DNA from: an uncultured Flavobacteriaceae bacterium
Lineage (GTDB): Bacteria; Bacteroidota; Bacteroidia; Flavobacteriales; Flavobacteriaceae
DNA length: 64,000 bases
Direction: 5' to 3'
Assembly: GCA_947500385.1 (NCBI GenBank)
Contig: CANMSA010000003.1
Location: forward strand, 248,001 to 312,000
Shown: in pieces, positions 1-64,000 of the stretch
Position numbering within the stretch: the stretch's first letter is position 1
Layout: every line of letters begins with the position of its first letter
Position numbers and translations under genes: made by a program
Notes under the pieces: generated by a model
Told to the model about the DNA's origin: nothing
Database searches by the model: none
The model's input: the letters and a program-made list of their open reading frames with translations, nothing else

Positions 1-933
1 GGTCACTAAACGAATGTTCTTGGCATACAGCTGAAAAAAAGGAACGCGAACGTTTTTGTTAAAGTAAATATTGGCCGAACTTAAAACCCCTCCAGGATTC
101 AACCATTTGATCCCTAATTTAATGGCATCCAAAGCGTTTGTGCAATTTACGACCAGGTCGTACCTACCGTCATGTTGACGGTAGTCGCCCCGTATGCCGT
201 TCGCCCCGACTTTTTTCGCAATGTTGATGCGCTCTTCCGATTTATCTACATAATCGACTACTTCAGTATTCATTTTAGAAGCAAAAGCCGCTGCATATAG
301 CCCCACGCTCTTCGCGCCGCCCCCAATTATCAACACTTTCTTATTGGTGTTGTTTAAGAGAAAGGGGGCAATGCGCGACCATGCATCGGGTAGGTTATCG
401 CTTGCACTCGCCAAACCAATAGGGTCTGTATCTTCTCCAATAGGAATCAGCATTTGGTGGGCATAGGGAACTCTTAGGACTTCGGACATTGTTCCGCCAT
501 TGACCACATGGTTCCCAATACCACTGAACATATTGAAACTTCCGGTAGTAACGCATTGGCTGGTCAACCCGGAAGAACAAATGGGGCATTCCCCACAGGA
601 AATTTGAAACGGAACGATTACTTTTTGCCCGATGCTTAAATGGGGCACCGATTTCCCAAGAGCCAATACTTCGGCAACACATTCATGGCCAAAGGGGAAG
701 GGTCCTTTTAACACGTTTTCCCTTGTAAATTCAGGTATTGTTTTATCCACTAGGCCCAAAAACTTTCCGATACGGTATTTTTTAAAGATATTCTGGTGTA
801 GAAAAGCGGCGTCCAAATCGCACCTTGCTACCAAGAACGGCCGCACCAAGGCATCGGTATCATTTTCAATAGTAGGCTCGGTAACCTCTTGCCAAAGCAA
901 CTTTTTTGGTTTTATATAAGTGAGCTGTTTCAT
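1..933 (-). CDS. Zinc-dependent alcohol dehydrogenase family protein (3' end outside window)
   Basis: Medium-chain dehydrogenase/reductase; such enzymes oxidise alcohols with NAD(P). The first 311 codons are present and the C-terminus lies beyond base 1. A Cys in ARCDLDAA and the His-Glu of FGHE fit the catalytic zinc site, and CGECPIC followed by another Cys eight residues on is the structural zinc loop. A Rossmann glycine motif (IIGGGAKSVG) follows. The start ATG at 933 overlaps the stop of the upstream TetR gene in an ATGA junction, so the two are translationally coupled and the regulator probably controls this enzyme. Some family members act on glucose, threonine or glutathione adducts; the substrate cannot be told from sequence. 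Confidence 0.88.
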   Translation of the reverse strand, partial: MKQLTYIKPKKLLWQEVTEPTIENDTDALVRPFLVARCDLDAAFLHQNIFKKYRIGKFLGLVDKTIPEFTRENVLKGPFPFGHECVAEVLALGKSVPHLSIGQKVIVPFQISCGECPICSSGLTSQCVTTGSFNMFSGIGNHVVNGGTMSEVLRVPYAHQMLIPIGEDTDPIGLASASDNLPDAWSRIAPFLLNNTNKKVLIIGGGAKSVGLYAAAFASKMNTEVVDYVDKSEERINIAKKVGANGIRGDYRQHDGRYDLVVNCTNALDAIKLGIKWLNPGGVLSSANIYFNKNVRVPFFQLYAKNIRLVT

Positions 934-1493
934 TGGTTCAGGATTAATTTGGACATGCGCCCTATCGCATTAAGCAGATATTTAGGATTGTTATAGACTC
1001 GCATGAGCAAGATTCCACCTTCAATATCCTGAACAATCTGTTCGGCCAAGTACTGGGCGCTTTGTGGTGGATGATTTTCGGCCAATAAGTGTTTAAGCCC
1101 GTCAATGAATTTTTCAAAGAATAGCCGAATCTCCTCAAAGTACTTCGGGTTCGCATGGGCCGACTCAAGTGCCGTGTTCGCCATGACACAGCCACCATCA
1201 TAGGTGAGGAACAATTTTTTGATGAGTGAATTGATCCTGTCTAGTTTCTCCGATGTCGTTAAGCTTTCATCGTTCAATGCCTTGTTCATATTGTAGGTCA
1301 TATAGCTATTGACCGTTGCCAAGACCTCTTTTATCAAAGTGTCCTTGCTATCGAAATAATAATAGAAATGTGATTTTTGGATATCGCATTGCTTCGCCAA
1401 ATCGCTCATGCTGCTGTTGGCAATTCCCTTTTTGCGAATGGTTTCTACTACTTTTTGCAGTACTTCTTCTTTGGATGTTTTGACCTTGGGCAT
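930..1493 (-). CDS. TetR/AcrR family transcriptional regulator
   Basis: A 187-residue repressor-type regulator. The N-terminal helix-turn-helix (about residues 10-55) contains MSDLAKQCDI and HFYYYFDSKDTLI, the classic TetR DNA-binding signature ending in a YxYFxSKxxL motif. The helical C-terminal part would bind an unknown ligand, and resembles TetR_C domains of the YcdC/AcrR type. The gene is first in a two-gene operon with the alcohol dehydrogenase (overlap ATGA at 930-933). A palindrome and a promoter box immediately upstream suggest autoregulation. Confidence 0.93.
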   Translation of the reverse strand: MPKVKTSKEEVLQKVVETIRKKGIANSSMSDLAKQCDIQKSHFYYYFDSKDTLIKEVLATVNSYMTYNMNKALNDESLTTSEKLDRINSLIKKLFLTYDGGCVMANTALESAHANPKYFEEIRLFFEKFIDGLKHLLAENHPPQSAQYLAEQIVQDIEGGILLMRVYNNPKYLLNAIGRMSKLILNQ

Positions 1494-1499
1494 TTTATT

Positions 1500-1528
1500 G
1501 AACGTTCGTTAAAATAAAATCAAATATA
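1500..1528 (-). promoter_or_regulatory. Promoter -7 box and palindromic operator of the TetR-ADH operon
   Basis: On the minus strand TATATTTG (1528-1521) matches the Bacteroidota -7 consensus TAnnTTTG. Just downstream lies the perfect palindrome GAACGTTC (1507-1500) within AACGAACGTTC, seven bases before the start codon at 1493. A palindrome between the transcription start and a TetR gene is the usual place for its operator. No clear -33 element was found. Confidence 0.6.
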
Positions 1529-1575
1529 AATACTTTTTTTGAGGATGTTATGCCTAATTTTACAAAAAACATGAA

Positions 1576-1998
1576 ATGAACGAGCTAAAGGAGAAAATTT
1601 TAAAGGTCTGCAACGAAGCTACCAAGAATACCTTAATGGAAACTTTAGAGATCGAATACATTGATGTCGGGGAGAACTATTTGATTGGTAAGATGCCAGT
1701 AAATCCAAGGGTTCATCAACCTGATGGCGTATTGCACGGAGGAGCTTCGGTAGCGCTGGCGGAGAGCATTGGTAGTACCGCGTCCTACATATTTCTGGAC
1801 GGTCAGAATTTTTTTGTTCGCGGTATCGAAATAGCTGCCAATCATGTCAAAAGTGTGCGAGAGGGGTTCGTTTTTGCGAGGGCGACGATTATGCACAAAG
1901 GCCGAACGACCCAGTTATGGGATATCAAGATCACGGATGCCGATGACAATCTAATTTCTTCCTGTAAACTTACGACCATCTCCTTGCCTAAGAAGTAA
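1576..1998 (+). CDS. menI: 1,4-dihydroxy-2-naphthoyl-CoA hydrolase (hotdog thioesterase)
   Basis: Hotdog-fold thioesterase of 140 residues. HGGASVALAESIGS (about residues 55-68) is nearly identical to the active-site segment of E. coli MenI/YdiI, with the catalytic Glu in LAES, and GIEIAANHVKSVREG also follows YdiI closely. MenI hydrolyses DHNA-CoA to DHNA before MenA acts. The next gene, menF, begins one base after this stop codon, which supports the menaquinone role over a generic PaaI-type phenylacetate thioesterase. An out-of-frame ATG at 1571 reads only two codons before a stop, so 1576 is taken as the start. Confidence 0.85.
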   Translation: MNELKEKILKVCNEATKNTLMETLEIEYIDVGENYLIGKMPVNPRVHQPDGVLHGGASVALAESIGSTASYIFLDGQNFFVRGIEIAANHVKSVREGFVFARATIMHKGRTTQLWDIKITDADDNLISSCKLTTISLPKK

Positions 1999-1999
1999 T

Positions 2000-3109
2000 A
2001 TGATAGTTGAGCTACTAGAAAGAGTAGAGAAGCAAAAAAAAGCCGGACTGCCTTTCGCGATTTATCGGAAGCCGAAAAAGGCGAAAGTACAGGTCATTTT
2101 TCAAAAGGATAATGGCTTGAATTACCTGACCGATTTCAATGAATCGGGGTTTGTTTTTGCCCCTTTTGATAATCAAATGCCAACGGTACTCTTAAGGCCA
2201 GATGCGCAATTTGAAACGGAATACCCCATATCAAATAAGAAAACCGGCGGTTTTAATACAACCGTGGGGGGCAGTGATACCCATAAAAAAGCGCATATTG
2301 ACTTGGTTGAAAAGGGAATTGCCGCAATTAAGGGTACCGAACTCAAAAAGGTAGTGCTGTCAAGAAGGTTGTCAACGGTTTGTGAAAAATCGGCCACAGA
2401 TCTTTTCCGGGCACTATTAGAACGTTATCCAAATGCTTTTTGCTATTGGTGGCATCACCCAAAAGTAGGCACTTGGCTTGGCGCTACTCCTGAGATTCTA
2501 TGGGAATCCGAAAATAAACAATTCAAAACGATGTCTTTGGCCGGTACCCGGGTTTTCATTGAGAATCAAGAGCCTCAATGGGGAACGAAGGAACTGCGGG
2601 AACAAGAATTGGTCACCGATTTTATCAAGACGGCTCTAGCCCAGAAGGTAACAGGTTTGAAAATACGGCCAATGGAGAATGTGAGGGCCGGGAACCTATG
2701 GCATTTAAGAACCAAACTTTCGGGTCGTATTAAAACGGGTTTAAATACGATTATTGAGGCCTTGCATCCTACACCGGCTGTTTGTGGAATGCCGAAGAAC
2801 CTGGCGAAGGAGTTTATTTTATCAAATGAAGACTACCCACGCGAATTTTATACCGGATACCTGGGAGAACTAAATTTTAAAAGTGTACGGGGGAGAAACA
2901 CCAATAGGAAAAACCAAGAAAACAATGCCTACAAAACCGTTAAATCACATACTGAATTGTACGTGAATCTACGATGCATGCAATTAAGGGAGGCGAAGGT
3001 TTTGGTGTATGTTGGAGGTGGGATCACCGAGGCATCGGATCCTTTGAGTGAATGGGAAGAAACAGTTGCCAAAAGTGAAACGATACTAAAGGTATTGCAC
3101 AACGAATAG
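2000..3109 (+). CDS. menF: Isochorismate synthase
   Basis: Chorismate-binding enzyme of 369 residues that isomerises chorismate to isochorismate, the first committed step of menaquinone synthesis. The C-terminal two thirds carry the family motifs: VLSRR, a WLGATPE segment, MSLAGTR, WGTKELREQELV, HPTPAVCGMPK, SNEDYPREFYTGYLG and YVNLRCMQL followed by VYVGGGIT. The protein is shorter than E. coli MenF (about 430 residues) because the N-terminal subdomain is reduced, as usual in Flavobacteriia. It sits one base after menI and 51 bases before menD, so the three are probably one operon. A siderophore-type EntC is possible from sequence alone, but the context favours MenF. Confidence 0.9.
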   Translation: MIVELLERVEKQKKAGLPFAIYRKPKKAKVQVIFQKDNGLNYLTDFNESGFVFAPFDNQMPTVLLRPDAQFETEYPISNKKTGGFNTTVGGSDTHKKAHIDLVEKGIAAIKGTELKKVVLSRRLSTVCEKSATDLFRALLERYPNAFCYWWHHPKVGTWLGATPEILWESENKQFKTMSLAGTRVFIENQEPQWGTKELREQELVTDFIKTALAQKVTGLKIRPMENVRAGNLWHLRTKLSGRIKTGLNTIIEALHPTPAVCGMPKNLAKEFILSNEDYPREFYTGYLGELNFKSVRGRNTNRKNQENNAYKTVKSHTELYVNLRCMQLREAKVLVYVGGGITEASDPLSEWEETVAKSETILKVLHNE

Positions 3110-3160
3110 TTTTAAGGCCAAATTTGTGCTAAGAAAGCATTGCGTTGTATTTTTACTGTA

Positions 3161-4933
3161 ATGAAATATTCTAGCATACCCGTTGCCCAGACAGTTGTAC
3201 AGTACTGTAAGTCGTACGGTGTCAAAAATATCATAATTTCCCCGGGTTCTCGCAATGCCCCCTTGACCATCGGCTTTTCCGAAGATCCTTATTTCTCCTG
3301 CTATAGCATCGTTGACGAGCGTTGTGCCGGTTTTTTCGCATTGGGAATAGCGCAACAGTTGCAAGAACCTGTTGTGGTCACTTGCACCTCGGGAAGCGCC
3401 TTGCTGAACTATTATGCCGCGGTAGCAGAAGCTTTTTACAGTCAAATACCGATTATCGTCATCTCGGCAGATAGGCCGTTTTATAAGATTGATGTTGGGG
3501 ATGGGCAAACAATTCGGCAAGATGATGTTTTTCATAGGCATATAGGATATTCGACCCATTTAAAGCAAGATGTAATACATGCCACCGATCGCATAGTACG
3601 GTACGCGGCCCACTGGTTGCATAAAGGCTCGCTGGAAATGGTCCAAGCCAAGGTACAGGCCAATAACGAAATTGAATTGCAACAGGCCTTTGAAATGGCG
3701 GTCGATTCCAAGTGGCCGGTCCATATAAACGTACCGTTCGAAGAGCCGCTGTATGCTACGTCGACCCAACCATCTGTGAGCGCAATTAAGAAGAAAGAAA
3801 CCGGCACTAGGACAATCTTAAAGCCTATAAATGACGAACACGTCGCTATTTGGAAAAACGCCTCCAAAAAATTGGTACTTGTGGGGGTCAATTATCCCGA
3901 TACGGTATCGCAACGTTTTTTGGATGCATTGGCAGATGACCCTTCGGTTATTGTACTGACAGAGACCACTTCGAACTTACATCACCCCAATTTTTTTCCG
4001 AGCATCGATAGTTTGATTGCTCCAATAGAAAAATTGGAGACTACGGAAGAGTGGTTTACAAGCCTTAGACCTCAGGTGTTGTTGACTTTTGGAGGGCTGA
4101 TCGTTTCTAAAAAGATCAAGGCCTTTTTACGGGAATTTAAACCAGACCACCATTGGCATGTAGACCCGCTTAGGGCCTATGATACGTTTTTTTGCCTTTC
4201 ACACCATTTTAAAGTCACTCCAAATCAATTCCTTAAGGAGTTGCTCCCGACCAACGAACCTTTACAAAGTGATTACTATAGCACTTGGGCCCGAATTCGA
4301 CACGGATATGAGGCAAAACGCGATGAGTATGTCGAGACCATTCCGTTTTCTGACATGAAGGCTTTTCATATAAGTTTGCGGTACATCCCCAATGGGTATC
4401 AACTACAATTGGCCAACAGTTCAACGGTACGATATGCACAGCTTTTTGATTTGGATGCTTCTTTGAAGGTATTCTGTAACCGCGGAACCAGTGGTATTGA
4501 CGGCAGTACATCTACGGCAATTGGTGCCTCTTTACATTGCGAGGAGCCTACGGTCTTGATTACCGGAGACCTCAGTTTCTTTTATGATAGCAATGCACTT
4601 TGGAACAACTACATGAGAAACGATTTTAGAATTGTTCTGTTCAATAATCAAGGCGGGGGTATTTTTAGAATTTTACCGGGGAAGGAGGAAAGCACCAATT
4701 TTGAACGTTTTTTCGAGACAAAACACGAGATGAATGCGGCACATTTATGCCATATGTATGGGTTGGAATACCATTCGGTGGGTAATGAAGAGGCGCTCGA
4801 AAACGTTTTCGAAGACTTTTACAAGAAGAGCGAACGCCCTAAGTTGCTGGAAATCAACACTCCAAGATTATTGAACAATAAAATTTTGCTTCATTACTTC
4901 GATTTTATATCTTCGGTTTTTATTAACCGTTAA
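3161..4933 (+). CDS. menD: 2-succinyl-5-enolpyruvyl-6-hydroxy-3-cyclohexene-1-carboxylate synthase
   Basis: Thiamine-diphosphate enzyme of 590 residues joining isochorismate and 2-oxoglutarate with loss of CO2. SPGSRNAPLT near the N-terminus and TCTSGSALLNYYAAVAEA are MenD signatures. GTSGIDGSTSTAIGA followed by GDLSFFYDSNALWNN (about residues 445-490) forms the ThDP/Mg site, the GD...N motif. ATG at 3161 is preferred; an in-frame TTG at 3140 would add seven unconserved residues. No hairpin terminator follows before the DUF2853 gene 20 bases on. Confidence 0.95.
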   Translation: MKYSSIPVAQTVVQYCKSYGVKNIIISPGSRNAPLTIGFSEDPYFSCYSIVDERCAGFFALGIAQQLQEPVVVTCTSGSALLNYYAAVAEAFYSQIPIIVISADRPFYKIDVGDGQTIRQDDVFHRHIGYSTHLKQDVIHATDRIVRYAAHWLHKGSLEMVQAKVQANNEIELQQAFEMAVDSKWPVHINVPFEEPLYATSTQPSVSAIKKKETGTRTILKPINDEHVAIWKNASKKLVLVGVNYPDTVSQRFLDALADDPSVIVLTETTSNLHHPNFFPSIDSLIAPIEKLETTEEWFTSLRPQVLLTFGGLIVSKKIKAFLREFKPDHHWHVDPLRAYDTFFCLSHHFKVTPNQFLKELLPTNEPLQSDYYSTWARIRHGYEAKRDEYVETIPFSDMKAFHISLRYIPNGYQLQLANSSTVRYAQLFDLDASLKVFCNRGTSGIDGSTSTAIGASLHCEEPTVLITGDLSFFYDSNALWNNYMRNDFRIVLFNNQGGGIFRILPGKEESTNFERFFETKHEMNAAHLCHMYGLEYHSVGNEEALENVFEDFYKKSERPKLLEINTPRLLNNKILLHYFDFISSVFINR

Positions 4934-4953
4934 CTTATTGAACACTAACTATT

Positions 4954-5298
4954 ATGAGTAAAAGAGATGATTTAATCGTAAAGTACGCCGCAGACATCAA
5001 AGATAAATTCGGAGAAGCGGCCGACATGGATTTGTTGACCAAAGTGACTGTAGGCTTGGGTCCTGCCATCTACAACATCGATGCTTCTAAAGTATCCGGT
5101 TCCGACGAGAAAGAATTGGAGACCGTTAAAAAGAACTATCTTATTAAGAAATTGGGATTGAAAGATGGTCCTGAACTAATGGATGCTGTGAAGAGCGTAG
5201 TTGAAAAATACGGGTCTTCGAACAGAAATAAACACAGAGCTGTAATTTACTATCAGTTGTGCAAGCACTTTAAAAAAGCGGCTGTTTATAACAAATAA
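4954..5298 (+). CDS. DUF2853 family protein
   Basis: Small acidic-basic helical protein of 114 residues with no signal peptide or membrane segment, so cytoplasmic. LLTKVTVGLGPAIYNIDASKVS and NYLIKKLGLKD match the DUF2853 family, whose function is unknown. It lies 20 bases after menD and ends at a strong terminator, so it is probably the last gene of the menI-menF-menD transcript. The family is often found beside menD in Flavobacteriia, but a link to quinone synthesis is only inferred. Confidence 0.88.
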   Translation: MSKRDDLIVKYAADIKDKFGEAADMDLLTKVTVGLGPAIYNIDASKVSGSDEKELETVKKNYLIKKLGLKDGPELMDAVKSVVEKYGSSNRNKHRAVIYYQLCKHFKKAAVYNK

Positions 5299-5319
5299 TT
5301 TCCAGCGACAATTTTCAAG

Positions 5320-5350
5320 AGCCATTCAATTCAATGAATGGCTTTTTTTT
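5320..5350 (+). terminator. Rho-independent terminator after the menIFD-DUF2853 operon
   Basis: AGCCATTCA pairs with TGAATGGCT around a short AT-rich loop and is followed by a run of nine T. Confidence 0.85.
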
Positions 5351-5442
5351 TGAGCCAAAGCAAACACAGCGGCCGATGTATCGATTCTTTGTCGGAAGAT
5401 TAAATTTCTAACGGATTCGATGAACCTATTTCATTTAAGACT

Positions 5443-5450
5443 TACTTTTG
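5443..5450 (+). promoter_or_regulatory. -7 promoter box of cvfB
   Basis: TACTTTTG fits TAnnTTTG exactly. It ends only four bases before the ATG at 5455, so the transcript would start at or very near the start codon. No convincing -33 element. Confidence 0.5.
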
Positions 5451-5454
5451 TGGC

Positions 5455-6285
5455 ATGATAGAACTGGGAAATTACAATACACTTGAAATAGTTCGAAATA
5501 CCAGTGTTGGACTATTTTTAGAAAGCCCTACCGGGGTTGAAATTTTACTGCCCAACAAGTATGTGCCCCCTATCTACGAAATAGGGGATAAGCTTACTGT
5601 TTTTTGTTATTTGGATCATGAAGAACGTCCGGTGGCGACCAGCCTTAAGCCTTTTGTAAAAAGAAACGCTTTTGGATTTTTAAAGGTGGTGGAGGTCAAC
5701 AAGATAGGAGCTTTTTTGGATTGGGGTCTTGAAAAACACTTGCTGGTACCGTTTCGGGAACAACGGGATAAGATGAAAGAGGGCCAATGGTATGTAATAC
5801 ATTGTTATATGGACGAGCTTTCATTTCGATTGGTAGGCTCGAATAAGATCGATAAGTTTTTAGATTCCAAAGAGCTGACCGTAAAGGAAGGCCAAGAGGT
5901 AGACTTGTTGGTAACCCGTTTGACCGATTTGGGTTGGGAAGTAATTATCAATAACCTCCATAAAGGATTGGTGTTTGCAAACGAAGTTTTTAAAAAAATT
6001 GGAGTAGGTGTTTCCATGAAAGGATACGTCAAACACATTAGGCCAGATAACAAAATAGATGTTTCCCTCCAACCTTTGGGCACAAGGGTCCTTGAACCAA
6101 CCGCAGAAAAAATATATGAGACCCTGGTAGCGCATGGAGGTTTTCTACCGCTGCACGATAAATCAGACCCCAAAGACATCGTTCGGGAACTCGAAATGAG
6201 CAAAAAAACCTTTAAAAAAGGAATCGGTACCCTATACAAGGCGCGTAAAATAGAAATAAAAGAAGATGGTATTTACCGTATTTGA
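5455..6285 (+). CDS. CvfB family S1-like RNA-binding protein
   Basis: A 276-residue protein with three S1-type OB folds and a C-terminal winged helix, the CvfB (YitL) arrangement. The first OB repeat begins GNYNTLEIVRNTSVGLFLE, another contains AFGFLKVVEVNKIGAFLDWG and a third VGVSMKGYVKHIRPDNKIDVSLQP. The tail KKTFKKGIGTLYKARKIEIKEDGIY is the typical CvfB winged-helix end. In Staphylococcus CvfB affects virulence-factor expression and the Streptococcus homologue binds RNA; the role in Bacteroidota is not known. It has its own promoter and lies between two men blocks without an obvious functional tie. Confidence 0.9.
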   Translation: MIELGNYNTLEIVRNTSVGLFLESPTGVEILLPNKYVPPIYEIGDKLTVFCYLDHEERPVATSLKPFVKRNAFGFLKVVEVNKIGAFLDWGLEKHLLVPFREQRDKMKEGQWYVIHCYMDELSFRLVGSNKIDKFLDSKELTVKEGQEVDLLVTRLTDLGWEVIINNLHKGLVFANEVFKKIGVGVSMKGYVKHIRPDNKIDVSLQPLGTRVLEPTAEKIYETLVAHGGFLPLHDKSDPKDIVRELEMSKKTFKKGIGTLYKARKIEIKEDGIYRI

Positions 6286-6372
6286 AAAAAAAAATGCGCA
6301 GGTAAGAAGATGAATATCAATTAAATAAAGTATTTTAACAACGGTTTTTTATGCGTATACCACTAAAAAATC

Positions 6373-6380
6373 TATTTTTG
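6373..6380 (+). promoter_or_regulatory. -7 promoter box upstream of the SPOR-like protein and menA
   Basis: TATTTTTG followed by C matches the Bacteroidota -7 consensus and lies 84 bases before the start at 6465. No clear -33 element was seen. Confidence 0.5.
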
Positions 6381-6464
6381 CAACAATTGGTAGCTTTATT
6401 TTGTTCCGCTGAACGAGATTTGGTTAACTTTATCGAGTCAAGTCCCCCTAAAACTCAATAGCAC

Positions 6465-7064
6465 ATGCCCTTTATAGAAGAAAGTGATTTACTGGAACTG
6501 CACAAAGACATTGACAAGGCGCAAATAATCAACGAGCGCCTTTTAGATCAGATAAAATTTAAGAACAAAGAACTCAAGCGAAGTAAGATACAGCGCAATG
6601 TACTTGCCGGTATTACGGCGCTTTTTTTAATTGGAACCTTGGCCATTACTTCGTTTACGGCGGGCTTAAGCAGTTCTAACAGTTTTGAACAACAAAACAA
6701 CTTATTGGTTTCCCTGGATAGCCTTGACGCCGTAAAGGCACGAATCGATAATCTTAAAGTGCAAAATGAAGAACTTAGTTTGGTCAAGGAATTTTACTTG
6801 GCAAAAGAGTTCTTGGAAAAGGAAAAAATATACTCCGTACAGGTGAAGTCGTTTGTTGAGAACAATGTTACTTTGGCCTCCGAAGCGCTTACAAATACTT
6901 TGTTTGTGAAAACAAACCCATTTTATTCCTACTCGCTTGGCAATTTCGAAACCTTGCAAGAAGCGCAGCTTTTTAGAAAACAATTGGTAGATCTCGGATT
7001 CCGGGATGCCTTTGTTGCTTCGTATCAAGACGGTAAAAGAGTTCAAATAGAAGATCCATTTTAG
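6465..7064 (+). CDS. Single-pass membrane protein with SPOR-like C-terminal region
   Basis: A 199-residue protein. Residues 1-45 are charged and helical, about 47-68 form one membrane span (VLAGITALFLIGTLAITSF), then a short coiled coil, then a domain from about residue 125 beginning YSVQVKSF and containing YSLGNFETLQEAQLFRKQLVDLG and AFVASY. The last part has the beta-alpha-beta rhythm of SPOR domains, which bind peptidoglycan lacking stem peptides. It is probably an inner-membrane protein with the SPOR-like domain in the periplasm. It ends one base before menA and is likely co-transcribed with it. I do not recognise a named family. Confidence 0.75.
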   Translation: MPFIEESDLLELHKDIDKAQIINERLLDQIKFKNKELKRSKIQRNVLAGITALFLIGTLAITSFTAGLSSSNSFEQQNNLLVSLDSLDAVKARIDNLKVQNEELSLVKEFYLAKEFLEKEKIYSVQVKSFVENNVTLASEALTNTLFVKTNPFYSYSLGNFETLQEAQLFRKQLVDLGFRDAFVASYQDGKRVQIEDPF

Positions 7065-7065
7065 A

Positions 7066-7974
7066 GTGACTAAGATAAATGCTTGGCTCAACGCGGCTAG
7101 GTTGCGAACCCTCCCATTGTCGGTTTCCGGGATAGTGATGGGTACCGCCTTGGCAAATTTTTATGGAAAAAGTGATTTACTAATTTTTATATTGGCTTTG
7201 TTAACAACCATCGGATTTCAGATAACGTCCAATTTCGCCAACGACTATGGCGATGGTGTCAAAGGAACTGACAATGAAGACAGAATAGGACCAAAGCGGG
7301 CATTGCAAAGCGGTATTCTAGGACGACAAGAATTAAAGCGGGGCATCCTGATTTCCATACTTATTTGTTTGGTGCTGGTCGTATCCGTTGTTTTCTTCGC
7401 CTTTGGCCCTGAAAATCTGGCCCTGTCTTTCTTATTTTTAGGACTAGGTGTTGCGAGTATATGGGCCGCTATAAAATATACCGTGGGCAACTCCGCGTAT
7501 GGGTATAGAGGATTGGGAGATGTATTCGTGTTTCTGTTCTTTGGCTTGCTTGCTGTTGTCGGGTCTATGTTTCTTTTTACCAAATCGGTTACCTTGGTAG
7601 CATTTCTACCTGCTGTTGCGGTAGGTGCTTTAAGCGCCGGGGTCTTAAACCTGAACAATCTAAGAGATTTCGAATCGGATAGGAAAGCCCAAAAAAACAC
7701 CTTGGTCGTGAAAATGGGTTTTGCGAATGGAAAACGCTATCACTACATACTGTTGGGAGCCGCTTTTTTGAGTATGTTGTCATTTATGATACTGACAGCA
7801 ACTACCGTAGTACATTATATACCGCTATTGGCCTTTGTGCCGGTTGCAGTGCATACGAGCAAAGTTTATCATGTGAAAACACCCGTGCTGTTAGACCCCG
7901 AGCTAAAAAAGTTGGCGTTAAGTACTTTTTTGTTAGCCGTACTGATGTTCATCAGTTATTATAAAATTTTGTAA
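7066..7974 (+). CDS. menA: 1,4-dihydroxy-2-naphthoate polyprenyltransferase
   Basis: UbiA-superfamily membrane prenyltransferase of 302 residues; it attaches the polyprenyl tail to DHNA to give demethylmenaquinone. WLNAARLRTLPLSVSGIVMG is the typical N-terminus. The first Asp-rich site is NFANDYGDGVKGTDNEDR and the second NNLRDFESD. About eight or nine hydrophobic helices are visible. The start is GTG at 7066, one base after the preceding stop; no ATG occurs before the conserved N-terminus. Confidence 0.95.
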   Translation: MTKINAWLNAARLRTLPLSVSGIVMGTALANFYGKSDLLIFILALLTTIGFQITSNFANDYGDGVKGTDNEDRIGPKRALQSGILGRQELKRGILISILICLVLVVSVVFFAFGPENLALSFLFLGLGVASIWAAIKYTVGNSAYGYRGLGDVFVFLFFGLLAVVGSMFLFTKSVTLVAFLPAVAVGALSAGVLNLNNLRDFESDRKAQKNTLVVKMGFANGKRYHYILLGAAFLSMLSFMILTATTVVHYIPLLAFVPVAVHTSKVYHVKTPVLLDPELKKLALSTFLLAVLMFISYYKIL

Positions 7975-8004
7975 TTTTGAAAACCACCAAAAACCTTACC
8001 TACC

Positions 8005-8757
8005 TTGGAACAAGCTATTAAAATACTAATCGTTGAAGACAATGTGATCATTGCTGATGACATGCAATCAATGCTTGAAGAGATTGGCTATGAGATTGTA
8101 GACAATGTTATTGTTTATGAACAGGCCGAAGAAGTTTTGAAAACCCAACAAGTGGATCTTGTGCTTATCGACATTATATTGGCGTCAGATAAAACCGGTA
8201 TCGACTTAGGAAAACATATTCGCGAGCACTACGACATCCCCTTTATTTTTGTGACCTCGAATTCAGATAGGGCAACGGTGGAAAATGCCAAAACGGTGAA
8301 GCCTAACGGCTACTTGGTAAAACCATTTGAGCAACAAGATTTGTATACCTCTATTGAAATTGCACTTTCTAATTTCATCCGTTCCGACAAGAGTGGAGGA
8401 GGGGATACACTTCAAGAAGAAGATATTGCGGTTTCAAACTCGGTTTTGAAAGACTCTATCTTTGTCAAAAAACAACATCTATATTATCGTATTCAGTTTG
8501 GTGACATACAGTTCATCAAGGCAGACAATGTGTATTTAGAGGTAAATACCGTAGATAAAAAGTTTTTGGTACGTTCTCCTTTGAAAGACTATCTTGAAAA
8601 ACTACCAAAGAATAAATTCTACCGAGCACATAAGTCATACATTGTAAATGTGGATCATATTGACGCCATTAACTCGAAGGATATCATGATCAATAACAAT
8701 TTGATTCCTATTTCGAAGGAATTTAAAGAATTTATCATCTCCTCTATGAACTCTTAA
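8005..8757 (+). CDS. LytTR family response regulator
   Basis: A 250-residue two-component regulator. The receiver domain (residues 4-120) has the acidic pocket Glu11-Asp12, phosphoacceptor Asp56 in VLIDII and the Lys of LVKPFE. A LytTR DNA-binding domain (about 150-248) follows, with VYLEVNTVDKKFLVRSPLKDYLEKL and FYRAHKSYIVN. The start is TTG at 8005: a stop lies in frame at 7978 and the next ATG (8062) would cut into the receiver. It follows menA by 30 bases and may share its transcript. The HisKA_2 kinase at 9359 is its probable partner. Confidence 0.93.
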   Translation: MEQAIKILIVEDNVIIADDMQSMLEEIGYEIVDNVIVYEQAEEVLKTQQVDLVLIDIILASDKTGIDLGKHIREHYDIPFIFVTSNSDRATVENAKTVKPNGYLVKPFEQQDLYTSIEIALSNFIRSDKSGGGDTLQEEDIAVSNSVLKDSIFVKKQHLYYRIQFGDIQFIKADNVYLEVNTVDKKFLVRSPLKDYLEKLPKNKFYRAHKSYIVNVDHIDAINSKDIMINNNLIPISKEFKEFIISSMNS

Positions 8758-8781
8758 TACCACTAAAATAAGATAGATAAG

Positions 8782-8806
8782 GCGCCTTATGTAGGCGCTT
8801 TTTTTT
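8782..8806 (+). terminator. Rho-independent terminator after the LytTR regulator
   Basis: GCGCCT pairs with AGGCGC around a five-base loop, followed by eight T. Confidence 0.85.
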
Positions 8807-8938
8807 ATGCTGCCCTCAAAAAGCGGCACGCTTACCACAACTTTTAAAGAGTTCACAACATTGTTTTTCCAGATTGCTGCCCTCGGCGTATGTTTGCTAT
8901 GTAATACTGAAACAGTCATTACTTTAAAACGTAAATAA
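8807..8938 (+). CDS. Possible 43-residue small protein (doubtful)
   Basis: An ATG-to-TAA frame of 43 codons between two terminators. It encodes a peptide beginning MLPSKSGTLTTTFKEF, with a central hydrophobic stretch TLFFQIAALGVCLLC and a basic end LKRK. There is no recognisable family, no promoter box of its own, and the ATG lies directly against the T-run of the preceding terminator. The main argument for something transcribed here is the second terminator 27 bases after its stop. It could equally be a small RNA or a gene remnant. Confidence 0.2.
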   Translation: MLPSKSGTLTTTFKEFTTLFFQIAALGVCLLCNTETVITLKRK

Positions 8939-8965
8939 TTTTTCATTTTCATATAGTGTTCTCGT

Positions 8966-9000
8966 AAAAGAGTCCTGACCGAAACGTTAGGACTCTTTTT
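8966..9000 (+). terminator. Orphan rho-independent terminator
   Basis: AAAAGAGTCCT pairs with AGGACTCTTTT over 11 bp around a 12-base loop and runs into T residues. The nearest upstream gene already has its own terminator at 8782, so this one implies an unrecognised transcript in 8807-8965, or acts on antisense transcription. Confidence 0.75.
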
Positions 9001-9230
9001 AGTTGTAGGCATATGATGGCAAGAGACTGCTATTTTTTTAATACTACCATTCCCATCATCTTCTGTCCGGTTTAAAAAAGTAATAGTGCCGTAGCGTTCT
9101 TTCAGGGATATGGGTATGGGAACCGAGCGGGCTCGGGGGAATTAGTAGCGGGCTTTAAGATCTTTTTCATAGTTGACCACAAAAAAGTGCCGTTACACAA
9201 CAATATTAAATTGAATTGCTTTAAATACGA

Positions 9231-9238
9231 TATTTTTG
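9231..9238 (+). promoter_or_regulatory. -7 promoter box of the sensor kinase gene
   Basis: TATTTTTG matches TAnnTTTG. A TTG lies 17 bases upstream (9211-9213), slightly closer than the usual 19-21. The kinase start is 120 bases downstream. A second near-match, AATCTTTG, occurs at about 9289-9296. Confidence 0.45.
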
Positions 9239-9358
9239 AAGGAAGGGTACATTATTGATGGAAAGTAGGATAGTAGTTGAATTTTATAAATCTTTGTACC
9301 TGCATAAAAACCAAACTAATACAAGCCAAAGTAACACACGGAGGTCTTTAGAACAACT

Positions 9359-11323
9359 ATGAACAGTTCACGAAATACGCTTCTCTGCGCTTTTTGCTTT
9401 GCCCTTTTTTTAATTGGGGCCGTTGTTGGGCAACAAACGGGACCGGCAGGAGATAATAGCTTTGAGACTTTTAAAAAGGAAGAAGGTTCCGAAAACAGAT
9501 TGGATTTTTTCTTCAATACCCCTAATCGCTATCGTGAGGATTCTGCTTATGACTGGTTGGACGAGGTGAATATTTTTTTGAACGATTCCAAAAAACAGAA
9601 AGATTCAACAGCCATTTTGGATTATATGTTAATGCAGTCGCAAGTGTATCATGACTTGGGAGATTACCATAGAAGTATCACTATTGCAAAGGATATAAAT
9701 AAGAAAAAGGACAAGCTTGATTTGAAAAGGCAGTCCTTGCTACTTAATTTAATGGACAATTGCTACGAAAAGCTACAGTTTTATGCGGAGCAAATCGACA
9801 TTCGAAAGGAAAAAAGGGCTTTGGGAATCACCGAAAATATCTCCTTTTATGATATCTATGCAAATCTTGGGTTTTACATTCAAGCAAGGGATGACTACTT
9901 CGAAGAAGAAAAAAAGAAGGTCGAAGAATCGGATTACTACGGCCAGGCCGTTTTTTATAACAACGTAGGCAACTTTCTTAGATTGGATAAGTCTCCTGCG
10001 GCTGTTTCCCAATATAACAAGGCCAAATCTTTTATTGATCTTTTTTTAAACGAAATCACAAAAAACCGTACTGAAAAACAAACCAATGATGCCCAATTAC
10101 TCAGGGGAATAATCGAAGGGAATATCGGAAAATCCCTCATCATACTAGATGAATTCGAGTCTGCCCTCCCAAAGTTGGAAGAAAGTATTGAAGTAATCAA
10201 AGAGCATAATACGGGTACTTTCTCTTCTGATTTGGTCGAAAATAACTTGGCCATAGCCGAATGCTATTTACAGATTGGTGATTTTGAAAAAGCCACAGAT
10301 TACTTGGGAAGTGACCTTATTCCGTTTAAAACGGAGAATATTATCAAGAAAAATCAATTGTACGCCACTTTTTACGATAAAACCGCTGACTATAAAAATT
10401 CGAGTCAGTACTTGATGAAAAATATTCGAATAGCCGATTCATTAAAAAAGAACGAATCTCAGCTAAGGATACAGCAGTTAAGAACAGTGGTAGGAGAAGA
10501 TAAAAACAACGCTTTGTTGATGCTTCAACAAAACAGGCAGGAGTTGGAAAAATCCAAGGTAGACCTCATTGCGTTAGACGAACGGAATAATTTGTTCTTT
10601 ATCTCCTTGGTGTTTACCCTTTTGGGCTTTGCCGGTTTGGTGTATGCCTATTTAAAAAGTATCAAAAACCAGCGTTTGATTGCTGAGCAGAAACACATCA
10701 TTGAAAATTCGTTGATCGAAAAAGATTCCTTGCTAAAGGAAATCCACCACAGGGTAAAAAACAACCTGCAAATGGTATCGAGCCTTTTAAGCCTGCAGAC
10801 GAAGAATACAAGAAGTAAGGCGGCAATCGAGGCGTTGGAAGAGGGAAAAAGCCGAGTAAAAGCAATGGCCTTGATTCACCAAAAACTTTATCAGAACGAG
10901 GATTTATCGGTTATTGAAATGCAGGGGTATATCGAAAGCCTGATCAATAGTGTGCAATCGGTGTATAAAAAAGGTGGCCATAATATCAATATTACCGTTG
11001 ATGCGGAAGGAGTCGAATTGGATATTGATAGAGCAATCCCATTTGGTTTGATTTTGAATGAACTGGTATCAAACTCTTTTAAATATGCCTTCCCGACCGA
11101 TGATGAAAATGGGAAAATATACATCCACTTACGAAAGTTGGGAGATCAAGAAGGATTTTTCGAATATACCGATAACGGAGTGGGATTGCCAGATGATAGC
11201 GAAGAACGCACGAACTCTTCCATGGGTATTCGACTCATGAACCGTTTGGCCAACCAGCTGCAGACCAGGCTAAATGTAGACAATGCTACCGACGGCGTTC
11301 GCTTTTGGTTCAATTTTAAATAA
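9359..11323 (+). CDS. TPR-containing sensor histidine kinase, HisKA_2 type
   Basis: A 654-residue inner-membrane kinase. A signal peptide (about 1-24, ending VVGQQ) leads a periplasmic region of TPR-like helical pairs (about 60-380), then a membrane helix near residues 412-432, a short coiled coil, and the cytoplasmic kinase. EIHHRVKNNLQMVSSLLSLQ holds the phosphoacceptor His (463 or 464) of the HisKA_2 family. The ATPase domain shows the N box (LILNELVSNSFKYAF), G1 (DNGVGLP) and G2 (SMGIRLMNRLANQL). Its likely target is the LytTR regulator encoded at 8005, though a 600-base gap with two terminators separates them. The gene ends three bases from the convergent SDR gene. Confidence 0.93.
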   Translation: MNSSRNTLLCAFCFALFLIGAVVGQQTGPAGDNSFETFKKEEGSENRLDFFFNTPNRYREDSAYDWLDEVNIFLNDSKKQKDSTAILDYMLMQSQVYHDLGDYHRSITIAKDINKKKDKLDLKRQSLLLNLMDNCYEKLQFYAEQIDIRKEKRALGITENISFYDIYANLGFYIQARDDYFEEEKKKVEESDYYGQAVFYNNVGNFLRLDKSPAAVSQYNKAKSFIDLFLNEITKNRTEKQTNDAQLLRGIIEGNIGKSLIILDEFESALPKLEESIEVIKEHNTGTFSSDLVENNLAIAECYLQIGDFEKATDYLGSDLIPFKTENIIKKNQLYATFYDKTADYKNSSQYLMKNIRIADSLKKNESQLRIQQLRTVVGEDKNNALLMLQQNRQELEKSKVDLIALDERNNLFFISLVFTLLGFAGLVYAYLKSIKNQRLIAEQKHIIENSLIEKDSLLKEIHHRVKNNLQMVSSLLSLQTKNTRSKAAIEALEEGKSRVKAMALIHQKLYQNEDLSVIEMQGYIESLINSVQSVYKKGGHNINITVDAEGVELDIDRAIPFGLILNELVSNSFKYAFPTDDENGKIYIHLRKLGDQEGFFEYTDNGVGLPDDSEERTNSSMGIRLMNRLANQLQTRLNVDNATDGVRFWFNFK

Positions 11324-11326
11324 GAC

Positions 11327-12121
11327 TTAGCGTACGGTACTTTTTAATACTACCTTGTGTAGTATTCGAGGGAAAAACCGTTTAAGGTAAATACCCATCA
11401 ACTCTTTTCTACCGATATAGACTTCGAACTTTTTTCGCGCTATGGCGTGGATCATTTTTTTTGAGAAGATGGTTACCGGGAGGCCATTTTCCGTAGCGCT
11501 ATCCTGACTTCCCTGTTGGCTTCCATCGGCGGTTAAAGCGTTTTTGGCCACATCTGTCTGTACAAAACCTGGGCATACCAACGTAACCGCGATGCCATCT
11601 TTTTCGTGCTCCATACGCAGTACATCAAAAAAACCGTGAAGCGCATGTTTTGCCCCACAGTAACCGGCTCTATAGGGAGAACCAAACTTTCCCATTAAAC
11701 TGGTAACCACTGCGAACTGCCCCTTCCCGGAAGCGATAAAATGAGGCAGCATCGCCTTGCTTAAAGCCACGGTGCCCAAATAATTGACATCCATCAGTTT
11801 TTTGAAAACATCAAAATCGGTATCTATAATAAGCGAACGCTGACTTATGCCCGCATTGGCGATCAACACATCAATTGCACCAAAAAAAGAAAGTGCTTTC
11901 GTTGCTTTTTTCACCATACTATCGAAAGCACAGAGGTCTAGCGGCAGTACCGCAATTTTTTCAGGATACCGACACCCCTGTTTAACGCGCTCCAAAGCAG
12001 CTTCGTTTCTGGCAGAAAGTATGAGTGAGCAATTACTTTTGCTCAATTCGTATGCCAATGCGGCGCCGATACCCGAGGAGGCTCCGGTAATCCAGACGGT
12101 TTTGTTTTCAATTGATACCAT
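11327..12121 (-). CDS. SDR family NAD(P)-dependent oxidoreductase
   Basis: Classical short-chain dehydrogenase of 264 residues. TGASSGIGAALA near the N-terminus binds NAD(P), NAG in VLIANAGIS is conserved, and the catalytic triad is Ser in VTSLMGKFG, Tyr and Lys in YCGAK. CPGFVQT follows. The C-terminal basic stretch (GIYLKRFFPRILHKVVLK) resembles DltE/YqjQ-like SDRs that act on lipid or envelope substrates, but the substrate is unknown. It is convergent with the kinase gene and divergent from menC. Confidence 0.9.
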   Translation of the reverse strand: MVSIENKTVWITGASSGIGAALAYELSKSNCSLILSARNEAALERVKQGCRYPEKIAVLPLDLCAFDSMVKKATKALSFFGAIDVLIANAGISQRSLIIDTDFDVFKKLMDVNYLGTVALSKAMLPHFIASGKGQFAVVTSLMGKFGSPYRAGYCGAKHALHGFFDVLRMEHEKDGIAVTLVCPGFVQTDVAKNALTADGSQQGSQDSATENGLPVTIFSKKMIHAIARKKFEVYIGRKELMGIYLKRFFPRILHKVVLKSTVR

Positions 12122-12166
12122 TAGTTCATTTTATCCCTAAAAATATAGCTAAATTTGAAACGAATA

Positions 12167-13219
12167 ATGCAGGCACGCTTTAAAAAATATATACTCGACT
12201 TTAAACGCCCCAGTGGTACCTCAAGGGGAGTCCTGAGAAAAAAAGAAACTTGGTTCCTTATTTTGAAGCACCAGGGACGCTATGGAGTGGGCGAGTGTGG
12301 ACTCCTAAGAGGACTGAGTATCGATGATGTTCCGGAATATGAGTCGAAATTGCAATGGACCTGCGATCATATCCACCTCGGAAAAGAAACTTTATGGGAG
12401 GCATTGGCCGGGTATCCAAGTATTCAATTTGGCGTAGAGCAGGCATTTTTGTCTATTGAGGCGTCACATCCTTTTGACCTTTTTCCATCGGATTTTTCCA
12501 AAAAAGAAAAGCCCATCAGTATTAACGGATTGATATGGATGGGAGAGGAAGCATTTTTACACGAACAAATTGCGGAAAAATTGGCAACCGGTTTCAATTG
12601 TATCAAAATGAAGATCGGCGCGATAGATTTTGATGCGGAAACGGCCCTTTTAGCGGCTATCCGGAAAAAATATTCAGCCCAGGAAATAGAGTTGCGTGTA
12701 GATGCCAATGGGGCTTTTAAACCAACGGAAGCACTTGCCAAACTAAAGAGGTTGTCAGATTTTGAACTACATTCCATAGAGCAGCCCATAAAACAGGGCA
12801 ATCCGTTATTGATGGGCACACTTTGCTCTAAATCTCCCTTGCCGATTGCTTTGGATGAAGAATTAATAGGTATTTCAGATGTAACAAAAAAGGAACGTTT
12901 GCTACAAACCATACAACCCCAGTTCATTATTCTAAAACCTAGCCTTGTTGGCGGTTATAAGGGAAGCGCGGAGTGGATCGAGATTGCCGACAGATTGGGC
13001 ATAGGATGGTGGGTTACCAGTGCATTGGAAAGTAATATAGGATTAAACGCTATTGCACGATGGACCTATACCCTGGGAAATTCGATGCCGCAAGGGTTGG
13101 GCACCGGCGGTCTGTATACGAATAATTTCGAAAGTCCGCTTTCGGTAGAGGAAGGTAAAATACACATTAGGAGGCACAAAGCATGGGCTTCCGATTTGAT
13201 TCAAAGACTATGTACATAG
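12167..13219 (+). CDS. menC: o-succinylbenzoate synthase
   Basis: Enolase-superfamily dehydratase of about 350 residues that converts SHCHC to o-succinylbenzoate. Visible catalytic elements: KMKIG (Lys base), RVDANGAF (metal Asp), EQPI (metal Glu), ALDEEL (metal Asp) and ILKPSLVGG (second Lys). The N-terminus FKRPSGTSRGVL is typical of the flavobacterial enzyme. ATG at 12167 is chosen; an in-frame TTG at 12155 adds only four residues. The end overlaps the next gene by ten bases. Confidence 0.93.
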   Translation: MQARFKKYILDFKRPSGTSRGVLRKKETWFLILKHQGRYGVGECGLLRGLSIDDVPEYESKLQWTCDHIHLGKETLWEALAGYPSIQFGVEQAFLSIEASHPFDLFPSDFSKKEKPISINGLIWMGEEAFLHEQIAEKLATGFNCIKMKIGAIDFDAETALLAAIRKKYSAQEIELRVDANGAFKPTEALAKLKRLSDFELHSIEQPIKQGNPLLMGTLCSKSPLPIALDEELIGISDVTKKERLLQTIQPQFIILKPSLVGGYKGSAEWIEIADRLGIGWWVTSALESNIGLNAIARWTYTLGNSMPQGLGTGGLYTNNFESPLSVEEGKIHIRRHKAWASDLIQRLCT

Positions 13220-14145
13220 AACAAGCTTACAAAGGGGATTATAAGTTGTGGAAGTATTTGATTTTACCAACAGGCTTTATTGGGCTCATGGTGGTGAACT
13301 ATATACTGATCTTGGTTTCAGAAGTCGGGGTAGAAGATAGTATGCAACAAATCATCGAGGCCTTGGGAAAGAATACGGTACTAGTGCTGGCCATCGCGCC
13401 ACTGGCGATCGGGCTGCTCATCGTACTGCTATGGACCAAATTCGTAAACGCACAGTCAATTACCGCCCTGACCACTTCAAGGAGTAAAATTGATTGGAAA
13501 CGCGTGCTCTTTGCATTTTTTCTTTGGGGACTGCTAACGGTTGTATTAACACTATTGTCCGTCTTTTTGGAACCGGAAGATTTTGTATTTAATTTTAAGC
13601 CGGTACCATTTATGATACTCCTGGTTATCGGGGTATTATTACTTCCCTTGCAAACCAGTTTTGAAGAGTATTTGTTTCGGGGCCATATGATGCAGGGACT
13701 AGGGGTGTTGGTCAAGAACAGATGGGTACCTTTGATAGTAACCTCGGTATTGTTCGGCTGTATGCACATGGGAAACCCTGAAGTGGAAAAATTGGGATAC
13801 TGGATTATGGTCTACTACATAGGGACGGGCTTTTTTTTAGGAATTATTACCCTTATGGATGAAGGCTTGGAGCTGGCCCTGGGGTTTCATGCCGCTAACA
13901 ATTTAATCGGAGCCTTGCTCTTGACCGCCGATTGGACGGCAATCCAGACAGATTCGATCTATCGAGAAGTTTCTGATCCGGTCTTAGGGTGGGATGCTTT
14001 GATTCCGATTTTGGTCATCTATCCCATCCTATTGTTCTTGTTCGCAAAAAAATACGGTTGGACCAATTGGAAAGAACGCTTAACCGGGAAAGTACTGTCA
14101 GAAGAATCCTTTCGAATAGCAACCAATAATGAGACCAACATTTAG
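13210..14145 (+). CDS. CPBP family intramembrane glutamic endopeptidase
   Basis: Multi-pass membrane protein of about 311 residues with the CPBP (CAAX protease and bacteriocin-processing, Abi) signature: EEYLFRGHMMQGL supplies the Glu-Glu and Arg, LFGCMHMGN a His, and FHAANNLIGALL the last motif. Related enzymes cleave prenylated or membrane proteins; the substrate here is not known. It starts inside the end of menC (start ATG 13210) and overlaps menE by 17 bases, so the three are translationally linked. This menC-CPBP-menE order recurs in Flavobacteriia. Confidence 0.92.
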   Translation: MYIEQAYKGDYKLWKYLILPTGFIGLMVVNYILILVSEVGVEDSMQQIIEALGKNTVLVLAIAPLAIGLLIVLLWTKFVNAQSITALTTSRSKIDWKRVLFAFFLWGLLTVVLTLLSVFLEPEDFVFNFKPVPFMILLVIGVLLLPLQTSFEEYLFRGHMMQGLGVLVKNRWVPLIVTSVLFGCMHMGNPEVEKLGYWIMVYYIGTGFFLGIITLMDEGLELALGFHAANNLIGALLLTADWTAIQTDSIYREVSDPVLGWDALIPILVIYPILLFLFAKKYGWTNWKERLTGKVLSEESFRIATNNETNI

Positions 14146-15220
14146 GGTAGTACATCACGATTTCAGATTAAATGGACACTCCTTTACCTTTGAAGATTTA
14201 AAAGAGGTATCCTACAGTTTCATCAAGGAAGGGGAACCCTTTGAAGCGGCCCTTGGTAATTTTCTAGCGGATTGGTTAAGCAACGGTGAGACGATCACGG
14301 CCCAGACCTCTGGTTCTACCGGGCTTGCCAAAACAATCGTATTGGAAAAGGAGAAGATGGTCAATTCAGCATTGGCCACGGGAGCTTTTTTCAAACTAAA
14401 AGCAGGCGACAAGGCCCTTCTATGCCTCCCTGCCGATTACATTGCCGGTAAAATGATGCTTGTACGGGCGCTTGTTCTTGGACTGCATCTCTGGTGTGTT
14501 CCCCCGAGTTCGACCCCGCTTTCAAAAAACGAAAGGCGCTATGATTTTGTGGCAATGATTCCTTTACAACTGGAAAATTCGCTACCCGAACTACGGTGGA
14601 TCAAGATTTTGATCGTAGGTGGTGCGGCTGTTTCACCTTTACTTCAAGGCAAGGTGCAAGCGTGTGCTACCCAAGTTTTTGAAACCTATGGTATGACCGA
14701 AACCATAACACATATTGCCCTACGTAGAATTAATGGGGTGGCCTTGGCGAAAGAACCGTTTCGATGTTTACCCGATATCAGGGTGTCGGTAGATGAAAGG
14801 GCTTGCCTCTCGATAGCAGCGCCGACCATCGTAAATGGCACCATACAGACGAACGATGTAGTGGAACTGTTGTCAAATACGGCGTTTGAATGGAAAGGCC
14901 GTTACGATACTGTCATCAATTCGGGTGGGGTCAAATTAAACCCTGAACAGATCGAAGCAAAACTAGCTTCTTTAATTAAGAACAGGTATTTTGTGTTCGG
15001 GGTACCCGACGAATCTTTGGGGCAACGTCTGGTGCTGCTCGTCGAAGGAGATATCGATCAGAAAAGTGTGTTACAAAAAATACGTTCCTTATCATCTTTA
15101 ACAAAATTTGAAAGACCTAAACAAGTCATTAGTGTCCCGTGTTTTTCGGAAACCAAAAGTGGAAAAGTCCAGCGCGATTTAACGGTAGCTGCCGTTTTGG
15201 AGTCTTATGATAAGACTTAA
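14129..15220 (+). CDS. menE: o-succinylbenzoate-CoA ligase (AMP-binding protein)
   Basis: Adenylate-forming enzyme of 363 residues that activates o-succinylbenzoate with CoA. QTSGSTGLAK is the phosphate-binding loop, ETYGMTETITH the A5 motif, GRYDTVINSGGVKLNPEQIE the hinge and A8 region, and SGKVQRD contains the C-terminal catalytic Lys. It is about 90 residues shorter than E. coli MenE, mostly in the N-terminal subdomain, as in other Bacteroidota. Assignment to MenE rather than a general acyl-CoA ligase rests on the overlapping menC-CPBP-menE context. Confidence 0.9.
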   Translation: MRPTFRVVHHDFRLNGHSFTFEDLKEVSYSFIKEGEPFEAALGNFLADWLSNGETITAQTSGSTGLAKTIVLEKEKMVNSALATGAFFKLKAGDKALLCLPADYIAGKMMLVRALVLGLHLWCVPPSSTPLSKNERRYDFVAMIPLQLENSLPELRWIKILIVGGAAVSPLLQGKVQACATQVFETYGMTETITHIALRRINGVALAKEPFRCLPDIRVSVDERACLSIAAPTIVNGTIQTNDVVELLSNTAFEWKGRYDTVINSGGVKLNPEQIEAKLASLIKNRYFVFGVPDESLGQRLVLLVEGDIDQKSVLQKIRSLSSLTKFERPKQVISVPCFSETKSGKVQRDLTVAAVLESYDKT

Positions 15221-15230
15221 AATGCTGTTG

Positions 15231-15983
15231 TCATTGACCTGCTTTTTGTTTAAGGTAGTTGGCTGTTTCTTCTTCTAGGCCCGCAGTATACGTATTGCCA
15301 GAAGGACTTTTACCATATATCGCGGCATAAAAAAGTGCACTGGCCAAATACGTGCCCATGATATTGGGATGAACGCCGTCTGCATCGTAGAGGTCTACAG
15401 TTATTGCCTGATCCTCTTGTATACTTTTCCACACCGTTCCCACGGGTACAACGGTTGCTCGGGTGAGGCCGGCAGCATCTTCGTAAGTACTTTTAATGGC
15501 GTTGTACATTTGGGGCTCTTCCTTGTAGGGCCAGGTCATAAATAGATACAGCTTAGTGCCCGTTTTACTTAATAATTCCTGAAAATCTTTGATCGCGGCG
15601 ATGGTTGCCTCGCCATTAGTAGCGGCTACCAAGGTGTTCTCCTGTAAAACTACGGCTTCCCAAGAGCGTTCCTCCAATTTGGCCAATGTACCGGCATTCG
15701 ACAGATGTTCTTGCAGACTATAGCCCGAAAAGGTTGATTCTTTGATAAACGGAGCCATCGAGGATCCGTCATTTTTGCGAAATTGGGCCAAATGAAAGAA
15801 AACACCCGAATTGTAATAAGTGTGGCTATTTCCGATAAACAGTATTTCCTGAACACTTGAAACGGGCGGTTCCCCGCTATCTACGGCAGGCGAGGTGGAG
15901 GGCTCCTTTGAGCATGAATTCCCCCCAAAACCGACCATCAATAACAGGAAAGGTATAAGAAGATAGTGGGTCGGTATTTTCAT
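15231..15983 (-). CDS. SGNH/GDSL hydrolase family lipoprotein
   Basis: A 250-residue exported protein. The N-terminus has a hydrophobic segment ending GNSC-SKE, a probable lipoprotein cleavage site with Cys24. Block I of SGNH hydrolases is LFIGNSHTYYN, with a candidate catalytic Ser, and DGVHPNIMGTYL near residue 215 supplies Asp and His. The family removes acyl or acetyl esters from lipids or glycans, and related proteins occur beside polysaccharide-degradation genes. No such genes are adjacent, so the substrate is unknown. It is convergent with menE. Confidence 0.82.
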   Translation of the reverse strand: MKIPTHYLLIPFLLLMVGFGGNSCSKEPSTSPAVDSGEPPVSSVQEILFIGNSHTYYNSGVFFHLAQFRKNDGSSMAPFIKESTFSGYSLQEHLSNAGTLAKLEERSWEAVVLQENTLVAATNGEATIAAIKDFQELLSKTGTKLYLFMTWPYKEEPQMYNAIKSTYEDAAGLTRATVVPVGTVWKSIQEDQAITVDLYDADGVHPNIMGTYLASALFYAAIYGKSPSGNTYTAGLEEETANYLKQKAGQ

Positions 15984-16073
15984 GGTACTTCAAGATACGG
16001 GGTATTTCCCAAATTGTAAAATTAGCAGCGCAACCTTTTAAATTTTTGTATTTTCATTGGATAAACGACTCCA

Positions 16074-17420
16074 ATGAACAAATACTATTTTTATTCCTTC
16101 TTTTTCTTCGTTTTTGTAATCCATGCACAACAGGTGCTGCCGGAACATGAGCGTGCCATGGTTGTCGATGAGATACTATCGGACCGTTTTAATAACGTTT
16201 TACCGGGATTGATGGACGCCGCGGATATAGATATGTGGATTCTTATTTCTAGGGAATACAATGAAGACCCAGTACTCCGAACCATGTTGCCATCAAAATG
16301 GCTCAATGCACGCAGGAGAACCATCTTATTGTTTTATCGAAATAAACAGAAGAAGACGATTGAAAAACTGGCAGTAGCCCGTTACAATGTTGGTGCTAAT
16401 ATTTCCTCCGCTTGGGACAAGGAAAAAGAACCTGACCAATGGAAGCGGCTGATGCAATTGATTCAAGAAAGAAATCCCGAAAAAATAGGACTTAATTACT
16501 CTCAAGATCACAATATTGCAGATGGTTTGGACAAGACCGATTACGATGCGTTTATGCAACGACTGCCCAAGGCGCTGCATAAAAAAGTAATGTCCGCGGA
16601 ACAACTTGCCGTACGCTGGATAGAGACCCGAACCGAAAGAGAGATGATTCTGTACGATCAGCTGGTAGATATCACCCATGATATTATTGCCGAAGCCTTT
16701 TCTGAAAAAGTAATTACCCCAGGAATTACCACTACGACCCAGGTAGAGTGGTGGATGCGACAAAAAGTGACTGATATGGGACTCGAAACCTGGTTTCACC
16801 CCTCGGTAGATGTGCAGCGTAGTAGCGATCACTTGGAAGGCCATTTGTATTCCTTTTCAGACAGACCCGACGATATGATCATTCTCCCGGGAGATTTGTT
16901 GCACTGCGATTTTGGTATTACCTATTTGCGCTTGAACACAGATTGCCAAGAACTGGCGTATGTCTTGAGGCCAAGGGAAACACAGGCTCCTGAATTTTTG
17001 GTCGAAGGACTTAAAGCTGGGAACAGGGTGCAAGACTTCCTGACGCAGAATATGATCGAGGGACGCACTGGAAATGAAATTCTGGCGGCTGCTTTAAAGG
17101 AAGCGAAACAGGCCGGCCTAAGGCCTGCGATCTATACACATCCCTTAGGGACGTACGGGCACTCGGCAGGAACCACCATTGGTATGTGGGACGCCCAGGA
17201 AGGGGTAATGAAAGATGATGGGGAGAATTATCCTTTGAATAAAAATACGGTATATGCTATTGAATTGAATACGACCATTACGATTCCTGAATGGAAACGG
17301 GACATTCGTATTATGCTAGAAGAGGCGGGTTTTTATGGGGAAGACGGCTTTCGGTACGTAAACGGACGCCAGAAGGAACTGCTTTTGATACCCCGTGTTA
17401 AACAGTATCAGGGAAATTAA
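16074..17420 (+). CDS. Exported M24 family metallopeptidase (Xaa-Pro aminopeptidase-like)
   Basis: A 448-residue protein with a signal peptide (1-18, ending IHAQQ). The C-terminal pita-bread domain shows metal ligands in LHCDFGI and NTDCQ (two Asp), GHSAG (His), IELNTT (Glu) and MLEEAGF (Glu). The N-terminal creatinase-like domain is reduced. Family members are aminopeptidases removing N-terminal residues before proline; activity here would be periplasmic or at the surface. It is transcribed toward the plug-TPR family 150 bases away, with no visible terminator between. Confidence 0.88.
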   Translation: MNKYYFYSFFFFVFVIHAQQVLPEHERAMVVDEILSDRFNNVLPGLMDAADIDMWILISREYNEDPVLRTMLPSKWLNARRRTILLFYRNKQKKTIEKLAVARYNVGANISSAWDKEKEPDQWKRLMQLIQERNPEKIGLNYSQDHNIADGLDKTDYDAFMQRLPKALHKKVMSAEQLAVRWIETRTEREMILYDQLVDITHDIIAEAFSEKVITPGITTTTQVEWWMRQKVTDMGLETWFHPSVDVQRSSDHLEGHLYSFSDRPDDMIILPGDLLHCDFGITYLRLNTDCQELAYVLRPRETQAPEFLVEGLKAGNRVQDFLTQNMIEGRTGNEILAAALKEAKQAGLRPAIYTHPLGTYGHSAGTTIGMWDAQEGVMKDDGENYPLNKNTVYAIELNTTITIPEWKRDIRIMLEEAGFYGEDGFRYVNGRQKELLLIPRVKQYQGN

Positions 17421-17570
17421 TCATGGTATGATTTTTGTGGCTGTTTAAACAAAAGAATGCGGTAACCAAAAAAGGAAAAATGTGACGCGATAGGCTTTGT
17501 ATTACCATACACTCCCCCGAAGTATAGACTGTCAGATCCATCTTAATTTTCTTTATCAAAAACAAAAAAG

Positions 17571-19325
17571 ATGAAAAAAGCACTACTATTATTTCTATCC
17601 TTCGTATTGTTGACCAGTTTCCACGCGATTTCACAGAAATCGGAAAAAATTGTTTCAGGGAAGGTATCCGATGGTCAAAACCCCATTAAAAATGTTTCGA
17701 TTACGGTCAAGGGAACGGAACAAATTACCTATACCGATGCTTTGGGAAAGTATCAAATGTCGACAGCGGTAGGGGATGTCCTGGTTTATTCTTACACCGG
17801 ATTGAAGAGTTTGGAAATATTGGTCGAAGACGTAACAAGAACAATTAACCTCACGATGTTTCCCGATGTGGCAGAGCTGGATGAGGTAGTGGTTACCAAA
17901 AGTAAACGGAAGTCCCAAGATGATTTGGAAATAGAATTCAATACAAACCCATATTTGGTTCGATCGGCTTTTGGTATCATTGATCCGGAAACGGCCGCTT
18001 TTCAAGTTAGGGTGCTGCCTGCCACAAGTATACAAGCTGTGGGATTGTGTATTTTGGATGTGTTGCGAAACGAGTTTCCAGGAGTGAGTATTATCGGGGA
18101 TTGTTTAGAAGGAGGTAGTGTAAGCGTGCGAGGCGCTAGTTCCATTTCGAACAACCAACCGGCCATATTTGATGTGGACGGTCAAATTTTTACCGATGTT
18201 CCGATATGGCTTTCTCCGGGAAATATGGAACGTATTGCATTAATGTCCGGTTTAGCGGCCAGAAATCTCTATGGTGCCATTGCTTCTGGCGGGGTAGTGG
18301 TTATCAATACCAATGCGGGCAATGCATACGCCAAATCTGGAGAAATTCAAGACAAGTTAAGACTTCGGGATAACCTGTACCAAGGGGATGCCCGTAGCCA
18401 AAATGCGCTTCTTGCGGATCGCCCCACCTATTACCAGGAAATATACAATAGTAACTCCTTGGAAGCCGCCAAAGAAACCTACAGATCTTTTGCAGGTCAG
18501 TACAAGAATAGTTATACTTTTTTTGTAGACGCGTACGCTATTTTTTCAGATAAGTGGGAAGCCACGGATTTTGCCGAACGTATTGTTCAAGACAATTACA
18601 ACATTTTTGATGGGAACCCGCTCGCCATGAAATCCTTGGCCTTCCATTATGAAGCACAAGGGGCCTATGATAAAGCCAATACCTTATATAAGGAAGTCTT
18701 TTTATTAAGACCGGCCTACGCCCAATCCTATCTTGATGTGGCCGAAAGTTATCGACAGATCGGTGCGTATAAGAAGGCGGCTTCCATTTTTGTTCGATAC
18801 GATTACCTTGTACAGGAAGGGTTTATGAAACCGGCCGAGGAAGCTTTTTCGTCGCTTATGGATCGCGAACTCAACAACTTGGTTACGATTCAGGGAAAAG
18901 ATGTGCTTCCCGAAAGCAAACCTAAAAGTTATTTATTGGAAGAAGATTTTGATGGCACTCGCCTGCTGTTTGAATGGAGCGATAGTGAGGCAGAATTTGA
19001 GTTGCAACTAGTGAATCCCTTAAAGAACTTTCAAAAATGGCAACATACGTTGGCCGAGAATGAAGCCACCATTAGGGATGAAAAACTAAAAGGGTATGCA
19101 ACGAAAGAATACTTGATCGATGGTTCCTTAAGCGGAGATTGGCTGGTAAACGTAAACTATCTTGGCAATAAGAGCCTTACCCCGACCTATCTAAAGGCAA
19201 CTATCTTTTACAACTACGGACAGAAGTCTCAAAGCGAGGAAGTTAAGGTCTTTAAACTAGGCCTTAAAGGGGTGAACCAGCAATTGTTCAAAGTACGGGG
19301 TTCAGGAAAAGTAGCTGCAAACTAA
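17571..19325 (+). CDS. CarboxypepD_reg - TonB plug - TPR - DUF2135-like protein, copy 1
   Basis: A 584-residue exported protein. Order: signal peptide (1-21), CarboxypepD_reg-like Ig fold (about 27-108, from VSGKVSDGQNPIKNVSI to LDEVVV), a TonB plug domain (about 150-250, with VSVRGASS, PAIFDVDGQIF and GAIASGGVVVINT), a linker, TPR-like helices (about 350-425, RPAYAQSYLDVAESYRQIG), and a C-terminal beta domain (about 455-575) from GTRLLFEWSDSEAEFELQL. The last resembles DUF2135/YfaP in its W-D...D-L...NP and GY..EEY...G.W.V.V.Y.G patterns. There is no beta-barrel, so this is not a complete TonB receptor. Function unknown; first of four tandem copies. Confidence 0.85.
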   Translation: MKKALLLFLSFVLLTSFHAISQKSEKIVSGKVSDGQNPIKNVSITVKGTEQITYTDALGKYQMSTAVGDVLVYSYTGLKSLEILVEDVTRTINLTMFPDVAELDEVVVTKSKRKSQDDLEIEFNTNPYLVRSAFGIIDPETAAFQVRVLPATSIQAVGLCILDVLRNEFPGVSIIGDCLEGGSVSVRGASSISNNQPAIFDVDGQIFTDVPIWLSPGNMERIALMSGLAARNLYGAIASGGVVVINTNAGNAYAKSGEIQDKLRLRDNLYQGDARSQNALLADRPTYYQEIYNSNSLEAAKETYRSFAGQYKNSYTFFVDAYAIFSDKWEATDFAERIVQDNYNIFDGNPLAMKSLAFHYEAQGAYDKANTLYKEVFLLRPAYAQSYLDVAESYRQIGAYKKAASIFVRYDYLVQEGFMKPAEEAFSSLMDRELNNLVTIQGKDVLPESKPKSYLLEEDFDGTRLLFEWSDSEAEFELQLVNPLKNFQKWQHTLAENEATIRDEKLKGYATKEYLIDGSLSGDWLVNVNYLGNKSLTPTYLKATIFYNYGQKSQSEEVKVFKLGLKGVNQQLFKVRGSGKVAAN

Positions 19326-19379
19326 GGTAGTTTATACCGTGTAAACTTCTATATATTAATAAACTTCAAATTGGTAGGG

Positions 19380-21164
19380 ATGCAAAATCAAAAGACCGGC
19401 CATTACCGCAGTATCGTTATCCTCTTTTTTGCCTTCACCTGTAGTTTTGTTGGGTATACCCAATCTAAAGAAAACACCATTTCCGGCAAGGTGACCAGCT
19501 TAGGGGAACCCTTGGCCGACGTAAATGTTAGTATCAAAGGAACCGATAAAGGGGTCCAGACGGATTCGCTGGGTACGTATGCGTTAAAAGTACGTCCGTT
19601 GGATATGGTTGTTTTTAGCCATATAGGAATGGTTCCCCAAGAAATAATCGTGGAAGATGTTACCAGGGTCATAAACATTCGTATGGAGCCTTTGGTAAAC
19701 GAGTTGGAAGAGGTGGTAGTATCAAAAAGGATACGCAAAACACAAGAAAGCCTGGCTAAAAATTACTTCAGTGATGCTTCTATTGTAAAGTCTACGCACG
19801 GCTATTTGAGCCCATCGATCGTAGGTTATGAACTCCGCGTAGTGGATGGGAAAGACCTAAACGCCTCCGCAAGGGATATTTTAGATGCGATCGCCAAACA
19901 GTTACCCGGTACGGTAGTAAGGGAAAACCCGAATGGTACCATAGGGAGATTTCTCTTTGCCCAAAATTATGGGTCCTTGCGCGGCGCGGCGCCCCTGAGG
20001 TTCGAGGTAGATGGCGCCGTACTTCAAGAAGTTCCCACTTGGCTCGATATAAGAACCGTCATCCGGGTCGCCATTATGCCTGCTTCGGAAGCGATTTACC
20101 GGTATGGAAAAGCCGGTACGGGAGGTATGGTCATTATAAACACCAACAATACTGAATATGGTTTTCGGGATAAAGATGGACGTGCCTATGACGCGTTTCG
20201 GTTGGATAACAACACCTATATCGATAATGCGATAAGCGGGGAAAAAGTATTGGAAAATGGCCCAAGTTATCTAAAGCAACTTAAGGGAAGCGGTCAGATA
20301 CAGGATGTGCTTTCTACATATCGTGAGTACCGAAACAACCATGGCAGTTCCTATGCCTTCGTTTTGGATGTGTGTACCGTATTATTGGATACATTCAATG
20401 CGAAAGAAGAAGCAGGGAATATTGTACAAGAACATACACACCTTTTTAAGGAAAACCCGATCGCCTTAAAGGCCTTGGCCTATGTGTATGAAGCATATGG
20501 GATGCCCAAGAAAGCGCATGAAGTATATAGAAGTATTTATAAAATACGACCGGCCTACTCCCAATCTTATATGGACCTGGCCAATAGCTATAGAAATATA
20601 GGGGATTATAAACAGGCGGCCGCGATTTACAGTCGGTACGAACATTTAAAAAAAATCGAGTATTTAAAGAATGACTCCACTTCATTTTTACCCATAATCA
20701 ATAGGGAGATGAATAATTTGCTTGTTATGCGGGGAGCGGAAATGTTCGATTTTAGGAAAAAGAACGAATACGTCTGGGACGAGGATTTTGATGGTACCCG
20801 TTTGGTATTCGAATGGAACGATGGCGAGGCCGAGTTTGAACTACAGTTTGTAAATCCGTTGGGCAATTATCACAATGCCATACATTCCATGGTCTCGGAT
20901 CCCAAGCGAATCAGGGACGAAAAAATGAACGGCTACGCGTGCGATGAGTATCTGATAGACAACTCCCTGAAAGGCGATTGGTTGGTAAACGTGAAATATT
21001 TAGGGAATAAAAGCTTAACGGCTACGTATTTGAAAACCACCATTTATCGTAATTATGGCAGTCCCAACCAGGAGCGGGAAGTGAAAGTGTTTAGGTTGGG
21101 CGTGAAAGGTGTAAGTCAAAAGCTCTTTAAAGTGCAAGGTTCTGGCAAGCTAGTGTCAAAGTGA
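19380..21164 (+). CDS. CarboxypepD_reg - TonB plug - TPR - DUF2135-like protein, copy 2
   Basis: About 594 residues, same layout as its neighbours: signal peptide to about residue 28 (FVGYTQS), CarboxypepD_reg domain ISGKVTSLGEPLADVNVSI through LEEVVV, plug with YGSLRGAAPLRFEVDGAVL and GGMVIINT, TPR with RPAYSQSYMDLANSYRNIG, and C-terminal domain GTRLVFEWNDGEAEFEL. Its plug is the most divergent of the four: GKAGTGG replaces the usual GAIASGG. ATG at 19380 is preferred over a TTG three codons earlier. No barrel and no known function. Confidence 0.84.
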   Translation: MQNQKTGHYRSIVILFFAFTCSFVGYTQSKENTISGKVTSLGEPLADVNVSIKGTDKGVQTDSLGTYALKVRPLDMVVFSHIGMVPQEIIVEDVTRVINIRMEPLVNELEEVVVSKRIRKTQESLAKNYFSDASIVKSTHGYLSPSIVGYELRVVDGKDLNASARDILDAIAKQLPGTVVRENPNGTIGRFLFAQNYGSLRGAAPLRFEVDGAVLQEVPTWLDIRTVIRVAIMPASEAIYRYGKAGTGGMVIINTNNTEYGFRDKDGRAYDAFRLDNNTYIDNAISGEKVLENGPSYLKQLKGSGQIQDVLSTYREYRNNHGSSYAFVLDVCTVLLDTFNAKEEAGNIVQEHTHLFKENPIALKALAYVYEAYGMPKKAHEVYRSIYKIRPAYSQSYMDLANSYRNIGDYKQAAAIYSRYEHLKKIEYLKNDSTSFLPIINREMNNLLVMRGAEMFDFRKKNEYVWDEDFDGTRLVFEWNDGEAEFELQFVNPLGNYHNAIHSMVSDPKRIRDEKMNGYACDEYLIDNSLKGDWLVNVKYLGNKSLTATYLKTTIYRNYGSPNQEREVKVFRLGVKGVSQKLFKVQGSGKLVSK

Positions 21165-21255
21165 ATAACCTTTGAAATTTTAAGATTTTTTTGGCTCTAT
21201 ACCTATAAAATTAGATGGAAATTTACATCATAGCTAATTCATCAATCAAATCAAC

Positions 21256-23010
21256 ATGACCAGACTTCTTCCTGTCCTATTTTTTCTATTTTTTAGTGCG
21301 ATATCTTTTGCCCAATCAGGGGAAAACACCATTTCCGGAATCGTAACGGATTATGGGCAACCCTTGCCAAGGGTAAATATTTCGATCAAAGGTACCTCCG
21401 AGGGAATCCAAACAGATGCAAAGGGGAAATACTCGCTAACGGCCAGACCAAGAGATATACTGGTCTTTAGCTATGTGGGTATGAAAACGGTAGAAGTGGT
21501 TGTGGAGGATGTCACCAAAACCTTGAACATCGCCATGCAACCGCAAATTCAAGAGTTGGATGAGGTCGTGGTAGAGCAAAAGAAACGAGAGAATCAAGAG
21601 CAGATGTTGCTTGATTATGGTAAAAAAAAGAGTATTATACGTACCTCCTTTGGTTATATCGATACGGAGAATGCAGGGTATGCGGTCAACTCAATTGATG
21701 GGGCGGACCTAAACCCTTCGGCAATCGATATTGTTACTGCTTTGCAGGCAAAACTTCCTGGTACAAGAGTCGTTGATTTTGGGACTGGCGGGCAAGAGGG
21801 TGGCCTTTCCGGAAAAGGTATCTTGATTCGTGGTGGTGGGTCTGCCAACAATCCAAGGCCGGCAATCTATGAAGTAGATGGTACCATCTTTGAATCTGCA
21901 CCGGATTTCCTGATAATTGATAATATCGATCGTGTTGCCGTGCTTCCCGGATTGGCGGCGGTCACCCGTTACGGTAATATTGCCGGTGGAGGGGTGATTA
22001 TTATCAATACAAAAGGAGCCAAAATAATTAAGCGGGAAAAAGGGAGCAATAAAGTTTATGACCAAGCCAGGAGAAGAGACAATATGTACAATAAGAATAG
22101 TACCGTTTCCAAGTTCAAAAGGGAAGCGCCCAAATATGTTTTGGAGCTAAGGGCAGCTACTTCTTTGGAGGAAGCGAAGGCAACCTATGACAAGCAAAAA
22201 GCTATTCGGGGGAGTTCTCCTTATTACTATTTGGATGCTTTTAATTTCTTCCGTAGTAAGTGGAAAGATTCCGGTATGGACACCACGGTTCTGGAGGAAA
22301 TGAAGGCGAAACATGGTAGCAACCCAAACGCCTTGAAAGCCTTGGCCTATACTTTTGAAGAATTGGGTGATCTTAAGGCCGCCATGGCCCTTTATGTAGA
22401 CGTTTTTAAGAAACGACCTAGTTACGGACAGTCGTATCGGGATTTGGCCAATAGCTATACGGAGAATGGCAGTTATAAGAAAGCACTTGGATTGTATGCC
22501 AGGTACCAAAAGTCTCGCGCTCTGGACACGGTTACCGGGGAATTTGAGGGAATTGACGCAATCATGGAGACCGAGTCGAACAATTTGTTGACCCTGCACA
22601 AGAAAGAACTTTCTATGGAGGGTGGTGATGGTCAAGCAGATGACTATAATGGGATCCGTGTGGTCTTTGAATGGAACAATAGCGAAGCGGAGTTTGATAT
22701 TCAATTTGTAAACCCGGAAAATCAGTACTCCTTATGGAAGCATACGTATGAAGAGGAAAGCGAGCGTATTACCGATGAGAAAATGAAGGGGTATAGTTCG
22801 GCACAGTTTTTAATAGACAAAAGCTTACCGGGAAAATGGCAAATGAATATCAAGTATTTCGGGAATAAAAGTTACGAGCCGACTTATTTGAAGGCTACGG
22901 TTTATTACGATTATGGGACCCCCTCGCAGAAAAAACAGCTAAAAGTGTTTAAACTTTCCCAAACTAATTTAAATACAGAGTTGTTTTCGGTGATGAATCC
23001 GGCTTTTTAA
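21256..23010 (+). CDS. CarboxypepD_reg - TonB plug - TPR - DUF2135-like protein, copy 3
   Basis: A 584-residue exported protein with signal peptide 1-20 (AISFAQS). CarboxypepD_reg domain ISGIVTDYGQPLPRVNISIKGT through LDEVVV, plug with ILIRGGGSANNPRPAIYEVDG and GGGVIIINT, TPR with RPSYGQSYRDLANSYTENG, and DUF2135-like domain GIRVVFEWNNSEAEFDIQF ending near residue 575. ILIRGGGS is close to the plug sequence of true TonB-dependent receptors. It lacks the 400-700 residue barrel, replaced by TPR and the C-terminal beta domain. Confidence 0.85.
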   Translation: MTRLLPVLFFLFFSAISFAQSGENTISGIVTDYGQPLPRVNISIKGTSEGIQTDAKGKYSLTARPRDILVFSYVGMKTVEVVVEDVTKTLNIAMQPQIQELDEVVVEQKKRENQEQMLLDYGKKKSIIRTSFGYIDTENAGYAVNSIDGADLNPSAIDIVTALQAKLPGTRVVDFGTGGQEGGLSGKGILIRGGGSANNPRPAIYEVDGTIFESAPDFLIIDNIDRVAVLPGLAAVTRYGNIAGGGVIIINTKGAKIIKREKGSNKVYDQARRRDNMYNKNSTVSKFKREAPKYVLELRAATSLEEAKATYDKQKAIRGSSPYYYLDAFNFFRSKWKDSGMDTTVLEEMKAKHGSNPNALKALAYTFEELGDLKAAMALYVDVFKKRPSYGQSYRDLANSYTENGSYKKALGLYARYQKSRALDTVTGEFEGIDAIMETESNNLLTLHKKELSMEGGDGQADDYNGIRVVFEWNNSEAEFDIQFVNPENQYSLWKHTYEEESERITDEKMKGYSSAQFLIDKSLPGKWQMNIKYFGNKSYEPTYLKATVYYDYGTPSQKKQLKVFKLSQTNLNTELFSVMNPAF

Positions 23011-23101
23011 ACTTTCCTTATACCGATAGACATAAGATGCTGGTCAGGTGCCAAACGGTGGTGTTTTTTTCTTATCTTTTGAAAAGAAAAAGTACCCACC
23101 A

Positions 23102-25720
23102 ATGATGACCGCTAGACTCTTTTCCCTATTATGTTGCTTTTTTTTCATGACCCCTGCTGTTTCTCAGTTACAGTACAAAGGATTTGTGAAAGATTCGAAA
23201 ACAAAAGAATCCCTTGCTTACGTAAACATTGGCGTACTTAAAAAAGGTGTAGGTACGGTGACCGATGAAGACGGAAGGTTCTTTTTGGCTATTGACCGGG
23301 ACAAGATCGCGCTTACCGATACCCTTCAGATTTCGTCGGTAGGCTATAAGACGATTAAAAAAACGATCGGTGATATCAATTTCTCCCCCACAAGAAAGGC
23401 CATTGTCCTAATGGAGCCGGATGTTGTTAGTTTGGATGAAGTGGTGCTCTCGGCCGGATCCGAAGAAATCCGGCAAAGAAAGGTAGGCTATTATTTTGGT
23501 AAGACCAATAAAGTAGGCTACTGGCGGGGCATTACTTCTTTGGGCGCCGAAATGGTGACGAAAATAAGGGTAAATAGGCGACCACGGCAGCTCAATGAGT
23601 TTTCTTTCCATGTGCTTTCGAATGCCGCCGATAGTCTGCTATTGCGGGTAAACGTGTACAAGGGTGATAGCGAATTTCCGGAAGAAAAATTGAGTACCAA
23701 GAATATGATCTTCACCTTAAAGAAAAAGAAAGGGAAGGTCATATTCGATCTTACCCCTTATGAGCTATATGTTAACGACGATTTTAGTATTGGGCTCGAA
23801 CTTCTCGATGTGTATGGGAAACGAGTGAATCTTACCTTGGCCGCCTCTGATGACCCAGGTACTTCTTATCGGCGTTATGCAAGCCAGGACGAATGGAAGC
23901 GCTATCGAAATGACGCTTTGATTTTTTATGTCAACACCACTATTTTCGCCAAAGACGATTTGATTGCGGGCACCGAGGACAATGAATTTTTAAATAGCCC
24001 GGCGCGGGATAGTTTGCCCGAAGAGGTGAGCGGTATTGTTTTTAATAATGGAAAACCGCTACCCAACGCCGATGTAAAGGTAGAAGGGAAAAACATCTCG
24101 GTCAAAACAGATGACAACGGACGCTATCGGATCAAGGCCGAAATGGGAGATATTTTAACCTTTGGTTTTTTGGATATGGAAACGGTCTCGCGTACCGTGT
24201 TGGAGACCACTTTTGGCATCAATGTATCCATGCAGGTAAAGGTCAACGAACTGGACAATGTCACGGTCACCGAGCGTAAAAAACTCAAAAAAACACAGAC
24301 CGAGTTGTTTGAGGAATACAACTCCAACCCTAATTTGATCAAGACCGCTTATGGTATATTGGACAAAGAAACTTCAGGGGTTGATTTTTATGTTATTGGG
24401 GAAGAAGACTTTAAAGTTACTTCGAATAACATTTTGGAAGTAATTCTCGGTAAGTTCCCAGGGGTACGTTTGGCGCCTACAGATCATCCTAGAAAAAGCG
24501 CAAGTCCGTTTGATGAAAAAGCCGCTGTTTTTATGAGAGGTGGTAGTTCCATTTTAAATCCACAACCCGCTATTTTTGAAGTAGATGGGATTATAGACCC
24601 CAGGGTACCAAGGCATCTAAACTTGGACAATATTACCCGAATTGCCATATTGCCGGGCTTGGCTGCGGTAAATAGGTATGGGGCCATAGCTTCTGGTGGC
24701 GTGGTGGTGATCAATACCAAAGTGAATAATGGTTCCCCAAAAGGTGGAAAGAAGCCGGTAGATGCCTTACAGGTCAAAAACAATGTCTATGAAAACGACG
24801 CTATTGATCGGTCGCAGGTACGGCTAAACTGGCCGAAGTACCTTCAAGAGTTACATGCTTCAAAGACCTATACCGAGTCCAATGAGATCTATGAAAAATA
24901 TAACGTGCAATTTTCGGGCTCGCCATTTTTCTATATCGATGCCTATCATTATTTTAAAGAAAGTTGGAACGATACTACTGATATTGATTCGGTCATTATG
25001 GAACGGTCAAACGTTTTTGGGGATGATACCCCGGCACTGGTCGGGTTGGCTTACGCCTATGAAAAAGCGGGGGAACTACAACGGGCGCAATTGGTCTACA
25101 AAAAGATATTCAAGTTGCGTCCCAACCATGCACAATCGTACCTGGACCTTTCCAGGAACTATGTACAAATGGGATCATACGCCAAGGCACTGAATCTATA
25201 CTCCCGTTACAACTATTTGCTAAATCAGCAGTTTCTGGAAGCGAAATCCGAGGGTTCACATGCAATCATACGCACCGAGTTCAATAATTTGGTCAGACAA
25301 CATGGGAAGCAATTGGTGACCGAGTCGGAGGCCCCTTTAGAGGCCGATCCGGAGGCGCCTACCGGTACGCGCATTGTGCTAGACTGGAACGATGCCACGG
25401 CCGATTTTGAGTTGCAGTTTGTAAACCCGAGAAACCGTTACTTCAGTTGGCAAAGCTTAGGGGAAGATGGAAGAAATAAAACGGAACAGGTGTATAGTAA
25501 GGAATATTTCATCGATGATTATATGAAAGGCGACTGGGCAATAAACATCAACTACAAAGGAGCGGCAACCGCTGGTCCCGTTTATATGAAGGCGACTATT
25601 TTCTTCAACTATGGTACGGAGGCCGAACGCAGTACCATGCGCGTTTATCGGTTGGGGTTAAAAAACGTGAATCAGGAACTTTTTAGGCTTACCGGCAATC
25701 CAATGACCGCGACTAGATAG
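23102..25720 (+). CDS. Double CarboxypepD_reg - TonB plug - TPR - DUF2135-like protein, copy 4 (extended)
   Basis: The longest copy, about 872 residues. After a signal peptide (PAVSQ) comes an extra N-terminal CarboxypepD_reg domain (about 20-105, FVKDSKTKESLAYVNIGVL) and an extra beta-rich module (about 130-290, NEFSFHVLSN, DLTPYELYVND). A second CarboxypepD_reg domain (about 310-390), plug (GGSSILNPQPAIFEVDG, GAIASGGVVVINT), TPR (RPNHAQSYLDLSRNYVQMG) and the C-terminal domain GTRIVLDWNDATADFEL complete it. The start is the ATG pair at 23102/23105; an upstream GTG at 23048 would add 18 residues before the signal peptide. It appears to be a fusion of a separate CarboxypepD_reg protein with a family member. 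Confidence 0.85.
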   Translation: MMTARLFSLLCCFFFMTPAVSQLQYKGFVKDSKTKESLAYVNIGVLKKGVGTVTDEDGRFFLAIDRDKIALTDTLQISSVGYKTIKKTIGDINFSPTRKAIVLMEPDVVSLDEVVLSAGSEEIRQRKVGYYFGKTNKVGYWRGITSLGAEMVTKIRVNRRPRQLNEFSFHVLSNAADSLLLRVNVYKGDSEFPEEKLSTKNMIFTLKKKKGKVIFDLTPYELYVNDDFSIGLELLDVYGKRVNLTLAASDDPGTSYRRYASQDEWKRYRNDALIFYVNTTIFAKDDLIAGTEDNEFLNSPARDSLPEEVSGIVFNNGKPLPNADVKVEGKNISVKTDDNGRYRIKAEMGDILTFGFLDMETVSRTVLETTFGINVSMQVKVNELDNVTVTERKKLKKTQTELFEEYNSNPNLIKTAYGILDKETSGVDFYVIGEEDFKVTSNNILEVILGKFPGVRLAPTDHPRKSASPFDEKAAVFMRGGSSILNPQPAIFEVDGIIDPRVPRHLNLDNITRIAILPGLAAVNRYGAIASGGVVVINTKVNNGSPKGGKKPVDALQVKNNVYENDAIDRSQVRLNWPKYLQELHASKTYTESNEIYEKYNVQFSGSPFFYIDAYHYFKESWNDTTDIDSVIMERSNVFGDDTPALVGLAYAYEKAGELQRAQLVYKKIFKLRPNHAQSYLDLSRNYVQMGSYAKALNLYSRYNYLLNQQFLEAKSEGSHAIIRTEFNNLVRQHGKQLVTESEAPLEADPEAPTGTRIVLDWNDATADFELQFVNPRNRYFSWQSLGEDGRNKTEQVYSKEYFIDDYMKGDWAININYKGAATAGPVYMKATIFFNYGTEAERSTMRVYRLGLKNVNQELFRLTGNPMTATR

Positions 25721-25739
25721 CGTAACCCACAAACAGTGC

Positions 25740-27368
25740 TTATACCTGTAATACCCCCAAGTTAAAATCCTTTTCAATAGGGGCATGGTTGGCAGCTTCT
25801 ATTCCCATTGAAATCCAGGTTCTGGTGTCCATTGGATCTATGACGGCATCCGTCCAAATGCGAGCGGCGGCATAGTACGGGGATATTTGGGAATCGTATC
25901 GTTTTTTGATCTGATCAAAGAGTTCTTTTTCTTTCTTTTCGGTAATCGTTTCCCCTTTTTTCTTTAAAGAGGATTTTTCAATTTGCAACAAAACCTTGGC
26001 GGCCGAATTTCCGCTCATTACCGCTAGCTCGGCGCTTGGCCATGCCACTATAAGCCTGGGGTCATAAGCCTTCCCGCACATGGCGTAATTTCCGGCCCCG
26101 TAGCTGTTCCCGATGACAACGGTAAATTTTGGCACAACCGAATTACTCACGGCGTTTACCATTTTAGCCCCGTCTTTTATGATTCCTCCGTGTTCGCTTT
26201 TACTGCCGACCATAAAACCGGTTACGTCCTGTAAAAATACCAAGGGTATTTTCTTTTGATTGCAATTCGCGATAAAGCGCGTGGCTTTATCTGCGGAGTC
26301 CGAATAAATAACACCACCAAACTGCATTTCTCCCTTGGTCGTTTTAACTACTTTTCGCTGATTCGCAACAATCCCTACGGCCCAGCCGTCAATACGGGCA
26401 TACCCTGTTAAAATGGTTTTGCCATAACCTTCTTTATATTGCTCAAATTCAGAATTGTCTACCAAACGTTTGATAATTTCGATCATATCATACTGATCTG
26501 CGCGCGACGCGGGCAATAGCCCATAAAGATCTTCCGGGTTCTCTTTAGGTTTTTGCGCCTTTACCTTATTGTACCCTGCCTTGTCAAAATCCCCAATTTT
26601 GTCGATGATGTTTTTGATGGTATCCAACGCGTGCTGGTCATCTTTTGCCTTGTAATCGGTAACCCCGCTAATTTCGCAGTGTGTAGTGGCCCCACCCAGG
26701 GTCTCATTGTCGATTTGCTCCCCTATGGCTGCTTTGACCAAGTAACTGCCGGCCAAGAATATACTGCCCGTTTTATCCACGATCAATGCTTCGTCGCTCA
26801 TGATGGGTAAGTAGGCACCTCCTGCCACACAGCTTCCCATAACTGCGGCGATCTGTGTAATTCCCATACTGCTCATTACCGCATTATTTCTGAAAATCCG
26901 CCCAAAGTGCTCTTTGTCGGGAAAAATTTCGTCTTGCATGGGAAGGTATACCCCGGCACTGTCCACTAGATAGATAATCGGCAAACGATTTTCAATGGCG
27001 ATTTCCTGTGCTCGTAGATTCTTCTTTCCCGTTATGGGAAACCATGCACCCGCTTTTACGGTAGCATCATTGGCAACCACAATACATTGTTTCCCTTTTA
27101 TGTATCCTATTTTTATAACCACCCCACCAGATGGGCAGCCTCCGTGTTCTTCATACATTCCTTCTCCCGCGAATGCGGCGACCTCAATGGATTTGGTATC
27201 GGTATCCAACAAATAATCGATTCGTTCACGGGCGGTCATCTTGCCTTGGGCCCGTTGTTTTTCCAAGCGTGACTGCCCCCCTCCAAGGGCTACTTTTGCC
27301 AGACGCCTTCGCAAATCGGAGCGTAACATCTTGTTGTGATCTTCATTTTTATTGAACTTGATATCCAT
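25740..27368 (-). CDS. Acyl-CoA carboxylase beta (carboxyltransferase) subunit
   Basis: Biotin-dependent carboxyltransferase of 542 residues. Two crotonase-like halves are visible: GKMTARERIDYLLD and YEEHGGCPSGGVV in the N-terminal half, ETLGGATTHCEISGVTDY in the middle, and FLQDVTGFMVGSKSEHGGIIKDGAKMV with GAGNYAMCGKAYDPR in the C-terminal half. The length and the THCEISGVTDY segment resemble methylcrotonyl-CoA carboxylase beta; propionyl-CoA carboxylase is the alternative. No biotin carboxylase or biotin carrier gene is adjacent. ATG at 27368 is chosen; 27 upstream in-frame codons look non-coding and overlap the divergent promoter. Confidence 0.9.
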   Translation of the reverse strand: MDIKFNKNEDHNKMLRSDLRRRLAKVALGGGQSRLEKQRAQGKMTARERIDYLLDTDTKSIEVAAFAGEGMYEEHGGCPSGGVVIKIGYIKGKQCIVVANDATVKAGAWFPITGKKNLRAQEIAIENRLPIIYLVDSAGVYLPMQDEIFPDKEHFGRIFRNNAVMSSMGITQIAAVMGSCVAGGAYLPIMSDEALIVDKTGSIFLAGSYLVKAAIGEQIDNETLGGATTHCEISGVTDYKAKDDQHALDTIKNIIDKIGDFDKAGYNKVKAQKPKENPEDLYGLLPASRADQYDMIEIIKRLVDNSEFEQYKEGYGKTILTGYARIDGWAVGIVANQRKVVKTTKGEMQFGGVIYSDSADKATRFIANCNQKKIPLVFLQDVTGFMVGSKSEHGGIIKDGAKMVNAVSNSVVPKFTVVIGNSYGAGNYAMCGKAYDPRLIVAWPSAELAVMSGNSAAKVLLQIEKSSLKKKGETITEKKEKELFDQIKKRYDSQISPYYAAARIWTDAVIDPMDTRTWISMGIEAANHAPIEKDFNLGVLQV

Positions 27369-27415
27369 CTTGTAATGTTTCGTTTTCGGGGATAAAGATA
27401 AGCAGTAAAATTGAT

Positions 27416-27423
27416 TACATTTG
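27416..27423 (+). promoter_or_regulatory. -7 promoter box of the Gfo/Idh oxidoreductase gene
   Basis: TACATTTG matches TAnnTTTG and ends 17 bases before the start at 27441, which supports that start over earlier in-frame codons. Confidence 0.5.
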
Positions 27424-27440
27424 GTAAATTTCGGTACGGT

Positions 27441-28424
27441 ATGACACAAAAAGTAAGATGGGGAATTTTAGGCCCAGGAAAGATTGCACATAGCTTTGCG
27501 AACGACTTAAAATTAGTGACAGGAGGAGAACTGACCGCGGTGGCATCCAGAAATTTGAATAGAGCGACTTCTTTTGCGGAAACCTATGGTGCACCGCATG
27601 TTTTTGACTCCTATGAGGCGATGCTTGCTTCCAATACGATTGATGTGGTGTACATAGCAACGCCCCATATCGGCCATAAGGAATGGGCCATTAAAGCTAT
27701 GGAACAGGGCAAACACGTGCTATGTGAAAAACCGTTGGGCACCAGTCTTTCAGAGGTACAGGCTATTATGAAAGCCGCCCAGGATAACCAGGTATTCCTT
27801 ATGGAGGCGTTATGGAGCCGATTCAATCCCACCATACGGAAAATCAAGGATTGGGTCGAGGAAGGTAGAATAGGGGAAGTGGGCTATGTACATGCCGATT
27901 TTGCTTTTTATGGTTTGGACAAGGAGGAAGACGGACGCTTGTTAAATCCGAATTTGGCGGGCGGTTCGCTTTTGGATATTGGTATCTATCCTATTTTTTT
28001 ATCCTATCTCATCTTGGGCCTTCCTAAAAAAGTAAAAGCCTCCGCCAATTTTTATAAAACCGGCGTAGAGGTCCAAACCTCTATGATTTTCGAATATGAA
28101 ACGGCACAGGCCGTGCTATACAGTGGTCTTGTTTCCAATTCTGAAATGAAAGCGGAAATTCAGGGAAGTAAGGGAGCTATTTTTATAGATCCCAGATGGC
28201 ATGAAACTCAGGGATTTTCTTTGGTCATTGATGAAAAGCAAGAAAAACATGATCTCCCTACCACTGGGAAAGGCTATTCCCATGAAATCGAAGAAGTACA
28301 TGCTTGTTTGCAAAAAGGAAAACTGCAAAGCGATTTATGGAGTCATAAAAATAGCATTGATTTAATTTCGTTGATGGACGAGATTCGCGGACAAACGAAT
28401 ATTGTTTTCCCTTTTGAACGCTAA
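27441..28424 (+). CDS. Gfo/Idh/MocA family oxidoreductase
   Basis: NAD(P)-dependent sugar or cyclitol dehydrogenase family, 327 residues. WGILGPGKIAHSFAND is the N-terminal Rossmann loop; VYIATPHIGHKEWAIKAMEQGKHVLCEKPLG contains the family EKP motif with its catalytic-site Lys. The C-terminal domain includes GGSLLDIGIYPIFLSYLI, the usual GG...DxGxY...... motif. The sequence resembles trans-1,2-dihydrobenzene-1,2-diol dehydrogenase-like members, but the substrate is not predictable. It is divergent from the carboxylase gene. Confidence 0.9.
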   Translation: MTQKVRWGILGPGKIAHSFANDLKLVTGGELTAVASRNLNRATSFAETYGAPHVFDSYEAMLASNTIDVVYIATPHIGHKEWAIKAMEQGKHVLCEKPLGTSLSEVQAIMKAAQDNQVFLMEALWSRFNPTIRKIKDWVEEGRIGEVGYVHADFAFYGLDKEEDGRLLNPNLAGGSLLDIGIYPIFLSYLILGLPKKVKASANFYKTGVEVQTSMIFEYETAQAVLYSGLVSNSEMKAEIQGSKGAIFIDPRWHETQGFSLVIDEKQEKHDLPTTGKGYSHEIEEVHACLQKGKLQSDLWSHKNSIDLISLMDEIRGQTNIVFPFER

Positions 28425-28504
28425 AGTTTGGGTCAAAGGGGTTTAGATTTCTTTTAAAAATGCCGATATTTGCCTTTACACCAAAACTAACAAAACCAAC
28501 AAAA

Positions 28505-28687
28505 ATGGGAATGAACAAAAACACTGTATTGGCATGGGCTACTTTTATCATGATCATTGTAGGCTGCGCGTTGATCGCCTTGGGCGCATTTCGGTATGAT
28601 GATGTGGCCGGTTGGGGGTTTGCGTCCGTAGGAATCGGTTTTTTTGCAATTGCATGGGTTTTCAATGCCCTAAAAGGCCGGGTTTAA
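28505..28687 (+). CDS. Small two-helix membrane protein (CAL67264-like)
   Basis: About 60 residues, nearly all in two membrane spans: VLAWATFIMIIVGCALIALGAF and GWGFASVGIGFFAIAWVFNAL, joined by a conserved-looking RYDDVAG loop. It resembles a short flavobacterial family known as CAL67264-type membrane proteins, usually found beside ettA as here; I am fairly but not fully sure of that name. A -7-like box GATATTTG (28465-28472) lies inside the possible longer N-terminus, so ATG at 28505 (or 28511) is preferred to the one at 28460. Function unknown. Confidence 0.8.
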   Translation: MGMNKNTVLAWATFIMIIVGCALIALGAFRYDDVAGWGFASVGIGFFAIAWVFNALKGRV

Positions 28688-28802
28688 GTAAAGTAACGCC
28701 GGTGTGTACCAAAGCCCTCCGGGCGTTTAAAGAATATTCAACAATGTTTTCGAAAAGGAGGGAAACATGTAAACCTCAATTATCACGTAAATAACAGATC
28801 AA

Positions 28803-30494
28803 ATGTCGGACGATAAAAAAGTAATTTTTTCAATGTCAGGGGTCACGAAGACCTATAAAAATGCGAATACTCCCGTACTTAAGAACATTTACCTCAGTTT
28901 CTTTTATGGCGCCAAAATTGGTATCCTCGGGCTGAACGGCTCTGGAAAATCTACACTTTTAAAGATTATCGCGGGAGTGGATAAAAATTTTCAAGGAGAT
29001 GTGGTGTTCTCACCAGGGTACAATGTAGGGTACTTGGAACAGGAACCACAGCTTGATGCGGAAAAGACAGTACTTGAAATCGTAAAGGAAGGCGTAGCCG
29101 ATACGGTCGCTATTCTGGACGAGTACAACAAAATCAACGATATGTTTGGCCTCCCCGAAGTATATGAGGATGCCGATAAGATGCAAAAGTTGATGGATAA
29201 GCAAGCGACCTTGCAAGATAAAATCGACGCCTCAAATGCATGGGAGTTGGATACGAAACTAGAAATTGCAATGGACGCTTTGCGCACGCCCGAAGCGGAT
29301 AAAAAAATTGCCGTATTGTCCGGAGGAGAGCGTAGAAGGGTGGCGCTTTGTAGACTGTTATTGCAAGAACCCGAGATTTTGTTATTGGATGAGCCCACCA
29401 ACCATTTGGATGCGGAGTCCGTACACTGGTTGGAACATCACCTGGCAAGTTATAAGGGAACAGTCATCGCGGTAACGCATGACCGCTACTTCCTGGACAA
29501 TGTTGCCGGTTGGATATTAGAGCTGGATAGAGGAGAAGGAATTCCTTGGAAAGGCAACTATTCTAGTTGGTTGGATCAAAAAGCAAAACGCCTCGCCCAA
29601 GAAAGTAAAAGTGCTTCGAAGCGTCAAAAAACCTTGGAACGGGAACTTGAATGGGTACGGCAAGGTGCCAAAGGGCGACAAACCAAACAAAAGGCACGTT
29701 TGAAGAACTATGACAAGTTAATGAGTCAAGACCAAAAACAGCTCGATGAGAAGTTGGAGATTTATATTCCAAACGGATCACGTTTGGGTACCAACGTTAT
29801 TGAAGCACAAGGTGTTAGCAAAGCCTATGGGGATAAGCTACTGTATGAAGATTTGAACTTTAAACTTCCGCAAGCCGGTATTGTTGGGGTAATTGGACCG
29901 AACGGAGCTGGTAAGACCACCATCTTTAGAATGATCATGGGAGAAGAACAGGCCGATGGCGGTTCGTTTGAGGTAGGGGAAACGGCAAAAATAGCCTATG
30001 TAGATCAAAGCCATTCGAATATAGACCCCGCTAAAACCATCTGGCAAAACTTCAGCGATGAGCAAGAGTTGGTGATGATGGGAGGGCGCCAGGTTAATTC
30101 AAGAGCATATCTGAGCCGTTTTAACTTTTCAGGTAGCGAACAGAATAAAAAAGTAAATATGTTGTCAGGTGGTGAGCGGAATCGTTTGCATTTGGCGATG
30201 ACCCTAAAGGAAGAAGGCAATGTGTTGTTGTTGGATGAGCCTACCAATGATCTGGATGTGAATACCCTCAGGGCGCTTGAAGAAGGACTTGAGAATTTTG
30301 CCGGTTGTGCGGTGGTTATTTCACACGACCGTTGGTTCTTAGATCGTATTTGCACCCATATTCTATCATTCGAGGGAGATTCTCAAGTGTACTTTTTTGA
30401 AGGTTCTTTCTCTGATTATGAGGAAAACAAGAAGAAACGCCTGGGCGGTGATTTGATGCCAAAACGTATTAAATATAAAAAATTGATCCGCTAG
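28803..30494 (+). CDS. ettA: Energy-dependent translational throttle protein EttA (ABC-F ATPase)
   Basis: Cytoplasmic ABC-F protein of 563 residues with two ATPase domains and no membrane part. Domain 1: Walker A GLNGSGKSTLL, signature LSGGERRRVAL, Walker B LLLDEPTNHLD. Domain 2: GPNGAGKTTIF, LSGGERNRLHL, LLLDEPTNDLD. The linker between them is helical and basic (LERELEWVRQGAKGRQTKQKARLKNYD), matching EttA, which binds the ribosomal E site and gates entry into elongation according to ATP/ADP ratio. Length matches E. coli EttA (555). A strong terminator follows. Confidence 0.95.
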   Translation: MSDDKKVIFSMSGVTKTYKNANTPVLKNIYLSFFYGAKIGILGLNGSGKSTLLKIIAGVDKNFQGDVVFSPGYNVGYLEQEPQLDAEKTVLEIVKEGVADTVAILDEYNKINDMFGLPEVYEDADKMQKLMDKQATLQDKIDASNAWELDTKLEIAMDALRTPEADKKIAVLSGGERRRVALCRLLLQEPEILLLDEPTNHLDAESVHWLEHHLASYKGTVIAVTHDRYFLDNVAGWILELDRGEGIPWKGNYSSWLDQKAKRLAQESKSASKRQKTLERELEWVRQGAKGRQTKQKARLKNYDKLMSQDQKQLDEKLEIYIPNGSRLGTNVIEAQGVSKAYGDKLLYEDLNFKLPQAGIVGVIGPNGAGKTTIFRMIMGEEQADGGSFEVGETAKIAYVDQSHSNIDPAKTIWQNFSDEQELVMMGGRQVNSRAYLSRFNFSGSEQNKKVNMLSGGERNRLHLAMTLKEEGNVLLLDEPTNDLDVNTLRALEEGLENFAGCAVVISHDRWFLDRICTHILSFEGDSQVYFFEGSFSDYEENKKKRLGGDLMPKRIKYKKLIR

Positions 30495-30516
30495 TATTGG
30501 GTTTTTTAATACATAG

Positions 30517-30547
30517 AAAACGCCCGTTGCTTGCCGGGCGTTTTTTT
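30517..30547 (+). terminator. Rho-independent terminator after ettA
   Basis: AAAACGCCCG pairs with CGGGCGTTTT around an eight-base loop, followed by T residues. Confidence 0.9.
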
Positions 30548-30581
30548 ATGGAACTCTTTTCAGTAGGTCAAAGAGGTTTTT

Positions 30582-31364
30582 TTAATAGTCTTCTGAAGGA
30601 TACCAATCTAGCTGTACGACTTCAATAGTGGTATTTTTTGCAGCTACCAATTCTTTGAACTTTTGCACATCACTTACATCTGGTCTTCCACGATAATGAT
30701 ATGGATACACTTGGGCAGGTCGAAATTCCAAAACGGCATCCGCGGCACGTTCCTCTGTCATTGTATAGGGTAGATTCATGCACACAAAGGCTTTGTCGAT
30801 ATCTTTTAAGGCCCTCATTTCAGGAATATCCTCGGTATCTCCCGAAAAATAAAGTCGTTGATCATCCATGGTCAGGACATACCCATTGCCCCGTCCTTTG
30901 GGATGAAATTTTTTTGCTTCCTCCCGTAAGTTGTACATCGGTATTGCTTCTATGTCAATACCATACCGTTCTTTGTGTTCCCCATTATATAGCACGTCTA
31001 ACTGGGGCGTGAATTCGGAAGGGATCTTATCCGCAACGGCTTGGGGAACGATAACTTTTGCTTTTGCCGTATGAAGCTCTTGCAAGGTTTCCAAACTGAA
31101 ATGGTCTCCATGGATATCGGTAATCAAAATTAAATCGGGCGGGCGTTGGGACTCAAATGCCGCCGCACCTCCGACCGGGTCTACATAAATGGTTATATCG
31201 CCCCATTCCAAGACAGTGGTAGCATGCTGAACGGGGATCACTTTAACAGGGGAGCCCCCTTGTTCCGTCGTGGTATTTTTGATGATGGCGAGTTCCTTGT
31301 TCTTAGGTTCTTTACAACCGAAACAAAATACAAAGGCGAACAAAGTAAAAATTATTTTTTCCAT
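30582..31364 (-). CDS. MBL-fold metallohydrolase lipoprotein
   Basis: About 260 residues. The N-terminus MEKIIFTLFAFVFCFGC is a lipoprotein signal with Cys17, so the enzyme is membrane-anchored outside the cytoplasm. ITDIHGDHFSLETL is a shortened metal-binding motif of the UlaG-like metallo-beta-lactamase group, with ATTVLEWGDITIYVDPVG before it and YFSGDTEDIPEM after. Family members hydrolyse phosphodiester, lactone or amide bonds; the substrate is unknown. ATG at 31364 is taken rather than the one eight codons earlier because it gives a normal lipoprotein signal. It is probably co-transcribed with the GNAT gene upstream. Confidence 0.87.
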   Translation of the reverse strand: MEKIIFTLFAFVFCFGCKEPKNKELAIIKNTTTEQGGSPVKVIPVQHATTVLEWGDITIYVDPVGGAAAFESQRPPDLILITDIHGDHFSLETLQELHTAKAKVIVPQAVADKIPSEFTPQLDVLYNGEHKERYGIDIEAIPMYNLREEAKKFHPKGRGNGYVLTMDDQRLYFSGDTEDIPEMRALKDIDKAFVCMNLPYTMTEERAADAVLEFRPAQVYPYHYRGRPDVSDVQKFKELVAAKNTTIEVVQLDWYPSEDY

Positions 31365-31417
31365 ACGATTTGAATTAGCTGCTTTCATGTATTTTCTAAG
31401 CGGATCCTTTACTTTTT

Positions 31418-31879
31418 CTATAACACCAACTCCATCTTGACGTCACTCCGTTTATAGGGTACATCCTTTTCCAACGCAATCTCATTAAAACCATATTTGC
31501 GATATACATGCAAGGCAGTCGGTAGTTTTGTGCTGGTATAGAGAATGATTTTTTCCCATTGTTTTTCCTTCGCGAATTCAATTGCGAATTCCAGCAGTCG
31601 CTGTCCAATTTTTAGTCCTTGAAACTCAGGGTCTACGGCCATTTTCCCCAGTTCAAATTGCTTTTCTTTTATGGGAATAAGGGAAAAACAGCCAGCAATG
31701 GAGTGCTTAAATTCTGCAAAAAAAATGTATCCACCGATGCCGATTATCGAGTTTTCACAATTTTCCAATAAAATTTCATCCTTGGCTTCAACAAAAAAGT
31801 AGTGTTTAAGCCATGCGACGTTCAGGTCTTTAAAATGCCTTGCCAATCGAGGTTCAAAGGGGATAATGCGTAACGACAT
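31418..31879 (-). CDS. GNAT family N-acetyltransferase
   Basis: A 153-residue single-domain GNAT. ELGKMAVDPEFQGLKIGQRLLEFAIEFAKEKQW contains the acetyl-CoA-binding Q-x-x-G-x-G/A loop, and LYTSTKLPTALHVYRKYGFNEI is the C-terminal motif with the usual Y-x-K-x-GF. The acceptor is not predictable. It is first in a likely two-gene unit with the MBL lipoprotein, 53 bases downstream. Confidence 0.88.
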   Translation of the reverse strand: MSLRIIPFEPRLARHFKDLNVAWLKHYFFVEAKDEILLENCENSIIGIGGYIFFAEFKHSIAGCFSLIPIKEKQFELGKMAVDPEFQGLKIGQRLLEFAIEFAKEKQWEKIILYTSTKLPTALHVYRKYGFNEIALEKDVPYKRSDVKMELVL

Positions 31880-32044
31880 TGATTTTTAACTCTTCTAAAG
31901 CTTGCCATAAAGGTAAAATAACAAAGGATTTAAACAGGTAGTTCGTCTAAAATTTTAAGCAAAAAAATCTAAAAAGAAAACCATACCGTATATAGAACGA
32001 TACAAACAAACAGATTCTAAAAAAAGTAATTAATTTTTTACGTT

Positions 32045-32932
32045 ATGACTGAAACAAAAAATAACAATGGATTAAAAGTTTTGGCAGGCTTGTTAGGGGT
32101 AGTATTATTAGGTACTATTATCTATACGGTAAGCCTTTACCAAGATAAAAAGAAGAATACGATTGCGCTTACACAAGAAAAGCAATTGGTAGTCGAAGAT
32201 TTAAATAGCTTGAAATCCGAGTATGACAAAGCTATTTTGGAAAGCAATGTTACCAATGAAGAATTGGTTACGGCTCGGGACAATATCGCAAAATACATCG
32301 ATTCTGTAAAAACAATGAAGGCGGATATCTCTTCGCTTTCACGTTATAGAAGACAAGTAAGCGTTTTAAAGGCTGAAAGAGAGCAGCTGATAAAGCAGGT
32401 AGATTCTTTAAAGCAGTCAAATACGTTGATCGCTATGCAACGAGATAGTACGTATGTTGAGTTGGAAAAGCAAACCGTTTTCAACGATTCATTAGTAGTT
32501 CAAAATACCCAGTTGGCCGATGTTGTTGAAAAAGGTGCCGCGATGAACATTACTACTTTTACGGTAGACGCCGTGAAAGAAAGAAATAGCGGTAAACTAG
32601 TTTCTACTTCTAGAGCTGGTAGAACCGACAAGTTGAAAATATGTTTTACAGTTGCCAACAATGTTATTGCCGAAGCAGGTGACAGGGAGTTTTATCTTGA
32701 AGTTTTAGACCCTCAGGGAAATGTATTGGGAGAAAGTTATTCTAAGACAAATGATGCGGGTGCTTCTGTAACCTACAGCAAGGGTACCAACTTCTATTTT
32801 GAAAATAAAGCGTTAGATGTTTGTGATTATATCAACAAGCCCGCTGGAGATTTCCAAAAAGGAAACTATATGGTCAATATTTACAATGACCGTTTGAGTT
32901 TGTTAGGAAACGTTCAGTTTACCTTAAAGTAA
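32045..32932 (+). CDS. Membrane-anchored coiled-coil protein of unknown function
   Basis: A 295-residue protein not assigned to a named family. A short cytoplasmic N-terminus, a membrane span at about residues 10-29 (LKVLAGLLGVVLLGTIIYTV), a long coiled coil (about 35-165, rich in Leu, Lys and Glu heptads), and a beta-rich C-terminal domain (about 175-295, with LKICFTVANNVIAEAG, YLEVLDPQGNVLGES and a KGNYMVNIYND end). The orientation suggests a periplasmic coiled coil and domain. A dedicated terminator follows, so it is probably transcribed alone. Confidence 0.8.
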   Translation: MTETKNNNGLKVLAGLLGVVLLGTIIYTVSLYQDKKKNTIALTQEKQLVVEDLNSLKSEYDKAILESNVTNEELVTARDNIAKYIDSVKTMKADISSLSRYRRQVSVLKAEREQLIKQVDSLKQSNTLIAMQRDSTYVELEKQTVFNDSLVVQNTQLADVVEKGAAMNITTFTVDAVKERNSGKLVSTSRAGRTDKLKICFTVANNVIAEAGDREFYLEVLDPQGNVLGESYSKTNDAGASVTYSKGTNFYFENKALDVCDYINKPAGDFQKGNYMVNIYNDRLSLLGNVQFTLK

Positions 32933-32955
32933 AAAAAACACTATCCATTAATAAG

Positions 32956-32990
32956 AAGGGGGCAAGCTGAAAAGCTTGCCCCTTTTTTTT
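32956..32990 (+). terminator. Rho-independent terminator after the coiled-coil protein gene
   Basis: AAGGGGGCAAGCT pairs with AGCTTGCCCCTT with one unpaired G around a four-base loop, followed by eight T. Confidence 0.92.
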
Positions 32991-33085
32991 ATCTCCATTT
33001 TAGGCAAGTCAGGCGTACCATAAAAAATACAACCACGCCCGACCCCTGGGGGCACCATTAGTTTGTATCAATGGTCAGGGAACCA

Positions 33086-34483
33086 TTATTTAAGGGATCC
33101 TACCATATTTTCCGGTTTTACCCAAGCATCGTATTCTGCTGCGGTGACGTGGCCAAGGTTGATGGCTTCTTCTCGTAAAGTTGTACCGTTTTTATGGGCG
33201 GTATTCGCTATTTCGGCGGCTTTGTAGTATCCTATTTTGGTATTCAAGGCGGTGACCAACATCAGCGAATTGTTTAGCAATTGTTCAATGACGTCGCGAT
33301 TCGGTTGAATACCGGCTGCACAATTTTCTTCAAAACTAACGCAGGCATCGCCAATTAGTTCTGCGGACTGCAGTATATTGGCAGCCATCATGGGTTTGAA
33401 TACATTGAGTTCATAATGTCCTTGGGTGCCGCCAATGGTAACGGCAACATCGTTCCCCATGACCTGGGCGCAAACCATGGTAAGTGCTTCACATTGGGTG
33501 GGGTTCACCTTACCGGGCATGATAGAACTTCCAGGTTCATTGGCCGGGATCGTAATTTCTCCAATACCGGATCGTGGGCCAGATGCCATCATGCGTATAT
33601 CGTTGGCAATCTTGTTGAGAGATACTGCTAATTGCTTTAGGCTACCGTGACTCTCCACAATCGCGTCGTGCGCGGCAAGGGCTTCAAATTTGTTCTCGGC
33701 TGTTCTAAAGGGGAGCCCGGTGAATTCTGCAATGTACTTTGCCACAAGTACATCGTATCCCGCGGGGGTGTTAAGTCCAGTGCCGACTGCAGTACCTCCT
33801 AAGGCGAGTTCTGCCAAATGGGCCAACGTATTTTTTAAGGCCTTAAGGCCGTGATCTAGCTGTGAAACATACCCGGAAAATTCCTGTCCAAGGGTGAGGG
33901 GAGTGGCATCCATTAAATGCGTACGCCCTATTTTCACAACGGTTGCGAATTCCTTTGCTTTTTGATCCAATGTATTTCGCAGCTTGGTAACACCGGGGAT
34001 GGTATTTTCAACCACTTTTTTATAGGCGGCAATATGCATACCCGTAGGAAAGGTATCGTTCGAAGACTGTGATTTATTCACATCATCATTTGGTTGAACG
34101 GTTTTTTCACCTTCTCCGATTTTTTTTCCGGCAAGCTCATGTGCCCGATTCGCGATTACCTCGTTTACATTCATATTGCTTTGGGTACCGGAACCGGTTT
34201 GCCAGATAACCAATGGGAATTGATCATCTAATTTACCAGCCAGGATTTCATCACATACTTGCGCGATCAAATCTCTTTTTTCTGAAGCCAACACTCCCAA
34301 CTCACAATTGGTATAGGCGGCCGCTTTTTTTAAGTAGGCAAAACCATATACAACATCTAAAGGCATTGTAGCGGCAGGGCCTATTTTAAAGTTGTTTCTC
34401 GAACGTTCGGTTTGGGCGCCCCAATACTTATCTTCAGGTACGTTTACGGTACCCATGGTATCTTTTTCTATTCTAAAACTCAT
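33086..34483 (-). CDS. fumC: Class II fumarate hydratase
   Basis: Fumarase of 465 residues catalysing fumarate to L-malate in the TCA cycle. [26 protein letters not shown] is the standard N-terminal segment, [20 protein letters not shown] and [20 protein letters not shown] are active-site regions, and [15 protein letters not shown] is the aspartase/fumarase signature. [11 protein letters not shown]-like sequence near the end ([11 protein letters not shown]) is normal for FumC. The start at 34483 is preferred to the ATG two codons earlier, and a promoter box lies just upstream. Confidence 0.96.
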
Positions 34484-34505
34484 AATCAATTGTTTATAAG
34501 GAGCA

Positions 34506-34513
34506 CAAAGGTA
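34506..34513 (-). promoter_or_regulatory. -7 promoter box of fumC
   Basis: TACCTTTG on the minus strand fits TAnnTTTG and lies 23 bases before the fumC start. Confidence 0.5.
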
Positions 34514-34582
34514 GGGGTTTAGGGGGTATTTTCCACCTAGAGTTCACTTCAATGCCCTGAGACTTATTTTTTTTGCATTTGA

Positions 34583-34615
34583 TTTGTAAGATTGCCCTTT
34601 TTCAAACTATCTTTG
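34583..34615 (+). promoter_or_regulatory. Promoter of the 57-residue membrane protein gene
   Basis: TTTG (34583-34586), 21 bases, then TATCTTTG (34608-34615): both Bacteroidota sigma-A elements at accepted spacing, 19 bases before the ATG at 34635. Confidence 0.65.
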
Positions 34616-34634
34616 TATCACAAAAAAGAAAACC

Positions 34635-34808
34635 ATGTTCGATTTCGACCAATATTTAGGATTTTTAGCATTTCTTACCATCCTTACAATAGGCTTTTGG
34701 TTAATGATTTTCTTGTTGACCTTTGTAGTGCCATATTGGTTGTTCGGTAATTTGATTGAACTGTATAAAGAGAAACGAAAGGCAAAAATGGCCAAACGTA
34801 ATGCATAA
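34635..34808 (+). CDS. Small membrane protein of unknown function (57 residues)
   Basis: A short gene framed by a good promoter and a strong terminator. The peptide starts MFDFDQYLGFLAF, has one or two membrane spans (LGFLAFLTILTIGFWLMIF and LLTFVVPYWLFGNLI) and ends in a basic helix IELYKEKRKAKMAKRNA. A basic tail after the last span suggests a cytoplasmic C-terminus. No family recognised. The gene layout makes it real despite its size; it lies between divergent fumC and the convergent outer-membrane barrel gene. Confidence 0.75.
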   Translation: MFDFDQYLGFLAFLTILTIGFWLMIFLLTFVVPYWLFGNLIELYKEKRKAKMAKRNA

Positions 34809-34809
34809 T

Positions 34810-34836
34810 AAAAAGGAGCTATATAGCTCCTTTTTT
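34810..34836 (+). terminator. Terminator, probably bidirectional
   Basis: AAAAAGGAGCTA pairs with TAGCTCCTTTTT with A and T runs on both sides. It serves the small membrane protein gene and, on the other strand, the barrel gene ending at 34852. Confidence 0.9.
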
Positions 34837-34851
34837 ATTTTTGGTTTTTTA

Positions 34852-37368
34852 TTACCCCTCAAACTCGAAATCTCCGCCGCCATCACCACCACCTCGTTGA
34901 CCATTGCGACTACGCTGGTTTTGTTGTTGGTTGAAACGATATAGAAATGACAGGGTTATCTGCCGCTGTCTCCACTGAAACTCACTGTATGTAAATACAT
35001 TTTCTGTTCTTGTTTCACTGCGTCGTTTTCGACTGTTGAACAAATCACTTACGTTTAAGGATATCGTGGCCTTATCTTTCACAACATCCTTGCTAAAGGC
35101 CAGATTGGTGCTTAGAATCCCTTTTGAGGTGCTCTGTGCATTTCGCGTGGGGCCCCTATAAAATACATTGGTTTGGAAGTCTATCTTTCCAGGAAGTGGT
35201 AGCTTACCACTAAAACGGGTAAACCAGGTAAGATTATCCGCATCAAAATTCTGGGTAACCGTATTATTTTGAAAGTCGACATACGTGTAGTCCCCTCTTA
35301 GCTCCTGTTGAAAAAGATTCAAGTTCCATGTGAGCCTCCATTTTCTTTTTGGCGTATAGGTCGAAGTAAATTCCATTCCGTAGCGGTTATCCGTTGCCAA
35401 ATTGATGGGAGTGCGTACTTGAACGGGGACGATTACCGGATTCAAGGGGTCATCCGGGTTGTCAATCTCTACAAAATCACCACGTTCTTGAGTAATGAAT
35501 TGAAACACGCCGGTAGAGCGATTAAAATAGGCCGAAGTAGTTACACTTAATTTGTCCCAACGCTTTAAATAACCCACGTCAAAGGCGTTGGTATAGGTCG
35601 GGTCCAAATCCGGGTTTCCTTGGAATAAGTTTGTGTTGCTGGAGCGGGAAGGGAAGGGATTGATAAATCGAGATCTCGGTCTACGCAAACGCCTGCTATA
35701 GCTGATTGTGAGCTGTTCCGTTTCAGAAAATTCATACCCAAGGAACAACGAGGGAAACCAATCAACATAGTCTTTTGTGCTTACTTCATCGGTATTTACC
35801 AATTCGATTCCTATATCGGAGGCTTCCATACGAAGCCCCCCTAAGACGCTAAACTTGCCAAATTTAGTACCTAGTTGTGTATATGCAGCATTCACATACT
35901 CTTTGTAGTCGAGTTCGTTACTAAAGTTAGGGTCACTGTTTAAAATGCCATTCTGAACCACTCCAAAATCAAAATCGGTATTAAAATTATTAAATGTTCC
36001 TCGATACCCAAATTCGAATTGTGAGGCATTCTCTTTCCCGAACGGCAACACATAATCGAACTGTACCAATTGATTTATTTGTTTTTCATCGTTGATAGTC
36101 TGTTCGGTTGGTAGGGCCTGATTATCATTCAAAACAACTTCATTGATCAATGAATTCTCTAGTTCATTTCCGGTAGAGTACTGGTAATCGATGGTTAATT
36201 CATGCCCGTCATCGTTGAACTTCTTTTGATAGTTGACCGAATACTGTACGTTTTCGTCTTCCTCACCTTCATTTGTGAACCTGTTCCGTTGTATGGTAGG
36301 GATTTTATTCGCATCGAAATTCGAAAAATCGATATCCACCGTGTCATCGCCCGAAGACTTGCGGTACACAAACGAATTGGTAATACTGCTGGTAGAATCA
36401 ATAAAGAACTCAAAACCGACATTGGTGTTAAACCCTGCATTTTGACGCTGGTAGTCTCTCACTTCGTCCTGAAAACTGGCGGTAGTGCCATCTGGGTTAA
36501 AGTTCTCCTGTTCAAAAAATGCATTGCCCGGGGCATTGCGATAGCGATAGGAAGTAGTGGTGAAAATATTGAACTTTTCACGCCGAAGATTAAGACTAAG
36601 CGCTCCTCCAAAATTATCGGGAGTACCCGCAAAAACATTTACCGAACCATTAAGACCACTCGTTTTGCTCTGCTTTAAAATAATATTTAGAATGCCGGCG
36701 GTCCCTTCCGCATCATATCGGGCCGAAGGATTGGTGATCACTTCTACCTTTTCAATTGCATCGGCGGGAAGCTGCTGCAGCGCTTCGGGGCTTAGACCCG
36801 ACAGGGCAGAGGGTTTTCCGTTGATTAGAATTCGAACACTTTCGTTACCCCGTAGACTAATGTTTCCTTCTACATCAACGGTAACCGAAGGTACATTATC
36901 GAGCACATCGGTAACCGAACCTCCCTTTACGGTGAGGTCCTGACCAACGTTGTATACCTTTTTGTCCAAACGAAGTTCTACGGTAGTTCTTTCACCTACT
37001 ACCTCAACAGCATCCAATTGGGCTACGTCAAGCTGCAGTTTAATAGTTCCCAAATCGGTAGCGGCCCGGAATACCTGTGCCGGTAATTCGTATGTTTTGT
37101 AGGATATATACTCTATTCGAACATTGTATCTACCTGGGAAGGTTTCCACTTCAAAGGCACCCCCCGCATCGGTAATGCCCCCTGTAACTCTCTGTGGATT
37201 TCGTACGCTTTGCAGCACTAACGTGGCATACTCTAAAGGGTCTCCCGTATCTTGGTCCAATACGGTTCCCGTAATTTTTATGGGGTTAGGTCGTTGCCCT
37301 GATGGCCTTTGTGCTATGGTGGTGAGTGTAGTTAAAAATAAAAAGGCAATCAAGATTTTTTTCCCCAT
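34852..37368 (-). CDS. Outer-membrane beta-barrel family protein (TonB-dependent receptor-like)
   Basis: An 838-residue outer-membrane protein. Signal peptide (1-19, TTIAQ), CarboxypepD_reg-like domain (about 28-115, ITGTVLDQDTGDPLEYATLV), plug region (about 125-220, VTDVLDNVPSVTVDVEGNISLRG, then RYDAEGTAGILNIIL), and a C-terminal barrel of the OMP_b-brl_3 kind rich in aromatic beta strands (SYSRRLRRPRSRFINPFPS, GNPDLDPTYTNAFDVGY). The last 25 residues are an unusual Gln/Arg/Gly tail ending GGGDGGGDFEFEG. No TonB box was recognised and the ligand is unknown. It follows the Lys-tailed protein gene by one base, so the two form an operon. Confidence 0.9.
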   Translation of the reverse strand: MGKKILIAFLFLTTLTTIAQRPSGQRPNPIKITGTVLDQDTGDPLEYATLVLQSVRNPQRVTGGITDAGGAFEVETFPGRYNVRIEYISYKTYELPAQVFRAATDLGTIKLQLDVAQLDAVEVVGERTTVELRLDKKVYNVGQDLTVKGGSVTDVLDNVPSVTVDVEGNISLRGNESVRILINGKPSALSGLSPEALQQLPADAIEKVEVITNPSARYDAEGTAGILNIILKQSKTSGLNGSVNVFAGTPDNFGGALSLNLRREKFNIFTTTSYRYRNAPGNAFFEQENFNPDGTTASFQDEVRDYQRQNAGFNTNVGFEFFIDSTSSITNSFVYRKSSGDDTVDIDFSNFDANKIPTIQRNRFTNEGEEDENVQYSVNYQKKFNDDGHELTIDYQYSTGNELENSLINEVVLNDNQALPTEQTINDEKQINQLVQFDYVLPFGKENASQFEFGYRGTFNNFNTDFDFGVVQNGILNSDPNFSNELDYKEYVNAAYTQLGTKFGKFSVLGGLRMEASDIGIELVNTDEVSTKDYVDWFPSLFLGYEFSETEQLTISYSRRLRRPRSRFINPFPSRSSNTNLFQGNPDLDPTYTNAFDVGYLKRWDKLSVTTSAYFNRSTGVFQFITQERGDFVEIDNPDDPLNPVIVPVQVRTPINLATDNRYGMEFTSTYTPKRKWRLTWNLNLFQQELRGDYTYVDFQNNTVTQNFDADNLTWFTRFSGKLPLPGKIDFQTNVFYRGPTRNAQSTSKGILSTNLAFSKDVVKDKATISLNVSDLFNSRKRRSETRTENVFTYSEFQWRQRQITLSFLYRFNQQQNQRSRNGQRGGGDGGGDFEFEG

Positions 37369-37369
37369 A

Positions 37370-37867
37370 CTAGTCTTTGTTTTTCTTCTTCTTTTTCTTT
37401 CGTTTTTCCTTTTTCTTTAATCGTTTGGTCTCCTGTACCCCTTTGCTTTGCATCTTTACAAAGGCTTCGTATTTTTCGGGTGGTAAACCGGCTTTTAATT
37501 CGGCATCCTGTCGTTCGGTTATTTTCTGATAACCTTCCCGCATTTTATCAGGACTTAGTTTTAAAATTTGCATTTCAATGCGCTCTTGCACGTACTTTTT
37601 TAGCACAGAACTTAATACAGCTACTTCAAAATCATTAAGTTCCAAGGCTTCAGCAATATTGGGCATCTCCTCATCAACTATCTCATCTGCCGTTTTGGGT
37701 TTGGGAGGTTCCGGTTCTGCCTTTGTGTGGGGTACAACACCGCCACGACGTCCGTAACCATTTCTCCCGTAGCCATAGCCACCGCTATTTCCGAATTGTG
37801 CCTGTAATTCGGTGCCGAAAAGCATTATTGTAAATAACGCTATCCAAAATCCTTTACTAAATTTCAT
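37370..37867 (-). CDS. Exported protein with Gly/Tyr-rich N-terminus and poly-Lys tail
   Basis: A 165-residue protein with signal peptide (1-23, ELQAQ). A Gly-Tyr-Arg stretch (NSGGYGYGRNGYGRRGG) follows, then a Pro/Lys linker and a helical core (about 60-145, IAEALELNDFEVAVLSSVLKKYVQERIE). It ends in an almost continuous run of Lys/Arg (KKKEKRKKKKKKNKD). It is directly upstream of the barrel gene and presumably works with it in the periplasm. The core looks like a small helical stress/Spy-like protein, but this is only an impression. Confidence 0.8.
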   Translation of the reverse strand: MKFSKGFWIALFTIMLFGTELQAQFGNSGGYGYGRNGYGRRGGVVPHTKAEPEPPKPKTADEIVDEEMPNIAEALELNDFEVAVLSSVLKKYVQERIEMQILKLSPDKMREGYQKITERQDAELKAGLPPEKYEAFVKMQSKGVQETKRLKKKEKRKKKKKKNKD

Positions 37868-37886
37868 ACTATGTAATGTTCGATGT

Positions 37887-37894
37887 CAAAAGTA
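37887..37894 (-). promoter_or_regulatory. -7 promoter box of the Lys-tail protein/barrel operon
   Basis: TACTTTTG on the minus strand fits TAnnTTTG and lies 20 bases before the start at 37867. No clear -33 element. Confidence 0.5.
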
Positions 37895-38019
37895 GCCCAA
37901 GGTTTAAGCCCTTTTGGTTAAATATTTGTTAAAACGATTATGCCGCAAATATAAGAATTATTACGCTGATTTCTAGTACTTTCCGACAAGCTGAGAAGCA
38001 TTGGGGATGTGAGTCCCCG

Positions 38020-38364
38020 TTATCCTAATATTCCTTCAATTTTGTCCTTGGGTCTCCCGATAACGGCCTTGTTGCCATTCACTACAATCGGACGCTCGAT
38101 CAGCTTGGGGTATTGGATCATGGCATCTAGAATGGCCTCATCGGAAAGCAAACGCCCACGGAATTTTTCTTTCCAAATGGCTTCGTTCTTGCGTACCAAA
38201 TTCTCCGGTTTAATACCAAGACAGTCAATGATATGGCGCAATTCATCCTTGGTAGGGATCGTATCCAAGTATTTGATAACCTGGTATTCTTTTCCCGATT
38301 GCTCTAGTAAACTTACCCCTTCTCTAGATTTCTGACATCTCGGATTGTGATATATTTTAATCAT
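38020..38364 (-). CDS. arsC: ArsC family (glutaredoxin-type) arsenate reductase
   Basis: A 114-residue thioredoxin-fold protein. IYHNPRCQKSREG holds the catalytic Cys10 in the ArsC H-N-x-x-C motif, and ERPIVVNGNKAVIGRP matches the region with the conserved Arg-Pro. It would reduce arsenate to arsenite with glutathione or glutaredoxin; Spx/YffB relatives with other roles have the same fold. No ars efflux or regulator gene is nearby, so housekeeping or YfgD-type function is possible. Confidence 0.88.
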   Translation of the reverse strand: MIKIYHNPRCQKSREGVSLLEQSGKEYQVIKYLDTIPTKDELRHIIDCLGIKPENLVRKNEAIWKEKFRGRLLSDEAILDAMIQYPKLIERPIVVNGNKAVIGRPKDKIEGILG

Positions 38365-38461
38365 GCGCTACTTTATTTATAATAAACAGTTACCAATAAT
38401 CAATTAACACCAAAAAAGTCTTGGTAGTCGAATGTGCTATTTGTGTTTGAATTTAATTTTC

Positions 38462-38510
38462 CCTCTAACCTCTAACCTCTAACCTCTAACCTCTAACCTC
38501 TAACCTCTAA
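38462..38510. repeat. Heptanucleotide tandem repeat, seven copies of CCTCTAA
   Basis: Seven perfect copies of CCTCTAA (TTAGAGG on the other strand), 49 bases, lying six bases beyond the stop codon of prfB and about 100 bases before the start of arsC, both on the minus strand. Seven is not a multiple of three, so copy changes would shift any frame, but no gene reads through it. It may alter spacing or the transcript end between prfB and arsC. Confidence 0.95.
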
Positions 38511-38516
38511 ACCTTT

Positions 38517-39615
38517 TTAATCTTCCTCTTTTTGTCCCATCATCATTAGATAGGCTTTTAAGAATCGATCAATATCTCCATCCATCACGGCATCAACATT
38601 TCCCGTTTCTTCGGAGGTTCGTACATCCTTGACCAATTTGTAAGGATGCATCACATAATTTCGTATTTGTGAACCCCATTCGATTTTCATCTTGGAGGAT
38701 TCGATGGCTTGGCGCGCTTCCATCTTTTTACGCAATTCAATTTCGTACAACTGCGATTTCAACATTTTTAAGGCGGTAGCCCTATTATCGTGTTGAGAGC
38801 GGGAATCGGAACAGGAGATTTGAATGCCGCTCGGTTTGTGTACCAATTGCACTTTGGTTTCCACCTTATTGACATTTTGTCCGCCTGCACCGCTAGAACG
38901 GGCCGTTGTAATCTCAATATCTGCCGGGTTCACTTCTATTTCAATACTGTCATCTACCAAGGGATATACGTAGATAGAAGCGAACGAAGTATGGCGTTTC
39001 GCATTGCTGTCAAAAGGTGATATTCGCACTAGGCGATGTACACCATTCTCACCTTTTAACCATCCGAAAGCGTATTCGCCATCTATTTCAAGGGTAACGG
39101 TCTTTATGCCTGCGACGTCTCCTTCCTGGTAATTAAGTTCCTTTATTTTGAAGCCATTCTTTTCACTCCACATCATATACATACGCATCAACATCGAAGC
39201 CCAATCACAACTTTCGGTACCTCCGGCACCAGCCGTAATTTGAAGCACAGCGGTGAGTTCATCGCCTTCTTCCGATAGCATGTTCTTAAACTCCATCTGT
39301 TCAAGGAGGGCCAAGGTCTTGTCATAATGCAATTGCACTTCTTCCTCGGGCACTTCGCCTTCCTGATGAAATTCCAGTAACACCTCCAAATCCGTAACAA
39401 GGGTTTTAGCTGTCCCGTAGTCATCGACCCATTTTTTCTTGGATTGAATGAAACGCATTTGAGCTTGGGCTTTCTGAGGATTGTCCCAAAAGTCGGGGGC
39501 AAGTGTTTTTTCCTGTTCGTTTTCTATTTCGATACGTTTCGCATCGATGTCAAAGATACCTCCTTAACGCACCAAGGCGATCTAAAAGACCTTTGTAGTG
39601 ATCTGTTGTTATCAT
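38517..39615 (-). CDS. prfB: Peptide chain release factor 2, with programmed +1 frameshift
   Basis: RF2 recognises UGA and UAA stops. The gene is in two frames. Codons 1-21 run from ATG at 39615 ([21 protein letters not shown]) to CTT, then an in-frame TGA at 39552-39550. A +1 shift continues at GAC (39551), giving [15 protein letters not shown] and onward to 38517, 365 residues in all, the usual RF2 length. The peptidyl-hydrolysis GGQ is in [16 protein letters not shown]. The specificity tripeptide region lies in the SPF of [13 protein letters not shown]. This is not a pseudogene. Confidence 0.95.
39549..39564 (-). promoter_or_regulatory. prfB: RF2 frameshift signal with internal Shine-Dalgarno
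   Basis: Reading the minus strand: AGGAGG (39564-39559), TAT, CTT, TGA, C. This is the classic RF2 autoregulatory cassette: slow termination at UGA when RF2 is scarce, with the Shine-Dalgarno element three bases upstream pushing the ribosome +1. Confidence 0.95.
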
Positions 39616-39632
39616 TGCATTTTATTTGTCCG

Positions 39633-39662
39633 CAAAAATAGGGCTTAACTATGGTTGTGCAA
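39633..39662 (-). promoter_or_regulatory. Promoter of prfB
   Basis: On the minus strand TTG (39662-39660), 19 bases, TATTTTTG (39640-39633): both elements of the Bacteroidota promoter at normal spacing, 17 bases before the start ATG. Confidence 0.65.
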
Positions 39663-39713
39663 TCAATTTTGCATAAATTTAGCCTCTTAGGAATCATTTA
39701 AAACTATCATGAA

Positions 39714-42122
39714 ATGAAGCGACATTCCCTTTCAATTCTTTTACTACTTTTTGCATTCTCCAATCTGGCTGGTCAGTTCTCGGATAAAAAGAAGGATTTT
39801 AAAAAATTCAATGGTTTTTTTGATTTCTATTATGATGCCAAGACCGACAAGGTATATCTGGAAGTAGACGCACTTGAGAAAGAATTTCTCTACGTTTCTT
39901 CCTTGAGTAGTGGTATCGGTAGCAATGACATAGGGCTTGATCGTGGTCAATTGGGAAATGAGCAGGTCGTATATTTTCAGCGTGCGGGGAATAAACTGTT
40001 ATTGGTACAACCCAACCTACGGTATCGTGCTTTGACCAATAATGCGTTGGAAAAAAAGTCTGTGGAACAGGCATTTGCGAAATCGATTTTGGGCGGATTT
40101 AAGATTGAAGAGGAAAAAGGAGGTACCTATGTTATCGATATTACCGATTTTTTCCTGAAAGACACGCATGGAGTAGCCCGGCGCCTGAAGCAAACGGAAC
40201 AGGGGAGTTACTCTTTGGACAAGGAAAAAAGTGCCATGGCCTTAGATCGCACCAAAGCGTTTCCTAAGAATGTAGAGTTCGATATTACCCTGACCTTCAA
40301 AGGGGAGGCCAAGGGGGGCTATATTCGTTCTGTGGCCCCAAATTCGGGACTGATAACCGTAGCGCAGCATCATTCCTTTATAGAATTACCCGATGATGGG
40401 TACCAAAAAAGGGTGTTTGATCCCAGAAGTGGATCATATCCATTTATGTACTATGATTACGCCACACCGGTACAAGACCCAATACTCAAGCGTTTTATTA
40501 CACGCCATCGGCTTGAGAAAAAAAATCCGGATGCAGCCGTGAGCGAAGCGGTGGAACCGATTGTTTATTATTTGGACAATGGTACGCCAGAGCCGGTGCG
40601 TTCGGCCCTATTGGATGGCGGAAAATGGTGGAACCAGGCTTTTGAAGCCATCGGGTATAAAGATGCTTTTCAGCTAAAGATCTTACCAGACGATGCCGAT
40701 CCTTTGGATGCCAGATACAACGTCATACAATGGGTACATCGGTCTACGAGGGGCTGGAGTTATGGTAGTAGCATTACCGACCCGCGTACTGGGGAAATTA
40801 TTAAGGGGCATGTGAGCTTAGGAAGTCTTCGTATTCGCCAGGATTTCCTCATTGCGCAGGCCCTCATGAACAAGCCCTTTGTGGAAAATGATAACAATAA
40901 CGCTCCCATGCTTGCATTGGCTTTGGCACGCATTCGTCAATTATCGGCACATGAGATTGGGCATACGCTTGGTTTTGCGCACAACTATGCCGCCAGTACC
41001 AATGATAGGGCTTCGGTGATGGATTATCCGCATCCGCAGTTTTCCGTGACCGATGGAGCGATCGACTTTTCAAATGCGTATGCGACCGGCATTGGGGAAT
41101 GGGATAAGGTTTCGGTTGCCTACTCATACTCCAGTTTCCCTAAAGGAACTTCCGAAAAAGAGGGGCTGGACGCTATCTTGTCGGCGGCGCAAAAACAAGG
41201 GTTGCGCTATATCACGGATCAAGATGCCAGACCGCAAGGAGGAGCTCACGTTTTGGCCCATTTGTGGGATAATGGAGAGAGCATCAGCGAGGAATTGGAG
41301 GCGATGCTAAAGATTCGAAAAACGGCTATTGCTAATTTTTCAATTGATAACATACGTACCGGTGAGCCCCATTCGGTTTTGGAGGATGTATTTGTCCCCT
41401 TGTACTTTTTTCATCGTTACCAAACCGAAGGGGTTGCCAAAGTTGTCGGTGGAATGGAGTATAATTATGCCGTAAAAGGAGATGGCCAAACTGTGGTGGA
41501 AACCATTGACAAAAAGACGCAGGAAGCTGCCTTGAAGTCGATTTTAAAAACCTTGGATGCATCGGTGATTGCAATCCCCAAGGAGAAATTGGCACTATTA
41601 CCTCCGAGAGCATTCGGTTACGGGCGTACCCGAGAATCGATCAACGGTAAAACAGGGGTTGCGTTCGATGCACTTTCGGCTCCTGAAACGGCCGCCGACA
41701 TGACCTTGAGATTATTGTTGCATCCCGAAAGGGCTTCCAGGCTTATTCAGCAGAAAGCCCTGTATCCAAAGAACCTTGGTTTGGGCGAGGTATTGGATGA
41801 ATTGATCAATGCTACACTGAAAAAAGAGCCGGTAGCGAAAGACCCTTATTTACATGAAATTCAGCAAAACATCAATTTCAGGGTGTTGTTTCACCTAATG
41901 AATTTAGCCTCCCATAAAATGGTGCATCCGCAGGTAAATGCGATCGCCAACGAAAAACTAAACATGCTAAGTATCGCTCTTATGGTCGCCGGAGGTGATA
42001 GTACTCAAAAAGAACTGGTTCGCAGAATTAATAACTTTTACAAACACCCTGAACAGTTCAAAGTGTTGGACAGCCCCAAAATCCCCGATGGGTCGCCTAT
42101 AGGGATGGATTGTTTTCACTAA
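39714..42122 (+). CDS. Exported zinc-dependent metalloprotease (DUF4953/DUF5117 type)
   Basis: An 802-residue protein with signal peptide (about 1-20, SNLAGQ). The metzincin-like site is HEIGHTLGFAH: His413, Glu414, His417 and His423, the last fitting the extended HExxHxxGxxH motif. An N-terminal DUF5117-like region and a mid-protein DUF4953-like region surround it; FDFYYDAKTDKVYLEVD and GYIRSVAPNSGLITVAQHHSFIELPDDGY are typical of this Bacteroidota family. It would be periplasmic or surface-located; the natural substrate is unknown. Transcribed divergently from prfB and alone. Confidence 0.9.
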   Translation: MKRHSLSILLLLFAFSNLAGQFSDKKKDFKKFNGFFDFYYDAKTDKVYLEVDALEKEFLYVSSLSSGIGSNDIGLDRGQLGNEQVVYFQRAGNKLLLVQPNLRYRALTNNALEKKSVEQAFAKSILGGFKIEEEKGGTYVIDITDFFLKDTHGVARRLKQTEQGSYSLDKEKSAMALDRTKAFPKNVEFDITLTFKGEAKGGYIRSVAPNSGLITVAQHHSFIELPDDGYQKRVFDPRSGSYPFMYYDYATPVQDPILKRFITRHRLEKKNPDAAVSEAVEPIVYYLDNGTPEPVRSALLDGGKWWNQAFEAIGYKDAFQLKILPDDADPLDARYNVIQWVHRSTRGWSYGSSITDPRTGEIIKGHVSLGSLRIRQDFLIAQALMNKPFVENDNNNAPMLALALARIRQLSAHEIGHTLGFAHNYAASTNDRASVMDYPHPQFSVTDGAIDFSNAYATGIGEWDKVSVAYSYSSFPKGTSEKEGLDAILSAAQKQGLRYITDQDARPQGGAHVLAHLWDNGESISEELEAMLKIRKTAIANFSIDNIRTGEPHSVLEDVFVPLYFFHRYQTEGVAKVVGGMEYNYAVKGDGQTVVETIDKKTQEAALKSILKTLDASVIAIPKEKLALLPPRAFGYGRTRESINGKTGVAFDALSAPETAADMTLRLLLHPERASRLIQQKALYPKNLGLGEVLDELINATLKKEPVAKDPYLHEIQQNINFRVLFHLMNLASHKMVHPQVNAIANEKLNMLSIALMVAGGDSTQKELVRRINNFYKHPEQFKVLDSPKIPDGSPIGMDCFH

Positions 42123-42185
42123 CGAGCAGCAGTGGGGGAAGTGAAGTAGCGGTCAATTAGAGGGTCTAACGAATAAAGACTTTGA

Positions 42186-43214
42186 ATGAGTATAGAAATC
42201 AATTTAATAAGTGATACGGTGACAAAGCCCACCCCGGGCATGTTGGAGGTTATGATGACCGCCGAGGTAGGGGATGATGTTTTTAAGGCAGACCCATCGA
42301 TCAATGCTTTGGAAGATAAACTCGCAAAAATGTTCGGGATGGAAGCCGCGCTTTATTTCCCATCGGGCACGATGACCAATCAGGCCGCGATTAACCTGCA
42401 TACACAACCGGGACAACAATTGATTTGCGATAAATATGCCCACGTATACAATTACGAAGGAGGCGGAGTAAGTTTTAACAGTGGTGTTTCCTGCAGATTG
42501 ATAGATGGTCACCGGGGTATGATGACTGCGGAGCAAATAGAAGAGGCCATCAATCCTCCCGATTTTTATCACAGTCCGAAAACGGCCCTGGTTTGCATTG
42601 AGAATACCACGAACAAAGGGGGAGGGGCCTGTTGGGATTTTGAGGAGTTGAAAAGGATCAAAGCGGTTTGTGAAAAACACCATTTGGCGTACCATCTGGA
42701 TGGGGCGCGTTTGTGGAATGCGCTGGTAAAAAAAGGCGAAACCCCACAACAGTATGGGGCGTTGTTCGATACGATCAGTGTCTGTTTAAGCAAGGGACTG
42801 GGTTGCCCCGTAGGTTCAGTGCTCCTGGGGAGCAACCCCCTGATCGAAGAAGCGCTTCGGGTACGAAAGGTGTTAGGTGGGGGCATGCGCCAAGCCGGAT
42901 TTTTGGCCGCTGCCGGTTCCTATGCGCTGGATCATCAGTTTGATCGATTGGCGCAAGACCATCAAAAAGCATTGGAGATAGGGGGCGTTTTAAAGGAATT
43001 GCCGTACATCAAAAAAGTAGAGCCCATAGAAACGAACATTATTATTTTTGAAATTGATGAGTTGAAAATGGCTGCCGCCGCTTTTGTGGATACGTTGGCC
43101 CAAAAACAGATTCACTTAATCGGCATGGGGCAAGGTAAATTACGGATAGTAACCCATCTTAATTATTCAGATACCCAGCACGAGGCCTTCTTGCACATTT
43201 TACGGGAATTGTAA
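42186..43214 (+). CDS. Low-specificity L-threonine aldolase (GntG-type PLP aldolase)
   Basis: PLP enzyme of 342 residues that splits threonine or allo-threonine to glycine and acetaldehyde. LISDTVTKPTPGMLEVMMTAEVGDDVF is the hallmark N-terminus, FPSGTMTNQAA binds the cofactor, HLDGARLWNA has the Asp that pairs with the PLP ring, and SVCLSKGLGCPVGS contains the Schiff-base Lys. It lies 64 bases after the metalloprotease gene and ends ten bases from the convergent yegP-like gene. Confidence 0.93.
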   Translation: MSIEINLISDTVTKPTPGMLEVMMTAEVGDDVFKADPSINALEDKLAKMFGMEAALYFPSGTMTNQAAINLHTQPGQQLICDKYAHVYNYEGGGVSFNSGVSCRLIDGHRGMMTAEQIEEAINPPDFYHSPKTALVCIENTTNKGGGACWDFEELKRIKAVCEKHHLAYHLDGARLWNALVKKGETPQQYGALFDTISVCLSKGLGCPVGSVLLGSNPLIEEALRVRKVLGGGMRQAGFLAAAGSYALDHQFDRLAQDHQKALEIGGVLKELPYIKKVEPIETNIIIFEIDELKMAAAAFVDTLAQKQIHLIGMGQGKLRIVTHLNYSDTQHEAFLHILREL

Positions 43215-43223
43215 CACACGCGG

Positions 43224-43532
43224 CTAGGGAAGGGCGTTAATCTGTTTTTTTAAATTTTTGATACCATTTTCCATCCCTGCTTCGGAATCGAACAAACGGC
43301 TGGTACCAATGGGAGACCCACTGGCACTTTTAAGTTTGAACAAAAACTTACCTTCATAGTCCGTTTTACGCTCAAATATCCCCTCTTTTCGCATTAAAGG
43401 CCGTAAGCCCGCAATTATTTGAGTGACTTCTTTCTCGTCGGCAAATGGAACGCTGCTAAAAATGGCCTGCCCGTTAGTGCTTTTTAAGAGAAAACGATAG
43501 GTGTCGTCTGTTTCTTTTAATACTTCTATCAT
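43224..43532 (-). CDS. YegP family protein (two DUF1508 repeats)
   Basis: A 102-residue protein made of two similar halves: YRFLLKSTNGQAIFSSVPF (about 12-30) and FLFKLKSASGSPIGTSRLF (about 63-81), each followed by a short helix. This is the tandem DUF1508 layout of YegP, a small cytoplasmic protein of unknown biochemical role. No partner genes are evident. Confidence 0.9.
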   Translation of the reverse strand: MIEVLKETDDTYRFLLKSTNGQAIFSSVPFADEKEVTQIIAGLRPLMRKEGIFERKTDYEGKFLFKLKSASGSPIGTSRLFDSEAGMENGIKNLKKQINALP

Positions 43533-43759
43533 GAGCTATTTCTTTGGTTCTTAAAGATATTCACTTTCTAATTAGCATAGGATAGTTATCAGGAAGTTTT
43601 GGTAATCTTCTTAAATACAGCATGGATTACACTTTGTTTATTAATAATCCCCCTGCAAATACTGAAATTGTAGTGCTAAAATTATGTTAATTATCTTAAT
43701 GTTTCCTATCTTCGTGACACATTAACTTTAACTATAAATTTCTAAACACTTCCATTATT

Positions 43760-44860
43760 ATGAAAAGAGTATTATTCCTGTGTGCCCTATTTGTGGCATC
43801 TTTTAGTTATGCGCAAGACTTGCCTACAAACCCCGAACCGGGTAAATGTTATGTGCGTTGTACAACGCCCGATGTCTATGTGAACGAGACGGTCACTATT
43901 ACGGTCAAGCCGGCTTATAAGGTTTTGAAAAGAGTTCCTGCTACTTTTAAGACGGTTACGGAACGGGTTATGGTGAAGGCCGAAGGTAAAAAACTAAGAG
44001 TGATTCCGGAAAAATGGGGAACCGAAACGGTCACCTATGTATCGAAAGAAGGAGGAAACACCCTATCCATAACACCGGCATCTTTTGGTTCCAGCTCGGA
44101 AACCATTGAAATTAAACCGGCCTATGCCCAATGGGAACTAGGTGCCGTGGCACCTGATTGCGCTTCGGGGAATCCCGATGATTGTCGGTACTGGTGTTAT
44201 AAAGGATATCCTGCTGAGTTCACTACGATCGAAACAACTACCTTGGCCAGCGATGCCAGTACAAGTAAAACGCCTATCGGCTCAAAGAATGCTTCCTATA
44301 CCAAGCAAGTGCTGTTAGAAGCTGCACGGGTAGAGGAAGAGGTTATTCCTGCCCAATACAAGGAAATTACAAAGACTGTTTTAGACCAAGACGCCTATAC
44401 CACTGAAGAAACGGTACCTGCGGTTACCAAGACCATCACCAAGGAAGTATTGAAAGAAAAAGGTGGACTTACGACTTGGAAAGAAGTAGAGTGCTCATTG
44501 GTGGAGTACCAAGCGCTTCCTATCAATTGGAATCTGGGTAGTGCAACCTTGACTTCCCAGGCCCGAAGTATCATCGATTCTCGATTAATGCCGGTGTTGG
44601 CCCAAAACCCGGGTGTTAAATTGGAAATCGCTTCCCATACCGATGTACGTGGAAAAGCTGCTTCAAACCAAGACCTTTCAGAAAGAAGGGCAAAAGCCGT
44701 GGCCGATTACTTGATTAGCAAGGGTATCAACTCTAGCTTATTGGTTGCGAATGGGTATGGAGAAACGAAAGTAAAGAATAGATGTAGAGAAGGCGTTTCC
44801 TGTACAGAAAGAGAACACGCCGTAAACAGAAGAACGGAGTTCAGATTGATCAACAACTAA
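43760..44860 (+). CDS. OmpA family protein with N-terminal repeat region
   Basis: A 366-residue envelope protein. Signal peptide 1-18 (SFSYAQ). The middle carries degenerate repeats of a PA-x-[YFW]-x-x-[VI]-x-x-x-V unit (KPAYKVLKRV, PATFKTVTERV, PAQYKEITKTV, PAVTKTITKEV) and four Cys (CYVRC, CASGNPDDCRYWC). The C-terminal OmpA domain (about 255-366) binds peptidoglycan: LEIASHTDVRGKAASNQDLSERRAKAVADYL and HAVNRRTEFRL with the Asp and Arg that hold diaminopimelate. No barrel is visible. It is a single gene ending at a terminator; upstream TATCTTCG (43707-43714) is a one-mismatch -7 box. Confidence 0.9.
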   Translation: MKRVLFLCALFVASFSYAQDLPTNPEPGKCYVRCTTPDVYVNETVTITVKPAYKVLKRVPATFKTVTERVMVKAEGKKLRVIPEKWGTETVTYVSKEGGNTLSITPASFGSSSETIEIKPAYAQWELGAVAPDCASGNPDDCRYWCYKGYPAEFTTIETTTLASDASTSKTPIGSKNASYTKQVLLEAARVEEEVIPAQYKEITKTVLDQDAYTTEETVPAVTKTITKEVLKEKGGLTTWKEVECSLVEYQALPINWNLGSATLTSQARSIIDSRLMPVLAQNPGVKLEIASHTDVRGKAASNQDLSERRAKAVADYLISKGINSSLLVANGYGETKVKNRCREGVSCTEREHAVNRRTEFRLINN

Positions 44861-44886
44861 ATACCATCAACACACCATCCTAAAAC

Positions 44887-44920
44887 AAAAAGGCCTTCCG
44901 TTTATCGAAAGGCCTTTTTT
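44887..44920 (+). terminator. Terminator after the OmpA gene
   Basis: AAAAAGGCCTT pairs with AAGGCCTTTTT, loop about 11 bases, with A and T runs on both sides; it can also serve the convergent thioredoxin-like gene ending at 44936. Confidence 0.9.
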
Positions 44921-44935
44921 AATTTCAAACGTTTC

Positions 44936-45388
44936 CTAGTTTTTATATTTATTGAACATGGCCATATGGTATTGTACGTCCCCTGTCATACTATACCCCG
45001 AATACTCATCCAAGGCTTTCCCTTTTGGGTTTAAAATAACGAACAAGGGAAAAACCCCCTTCTTGTTATGTTTGGCCAAGACTTTCATATTATGTGCTTT
45101 CTGGTCTGCAGATAATAAGTCCATATTTCGTGGAATATCAATATATAAAATAGCGTACTTTTCAGAGACGCTTTTAAAATCGGCCGTGTCAAACAGGTCC
45201 TTCTTTAGCATCTTACAGGGGGCACACCAATCACTTCCCGTAAAATAAACGAGTACATTCGTATTGTTTTCCTTGGCGGATGCCAAGGCCGCTTCATAAT
45301 CCTTTAACCAACCCTCGCCATCTTCCTGGGTGCCGGTTTGCCCTAACATATAAAGGGGTAGGAGTAACATGATTAACCATTTTCTCAT
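44936..45388 (-). CDS. Exported thioredoxin-like protein
   Basis: A 150-residue protein with signal peptide (1-17, YMLGQ). GSDWCAPCKMLKKDLF contains the redox pair WCAPC and VFPLFVILNPKGKAL the cis-Pro strand, with a Thioredoxin_7-like layout (DWLKDYEAALASAKENNTNVLVYFTG). It probably reduces or isomerises disulfides in the periplasm. The following YbaB gene lies upstream in the same direction, 171 bases away. Confidence 0.9.
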   Translation of the reverse strand: MRKWLIMLLLPLYMLGQTGTQEDGEGWLKDYEAALASAKENNTNVLVYFTGSDWCAPCKMLKKDLFDTADFKSVSEKYAILYIDIPRNMDLLSADQKAHNMKVLAKHNKKGVFPLFVILNPKGKALDEYSGYSMTGDVQYHMAMFNKYKN

Positions 45389-45559
45389 AGGTAGCTTGTA
45401 GTTTATATGATCAGAATGTTTGTTTCAATCAAAAAAGACACCGTCCCTAAGGGAAAGTGGTCTGTGGAAACGCTCCGGGCGATAAAATTTGTCAATACCA
45501 CTTGAACACCAAAAAGCTTGCCATTTTCATTTTTTTGCCCCGCGAAACTGCGACACCGT

Positions 45560-45886
45560 CTATTTAAAGAACGCATCCATGCCCGGGATATTGGGCATGC
45601 CTTCCTTGGCGACCGCCGCCAATTCGGTTTCATTTACCGAGGTTGCTTGGGCAATCGCCTTGTTAATGGTGAGTATCAGATAGTCTTCTAACTGTTCCTT
45701 ATCGCCCAAGAGCGCATCACTGATCGTAATATCCTTTAAAACGCGGTTGGCCGTTATCGTTACGGAAAGTAGGCCATCTGCGGACTTTTCTTCTAAGCTA
45801 ACAGAATCCATACGTTTTTTAGTCGCTTCGACCTTGGCTTGAGTTTCTTTGAGTTTCCCCATCATACCCATCATATCTCCAAACAT
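45560..45886 (-). CDS. YbaB/EbfC family nucleoid-associated protein
   Basis: A 108-residue DNA-binding protein. [28 protein letters not shown] is the Met-rich coiled N-terminus of this family, followed by a beta sheet ([19 protein letters not shown]) and a C-terminal helix. It forms dimers that bend DNA. In many bacteria it is beside dnaX-recR, but not here. Confidence 0.9.
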
Positions 45887-46033
45887 ACTGTGTTATTTTA
45901 AGTTCTGGGCTCAAAATTAGTAAATTGCCGCGATAAACCAGTTACTTTACAATGAACCGATAAGGGTTTGGGCCATTCGAATTGTCGTTCCTCGTATCAG
46001 GTTTGGCCTACATCCGTACATAAAAAATAAAGA

Positions 46034-48172
46034 ATGAAACGAATTCAAAAAGTGATTCCTGTTTTGATAGGATGCCTTACTTTTGTGGCTTCCTGTAAAA
46101 ACGAAGAAACGCAGATGGTCAAGATTTCCGCTCCGGTGGCTAAAAAGCAACCAAAGACATTTGAAAAGCATGGTGATGTTCGAGTAGATGACTACTATTG
46201 GATGAACGATCGGGAAGATTCCACTGTGATTGCGCATTTAGAAGCCGAGAACGCTTACTACGCGGAGATGACCCGGCATACGACAAGTTTTCAGCAAGTG
46301 TTGTTCGATGAAATGAAAGGACGTATAAAGGAAGATGATTCTTCTGTGCCTTACAAGAACAATGGCTACTGGTACATAACACGTTTTGAAACAGGTCAGC
46401 AATACCCCATTTATTCTAGGAAAAGAGAAAGCTTGGACGCAGAAGAGGAAGTGATGTTCAATGGCAACGAAATGGCCGAAGGACATGATTTTTTTAATCT
46501 TGGGGGCTTGTCTATCAGTCCTAACAATGAATTGGCGGTGTTTGGGGTAGATACCGTTTCTAGAAGACAATACACTTTGCGGATAAAGAATTTGAGAACC
46601 GGTGAGGTGTATGCCGATAAGATAGATAATACCACCGGAGGCGCTGTTTGGGCAGATGACAACCAAACAATGTTTTATACCAAAAAGGACCCTGTAACGC
46701 TGCGCTCGGATAAAGTATATAAGCATGTTTTAGGAACTGCGGAGAGCGATGATGTGCTCATATTTCATGAGGAAGATGAGACTTTTGGTTGTTATGTCTA
46801 CAAAACGAAGTCAAAAAAATTTATCGTTATTGGCTCTTACAGTACCTTGACCTCCGAGTATAGAATTCTTCCGGCCAAAGAACCCAATGGCGAATTCACC
46901 CTTTTTTCAGAAAGGGAAAGAGGTCTTGAGTATTCGATTGCCCATTATGGAGACAATTTCTATGTACTTACCAATAAGGATGGCGCCACCAACTTTAAAC
47001 TGATGATTACAAAGGAGGGCGCTACCGAATCTGGGCAGTGGGAGGAGTTCATTGCTCACAGGGAGGATGTGCTCTTGGAAGATATTGACATATTTAAAAA
47101 TTTCTATGTGTTATCCGAACGGGAAAAAGGCCTTAATAAATTGAAAATAGTTCGCTGGGATGGGACCGATAGCTATTACCTACCTTTCGACAGCGAAACA
47201 TATACGGCCTATGTTGGTGCCAATCCCGATTTTGACACCAACGTGTTGCGGTACGGATATAATTCCATGACAACACCGAGTTCTACGATCGATTTCAATA
47301 TGGATTCCCGTGAAAAGGAAATCAAAAAGGAACAAGAGGTGTTAGGGGGAACGTTTAGCAAACAGCACTATATGGAGAAACGCCTTTGGGCAACCGCGCG
47401 GGATGGTGTAAGGGTTCCCATATCGATCGTTTATCATAAGGATACGGAGTTAAACGATACCACTCCCATATTACAGTACGCCTATGGGTCGTACGGCGCT
47501 ACGATAGACCCCTATTTCTCTACAGTACGCCTCAGTTTGTTAGACCGGGGTTTTGCCTTTGCCATAGCCCATATTCGTGGCGGACAGTACTTGGGCAGGC
47601 CCTGGTATGAAGACGGGAAGTTGCTTAAGAAGAAAAACACGTTTACCGATTTCATAGATTGTTCAAGGTTCCTGATTTCGGAAGGGTATACCAGCAGCGA
47701 ACATTTATATGCTATGGGGGGGTCGGCAGGAGGCCTTCTAATGGGAGCCATCGTCAATATGGCCCCAGAAGTGTACAATGGCATTGTATCACAAGTACCT
47801 TTTGTAGATGTAGTAACCACGATGCTCGATGATTCAATTCCGTTGACGACGGGCGAATACGATGAATGGGGAAATCCTAATGAAAAGGAATATTACGAGT
47901 ATATGAAATCGTACTCACCGTATGATAACGTACAGGCGCATGTGTATCCCAATATGTTGGTGACCACCGGGCTGCATGATTCGCAGGTACAGTACTTTGA
48001 ACCGGCAAAGTGGGTCGCCAAACTACGGGAGTTAAAAACTGACGATCATCTATTACTTTTTGATATCAATATGGAAGCTGGTCATGGTGGGGCCTCAGGC
48101 CGTTTTGAGTCCCTAAAGGAGGTAGCAAAAGAGTACGCTTTTCTACTTGATTTGGAAGGAAAAACGCACTAA
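46034..48172 (+). CDS. S9 family peptidase, oligopeptidase B-like lipoprotein
   Basis: A 712-residue serine peptidase. The N-terminus VIPVLIGCLTFVASC is a lipoprotein signal, so it is exported, unlike cytoplasmic oligopeptidase B. A seven-bladed propeller (about 75-420) begins DDYYWMNDREDSTVIAHLEAEN. The hydrolase domain has Ser564 in GGSAGGLLMG, Asp649 in GLHDSQVQYFEP and His684 in AGHGGASGR. It cleaves oligopeptides, in OpdB after basic residues. Single gene; a pair of -7 boxes for the next gene starts just after its stop. Confidence 0.93.
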   Translation: MKRIQKVIPVLIGCLTFVASCKNEETQMVKISAPVAKKQPKTFEKHGDVRVDDYYWMNDREDSTVIAHLEAENAYYAEMTRHTTSFQQVLFDEMKGRIKEDDSSVPYKNNGYWYITRFETGQQYPIYSRKRESLDAEEEVMFNGNEMAEGHDFFNLGGLSISPNNELAVFGVDTVSRRQYTLRIKNLRTGEVYADKIDNTTGGAVWADDNQTMFYTKKDPVTLRSDKVYKHVLGTAESDDVLIFHEEDETFGCYVYKTKSKKFIVIGSYSTLTSEYRILPAKEPNGEFTLFSERERGLEYSIAHYGDNFYVLTNKDGATNFKLMITKEGATESGQWEEFIAHREDVLLEDIDIFKNFYVLSEREKGLNKLKIVRWDGTDSYYLPFDSETYTAYVGANPDFDTNVLRYGYNSMTTPSSTIDFNMDSREKEIKKEQEVLGGTFSKQHYMEKRLWATARDGVRVPISIVYHKDTELNDTTPILQYAYGSYGATIDPYFSTVRLSLLDRGFAFAIAHIRGGQYLGRPWYEDGKLLKKKNTFTDFIDCSRFLISEGYTSSEHLYAMGGSAGGLLMGAIVNMAPEVYNGIVSQVPFVDVVTTMLDDSIPLTTGEYDEWGNPNEKEYYEYMKSYSPYDNVQAHVYPNMLVTTGLHDSQVQYFEPAKWVAKLRELKTDDHLLLFDINMEAGHGGASGRFESLKEVAKEYAFLLDLEGKTH

Positions 48173-48186
48173 TCCAAAAAAAATAG

Positions 48187-48207
48187 TAATTTTGCCCAGT
48201 AATTTTG
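48187..48207 (+). promoter_or_regulatory. Two -7 promoter boxes upstream of the cysteine synthase homologue
   Basis: TAATTTTG occurs twice (48187-48194 and 48200-48207), each matching TAnnTTTG, 43 and 30 bases before the start at 48238. Confidence 0.5.
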
Positions 48208-48237
48208 TTGATTTAAAAATTAACGAAAACAACCTAC

Positions 48238-49278
48238 ATGCAAAAGAAAATACAGGCACACGACAGTATATTGGCACTGATAGGCGATACGCCGCTGGTG
48301 CGGTTGAATAAAATTGTCGAAGGGTTTAAAGGGGACTACTATGCAAAAGTGGAGGCCCTAAATCCAGGCCATTCCTCCAAAGACCGTATTGCGCTCCATA
48401 TCATTGAAGCTGCTGAGCGAAAGGGTATTCTTTCTCCCGGTGATACCATCATAGAGACCACCTCGGGCAATACCGGTTTTAGCATTGCCATGGTAAGTAT
48501 CATTAAAGGGTATGAATGTATTTTGGCGGTTAGCTCGAAATCGAGCCCGGATAAGATAGACATGCTTCGGGCGATGGGGGCGAAGGTATATGTGTGTCCC
48601 GCCCATGTAAGTGCAGATGATCCGCGTTCTTATTATCAGGTGGCAAAACGGCTGCATGAGGAAACCAAAGGTAGTATCTACATCAATCAGTATTTCAACG
48701 AACTGAATACGGAGGCCCACTACAAATCTACCGGACCGGAGATTTGGAATAAAACAAATGGGGCTCTCACGCACTTGGTCGCCTGTAGCGGCACAGGAGG
48801 CACTATCTCGGGAACCGCACAGTATTTAAAAGAACAAAATCCTGAAATACAAGTTATCGGGGTGGATGCGTTCGGTAGTGTCCTTAAAAAATATCATGAA
48901 ACGGGAGAGTTTGATAGCGATGAAATTTATCCCTATCGCATCGAAGGCCTAGGTAAAAATTTGATTCCTTCCGCTACAAATTTTGAGGTCATTGATGAAT
49001 TTGTAAAGGTCACCGATGAGGATAGTGCCCATACCGCAAGGGAGATATCAAAAACAGAAGGCATTTTTGCCGGATATACTTGTGGTGCTGCCTTACAGGC
49101 CGTGAAGCAATTGAATGCACAGAACAGATTTGATAAAAACAGCAAGGTAGTCCTTATTTTTCCGGATCATGGCTCTCGTTATATGAGTAAGATTTACAGT
49201 GATGAATGGATGGAAGCCCAGGGCTTTCTTGCAAATGACCAAGTAGAAGAAACGCCGAAAATACAGGTGGTACGTTAA
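48238..49278 (+). CDS. PLP-dependent cysteine synthase family protein, candidate cysteate synthase
   Basis: A 346-residue fold-type II PLP enzyme. [13 protein letters not shown] is the N-terminal signature, Lys48 in HSSKDRIA the Schiff-base Lys, [13 protein letters not shown] the substrate loop and [15 protein letters not shown] the phosphate loop. The catalysed reaction could be O-acetylserine or phosphoserine sulfhydrylation, cystathionine formation, or cysteate formation with sulfite. It has no CBS domains. The alpha-oxoamine synthase 147 bases downstream makes cysteate synthase for capnine lipids a good hypothesis (inference). It has its own promoter and terminator. Confidence 0.85.
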
Positions 49279-49299
49279 AATCGAGATTGAAAACATATT

Positions 49300-49335
49300 A
49301 AAAAAGCAATGGTTGTATCAATCATTGCTTTTTTC
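49300..49335 (+). terminator. Terminator after the cysteine synthase homologue
   Basis: AAAAAGCAATG pairs with CATTGCTTTTT around a GTTG...CAAT inner loop, followed by T residues. Confidence 0.85.
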
Positions 49336-49398
49336 TTGTTTGTAAAAAACTGTTTAAAAACTAGGGATAATGACTAGTGTAGCTACCCAAAAATTAGC

Positions 49399-49406
49399 TA
49401 TTTTTG
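49399..49406 (+). promoter_or_regulatory. -7 promoter box of the alpha-oxoamine synthase gene
   Basis: TATTTTTG followed by C matches the consensus and ends 19 bases before the start at 49426. Confidence 0.6.
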
Positions 49407-49425
49407 CACAAATTAAAAGCGCCAA

Positions 49426-50685
49426 ATGAGAGATCTTTTCGATAGAATCATTGAGAATAAAGGGCCATTGGGAAAATGGGCCTCACAAGCAGAAGGGTAT
49501 TTTGTTTTTCCTCAATTAGAAGGCCCTATCTCGAACAGAATGCAATTTCAGGGAAAGGAAGTCATCACATGGAGTATCAACGACTACCTTGGAATGGCCA
49601 ATTTGCCTGAGATAAAAAAGATAGATAGTGAAGTAGCTGCTGAATTCGGTGCTGCATATCCCATGGGGGCACGCATGATGAGTGGCCATACCAAGTTTCA
49701 TGAGCAGCTAGAGCAAGAGCTGGCCGCTTTTGTTAGCAAAGACTCCGCATACCTCCTCAATTTTGGATATCAAGGTATCATGTCGGCTATCGATGCGCTC
49801 GTCTCCAAAGATGATATCATCGTCTACGATGTGGATTCACACGCCTGTATCATTGACGGTGTGCGGCTTCATATGGGAAAGCGTTTTACGTTTAAGCATA
49901 ACGATATAGAAAGTCTGGAGAAGAACTTGGAACGCGCTACAAAAATGGCGGAAACGACCGGTGGAGGAATTTTAGTGATTTCAGAAGGCGTTTTTGGAAT
50001 GCGGGGAGAACAAGGAAAATTGAAGGAAATCGTTGCACTCAAAAGCAAATACAATTTCCGTTTGTTGGTCGATGATGCGCATGGTTTTGGAACCTTGGGT
50101 AAAACCGGTGCAGGAGCCGGAGAGGAGCAGGGCATACAGGATGATATTGATGTTTATTTTGCCACTTTTGCAAAATCAATGGCCAGTATTGGAGCATTTT
50201 TGGCGGCCGATAAAGAAATTATTGACTATTTAAAATACAACCTGCGTTCGCAAATGTTTGCAAAGTCGTTGCCGATGATATATGTCAAAGGGGCTTTGAA
50301 ACGTTTGGACATGTTGCGAACACAACCCGAATTAAAAGCCAAGCTGTGGGAAAATGTAGATGCACTGCAGAATGGTTTAAAAGATCGTGGTTTTGATATA
50401 GGAACCACCACCAGTTGTGTAACACCGGTGTATCTGAATGGGAGCATTCCCGAGGCGATGGCCTTGGTCAAAGACCTTCGTGAAAACTACGGAATATTCT
50501 GTTCTATAGTGGTTTACCCGGTTATACCAAAAGGATTGATTCTTCTGAGAATGATTCCCACCGCAACCCACACGATGGATGATATTCATGAAACCTTGGA
50601 AGCGTTTTCAGCAATAAGGGAACGTTTGAACAACGGTACTTATAAAAGACTTTCCGCGGCAGTTGCAGCTGCTATGGGAGAGTAA
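49426..50685 (+). CDS. Alpha-oxoamine synthase, candidate cysteate/serine fatty acyltransferase
   Basis: PLP enzyme of 419 residues in the family of serine palmitoyltransferase, 2-amino-3-ketobutyrate CoA ligase and BioF. SINDYLGMANLPEIKK, YPMGARMMSGHTKFHEQLE, DVDSHACIIDGVRLHMG and VDDAHGFGTLGKTGAG are family motifs; Lys250 in FATFAKSMASIGAF binds PLP. KSMASIGAF, without the Gly-rich KALGG loop of BioF/Kbl, points to a lipid-forming enzyme. A flavobacterial member of this family makes capnine, the base of gliding-related sulfonolipids, from cysteate and fatty acyl thioester. The cysteine synthase homologue upstream supports that reading over sphingolipid synthesis from serine. Confidence 0.9.
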   Translation: MRDLFDRIIENKGPLGKWASQAEGYFVFPQLEGPISNRMQFQGKEVITWSINDYLGMANLPEIKKIDSEVAAEFGAAYPMGARMMSGHTKFHEQLEQELAAFVSKDSAYLLNFGYQGIMSAIDALVSKDDIIVYDVDSHACIIDGVRLHMGKRFTFKHNDIESLEKNLERATKMAETTGGGILVISEGVFGMRGEQGKLKEIVALKSKYNFRLLVDDAHGFGTLGKTGAGAGEEQGIQDDIDVYFATFAKSMASIGAFLAADKEIIDYLKYNLRSQMFAKSLPMIYVKGALKRLDMLRTQPELKAKLWENVDALQNGLKDRGFDIGTTTSCVTPVYLNGSIPEAMALVKDLRENYGIFCSIVVYPVIPKGLILLRMIPTATHTMDDIHETLEAFSAIRERLNNGTYKRLSAAVAAAMGE

Positions 50686-50749
50686 TTTTCAGAGATATAC
50701 AAAATTGATCCAATGTAAGCCCATGGCCGAACGTTGGATTTTTTTTTGC

Positions 50750-51871
50750 TCAGTACAGTTCTTTTCTAAAGGTTGCTCTTCTTTTGTAAATGACGGGATC
50801 GAAGTGTTTCCACATTTGGCGAATTGCTACATTATCCTCCAGTTCTGGGGTCCGATAACACATGTCAATTCCCTTCTCGGAAAAAGTTTTGTAGTATTCA
50901 TTGAAAATAATGGCCGTTACCGCTTTATTTTGATATTCGGGATGCACCCCAATCAAATAGAAGTACACATCCTTATTACTTTTTTTGGCTTTCAGTAGGT
51001 GATAAAACCCCAACGGAAAGAGTCTTCCCTTGGCTTTTTGTAAGGCCTTTGAAAAAGAAGGCATTACAATGGCAAATGCGATAAGCTTTTCTTCAGAATC
51101 TACAATGAACTTAATGTATTCCGGGTTGATAAAACTGATGTATTTCTTTTTGAAATAGGTTTTCTGAATATCCGAAATAGGAACAAAGGATGAAAGCTTG
51201 GCATAGGTCTCATTGAAAAGGTCGAACATTTTATCCGCCATGGGCAATACCTCCTTGGTCTTCGAAAAATTGATTTCCCGCAGTTTGTAACGTCTTTTTA
51301 TCAGATCATTTAGTTTGGTAAACAGTGCCGGGTCGGCATTGCGAGCGGGAAACTTATTTTCCACATATCCTTTCTCCTTTTTAAATCCTAGCCGTTCATA
51401 GTGCTTTGCATAATAGGCATGGTTGTACCAGGTAATCATACTACCGATATGTTCAAAGCCTTCGGTTAGCACGCCTACCTTATCCAGATTGGAGAAACCT
51501 ACGGGTCCTTCTGTGAAATCGAGCTTATTCTCAAGACCAATTTTTATTACTTTTTGAAGTAAGGCCTCCGAAACGGTAGGGTCGTCGATAAAATCGAACC
51601 AACCAAAACGCATTTTTCGAACTTTTTGTTCGTTCACCTCGACCCAGTTAATAATGGCAACGATGCGGCCGACCAAATGTTTGTTCTTGTATGCTAGAAA
51701 AAACCAGGCATCGGCGTTCTTAAAGGCGGGATTCTCTTTTTTGTCGAACGTTTGTAATTCGTCTGATATAATGGGTGGTACCCAGTACGGCGAGTCTTTG
51801 TAAAGCGAAAATGGGAACTTTACAAATGCTTTTAAGTCCGCTTTGGAAACAGCTTCTTTTAGGGTGACCAT
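50750..51871 (-). CDS. GNAT-superfamily acyltransferase-like protein (about 373 residues)
   Basis: A two-lobed GNAT-like protein. The N-terminal part reads FVKFPFSLYKDSPYWVPPI, then FLAYKNKHLVGRIVAIINW, and the C-terminal part has FYLIGVHPEYQNKAVTAIIFNEYYKTFSEKG, a GNAT acyl-CoA-binding segment, and ends in PVIYKRRATFRKEL. This long family, different from small N-acetyltransferases, includes (to my recollection) the bacterial ceramide synthase that N-acylates a sphingoid base. Its position convergent with the alpha-oxoamine synthase suggests it may add the second acyl chain to capnine; this is inference. ATG at 51871 is chosen over GTG at 51874. Confidence 0.8.
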   Translation of the reverse strand: MVTLKEAVSKADLKAFVKFPFSLYKDSPYWVPPIISDELQTFDKKENPAFKNADAWFFLAYKNKHLVGRIVAIINWVEVNEQKVRKMRFGWFDFIDDPTVSEALLQKVIKIGLENKLDFTEGPVGFSNLDKVGVLTEGFEHIGSMITWYNHAYYAKHYERLGFKKEKGYVENKFPARNADPALFTKLNDLIKRRYKLREINFSKTKEVLPMADKMFDLFNETYAKLSSFVPISDIQKTYFKKKYISFINPEYIKFIVDSEEKLIAFAIVMPSFSKALQKAKGRLFPLGFYHLLKAKKSNKDVYFYLIGVHPEYQNKAVTAIIFNEYYKTFSEKGIDMCYRTPELEDNVAIRQMWKHFDPVIYKRRATFRKELY

Positions 51872-51970
51872 CACAATGATTTAGTATGGTCAATATTAGG
51901 GATTATTGACAAGAGCAAGAAATATGCGCTGCTAATTTTGTTAGAATTTTAGCATAAAAATACGAACTAC

Positions 51971-53056
51971 TTAAAAATCGATCGCTCCGCTATCTTTCTC
52001 CTTGTTTTTCTTCTTTTTCTTTTTCCGCTCCTCCTTTTTAAGCTTTCGCAGTTGCTTTTTGGAAGGTCCCAGGTCAATATCCTCTGCCCCTGTGCCATCT
52101 TTGGCTTTTTTCTTTTCCTCTTTTTTCTTTTTCTTCATGGCATTCTTTTTAATAGGGCCGCCATTTTCACCCGCCTTTTGATCTTCTATCGAAATGGGCT
52201 TGTCTTTATGGAAGTCCATTCGATAGGAAAGTCCGCTGGTGATGAAAATCCGGGAGGGCGTATTCTTGAAGCTGGCACCCATATTGATATCTGCCTGAAA
52301 ATTATCATGAAACAAGTGTGCAATACCGCCACGTAGCAATACATCCGCGTAGCGATCACTTTTTATCCCTTGGTTTTCTACAAAAATGCTCCACTTCGGG
52401 TTCCGAAAAGCATGTGATAATGAAACCAAATAGCTTAGTTCGGGAAAATCGGTCCCGATGCGGTCATACGCAATGTTCGAGATCAGTACGAACCTAGGGG
52501 TAAGTCTACTCTGCGTTGCGACCATTCCACGGTAGGATATAGTAGGATCCCCGACATAAAACGGGTTGTCGCCCAAGTTAAAGGTAGCTCCGCCATATAC
52601 CGATACAGAGGGGATAAGGTTTTTGAATTTAAAGCCGTAATTCGCTTTCCAACTATACAAATTAGGCTTGTTTCGCTCCGGATTCTTGAATCGATCATAT
52701 ACCAAAAACTTAAGTCCTAAGCGATTTCGGGAAAAATCAGTTCGGTTTTCACTAAAACCCAAATTACTAAAGGTAATGTTCTGGTTTTGAAAGGTACCTT
52801 CCCAGTTAAGTTCCAATTGCTCGAATAACAAACCGTATCGCAAGGAAGCTTCCAATCCCCAGATATTACTTTGGGTATTTAACAATGAGTGGTCCTGTTG
52901 CTCAAAGAGCAAGCCCGTTTCGAGTTGTATGACATTTTTACCCACCGCATATGCGCTGACAGAGAGTCCGGGCCTGTTTGAATTAATAACATCTGTGTAT
53001 TGCGAATAGCCGATAAAATAGAGGCTAAAAAGAAATAAAAAGGATACGTACTTCAT
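51971..53056 (-). CDS. Transporter-like outer-membrane protein with Lys-rich C-terminal extension
   Basis: A 361-residue protein with signal peptide (1-18, IGYSQ). NSNRPGLSVSAYAVGKNVIQLETGL and later alternating aromatic strands up to about residue 280 (GRAMIN-like barrel strands such as FITSGLSYRMDF) match the Phenol_MetA_deg/transporter-like barrel group. The last 75 residues are not barrel but a highly charged Lys/Glu segment (MKKKKKEEKKK, LRKLKKEERKKKKKKNK) ending SGAIDF. A barrel normally ends at its last strand, so the added tail would face the periplasm. Substrate unknown. Confidence 0.8.
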   Translation of the reverse strand: MKYVSFLFLFSLYFIGYSQYTDVINSNRPGLSVSAYAVGKNVIQLETGLLFEQQDHSLLNTQSNIWGLEASLRYGLLFEQLELNWEGTFQNQNITFSNLGFSENRTDFSRNRLGLKFLVYDRFKNPERNKPNLYSWKANYGFKFKNLIPSVSVYGGATFNLGDNPFYVGDPTISYRGMVATQSRLTPRFVLISNIAYDRIGTDFPELSYLVSLSHAFRNPKWSIFVENQGIKSDRYADVLLRGGIAHLFHDNFQADINMGASFKNTPSRIFITSGLSYRMDFHKDKPISIEDQKAGENGGPIKKNAMKKKKKEEKKKAKDGTGAEDIDLGPSKKQLRKLKKEERKKKKKKNKEKDSGAIDF

Positions 53057-53186
53057 TCTTTTTTGGTATTGTATTGCTACGTTGTCTGGTAGTCAGAATT
53101 GGTTCTTTAGATTGCTAATGGCCCTTGTTTCCCTTGTTTTATTATATTTTTAAGACTTTTGCCTTATGATTAAAACGTTAGAATTG

Positions 53187-53194
53187 TACTTTTG
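53187..53194 (+). promoter_or_regulatory. -7 promoter box of the DUF4834 gene
   Basis: TACTTTTG fits TAnnTTTG, 21 bases before the start at 53216. The closest TTTG upstream is 25 bases away, longer than usual. Confidence 0.45.
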
Positions 53195-53215
53195 ATATAT
53201 TAAAGCATAAATATT

Positions 53216-53479
53216 ATGGGTTTTTTGAAGGCAGTACTTTTTATTTTACTGGGATATTACCTGTTTAAGTTCATACTAAAAATGTTCGCTCCCCGCATTC
53301 TCGGGTATGCGGCCAAGAAAACCGAGGAGCGTTTCCGCGAGCGTTTCGGAGACTTTGGAGATTTTGGTCCACGGCCGTCACAGGAAAATGATAATGTCAT
53401 TATTAATAAGAATAACAATAAGAAAAGGGAATCATCTCAAAAAGTTGGGGAATATATTGACTTCGAGGAAATTGATTGA
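53216..53479 (+). CDS. DUF4834 family protein
   Basis: An 87-residue protein. One membrane span (AVLFILLGYYLFKFILKMF) is followed by an amphipathic charged helix (AKKTEERFRERFGDFG) and a polar tail ending VGEYIDFEEID, the conserved C-terminal motif of DUF4834. Function unknown. It directly precedes the YfhO gene, which has its own promoter box right after this stop codon. Confidence 0.88.
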   Translation: MGFLKAVLFILLGYYLFKFILKMFAPRILGYAAKKTEERFRERFGDFGDFGPRPSQENDNVIINKNNNKKRESSQKVGEYIDFEEID

Positions 53480-53480
53480 G

Positions 53481-53488
53481 TATTTTTG
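53481..53488 (+). promoter_or_regulatory. -7 promoter box of the YfhO-glycosyltransferase-flippase operon
   Basis: TATTTTTG followed by C, with TTG 21 bases upstream (53457-53459, inside the DUF4834 gene); 33 bases before the YfhO start. Confidence 0.55.
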
Positions 53489-53521
53489 CCTAAATAGCAT
53501 AACCAATCACCATACCGCCCC

Positions 53522-55966
53522 ATGAAAATCGGTCTCAAAGCGTTCTTTATACATTTTTTCGTAACAGTCTTTTTTATTATAGCGGCGCTTGCCTATTTTA
53601 GCCCTGTTCTTTCTGGAAAAGTACTTTACCAATCGGATATTGCCCAATATACGGGCATGGCAAAAGAACAGAACGATTTCAGGAAACTTTATGAAGAAGA
53701 ACCGTATTGGACCAATAGCGCCTTTGGTGGGATGCCCACCTATCAGCTTGGAGCCTACTATCCACATGATTACGTTAAAAAATTAGACAGACTAATTCGT
53801 TTTCTACCGCGACCGGCGGACTATCTTTTTCTATATTTTATAGGCTTTTATATTTTACTTTGCTGCATGAAGATCGACTACCGCCTTGCTGTGGTAGGTG
53901 CTTTGGCGTTTGGATTCTCAACTTACCTAATCATCATTTTTGGCGCCGGCCATAATGCCAAAGCCCATGCAATCGGTTATTTGCCTATGTTGCTTGGGGG
54001 CATTGTATTGGTATTCAGAAAAAAGTATTTATGGGGATTTGTGCTCACGGCCTTGGCAATGGCTTTAGAAGTGCGAGCGAACCATTATCAAATGACGTAT
54101 TACTTTATGTTATTGGTATTGATTTTGGGAGTAGCCTATTTGGTTGATGCCATCCTACAGAAAAAACTAAAACATTTTGGTATTTCGGTCGGTATTTTGT
54201 TGTTGGCCGTTGGGCTGGGAATTGCCGCGAACGCTACAGGTTTGCTGGCAACTAAGGAGTATGCCGATTGGAGTACTAGAGGACCCTCCGAACTTACGAT
54301 CGATCCCGAAGGCAATCCGAAGGAAAATACGGGAGGTCTGGATCGTGCCTATATTACACAATGGAGTTATGGAGTAGCAGAGTCTTTAAATTTGTTCGTG
54401 CCACGCCTGTTTGGGGGGGCTACTTTTGAAGATTTGGGAGAAGATTCCAAATCCTATGACTTTCTGATCGATCAAGGTTTGCCGCGTACCCGAGCGTTGG
54501 AGTTTTCAAAACAAGTGCCAACGTATTGGGGAGACCAACCGGGGACATCCGGACCGGCATATATCGGGGCCATCGTATTTTTTCTATTCATCTTAGGGCT
54601 CATTCTGGTAAAGGGAAAAACCAAATGGTGGTTGCTCGGTGGGGTGCTTCTGTCATTGCTATTGTCTTGGGGAAAGAACTTTGAACTGCTTACAGATTTT
54701 ATGATCGATTATTTTCCTTTGTATGACAAGTTTAGGGCCGTCTCTTCCATACAAGTCATTTTAGAGTTATGTGCTCCGATATTGGGAATCCTCGCCGTAT
54801 CGAAACTGTTTGAAACAACGATAGCGAAGAAAGATAAATTAGTTGCTTTGAAGGTGGCTTTTTTGGGCGTTGCAGGCCTAGGGGTATGTTTGCTATTGTT
54901 CAAGGGTATGTTCTCATTTGAGGGACCTAGAGACCGAATGTTCATGGAAAATTATGGAAACGAACTGTATTCTTTGATTGTATTGGATCGCAAGGCGATC
55001 TATAACGCGGATCTTTTCCGCTCCTTGCTCTATATAACCTTAACGGCAGTTTTGCTTTGGTTTTATGTAAAGGGCAAGCTGAAGCAAAACCTGGTGTTGA
55101 TCGGCTTGGGCGTACTCATCGTATTCGACTTGGTCGGGGTGAGCCAGCGGTACGTAAACAATGATAGTTTTGTGGGCAAAAGACAAATGACACAGCCCTT
55201 TCAAGAGACCGCGGTGCATAAGCAAATTTTACAGGACGAAACGGTCTATCGGGTGTTCAACCCCAGTGAAGGGTGGGATTCAGCAGGTACTTCCTTTTTT
55301 CACCAATCAATTACCGGATATCACGCCGCAAAACCTGCGGGCATGCAGGATCTTTTCTATTTCTATATTTTCAAAGGAAACATCGGTGTTCTAAATATGC
55401 TGAATGTAAAATATGTGATACAGCAAGATAAGGAGGGGCGCAGTTATCCCGCCTTGAATCCCGATGCAAATGGCAATGGTTGGTTCGTAGAACAGTTGTT
55501 GGAAGTACAAAGTGCCGATGATGAAATAAAAGCGTTGGAAGCCTTGGATACCAAAAAGGTGGCTGTGGTGAATACTTCAAAGGTAAAAGGGATTAACAGA
55601 ACACGCTTTCAGGTAGATAGTCTTACGACTGTTTCTTTGACAGACTATCAACCCAATCACTTAACCTATACCACTACCAATCCCAATGCCGGCGTAGCGG
55701 TGTTCTCAGAAATGTATTATGCCAACGGATGGAATGCCTATATTGACGGGCAATTGAAAGACCATTTCAAAGTAAACTATGTACTTAGAGGTCTTAAGGT
55801 GCCGGAGGGAAATCACACGGTAGAATTTAAGTTCGAACCACAAGTGGTTCAAACGGGAAGTAAAATCACGTTGGCCAGCTCTGTACTATTAGGCTTGGTG
55901 GTTTTGGGTGGTATCGGTTTTAGTTTCTGGCGATCAAGAGAGAAAGAGGAAAAAACCGTTGCCTGA
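53522..55966 (+). CDS. YfhO family membrane protein
   Basis: An 814-residue multi-pass membrane protein. Many hydrophobic helices occupy about residues 8-560, including a GT-C-like first loop with YQSDIAQYTGMAKEQ and PYWTNSAFGGMPTYQLG. A soluble C-terminal part contains FNPSEGWDSAGTSFFHQSITGYHAAKPAGMQDLF and FSEMYYANGWNAYIDG, then a last helix and a basic end. YfhO proteins are GT-C-fold membrane proteins linked to glycosylation of lipoteichoic acid in Firmicutes; in Bacteroidota the acceptor is unknown. The stop overlaps the next start by one base (TGATG). Confidence 0.92.
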   Translation: MKIGLKAFFIHFFVTVFFIIAALAYFSPVLSGKVLYQSDIAQYTGMAKEQNDFRKLYEEEPYWTNSAFGGMPTYQLGAYYPHDYVKKLDRLIRFLPRPADYLFLYFIGFYILLCCMKIDYRLAVVGALAFGFSTYLIIIFGAGHNAKAHAIGYLPMLLGGIVLVFRKKYLWGFVLTALAMALEVRANHYQMTYYFMLLVLILGVAYLVDAILQKKLKHFGISVGILLLAVGLGIAANATGLLATKEYADWSTRGPSELTIDPEGNPKENTGGLDRAYITQWSYGVAESLNLFVPRLFGGATFEDLGEDSKSYDFLIDQGLPRTRALEFSKQVPTYWGDQPGTSGPAYIGAIVFFLFILGLILVKGKTKWWLLGGVLLSLLLSWGKNFELLTDFMIDYFPLYDKFRAVSSIQVILELCAPILGILAVSKLFETTIAKKDKLVALKVAFLGVAGLGVCLLLFKGMFSFEGPRDRMFMENYGNELYSLIVLDRKAIYNADLFRSLLYITLTAVLLWFYVKGKLKQNLVLIGLGVLIVFDLVGVSQRYVNNDSFVGKRQMTQPFQETAVHKQILQDETVYRVFNPSEGWDSAGTSFFHQSITGYHAAKPAGMQDLFYFYIFKGNIGVLNMLNVKYVIQQDKEGRSYPALNPDANGNGWFVEQLLEVQSADDEIKALEALDTKKVAVVNTSKVKGINRTRFQVDSLTTVSLTDYQPNHLTYTTTNPNAGVAVFSEMYYANGWNAYIDGQLKDHFKVNYVLRGLKVPEGNHTVEFKFEPQVVQTGSKITLASSVLLGLVVLGGIGFSFWRSREKEEKTVA

Positions 55967-57246
55967 TGAAAAAGGTGCTCATCATCGCGTATTACTGGCC
56001 TCCGGCAGGCGGTCCTGGCGTACAGCGATGGTTAAAATTTGTAAAGTATTTACCCCATTTCGATATTGAACCCATCGTGTATGTTCCCGATAACCCGCAC
56101 TACCCAATTGAAGATGCAACATTGGCGACCGAGATACCGAAAGAGGTCGTAGTGCACAAGCAGCCTATTTTTGAACCCTACCGCCTTGCCAGTCTGGTTT
56201 CTTCAAAAAAGACAAAACGTATTAGTTCTGGGATTATACAAACGAAAAACCCGTCGGTTTTGGAAAAAACAATGCTTTGGGTACGTGGTAACTTCTTTAT
56301 TCCCGATGCCCGAAAGTATTGGGTGAAACCTTCGGTAAAATATATTTCCGCGCTTTTGGAAAGAGAGCAGATCGATACGATTATCACCACGGGGCCTCCG
56401 CATAGTGTTCATTTAATAGGAGTGCAGTTAAAACAGCACCGCACTCTTCGATGGATTGCGGATTTTCGAGATCCATGGACTTCTATCGGGTATCATAAAA
56501 AATTGCGGTTGACCGGCAGATCTCAAAAAAAACACAAGGCTTTAGAGCATTTGGTGCTCAATAGGGCCGATTGTTTGTTGGTGACCAGTCAAACGACCAA
56601 AGATGAGTTTGCCGCAATTACTGAAAAACCAATCAGTGTCATCACTAACGGGTTTGACTCGGATTACCGAGGTGGGGCCCATTTAGATGAACGATTTACC
56701 ATAGCGCATATCGGTTCGTTGTTGGCCGGCAGAAATCCGAAAAACCTATGGAAAGCCCTATCAGATCTCGCTTCTGAAAACGAACTTTTTCGTGCCGCCT
56801 TACAGATAGAATTTATAGGGGTTGTAAGCCAAGAAGTAATGGCAAGCCTTTATCGTTATGAATTAGGACCTTATATAAAGCTTAAAGGGTATGTATCGCA
56901 CAAAGAAGCAATGCGCAAGCAACGCCAAGCACAATTGCTGCTATTAATAGAAATAGACTCGGAGGAGACCAAGGGCATAATTCCCGGAAAACTGTTCGAG
57001 TATATGGCCGCAAGGCGACCTATATTAGGAGTCGGTCCTCAAGAATGGGAAGCCGGGCAACTTATTCGGAACACTAATACAGGGGCCGTATTCAACTATG
57101 AGGACTCTGGTACGCTTAAAGATTTAATACGTAATTGGTTCGAAAACTATCGCGACTCGTCACTACATTTAAACGCTAAGAACATCGAAAAGTACAGCCG
57201 CAAAGCACTTACAGAACAACTAGCTAAGACGCTACAATGGGAATAG
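55966..57246 (+). CDS. Family 4-type glycosyltransferase
   Basis: A 426-residue GT-B glycosyltransferase. The N-terminus IAYYWPPAGGPGVQRWLKFVKYLP is typical of WbuB/GT4-like enzymes, with WIADFRDPW and VTSQTTKDEF in the middle and GIIPGKLFEYMAARRPILGVGP in the nucleotide-sugar domain. It would add a sugar to an envelope glycan on the cytoplasmic side. It is translationally coupled on both sides: one-base overlap with the YfhO gene and ten-base overlap with the flippase gene. Confidence 0.9.
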   Translation: MKKVLIIAYYWPPAGGPGVQRWLKFVKYLPHFDIEPIVYVPDNPHYPIEDATLATEIPKEVVVHKQPIFEPYRLASLVSSKKTKRISSGIIQTKNPSVLEKTMLWVRGNFFIPDARKYWVKPSVKYISALLEREQIDTIITTGPPHSVHLIGVQLKQHRTLRWIADFRDPWTSIGYHKKLRLTGRSQKKHKALEHLVLNRADCLLVTSQTTKDEFAAITEKPISVITNGFDSDYRGGAHLDERFTIAHIGSLLAGRNPKNLWKALSDLASENELFRAALQIEFIGVVSQEVMASLYRYELGPYIKLKGYVSHKEAMRKQRQAQLLLLIEIDSEETKGIIPGKLFEYMAARRPILGVGPQEWEAGQLIRNTNTGAVFNYEDSGTLKDLIRNWFENYRDSSLHLNAKNIEKYSRKALTEQLAKTLQWE

Positions 57247-58694
57247 TACTCAAACAATCGTTGAACAATACGATCATAACCTATATTGGTTTTGGAATTG
57301 GGGCGATTAACCTGTTGTTTTTGTATACTAGTTTTATGACCGATGCCTATTACGGCCTCGTTCAATTTATATTATCGGCAGCAACAATCCTAATGCCCCT
57401 TTTAGCCTTTGGTGTACCCAATACCATGGTCAAGTTTTACAGTAGTTTTAAAGATGATAAAACCCAAGATGCGTTTTTAACGGCCATGTTGCTCTTGCCC
57501 TTGCTTCTTGTTGTGCCGATCGCGGCGGTTTCCTATTGGGCCAATGACACTATCGGTTCTTTTCTTTCACGGGAAAATGACTTGGTAAAAGGCTATGTTG
57601 GTCACATTTTTCTGGTAGGGATAGCAATGGCTTATTTTGAAGTTTTTTATGCATGGACAAGGGTACAGATGAAATCGGTTTTTGGAAATTTCATGAAAGA
57701 GATTTTCTGCCGAATAGGACAAACGATCTTGCTCGTACTCTTATATTATGAACTGATAGGCATTACTTTTTTCATGAACGCTTTGGTGGGCTTTTACCTG
57801 GCGAGGGCGCTGATTATGAAATTGTACGCCTTTTACCTGAGAATGCCGAAACTTACTTTTTCTTTCCCGGCTGAAATGGGTAAAATAGGCACCTATACTT
57901 TGTTGATCATCCTTGGCGGATCTACGGCGATCGTATTGTTGGAAGTTGATAAGGTGATGTTGAACCAATATATTAAAATTGAAAATGTTGCCTACTACAG
58001 CGTAGCGGGGTTTATGGCCGCCACGGTAGCGGTTCCCTCCCGGGCAATGAACCAGATCATGTACCCGTTGACCGCTAAACTGTTGAATGAGAACGACGCT
58101 GCCGGTCTAAAAAAATTGTACCAGAAAAGTTCTTTGACACTTTTTCTGATTGCCGGGTTTTTATTCGTTTTACTGCTGCTCAATCTAAACGAAATTTATG
58201 CCCTATTACCCGCTGCATATCGCGGCGGGGTGTTAATCGTATTTTGGATAGGCATGGCAAAGGTTACCGATGCCGTCTTAGGGAATATCAATTCTATTTT
58301 ATTCAATTCAAACTACTATCGAGCAGTGTTGTTTATGGGGGTAGGGTTGGCCTTGTTGACCATAGGGTTCAATCTTTGGTTGATTCCTACCTATGGACTG
58401 AATGGCGCGGCCATCGCGAGCTTTTTTGCCTTTTTCACCTACAATCTGATCAAGCTTATTTTTGTATATCGAAAATACAGGATGCTGCCTTTTTCAACGG
58501 CTACGGCAAAGGTATTGGTCTTGTTGGGAGGTATGGTGGCGGTGTTCTATTTTGTTCAGTTTCCATTTCACCCAATTGTAAGTATCGTGTTAAAAACAGG
58601 ATTGATGAGCGGTTTGTATGTATGGGTCTTGTATCGTTTTACTGTTTCAGAAGATCTTTCAAGCCTTTTGAAAAATCTTTTAAAGCGTACCTAG
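57237..58694 (+). CDS. Polysaccharide biosynthesis protein / Wzx-like flippase
   Basis: A 485-residue protein with about 12-14 hydrophobic helices of the MATE/MOP superfamily. LKQSLNNTIITYIGFGIGAINLLFLYTSFM is the typical start, EVDKVMLNQY and YSVAGFMAATVAVPSRAMNQIMYPL the central region, and FNLWLIPTYGLNGAAIASFFAFFTYNLIKL the C-terminal pattern of polysaccharide exporters. It would move lipid-linked glycans across the inner membrane, in partnership with the overlapping glycosyltransferase and YfhO genes. Confidence 0.92.
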   Translation: MGIVLKQSLNNTIITYIGFGIGAINLLFLYTSFMTDAYYGLVQFILSAATILMPLLAFGVPNTMVKFYSSFKDDKTQDAFLTAMLLLPLLLVVPIAAVSYWANDTIGSFLSRENDLVKGYVGHIFLVGIAMAYFEVFYAWTRVQMKSVFGNFMKEIFCRIGQTILLVLLYYELIGITFFMNALVGFYLARALIMKLYAFYLRMPKLTFSFPAEMGKIGTYTLLIILGGSTAIVLLEVDKVMLNQYIKIENVAYYSVAGFMAATVAVPSRAMNQIMYPLTAKLLNENDAAGLKKLYQKSSLTLFLIAGFLFVLLLLNLNEIYALLPAAYRGGVLIVFWIGMAKVTDAVLGNINSILFNSNYYRAVLFMGVGLALLTIGFNLWLIPTYGLNGAAIASFFAFFTYNLIKLIFVYRKYRMLPFSTATAKVLVLLGGMVAVFYFVQFPFHPIVSIVLKTGLMSGLYVWVLYRFTVSEDLSSLLKNLLKRT

Positions 58695-58698
58695 AAAA

Positions 58699-59220
58699 CT
58701 AAAGTAATTTCTTGGCTACATCTTCCCAGCTATTCGCACGTTCATGTCCTTCACTGTGAATGTTATGCGGCGAAGTGAACAGGATGGTGCGGCCATTAAA
58801 ACTATCAAGATTATAGCTTCGGTCGTCTATGAGGATATCTCCCTTCAAAATATGTTTGTCACCACATAAGATTCTATTTTTCCAATGAATAAAGGGAAAG
58901 TACTCATCTATCCAGTCTGATTTTTCTATGAGGGAGTTGGGAAATTGCATGGCGGCCGAAGCAATGAACAAATCATATTGCTTACTCAATTCTTTTAGTA
59001 CATCCTGACTATTTTCAATAGGGGGCAAGTCCCTAAAGAAGCCTTCTTGCCTTGCATGGTTACGAATACTTTTTTGATGGGCCTCAGGAACACATTGCCA
59101 CACTTCTTTTCCCATACAAGCTTCTTGTGTTAAGGAAGCATCAAAATCCCGATTGTAGGTGGTAATATGAGCCCCATAGGTATCTGCGATTACCTCATCC
59201 ATATCAATAAATAGTGTCAT
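58699..59220 (-). CDS. 5'(3')-deoxyribonucleotidase-like HAD phosphatase
   Basis: A 173-residue HAD-fold protein. FIDMDEVIADTYGAHITTYN holds the nucleophile Asp6 and Asp8, FIASAAMQFPNS is motif II, and GDILIDDRSYNLDSFNG supplies the C-terminal acidic pair. This set matches the NT5C family, which dephosphorylates deoxypyrimidine nucleotides. It ends five bases after the convergent flippase gene. Confidence 0.9.
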   Translation of the reverse strand: MTLFIDMDEVIADTYGAHITTYNRDFDASLTQEACMGKEVWQCVPEAHQKSIRNHARQEGFFRDLPPIENSQDVLKELSKQYDLFIASAAMQFPNSLIEKSDWIDEYFPFIHWKNRILCGDKHILKGDILIDDRSYNLDSFNGRTILFTSPHNIHSEGHERANSWEDVAKKLL

Positions 59221-59488
59221 GTAGTATATTTTGGACGAAGATCGAACTTTTACTCGATAATCGAAGCTTAAATCAACGGAGGTTTGTGCTAAGTATATTT
59301 TTTTAGAACGAATATCTCCACGACTTTTCGCATGGTGGGCTTCCGAAAACAGGAAATTGACGGGAAGTAGTCGATGATGTAATGAAGAAGCGTATCACTA
59401 AGCTTCAACCTGGCGGTGATTCCCCCCTTTTTCAATTGATTATTTGAGCTGCAAATCGTACTTTCAACCAGTCCCTAAAATAACCCAT

Positions 59489-61789
59489 ATGAAGTCTGGT
59501 TTTAAAAGAAACGTTTCGGTACGCGGTTCGGAAGAGTTTACAGAAATTCGTTTATCCGAACCCCAGCGGCAGGCTGCCGGTTTAACAGGGGTGAAGGAAG
59601 CCTTGCGACATAGCTTTAAAGAAATGGGAGTCGTGCGATCCATGCGGGCCCTTTTAGAAATGAACCAGGAAGATGGCTTTGACTGCCCTTCCTGCGCATG
59701 GCCGAATCCGGAAAACCCGTCGAAAATTGCGGAGTATTGCGAGAATGGGGCAAAAGCCTTGGCAGATGAAGCAACCACCAATCGGATAGGAAGTACTTTT
59801 TTTCAAAAACATTCCGTGGAGGAATTGTCGAGGCTTACAGACTATCAGCTTAACCAGTTTGGACGTATAATAGAACCGCTCGTACTTCGTCCAGGAAGCG
59901 TACATTATGAAGCCATTTCATGGGCGGCTGCGTATGAATTAATTTCTGAAGAATTGGGAAGACTCGCATCCCCAAATGAGGCCATCTTTTATACCTCTGG
60001 CCGTTCTAGCAATGAAGCGGCCTATTTATATGGAATGTTTGCCCGTGCCGTTGGTACCAATAACATGCCCGATTGTTCCAATATGTGTCACGAATCAAGC
60101 GGAGTGGCGCTTTCGGAAACTTTGGGAATAGGAAAGGGCTCGGTAAAACTAGAGGATCTTTACGGGGCGGAGGTGGTCATCGTCGCGGGGCAAAACCCCG
60201 GTACGAATCATCCCAGAATGTTGTCCGCTTTGGAAAAGTGTAAACAGAACGGGGGGAAAGTAATCAGTATTAACCCTTTGGAGGAAACGGGGTTGGTCAG
60301 CTTTAAAAACCCCCAAAAGGCAAAAGGACTATTGGGTGCAGGAACCGGTATCGCCGACATACACCTGCCGGTACGGATCAATCAGGATATTCCTCTTGTA
60401 AAGATACTCTTGAAGCGATTGGGTACGTTAAGCCAGGTCGATGCAACTGTTTTTGATCATGAATTTATAAGAGACCATGTCGAAGGGTATGAGGCCTTGT
60501 TGAAGGACTTGGAAAAGTATGAGGAAGCTGATTTACTGCAAAGATGTGGAGTGTCCGAAGAAAAAATAGCGGAAACCGTGTCGCTCCTGAGACATAGTAC
60601 CAAAATAGTGGTTTGCTGGGCTATGGGGCTCACCCAACATAAGAATGGCGTGGCGAACATACGGGAATTTGTAAACCTATTGTTGCTGAAAGGAGCCATT
60701 GGCAAACCTTATGCCGGGACCTGCCCGGTGCGGGGTCATAGTAATGTACAAGGGGATCGTAGTGTGGGGATCATGCATTTTGTAAATGCTTCTTTGAACG
60801 AACGCATCGAGAAACACTTGGGGTTTGTTCCCCCTAAAGATAAAGGAGTGGATACTGTTGGAGCAATGCAGGCGATGCACGAGGAACGGGCAAAGATGTT
60901 TGTTTGCCTGGGCGGAAATTTTCTGATGGCAACCTCAGATACCGAATATACGGCAGAAGCTTTGCAAAAATGCCGGCTAACGGTTCAGATCAGCACGAAA
61001 TTGAACAGGACACATTTGATTACCGGAAAAACGGCCCTGATTTTGCCCACTTTTGGACGTTCTGAAAAAGATCAAAAAGCGGGAGTACTACGACACCTTA
61101 CCATGGAAGATAGCATGGGAAGGGTACGCCAGTCACGCGGATTGCTGCGTCCCATTTCGGATATGATCAAGAGCGAACCTGAAATAATTGCAGAATTGGC
61201 CCACAAGTTTTTTAAAGGGGCGCACCCTGTTGACTGGAAAGGGATGGGGGAAGACTATGCAAAAATACGAGCGAGTATCGATACCGTCATCAAGGGATTT
61301 GAAGATACCGCTGCGCGTTCAAAAGGGGTGGGCTACTATCTCCCAAACAATGTGCGGGAACGCGATTTCAGCATGTTGCCCAATGGAAAAGCGCAATTGA
61401 CAATCAACGACCTGCCAAACCATGCATTGAAGGAGGATGAGTTTATTCTTATGACCATTCGATCCCATGACCAGTTCAATACAACCATTTACGGATTGCA
61501 CGACCGCTACCGCGGAGTCTTCAATGAAAGACGGGTAGTGTTTATGAATAAAGTGGATATGGTTCGACTTTCGTTGGAGAAATTCGACGTAGTGGATATC
61601 TGCAGTGAATACGATGGAATTAGGCGAACTGCCAATCGTTTTAAAATAGTACCTTATAAAATTCCCAAAGGAAATTTGGCCGCTTACTTTCCAGAGACGA
61701 ATGTTTTGATACCCTACCATCAATACGCCGATAAAAGCAATACACCAATTAGTAAGTCTATAAAGGTCACTGTCGCAAAATGTGCTTGA
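59489..61789 (+). CDS. FdhF/YdeP family molybdopterin oxidoreductase
   Basis: A 766-residue bis-MGD enzyme. The N-terminal DCPSCAWPNP has a Cys pair where related enzymes bind an Fe-S cluster, and YTSGRSSNEAAYL, PDCSNMCHESSGVAL, VVIVAGQNPGTNHPRML and CPVRGHSNVQGDRSVG follow the family path. The Cys in NMCHESSG stands where formate dehydrogenase H has selenocysteine. The C-terminal MopB domain includes LMTIRSHDQFNTTIYG. There is no Tat signal, so it is cytoplasmic. YdeP is linked to acid resistance in E. coli; the reaction is not established. No partner subunits are nearby. ATG at 59489 is preferred to TTG at 59444. Confidence 0.92.
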   Translation: MKSGFKRNVSVRGSEEFTEIRLSEPQRQAAGLTGVKEALRHSFKEMGVVRSMRALLEMNQEDGFDCPSCAWPNPENPSKIAEYCENGAKALADEATTNRIGSTFFQKHSVEELSRLTDYQLNQFGRIIEPLVLRPGSVHYEAISWAAAYELISEELGRLASPNEAIFYTSGRSSNEAAYLYGMFARAVGTNNMPDCSNMCHESSGVALSETLGIGKGSVKLEDLYGAEVVIVAGQNPGTNHPRMLSALEKCKQNGGKVISINPLEETGLVSFKNPQKAKGLLGAGTGIADIHLPVRINQDIPLVKILLKRLGTLSQVDATVFDHEFIRDHVEGYEALLKDLEKYEEADLLQRCGVSEEKIAETVSLLRHSTKIVVCWAMGLTQHKNGVANIREFVNLLLLKGAIGKPYAGTCPVRGHSNVQGDRSVGIMHFVNASLNERIEKHLGFVPPKDKGVDTVGAMQAMHEERAKMFVCLGGNFLMATSDTEYTAEALQKCRLTVQISTKLNRTHLITGKTALILPTFGRSEKDQKAGVLRHLTMEDSMGRVRQSRGLLRPISDMIKSEPEIIAELAHKFFKGAHPVDWKGMGEDYAKIRASIDTVIKGFEDTAARSKGVGYYLPNNVRERDFSMLPNGKAQLTINDLPNHALKEDEFILMTIRSHDQFNTTIYGLHDRYRGVFNERRVVFMNKVDMVRLSLEKFDVVDICSEYDGIRRTANRFKIVPYKIPKGNLAAYFPETNVLIPYHQYADKSNTPISKSIKVTVAKCA

Positions 61790-61922
61790 ACTGTATGTCA
61801 TAATATGCAAAGCTTCAGGAATGTATGCATTTGAATTGGTATACTTTTTAGCAACCCTGAAAAAGCCATTCCATACCTTTAAAACGTTTGTAATCGGTTA
61901 CTTAATCGTTTGATACTATCGG

Positions 61923-63650
61923 TTAGTTTTTAATTATTTTCATGAGTTGTTGTTTTCCGTTCGGGACGAGTTCGGTTGCTCTGAGAATATACATTCCGGC
62001 GCTAAGCACGACCAAGTCCCATAGTTCTTTTTTTTGTCGCTGTGTTTTAGTGGCAATCAGTTTACCGCCAATATCATGTATTGTTAACTCATAACTACTA
62101 TTGGGGTCATATTTGTTTATTGAAAGATCTACGGTGGTCTTAAAGGGGTTTTGGGAAATTGATATAATTTTATCGACTTCCTTAATATCTTCGTTGACCT
62201 CTTGTTCCTCTATGGGGTTCAAAGCTTCATCATTGGTTAGTGAACGAATTAAGAGCAAACCTTCTTCTGTGCAAAAAATAGCATTTCCGAATTCATCTAT
62301 CAATACGTTGTTCCCTTGGTCATTGTATTTTGGTGAATTTCCTAACGAATACCGAATTTTCAACGCCCCAGTTTCCCAGTCAAGCGCGTAGAAGTAATAG
62401 TTACAGTCGGCTTCGCGACCTGAACCATATACCAGGCCTGAATTCGAGCTGTACGTAAGAACTCCGTTAATGTTTATTTCATTGGTGGCCCATGCGATGG
62501 AAAAACGATTTGCGAAAGTATCCCAAGACACTTTTTGCACTCCTTTTTGGTTCTCGCAACCAGGACTAAAACCATTGTATTGGGCACAAGCAATTTCATA
62601 ACCATAGGCGGTAGGAGAGTTTTCTATTGATTGAAATCCATTGGCGAGATTCACGGCATGAGGAAGTTGTATTTTTCCTGCAAGTCTGGGGTGTTCAGAA
62701 GGTATTCCGCGCCAATCGGTCGGAATTTCATCACGCCAAAAAGCAACCATATTGTTTCTTTCGTGACCATCACAGACAACTACTAATTTGTCGTTCCCAT
62801 CTTCGCCGATAAGGGTAGGGGTTGTGCCACTTCCTTCGGCAATTAGACCCCTTGGGCCATCTTTAACAAAATCGTATGGCGCGACCCAAAGAATTGCTAA
62901 ACTTTCACCATTCCAACCAATTTTAATCATCTTTTTGGTTGTTACGAGGTACATGCTATTATCTGTATCTACCGGAAAGGCATTGTGATAATGTATTTCA
63001 TCGTCTTCCAATGGCAATTGAATGGAGGTCCAACGTGAAAAGTCTTTTTTGACCATTCCGAAAACTCCTTCCCTAGTATTGTAAGCAATCCAACCATCAT
63101 AGGTCATGTTCATAGTAGTCAATCGACCACCGCCATTTTTGGCCAGGTTGAACTCGTCCAATTGTTTTATTGGAGAATTGATCTTGGTGGTATCTTCATC
63201 TGTCAACATCAGTATTCTCCCCGTTCCTCTAAAATTGTCGTGAGTATACCAGATCTTATTGTTGGACAAAAGAAAATTCCAGCTATAATCCAAAATATTA
63301 TAGTCGATACGCAGGCTGTCTATCAAATGAATTCCTTCATCCGTATAGTTTGCTTTGAATGCATGCGTAGCATTGCTTCCTAAAATAGCCCGCTGACCGT
63401 TTTCATATGTTTCGGACAAATACAACCAAGGAGATGCCCGGTTCAAAGGGGTTCTACCATGCATGACCGTCAATGAATCGTTCGGCTGCGGCCCTTTTAA
63501 ACAGGTAGCGGCCTGGGCGGCTGAATTGGCATGGTATATCGGCCATGGCGTATTGGGGATATGGGAGTTGTTTTGCTTTGTACAATTTGTTTGGCCCCAA
63601 ATTGTACTGGTGAAACAAGCACTTACCAGAAAAGTAAAGAGTGATCGCAT
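61923..63650 (-). CDS. Secreted beta-propeller-like protein with T9SS sorting domain
   Basis: A 575-residue protein. Signal peptide 1-19 (TSTIWGQ), then repeated beta units that read like a PQQ/YVTN propeller (MNMTYDGWIAYNTREGVFGMV, FPVDTDNSMYLVTTKKMIKIGW, NNVLIDEFGNAIFCTEEGLLLI), and from about residue 498 a type A T9SS C-terminal sorting domain: ISQNPFKTTVDLSI, YELTIHDIGGKLI, GMYILRA, LMKIIKN. It would be exported by SecYEG and then the gliding-linked type IX system to the surface or medium. Substrate or ligand unknown. Confidence 0.88.
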   Translation of the reverse strand: MRSLFTFLVSACFTSTIWGQTNCTKQNNSHIPNTPWPIYHANSAAQAATCLKGPQPNDSLTVMHGRTPLNRASPWLYLSETYENGQRAILGSNATHAFKANYTDEGIHLIDSLRIDYNILDYSWNFLLSNNKIWYTHDNFRGTGRILMLTDEDTTKINSPIKQLDEFNLAKNGGGRLTTMNMTYDGWIAYNTREGVFGMVKKDFSRWTSIQLPLEDDEIHYHNAFPVDTDNSMYLVTTKKMIKIGWNGESLAILWVAPYDFVKDGPRGLIAEGSGTTPTLIGEDGNDKLVVVCDGHERNNMVAFWRDEIPTDWRGIPSEHPRLAGKIQLPHAVNLANGFQSIENSPTAYGYEIACAQYNGFSPGCENQKGVQKVSWDTFANRFSIAWATNEININGVLTYSSNSGLVYGSGREADCNYYFYALDWETGALKIRYSLGNSPKYNDQGNNVLIDEFGNAIFCTEEGLLLIRSLTNDEALNPIEEQEVNEDIKEVDKIISISQNPFKTTVDLSINKYDPNSSYELTIHDIGGKLIATKTQRQKKELWDLVVLSAGMYILRATELVPNGKQQLMKIIKN

Positions 63651-63786
63651 TTAAGAGTGTATTAAACCCATAAAACGATTACCGGAATCTTAATCTTATA
63701 AATGAAAGCATCTAATCAACCAAATGCCGAATCTTTTCAACTAAAACCTTCCGTTTATCTTTATATTAGTTATCTAAAAGTATCTA

Positions 63787-64000
63787 ATGAAAAACTCCGA
63801 AAGGAACATCCTTGCTTTGTGTTCAATGCTGCTTTTTTTATCCGGGTTTGTCTACTATGTAGAATTTTATTCTGTTTTACCGGCCTTACTTTTGGCAGTT
63901 ATATTAACCTTTCAATTTACGATGTTAGGCATTGCCGTGTGCTATATGATATGGAGATCGCATTCGGTGACAAGTTTACGGTCGGGTATCATAATTATTG
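63787..64000 (+). CDS. Membrane protein, truncated by the window end
   Basis: Open from ATG at 63787 to the last base (71 codons seen). The peptide starts MKNSERNILALCSMLLFLSGFVYY and has at least two membrane spans, the second around LPALLLAVILTFQFTMLGIAV. No family can be named from this part. Confidence 0.6.
   Translation, partial: MKNSERNILALCSMLLFLSGFVYYVEFYSVLPALLLAVILTFQFTMLGIAVCYMIWRSHSVTSLRSGIIII

Follow-up and report, generated by a model that had tools for sequence, protein, structure and literature searches.

A four-gene array of barrel-less TonB-plug proteins with TPR and DUF2135-like domains in a Flavobacteriaceae bacterium

Architecture of the array

The window analysed here, a stretch of 64,000 nucleotides from an uncultured Flavobacteriaceae bacterium, contains four intact, adjacent open reading frames on one strand between positions 17571 and 25720 (Table 1). 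Their common core consists of a carboxypeptidase-regulatory domain (CPD), here of the NTE type (PF13715, CarbopepD_reg_2), followed by a TonB-box peptide, a TonB plug, TPR helices and a C-terminal DUF2135-like domain. The original observation is confirmed, with the correction that gene 4 is no plain fourth copy, a different protein of ~320 residues being fused to the front of its core; the in-frame ATG at 23102 is a likelier start for this gene than the GTG at 23048. Identity to gene 1 is 38-42% for genes 2-4. By eye, the N-termini of the four proteins resemble ordinary signal peptides without a lipobox, and nothing seen in them would fix them to the outer membrane, the site suggested originally.

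The array is flanked upstream by MR_MLE_C/MenC_N, Rce1-like (CPBP), AMP-binding, DUF4886 and Peptidase_M24 genes and downstream by Carboxyl_trans, GFO_IDH_MocA and ABC_tran genes (Pfam assignments). These eight genes are housekeeping-like or unrelated, and the Pfam scan found no SusC, SusD or BAM gene among them. The promoter consensus of Bacteroidota, TTTG-N17-23-TANNTTTG, does not occur on the plus strand between 15000 and 28000.

Table 1. Positions of the array genes and of their parts in the window
Feature	Position	Strand	Remarks
Gene 1	17571..19325	+	584 aa; signal peptide (by eye), CPD/NTE, TonB box, plug, TPR, DUF2135
Gene 1 TonB-box peptide LDEVVV	17877..17894	+	Family box aligns with the Bt1763 box
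Gene 1 plug core	18030..18314	+	Not listed by Pfam; aligned in the family whose profile matches SusC plugs
Gene 1 TPR helices	18420..18890	+	Pfam
Gene 1 DUF2135-like domain	18954..19271	+	Pfam and six-frame scan
Gene 2	19380..21164	+	594 aa, ATG at 19380; domain order as in gene 1
Gene 2 TonB-box peptide LEEVVV	19704..19721	+	Sequence
Gene 2 plug core	19824..20147	+	RG motif lost
Gene 2 TPR helices	20259..20729	+	Pfam
Gene 2 DUF2135-like domain	20793..21110	+	Pfam and six-frame scan
Gene 3	21256..23010	+	584 aa; domain order as in gene 1; AlphaFold2 structure predicted
Gene 3 TonB-box peptide LDEVVV	21556..21573	+	Within a segment of pLDDT <50
Gene 3 plug core	21676..22014	+	Pfam Plug 2.3e-5; profile against SusC structures
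Gene 3 TPR helices	22126..22596	+	Pfam and predicted structure
Gene 3 DUF2135-like beta domain	22651..22968	+	Pfam 6.6e-6 and predicted structure
Gene 4	23048..25720	+	890 aa from GTG; partner protein fused to plug-TPR-DUF2135 core
Gene 4 fused partner part	23102..24010	+	CPD with box LDEVVL (23432-23449) and beta-sandwich
Gene 4 core TonB-box peptide LDNVTV	24251..24268	+	Sequence
Gene 4 plug core	24377..24721	+	Replaced or rapidly diverged by comparison with sister species
Gene 4 TPR helices	24830..25300	+	Pfam
Gene 4 DUF2135-like domain	25364..25666	+	Pfam and six-frame scan

The CPD scores above the Pfam cut-off in all four genes, whereas Pfam Plug does so only in gene 3, is sub-threshold in gene 2 (0.12) and is not listed for genes 1 and 4 at E<=1. 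For DUF2135, gene 3 lies above the cut-off and genes 1, 2 and 4 slightly under it (19.0-19.5 bits against 22); in a six-frame scan of the genome all four score above it, with no further DUF2135 listed at E<=0.001. The E. coli control genome also matches DUF2135 in a six-frame scan. The protein concerned, which we take to be YfaP, belongs to the same domain family and is likened to the array by family only; it is not known to have the CPD-plug-TPR architecture.

Further evidence for the plug comes from a family profile of 109 sequences (the window's four plus 105 taken from public contigs, selected by length and coverage and then aligned), which matches SusC structures over NTE plus box and over the plug (8aa4_A, 3.6e-21; 5t3r_D, 6e-21). 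The AlphaFold2 model of gene 3, predicted with the family alignment as input, has a mean pLDDT of 86.1; helices span residues 293-447, and residues 467-581 form a beta domain. The top solved Foldseek match of the model is 9hfj, the NTE of SusC BT3090 (TMt 0.84, rmsd 1.3 A); TPR proteins make up the majority of the best 50 matches, and SusC 8aa4 is found at rank 26 over 124 columns. A receptor barrel is absent from the gene 3 model and from the Pfam assignments of all four proteins, and all four reading frames end with a small beta domain behind the TPR helices. The model and the profile thus bear out the predicted plug without a barrel, joined to TPR and a DUF2135-like domain: the plug is of the SusC class, and no ordinary receptor barrel takes up the C-terminus. 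Since a plug is present without a barrel, the proteins are not transporters, as had been proposed. The literature searches, outside which lay most subscription papers and all preprints, likewise showed no paper on this architecture, in agreement with the statement that no function has been described for it.

SusC/RagA receptors (TIGR04056; Bt1763, BT3090, RagA) share with the array the PF13715 NTE, the TonB box and the plug, in the same order, together with the plug motifs VDG and YG..GG(V)..(I)NT. However, the array proteins continue with TPR and DUF2135 instead of a barrel, reach only 56-118 bits against the TIGR04056 model (cut-off 368) and lack an adjacent gene for the SusD lid. Elsewhere in the same genome, a 131-aa predicted lipoprotein (contig C2, L141:1427-1819; lipobox by eye) carries a plug signature at its end and resembles a free-standing barrel-less plug, with an in-frame Plug match of 23.2 bits, slightly below the cut-off.

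The TonB box and the selection on the array

In each of the four proteins the core CPD is directly followed by a hexapeptide resembling a TonB box (Table 1), read from the sequence only and degenerate in the core of gene 4. The profile alignment places the family hexamer on the SusC box, and its position after the NTE is that of Bt1763. There, the box (81-VDEVVV-86) follows a PF13715 NTE and is proven experimentally: deleting it or changing it to alanines impairs growth much as deleting SusD does, and the peptide is unstructured by NMR (PMC7782687). Among the 109 family sequences L101 is kept in 109, V104 in 107, V106 in 103 and E103 in 99, with exact LDEVVV in 50, and in a ranking of 537 hexamers by mean entropy the box takes 8th place for conservation. 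The gene 3 model puts this peptide within a segment (residues 101-111) of pLDDT <50. Conservation in a disordered segment is expected of a binding peptide, and four TonB_C matches above the cut-off in the genome mean that possible grippers exist. However, the partner protein described below, which has no plug, carries a like peptide after its first CPD (LNEVVV in 6/21, LDEVVV in 5/21); the hexapeptide might therefore be a tail that CPDs of this class conserve for another role.

Each array gene has closer orthologs in related genomes than its own array neighbours; for gene 1 these are 89% (L013) and 87% (L014) identical. All four genes are under strong purifying selection across their whole length, with dN/dS of 0.02-0.07 in the five of eight sister-species ortholog comparisons in which dS was measurable and pN/pS of 0.08-0.09 in the three in which pS was saturated. 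Between sister species, the plugs of genes 1, 2 and 3 are 97%, 87% and 97% identical (TPR: 85%, 74% and 92%), which makes the plug the best or joint-best kept folded domain of these proteins. Such well-diverged paralogs, each with its own orthologs under purifying selection, fit different roles and, as to the different partners or ligands suggested originally, point to no particular one.

In gene 4, the plug is the domain least kept relative to sister species (54%): here protein identity with the orthologs of L047 and L040 drops locally to 54-57%, abruptly on the left and gradually on the right. Nucleotide identity with L047 is 51-63% over residues ~436-555, against 72-88% in the left flank and 67-76% in the hundred residues that follow on the right. 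L047 and L040 are ~95% identical in protein sequence across the same stretch, and no closer donor was found among the best matches in the fetched loci. The gene 4 plug could be a cassette replaced by recombination or, alternatively, the product of fast divergence.

Spread, partner protein and VIT-type relatives

A match to the whole core, running uninterrupted from position 45 or earlier to 550 or later, was counted by hand in at least 47/199 genomes of the window's family, among at most six scored candidates per genome. A TPR-DUF2135 profile gave strong matches (E <= 1e-50, with a gap from 1.5e-60 to 2e-12) in at least 39/392 genomes of the phylum, again counted by hand and mostly among five scored candidates per genome. 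Both counts leave out ordinary receptors and TPR proteins, with which they become 199/199 and 360/392. The short type of ~580 aa, as judged by open frame, occurs in seven of the 39 genomes, all belonging to the window's own family. The locus is often kept: the core lies between homologs of the M24 peptidase and the carboxyl transferase in 35 of the 58 named-contig loci (L013-L070), while of the remaining 23 at least six lie elsewhere (L054, L056, L057, L058, L062 and L068) and most others are incomplete. No relative of gene 1 was found on viral contigs, PHROGs gave no match to gene 3 or the partner part, and PADLOC gave none to six proteins (the four of the window and two VIT-type relatives).

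The N-terminal CPD and beta-sandwich of gene 4 match a separate gene that lies beside the array in other genomes and encodes a protein of ~380 aa with the order CPD, beta-sandwich, CPD. A partner match occurs in 37/136 core-bearing loci, a count that includes three copies of the window (L003, L004 and L009) and one locus with a CPD match only (L186), many of the loci being incomplete. The partner is fused to the core in two separate clades, that of gene 4 (window, L029, L040 and L047) and one of ~1000-aa proteins (L117, L129, L130, L131 and L137), which hints that core and partner may act together. The model of the partner (pLDDT 79.9, pTM 0.54) matches the SusC NTE; its other structural matches are weak, for example to the lectin-like part of Cwp84.

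The C-terminal TPR-DUF2135 half of the array proteins is homologous to that of long VIT-type proteins. In a Pfam scan of 29 relatives longer than 900 aa, VIT and DUF2135 were both above the cut-off in 26, with a VWA-type match in seven of these, always sub-threshold; neither domain was listed in the other three (L129, L131 and L137). The slot before the TPRs of the 26 holds CPD and plug in five, a plug in one, a CPD in three and TonB_C in one, while in the other 16 nothing is recognised; TonB-facing parts are thus no general feature of the wider VIT family. The protein with TonB_C is a VIT-TPR-DUF2135 protein encoded on the minus strand (L127:5244-8480), in which this domain (2.7e-5, barely above the cut-off) occupies the position of CPD and plug. 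No family name was found for the long VIT-TPR-DUF2135 proteins of Bacteroidota, whose VIT part is weakly like marine sortase-target and XrtN-system VIT proteins. By contrast, Pfam finds no VIT domain in the window proteins, and their DUF2135 domains have replaced the VIT-type motifs of the WNHNDTDIDLH and GFGPE kinds, which suggests a changed binding site.

How are the two types related? Three of 13 long-type loci of the window's family (L118, L122 and L124) lie at the MenC-CPBP-AMP-ligase spot of the array (the 13 being L118-L128, L191 and L192, fetched with wide flanks, ten of them scanned for VIT). The same locus in L133 encodes a 574-aa CPD-plug-TPR protein, for which Pfam lists no DUF2135 at E<=0.1 and which groups with the VIT clade on a long branch. 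This placement hints that VIT may have been lost more than once. An unrooted tree of 99 of the 193 rows places array-type and VIT-type proteins on two sides of well-supported branches, parted by a long branch; nesting of the array inside the VIT clade was considered and dropped on this account. Six rows (L064, L117, L129, L130, L131 and L137) were labelled VIT in the tree by length, wrongly: the three scanned with Pfam (L129, L131 and L137) have no VIT, and the partner part is present instead in five of the six. Probably the array genes are relatives of the long VIT-[slot]-TPR-DUF2135 proteins that were shortened at the N-terminus and duplicated in tandem, where the direction of change is one we infer. 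With no root to the tree and a long branch between the two types, it is only plausible that the array descends from VIT-type genes, as argued from phylogenetic spread and synteny. A further type of ~740 aa comprises L031:5661-7892 and eight similar proteins, often in the same array; eight of the nine are in the tree and form one group (support 86). In the Pfam scan of L031, the core comes after a VWA match below the cut-off, a CPD and a plug.

In one related family, the slots of 18 VIT-type proteins (L159, L161, L165 and L194-L208) hold short SusC-like pieces in varying order and are otherwise poorly alignable. A plug-like pattern, [LIVM]xGxxxG[VIL], occurs in 13/18 slots (shuffle mean 0.09; 0/18 in both control stretches). 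The box pattern is present in 7/18 (shuffle 0.43; 0/18 in one control stretch and 11/18 in the TPR control stretch) and an RG pattern in 3/18. Among 19 other, hand-picked VIT-type proteins without a Pfam plug, five have the plug-like pattern, four the box pattern and 14 neither. In the alignment of the 18 proteins the box region ranks 514/560 in conservation, and a selected lone box in plug-less VIT proteins was dropped as evidence, the patterns being noted as an observation.

A putative TonB-driven adaptor and its alternatives

Why would the front end of a receptor be kept where there is no barrel? The reading that we prefer, to which we give a probability of roughly 0.35, is that the array proteins are soluble periplasmic adaptors gripped via the box. 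Exported and probably soluble in the periplasm, they retain in full the part of SusC that faces TonB (NTE, TonB box and plug). The C-terminal domain of a TonB-family protein would then grip the disordered box adjoining the NTE, and the plug would be the module that is pulled or gated. TPR and DUF2135, in the place of the barrel, would hold a non-transporter client in the envelope together with the CPD-sandwich partner, fused in gene 4. We infer the periplasmic location, the TonB binding and the client binding, and no case is known in which TonB pulls a soluble protein made by the cell itself. The adaptor reading is favoured by a box that resembles the proven one of Bt1763 in sequence and place and by its conservation, by the selection on the genes, the well-kept plugs of genes 1-3 and the partner fusions, as well as by TonB_C in the plug slot of L127 and the four TonB_C matches of the genome. 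However, the partner CPD has a box and no plug, gene 4 combines a degenerate box with a 54% plug, the box region of the VIT slots ranks low in conservation and the loose box pattern is frequent in TPR control stretches.

The nearest rival, close to the idea put forward originally and almost as probable in our estimate, is that NTE and plug serve as beta-rich modules for docking a ligand or protein without TonB, with the TPR recruiting partners and the box a passive tail of the CPD. The box peptide of the plug-less partner would fit this well, and TPR and beta domains are binding-type folds. The RIEVL-type plug position, which is acidic in many TonB-dependent receptors, is moreover Ala or Gly in 109/109 family sequences (Asp and Gln in two aligned SusC chains), suggesting a changed plug surface. 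However, docking leaves unexplained why a disordered hexapeptide like the proven box should rank among the most conserved of the family.

It is far less probable that the proteins regulate SusC receptors or outer-membrane protein assembly, with plug and NTE acting as decoys for SusC barrels that are empty or for the BAM complex of Bacteroidota. BamP, a Bacteroidota BAM subunit, also starts with an NTE-like domain, and a BamP loop is reported to bind the BamA seam (PMC12611786), which counts for a decoy. The array proteins score 30-43 bits against the NCBIfam BamP model (NF053692, cut-off 230; gene 3 at 4.5e-11, far below the cut-off), chiefly over the N-terminal half of BamP with its CPD-like domain, and the family profile matches the BamP chain 9n2d_E at 2.4e-9 over profile positions 1-116. 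However, the likeness resides chiefly in the signal peptide and the CPD region common to SusC NTEs, and the scanned flanking genes offer no BAM or SusC/SusD neighbour. That the genes are fossils, a captured and decaying 5' part of a SusC gene, is very improbable: the weak or missing Pfam Plug of genes 1, 2 and 4 and the poorly kept plug of gene 4 would suit decay, but strong purifying selection over all four whole genes and the spread of the whole core in the family argue against it, and the well-kept plugs contradict it for genes 1-3.

In most discussions, what TonB systems serve is a barrel in the outer membrane. If the adaptor reading were to be extended, TonB-type transducers of Bacteroidota would also drive soluble barrel-less plug proteins, and NTE, box and plug would form a transferable 'TonB handle', interchangeable with TonB_C and carried by tandem arrays and by certain VIT-type proteins; we regard this wider proposal as unlikely. 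Were it true, the 'TonB handle' would couple the inner-membrane motor to periplasmic clients. The family could also help to explain DUF2135 and the NTE, whose function is called unknown in an earlier study (PMC7782687). As a widespread family under selection that has TonB-facing parts without a barrel, it provides a clean test of whether box plus plug is a separable device.
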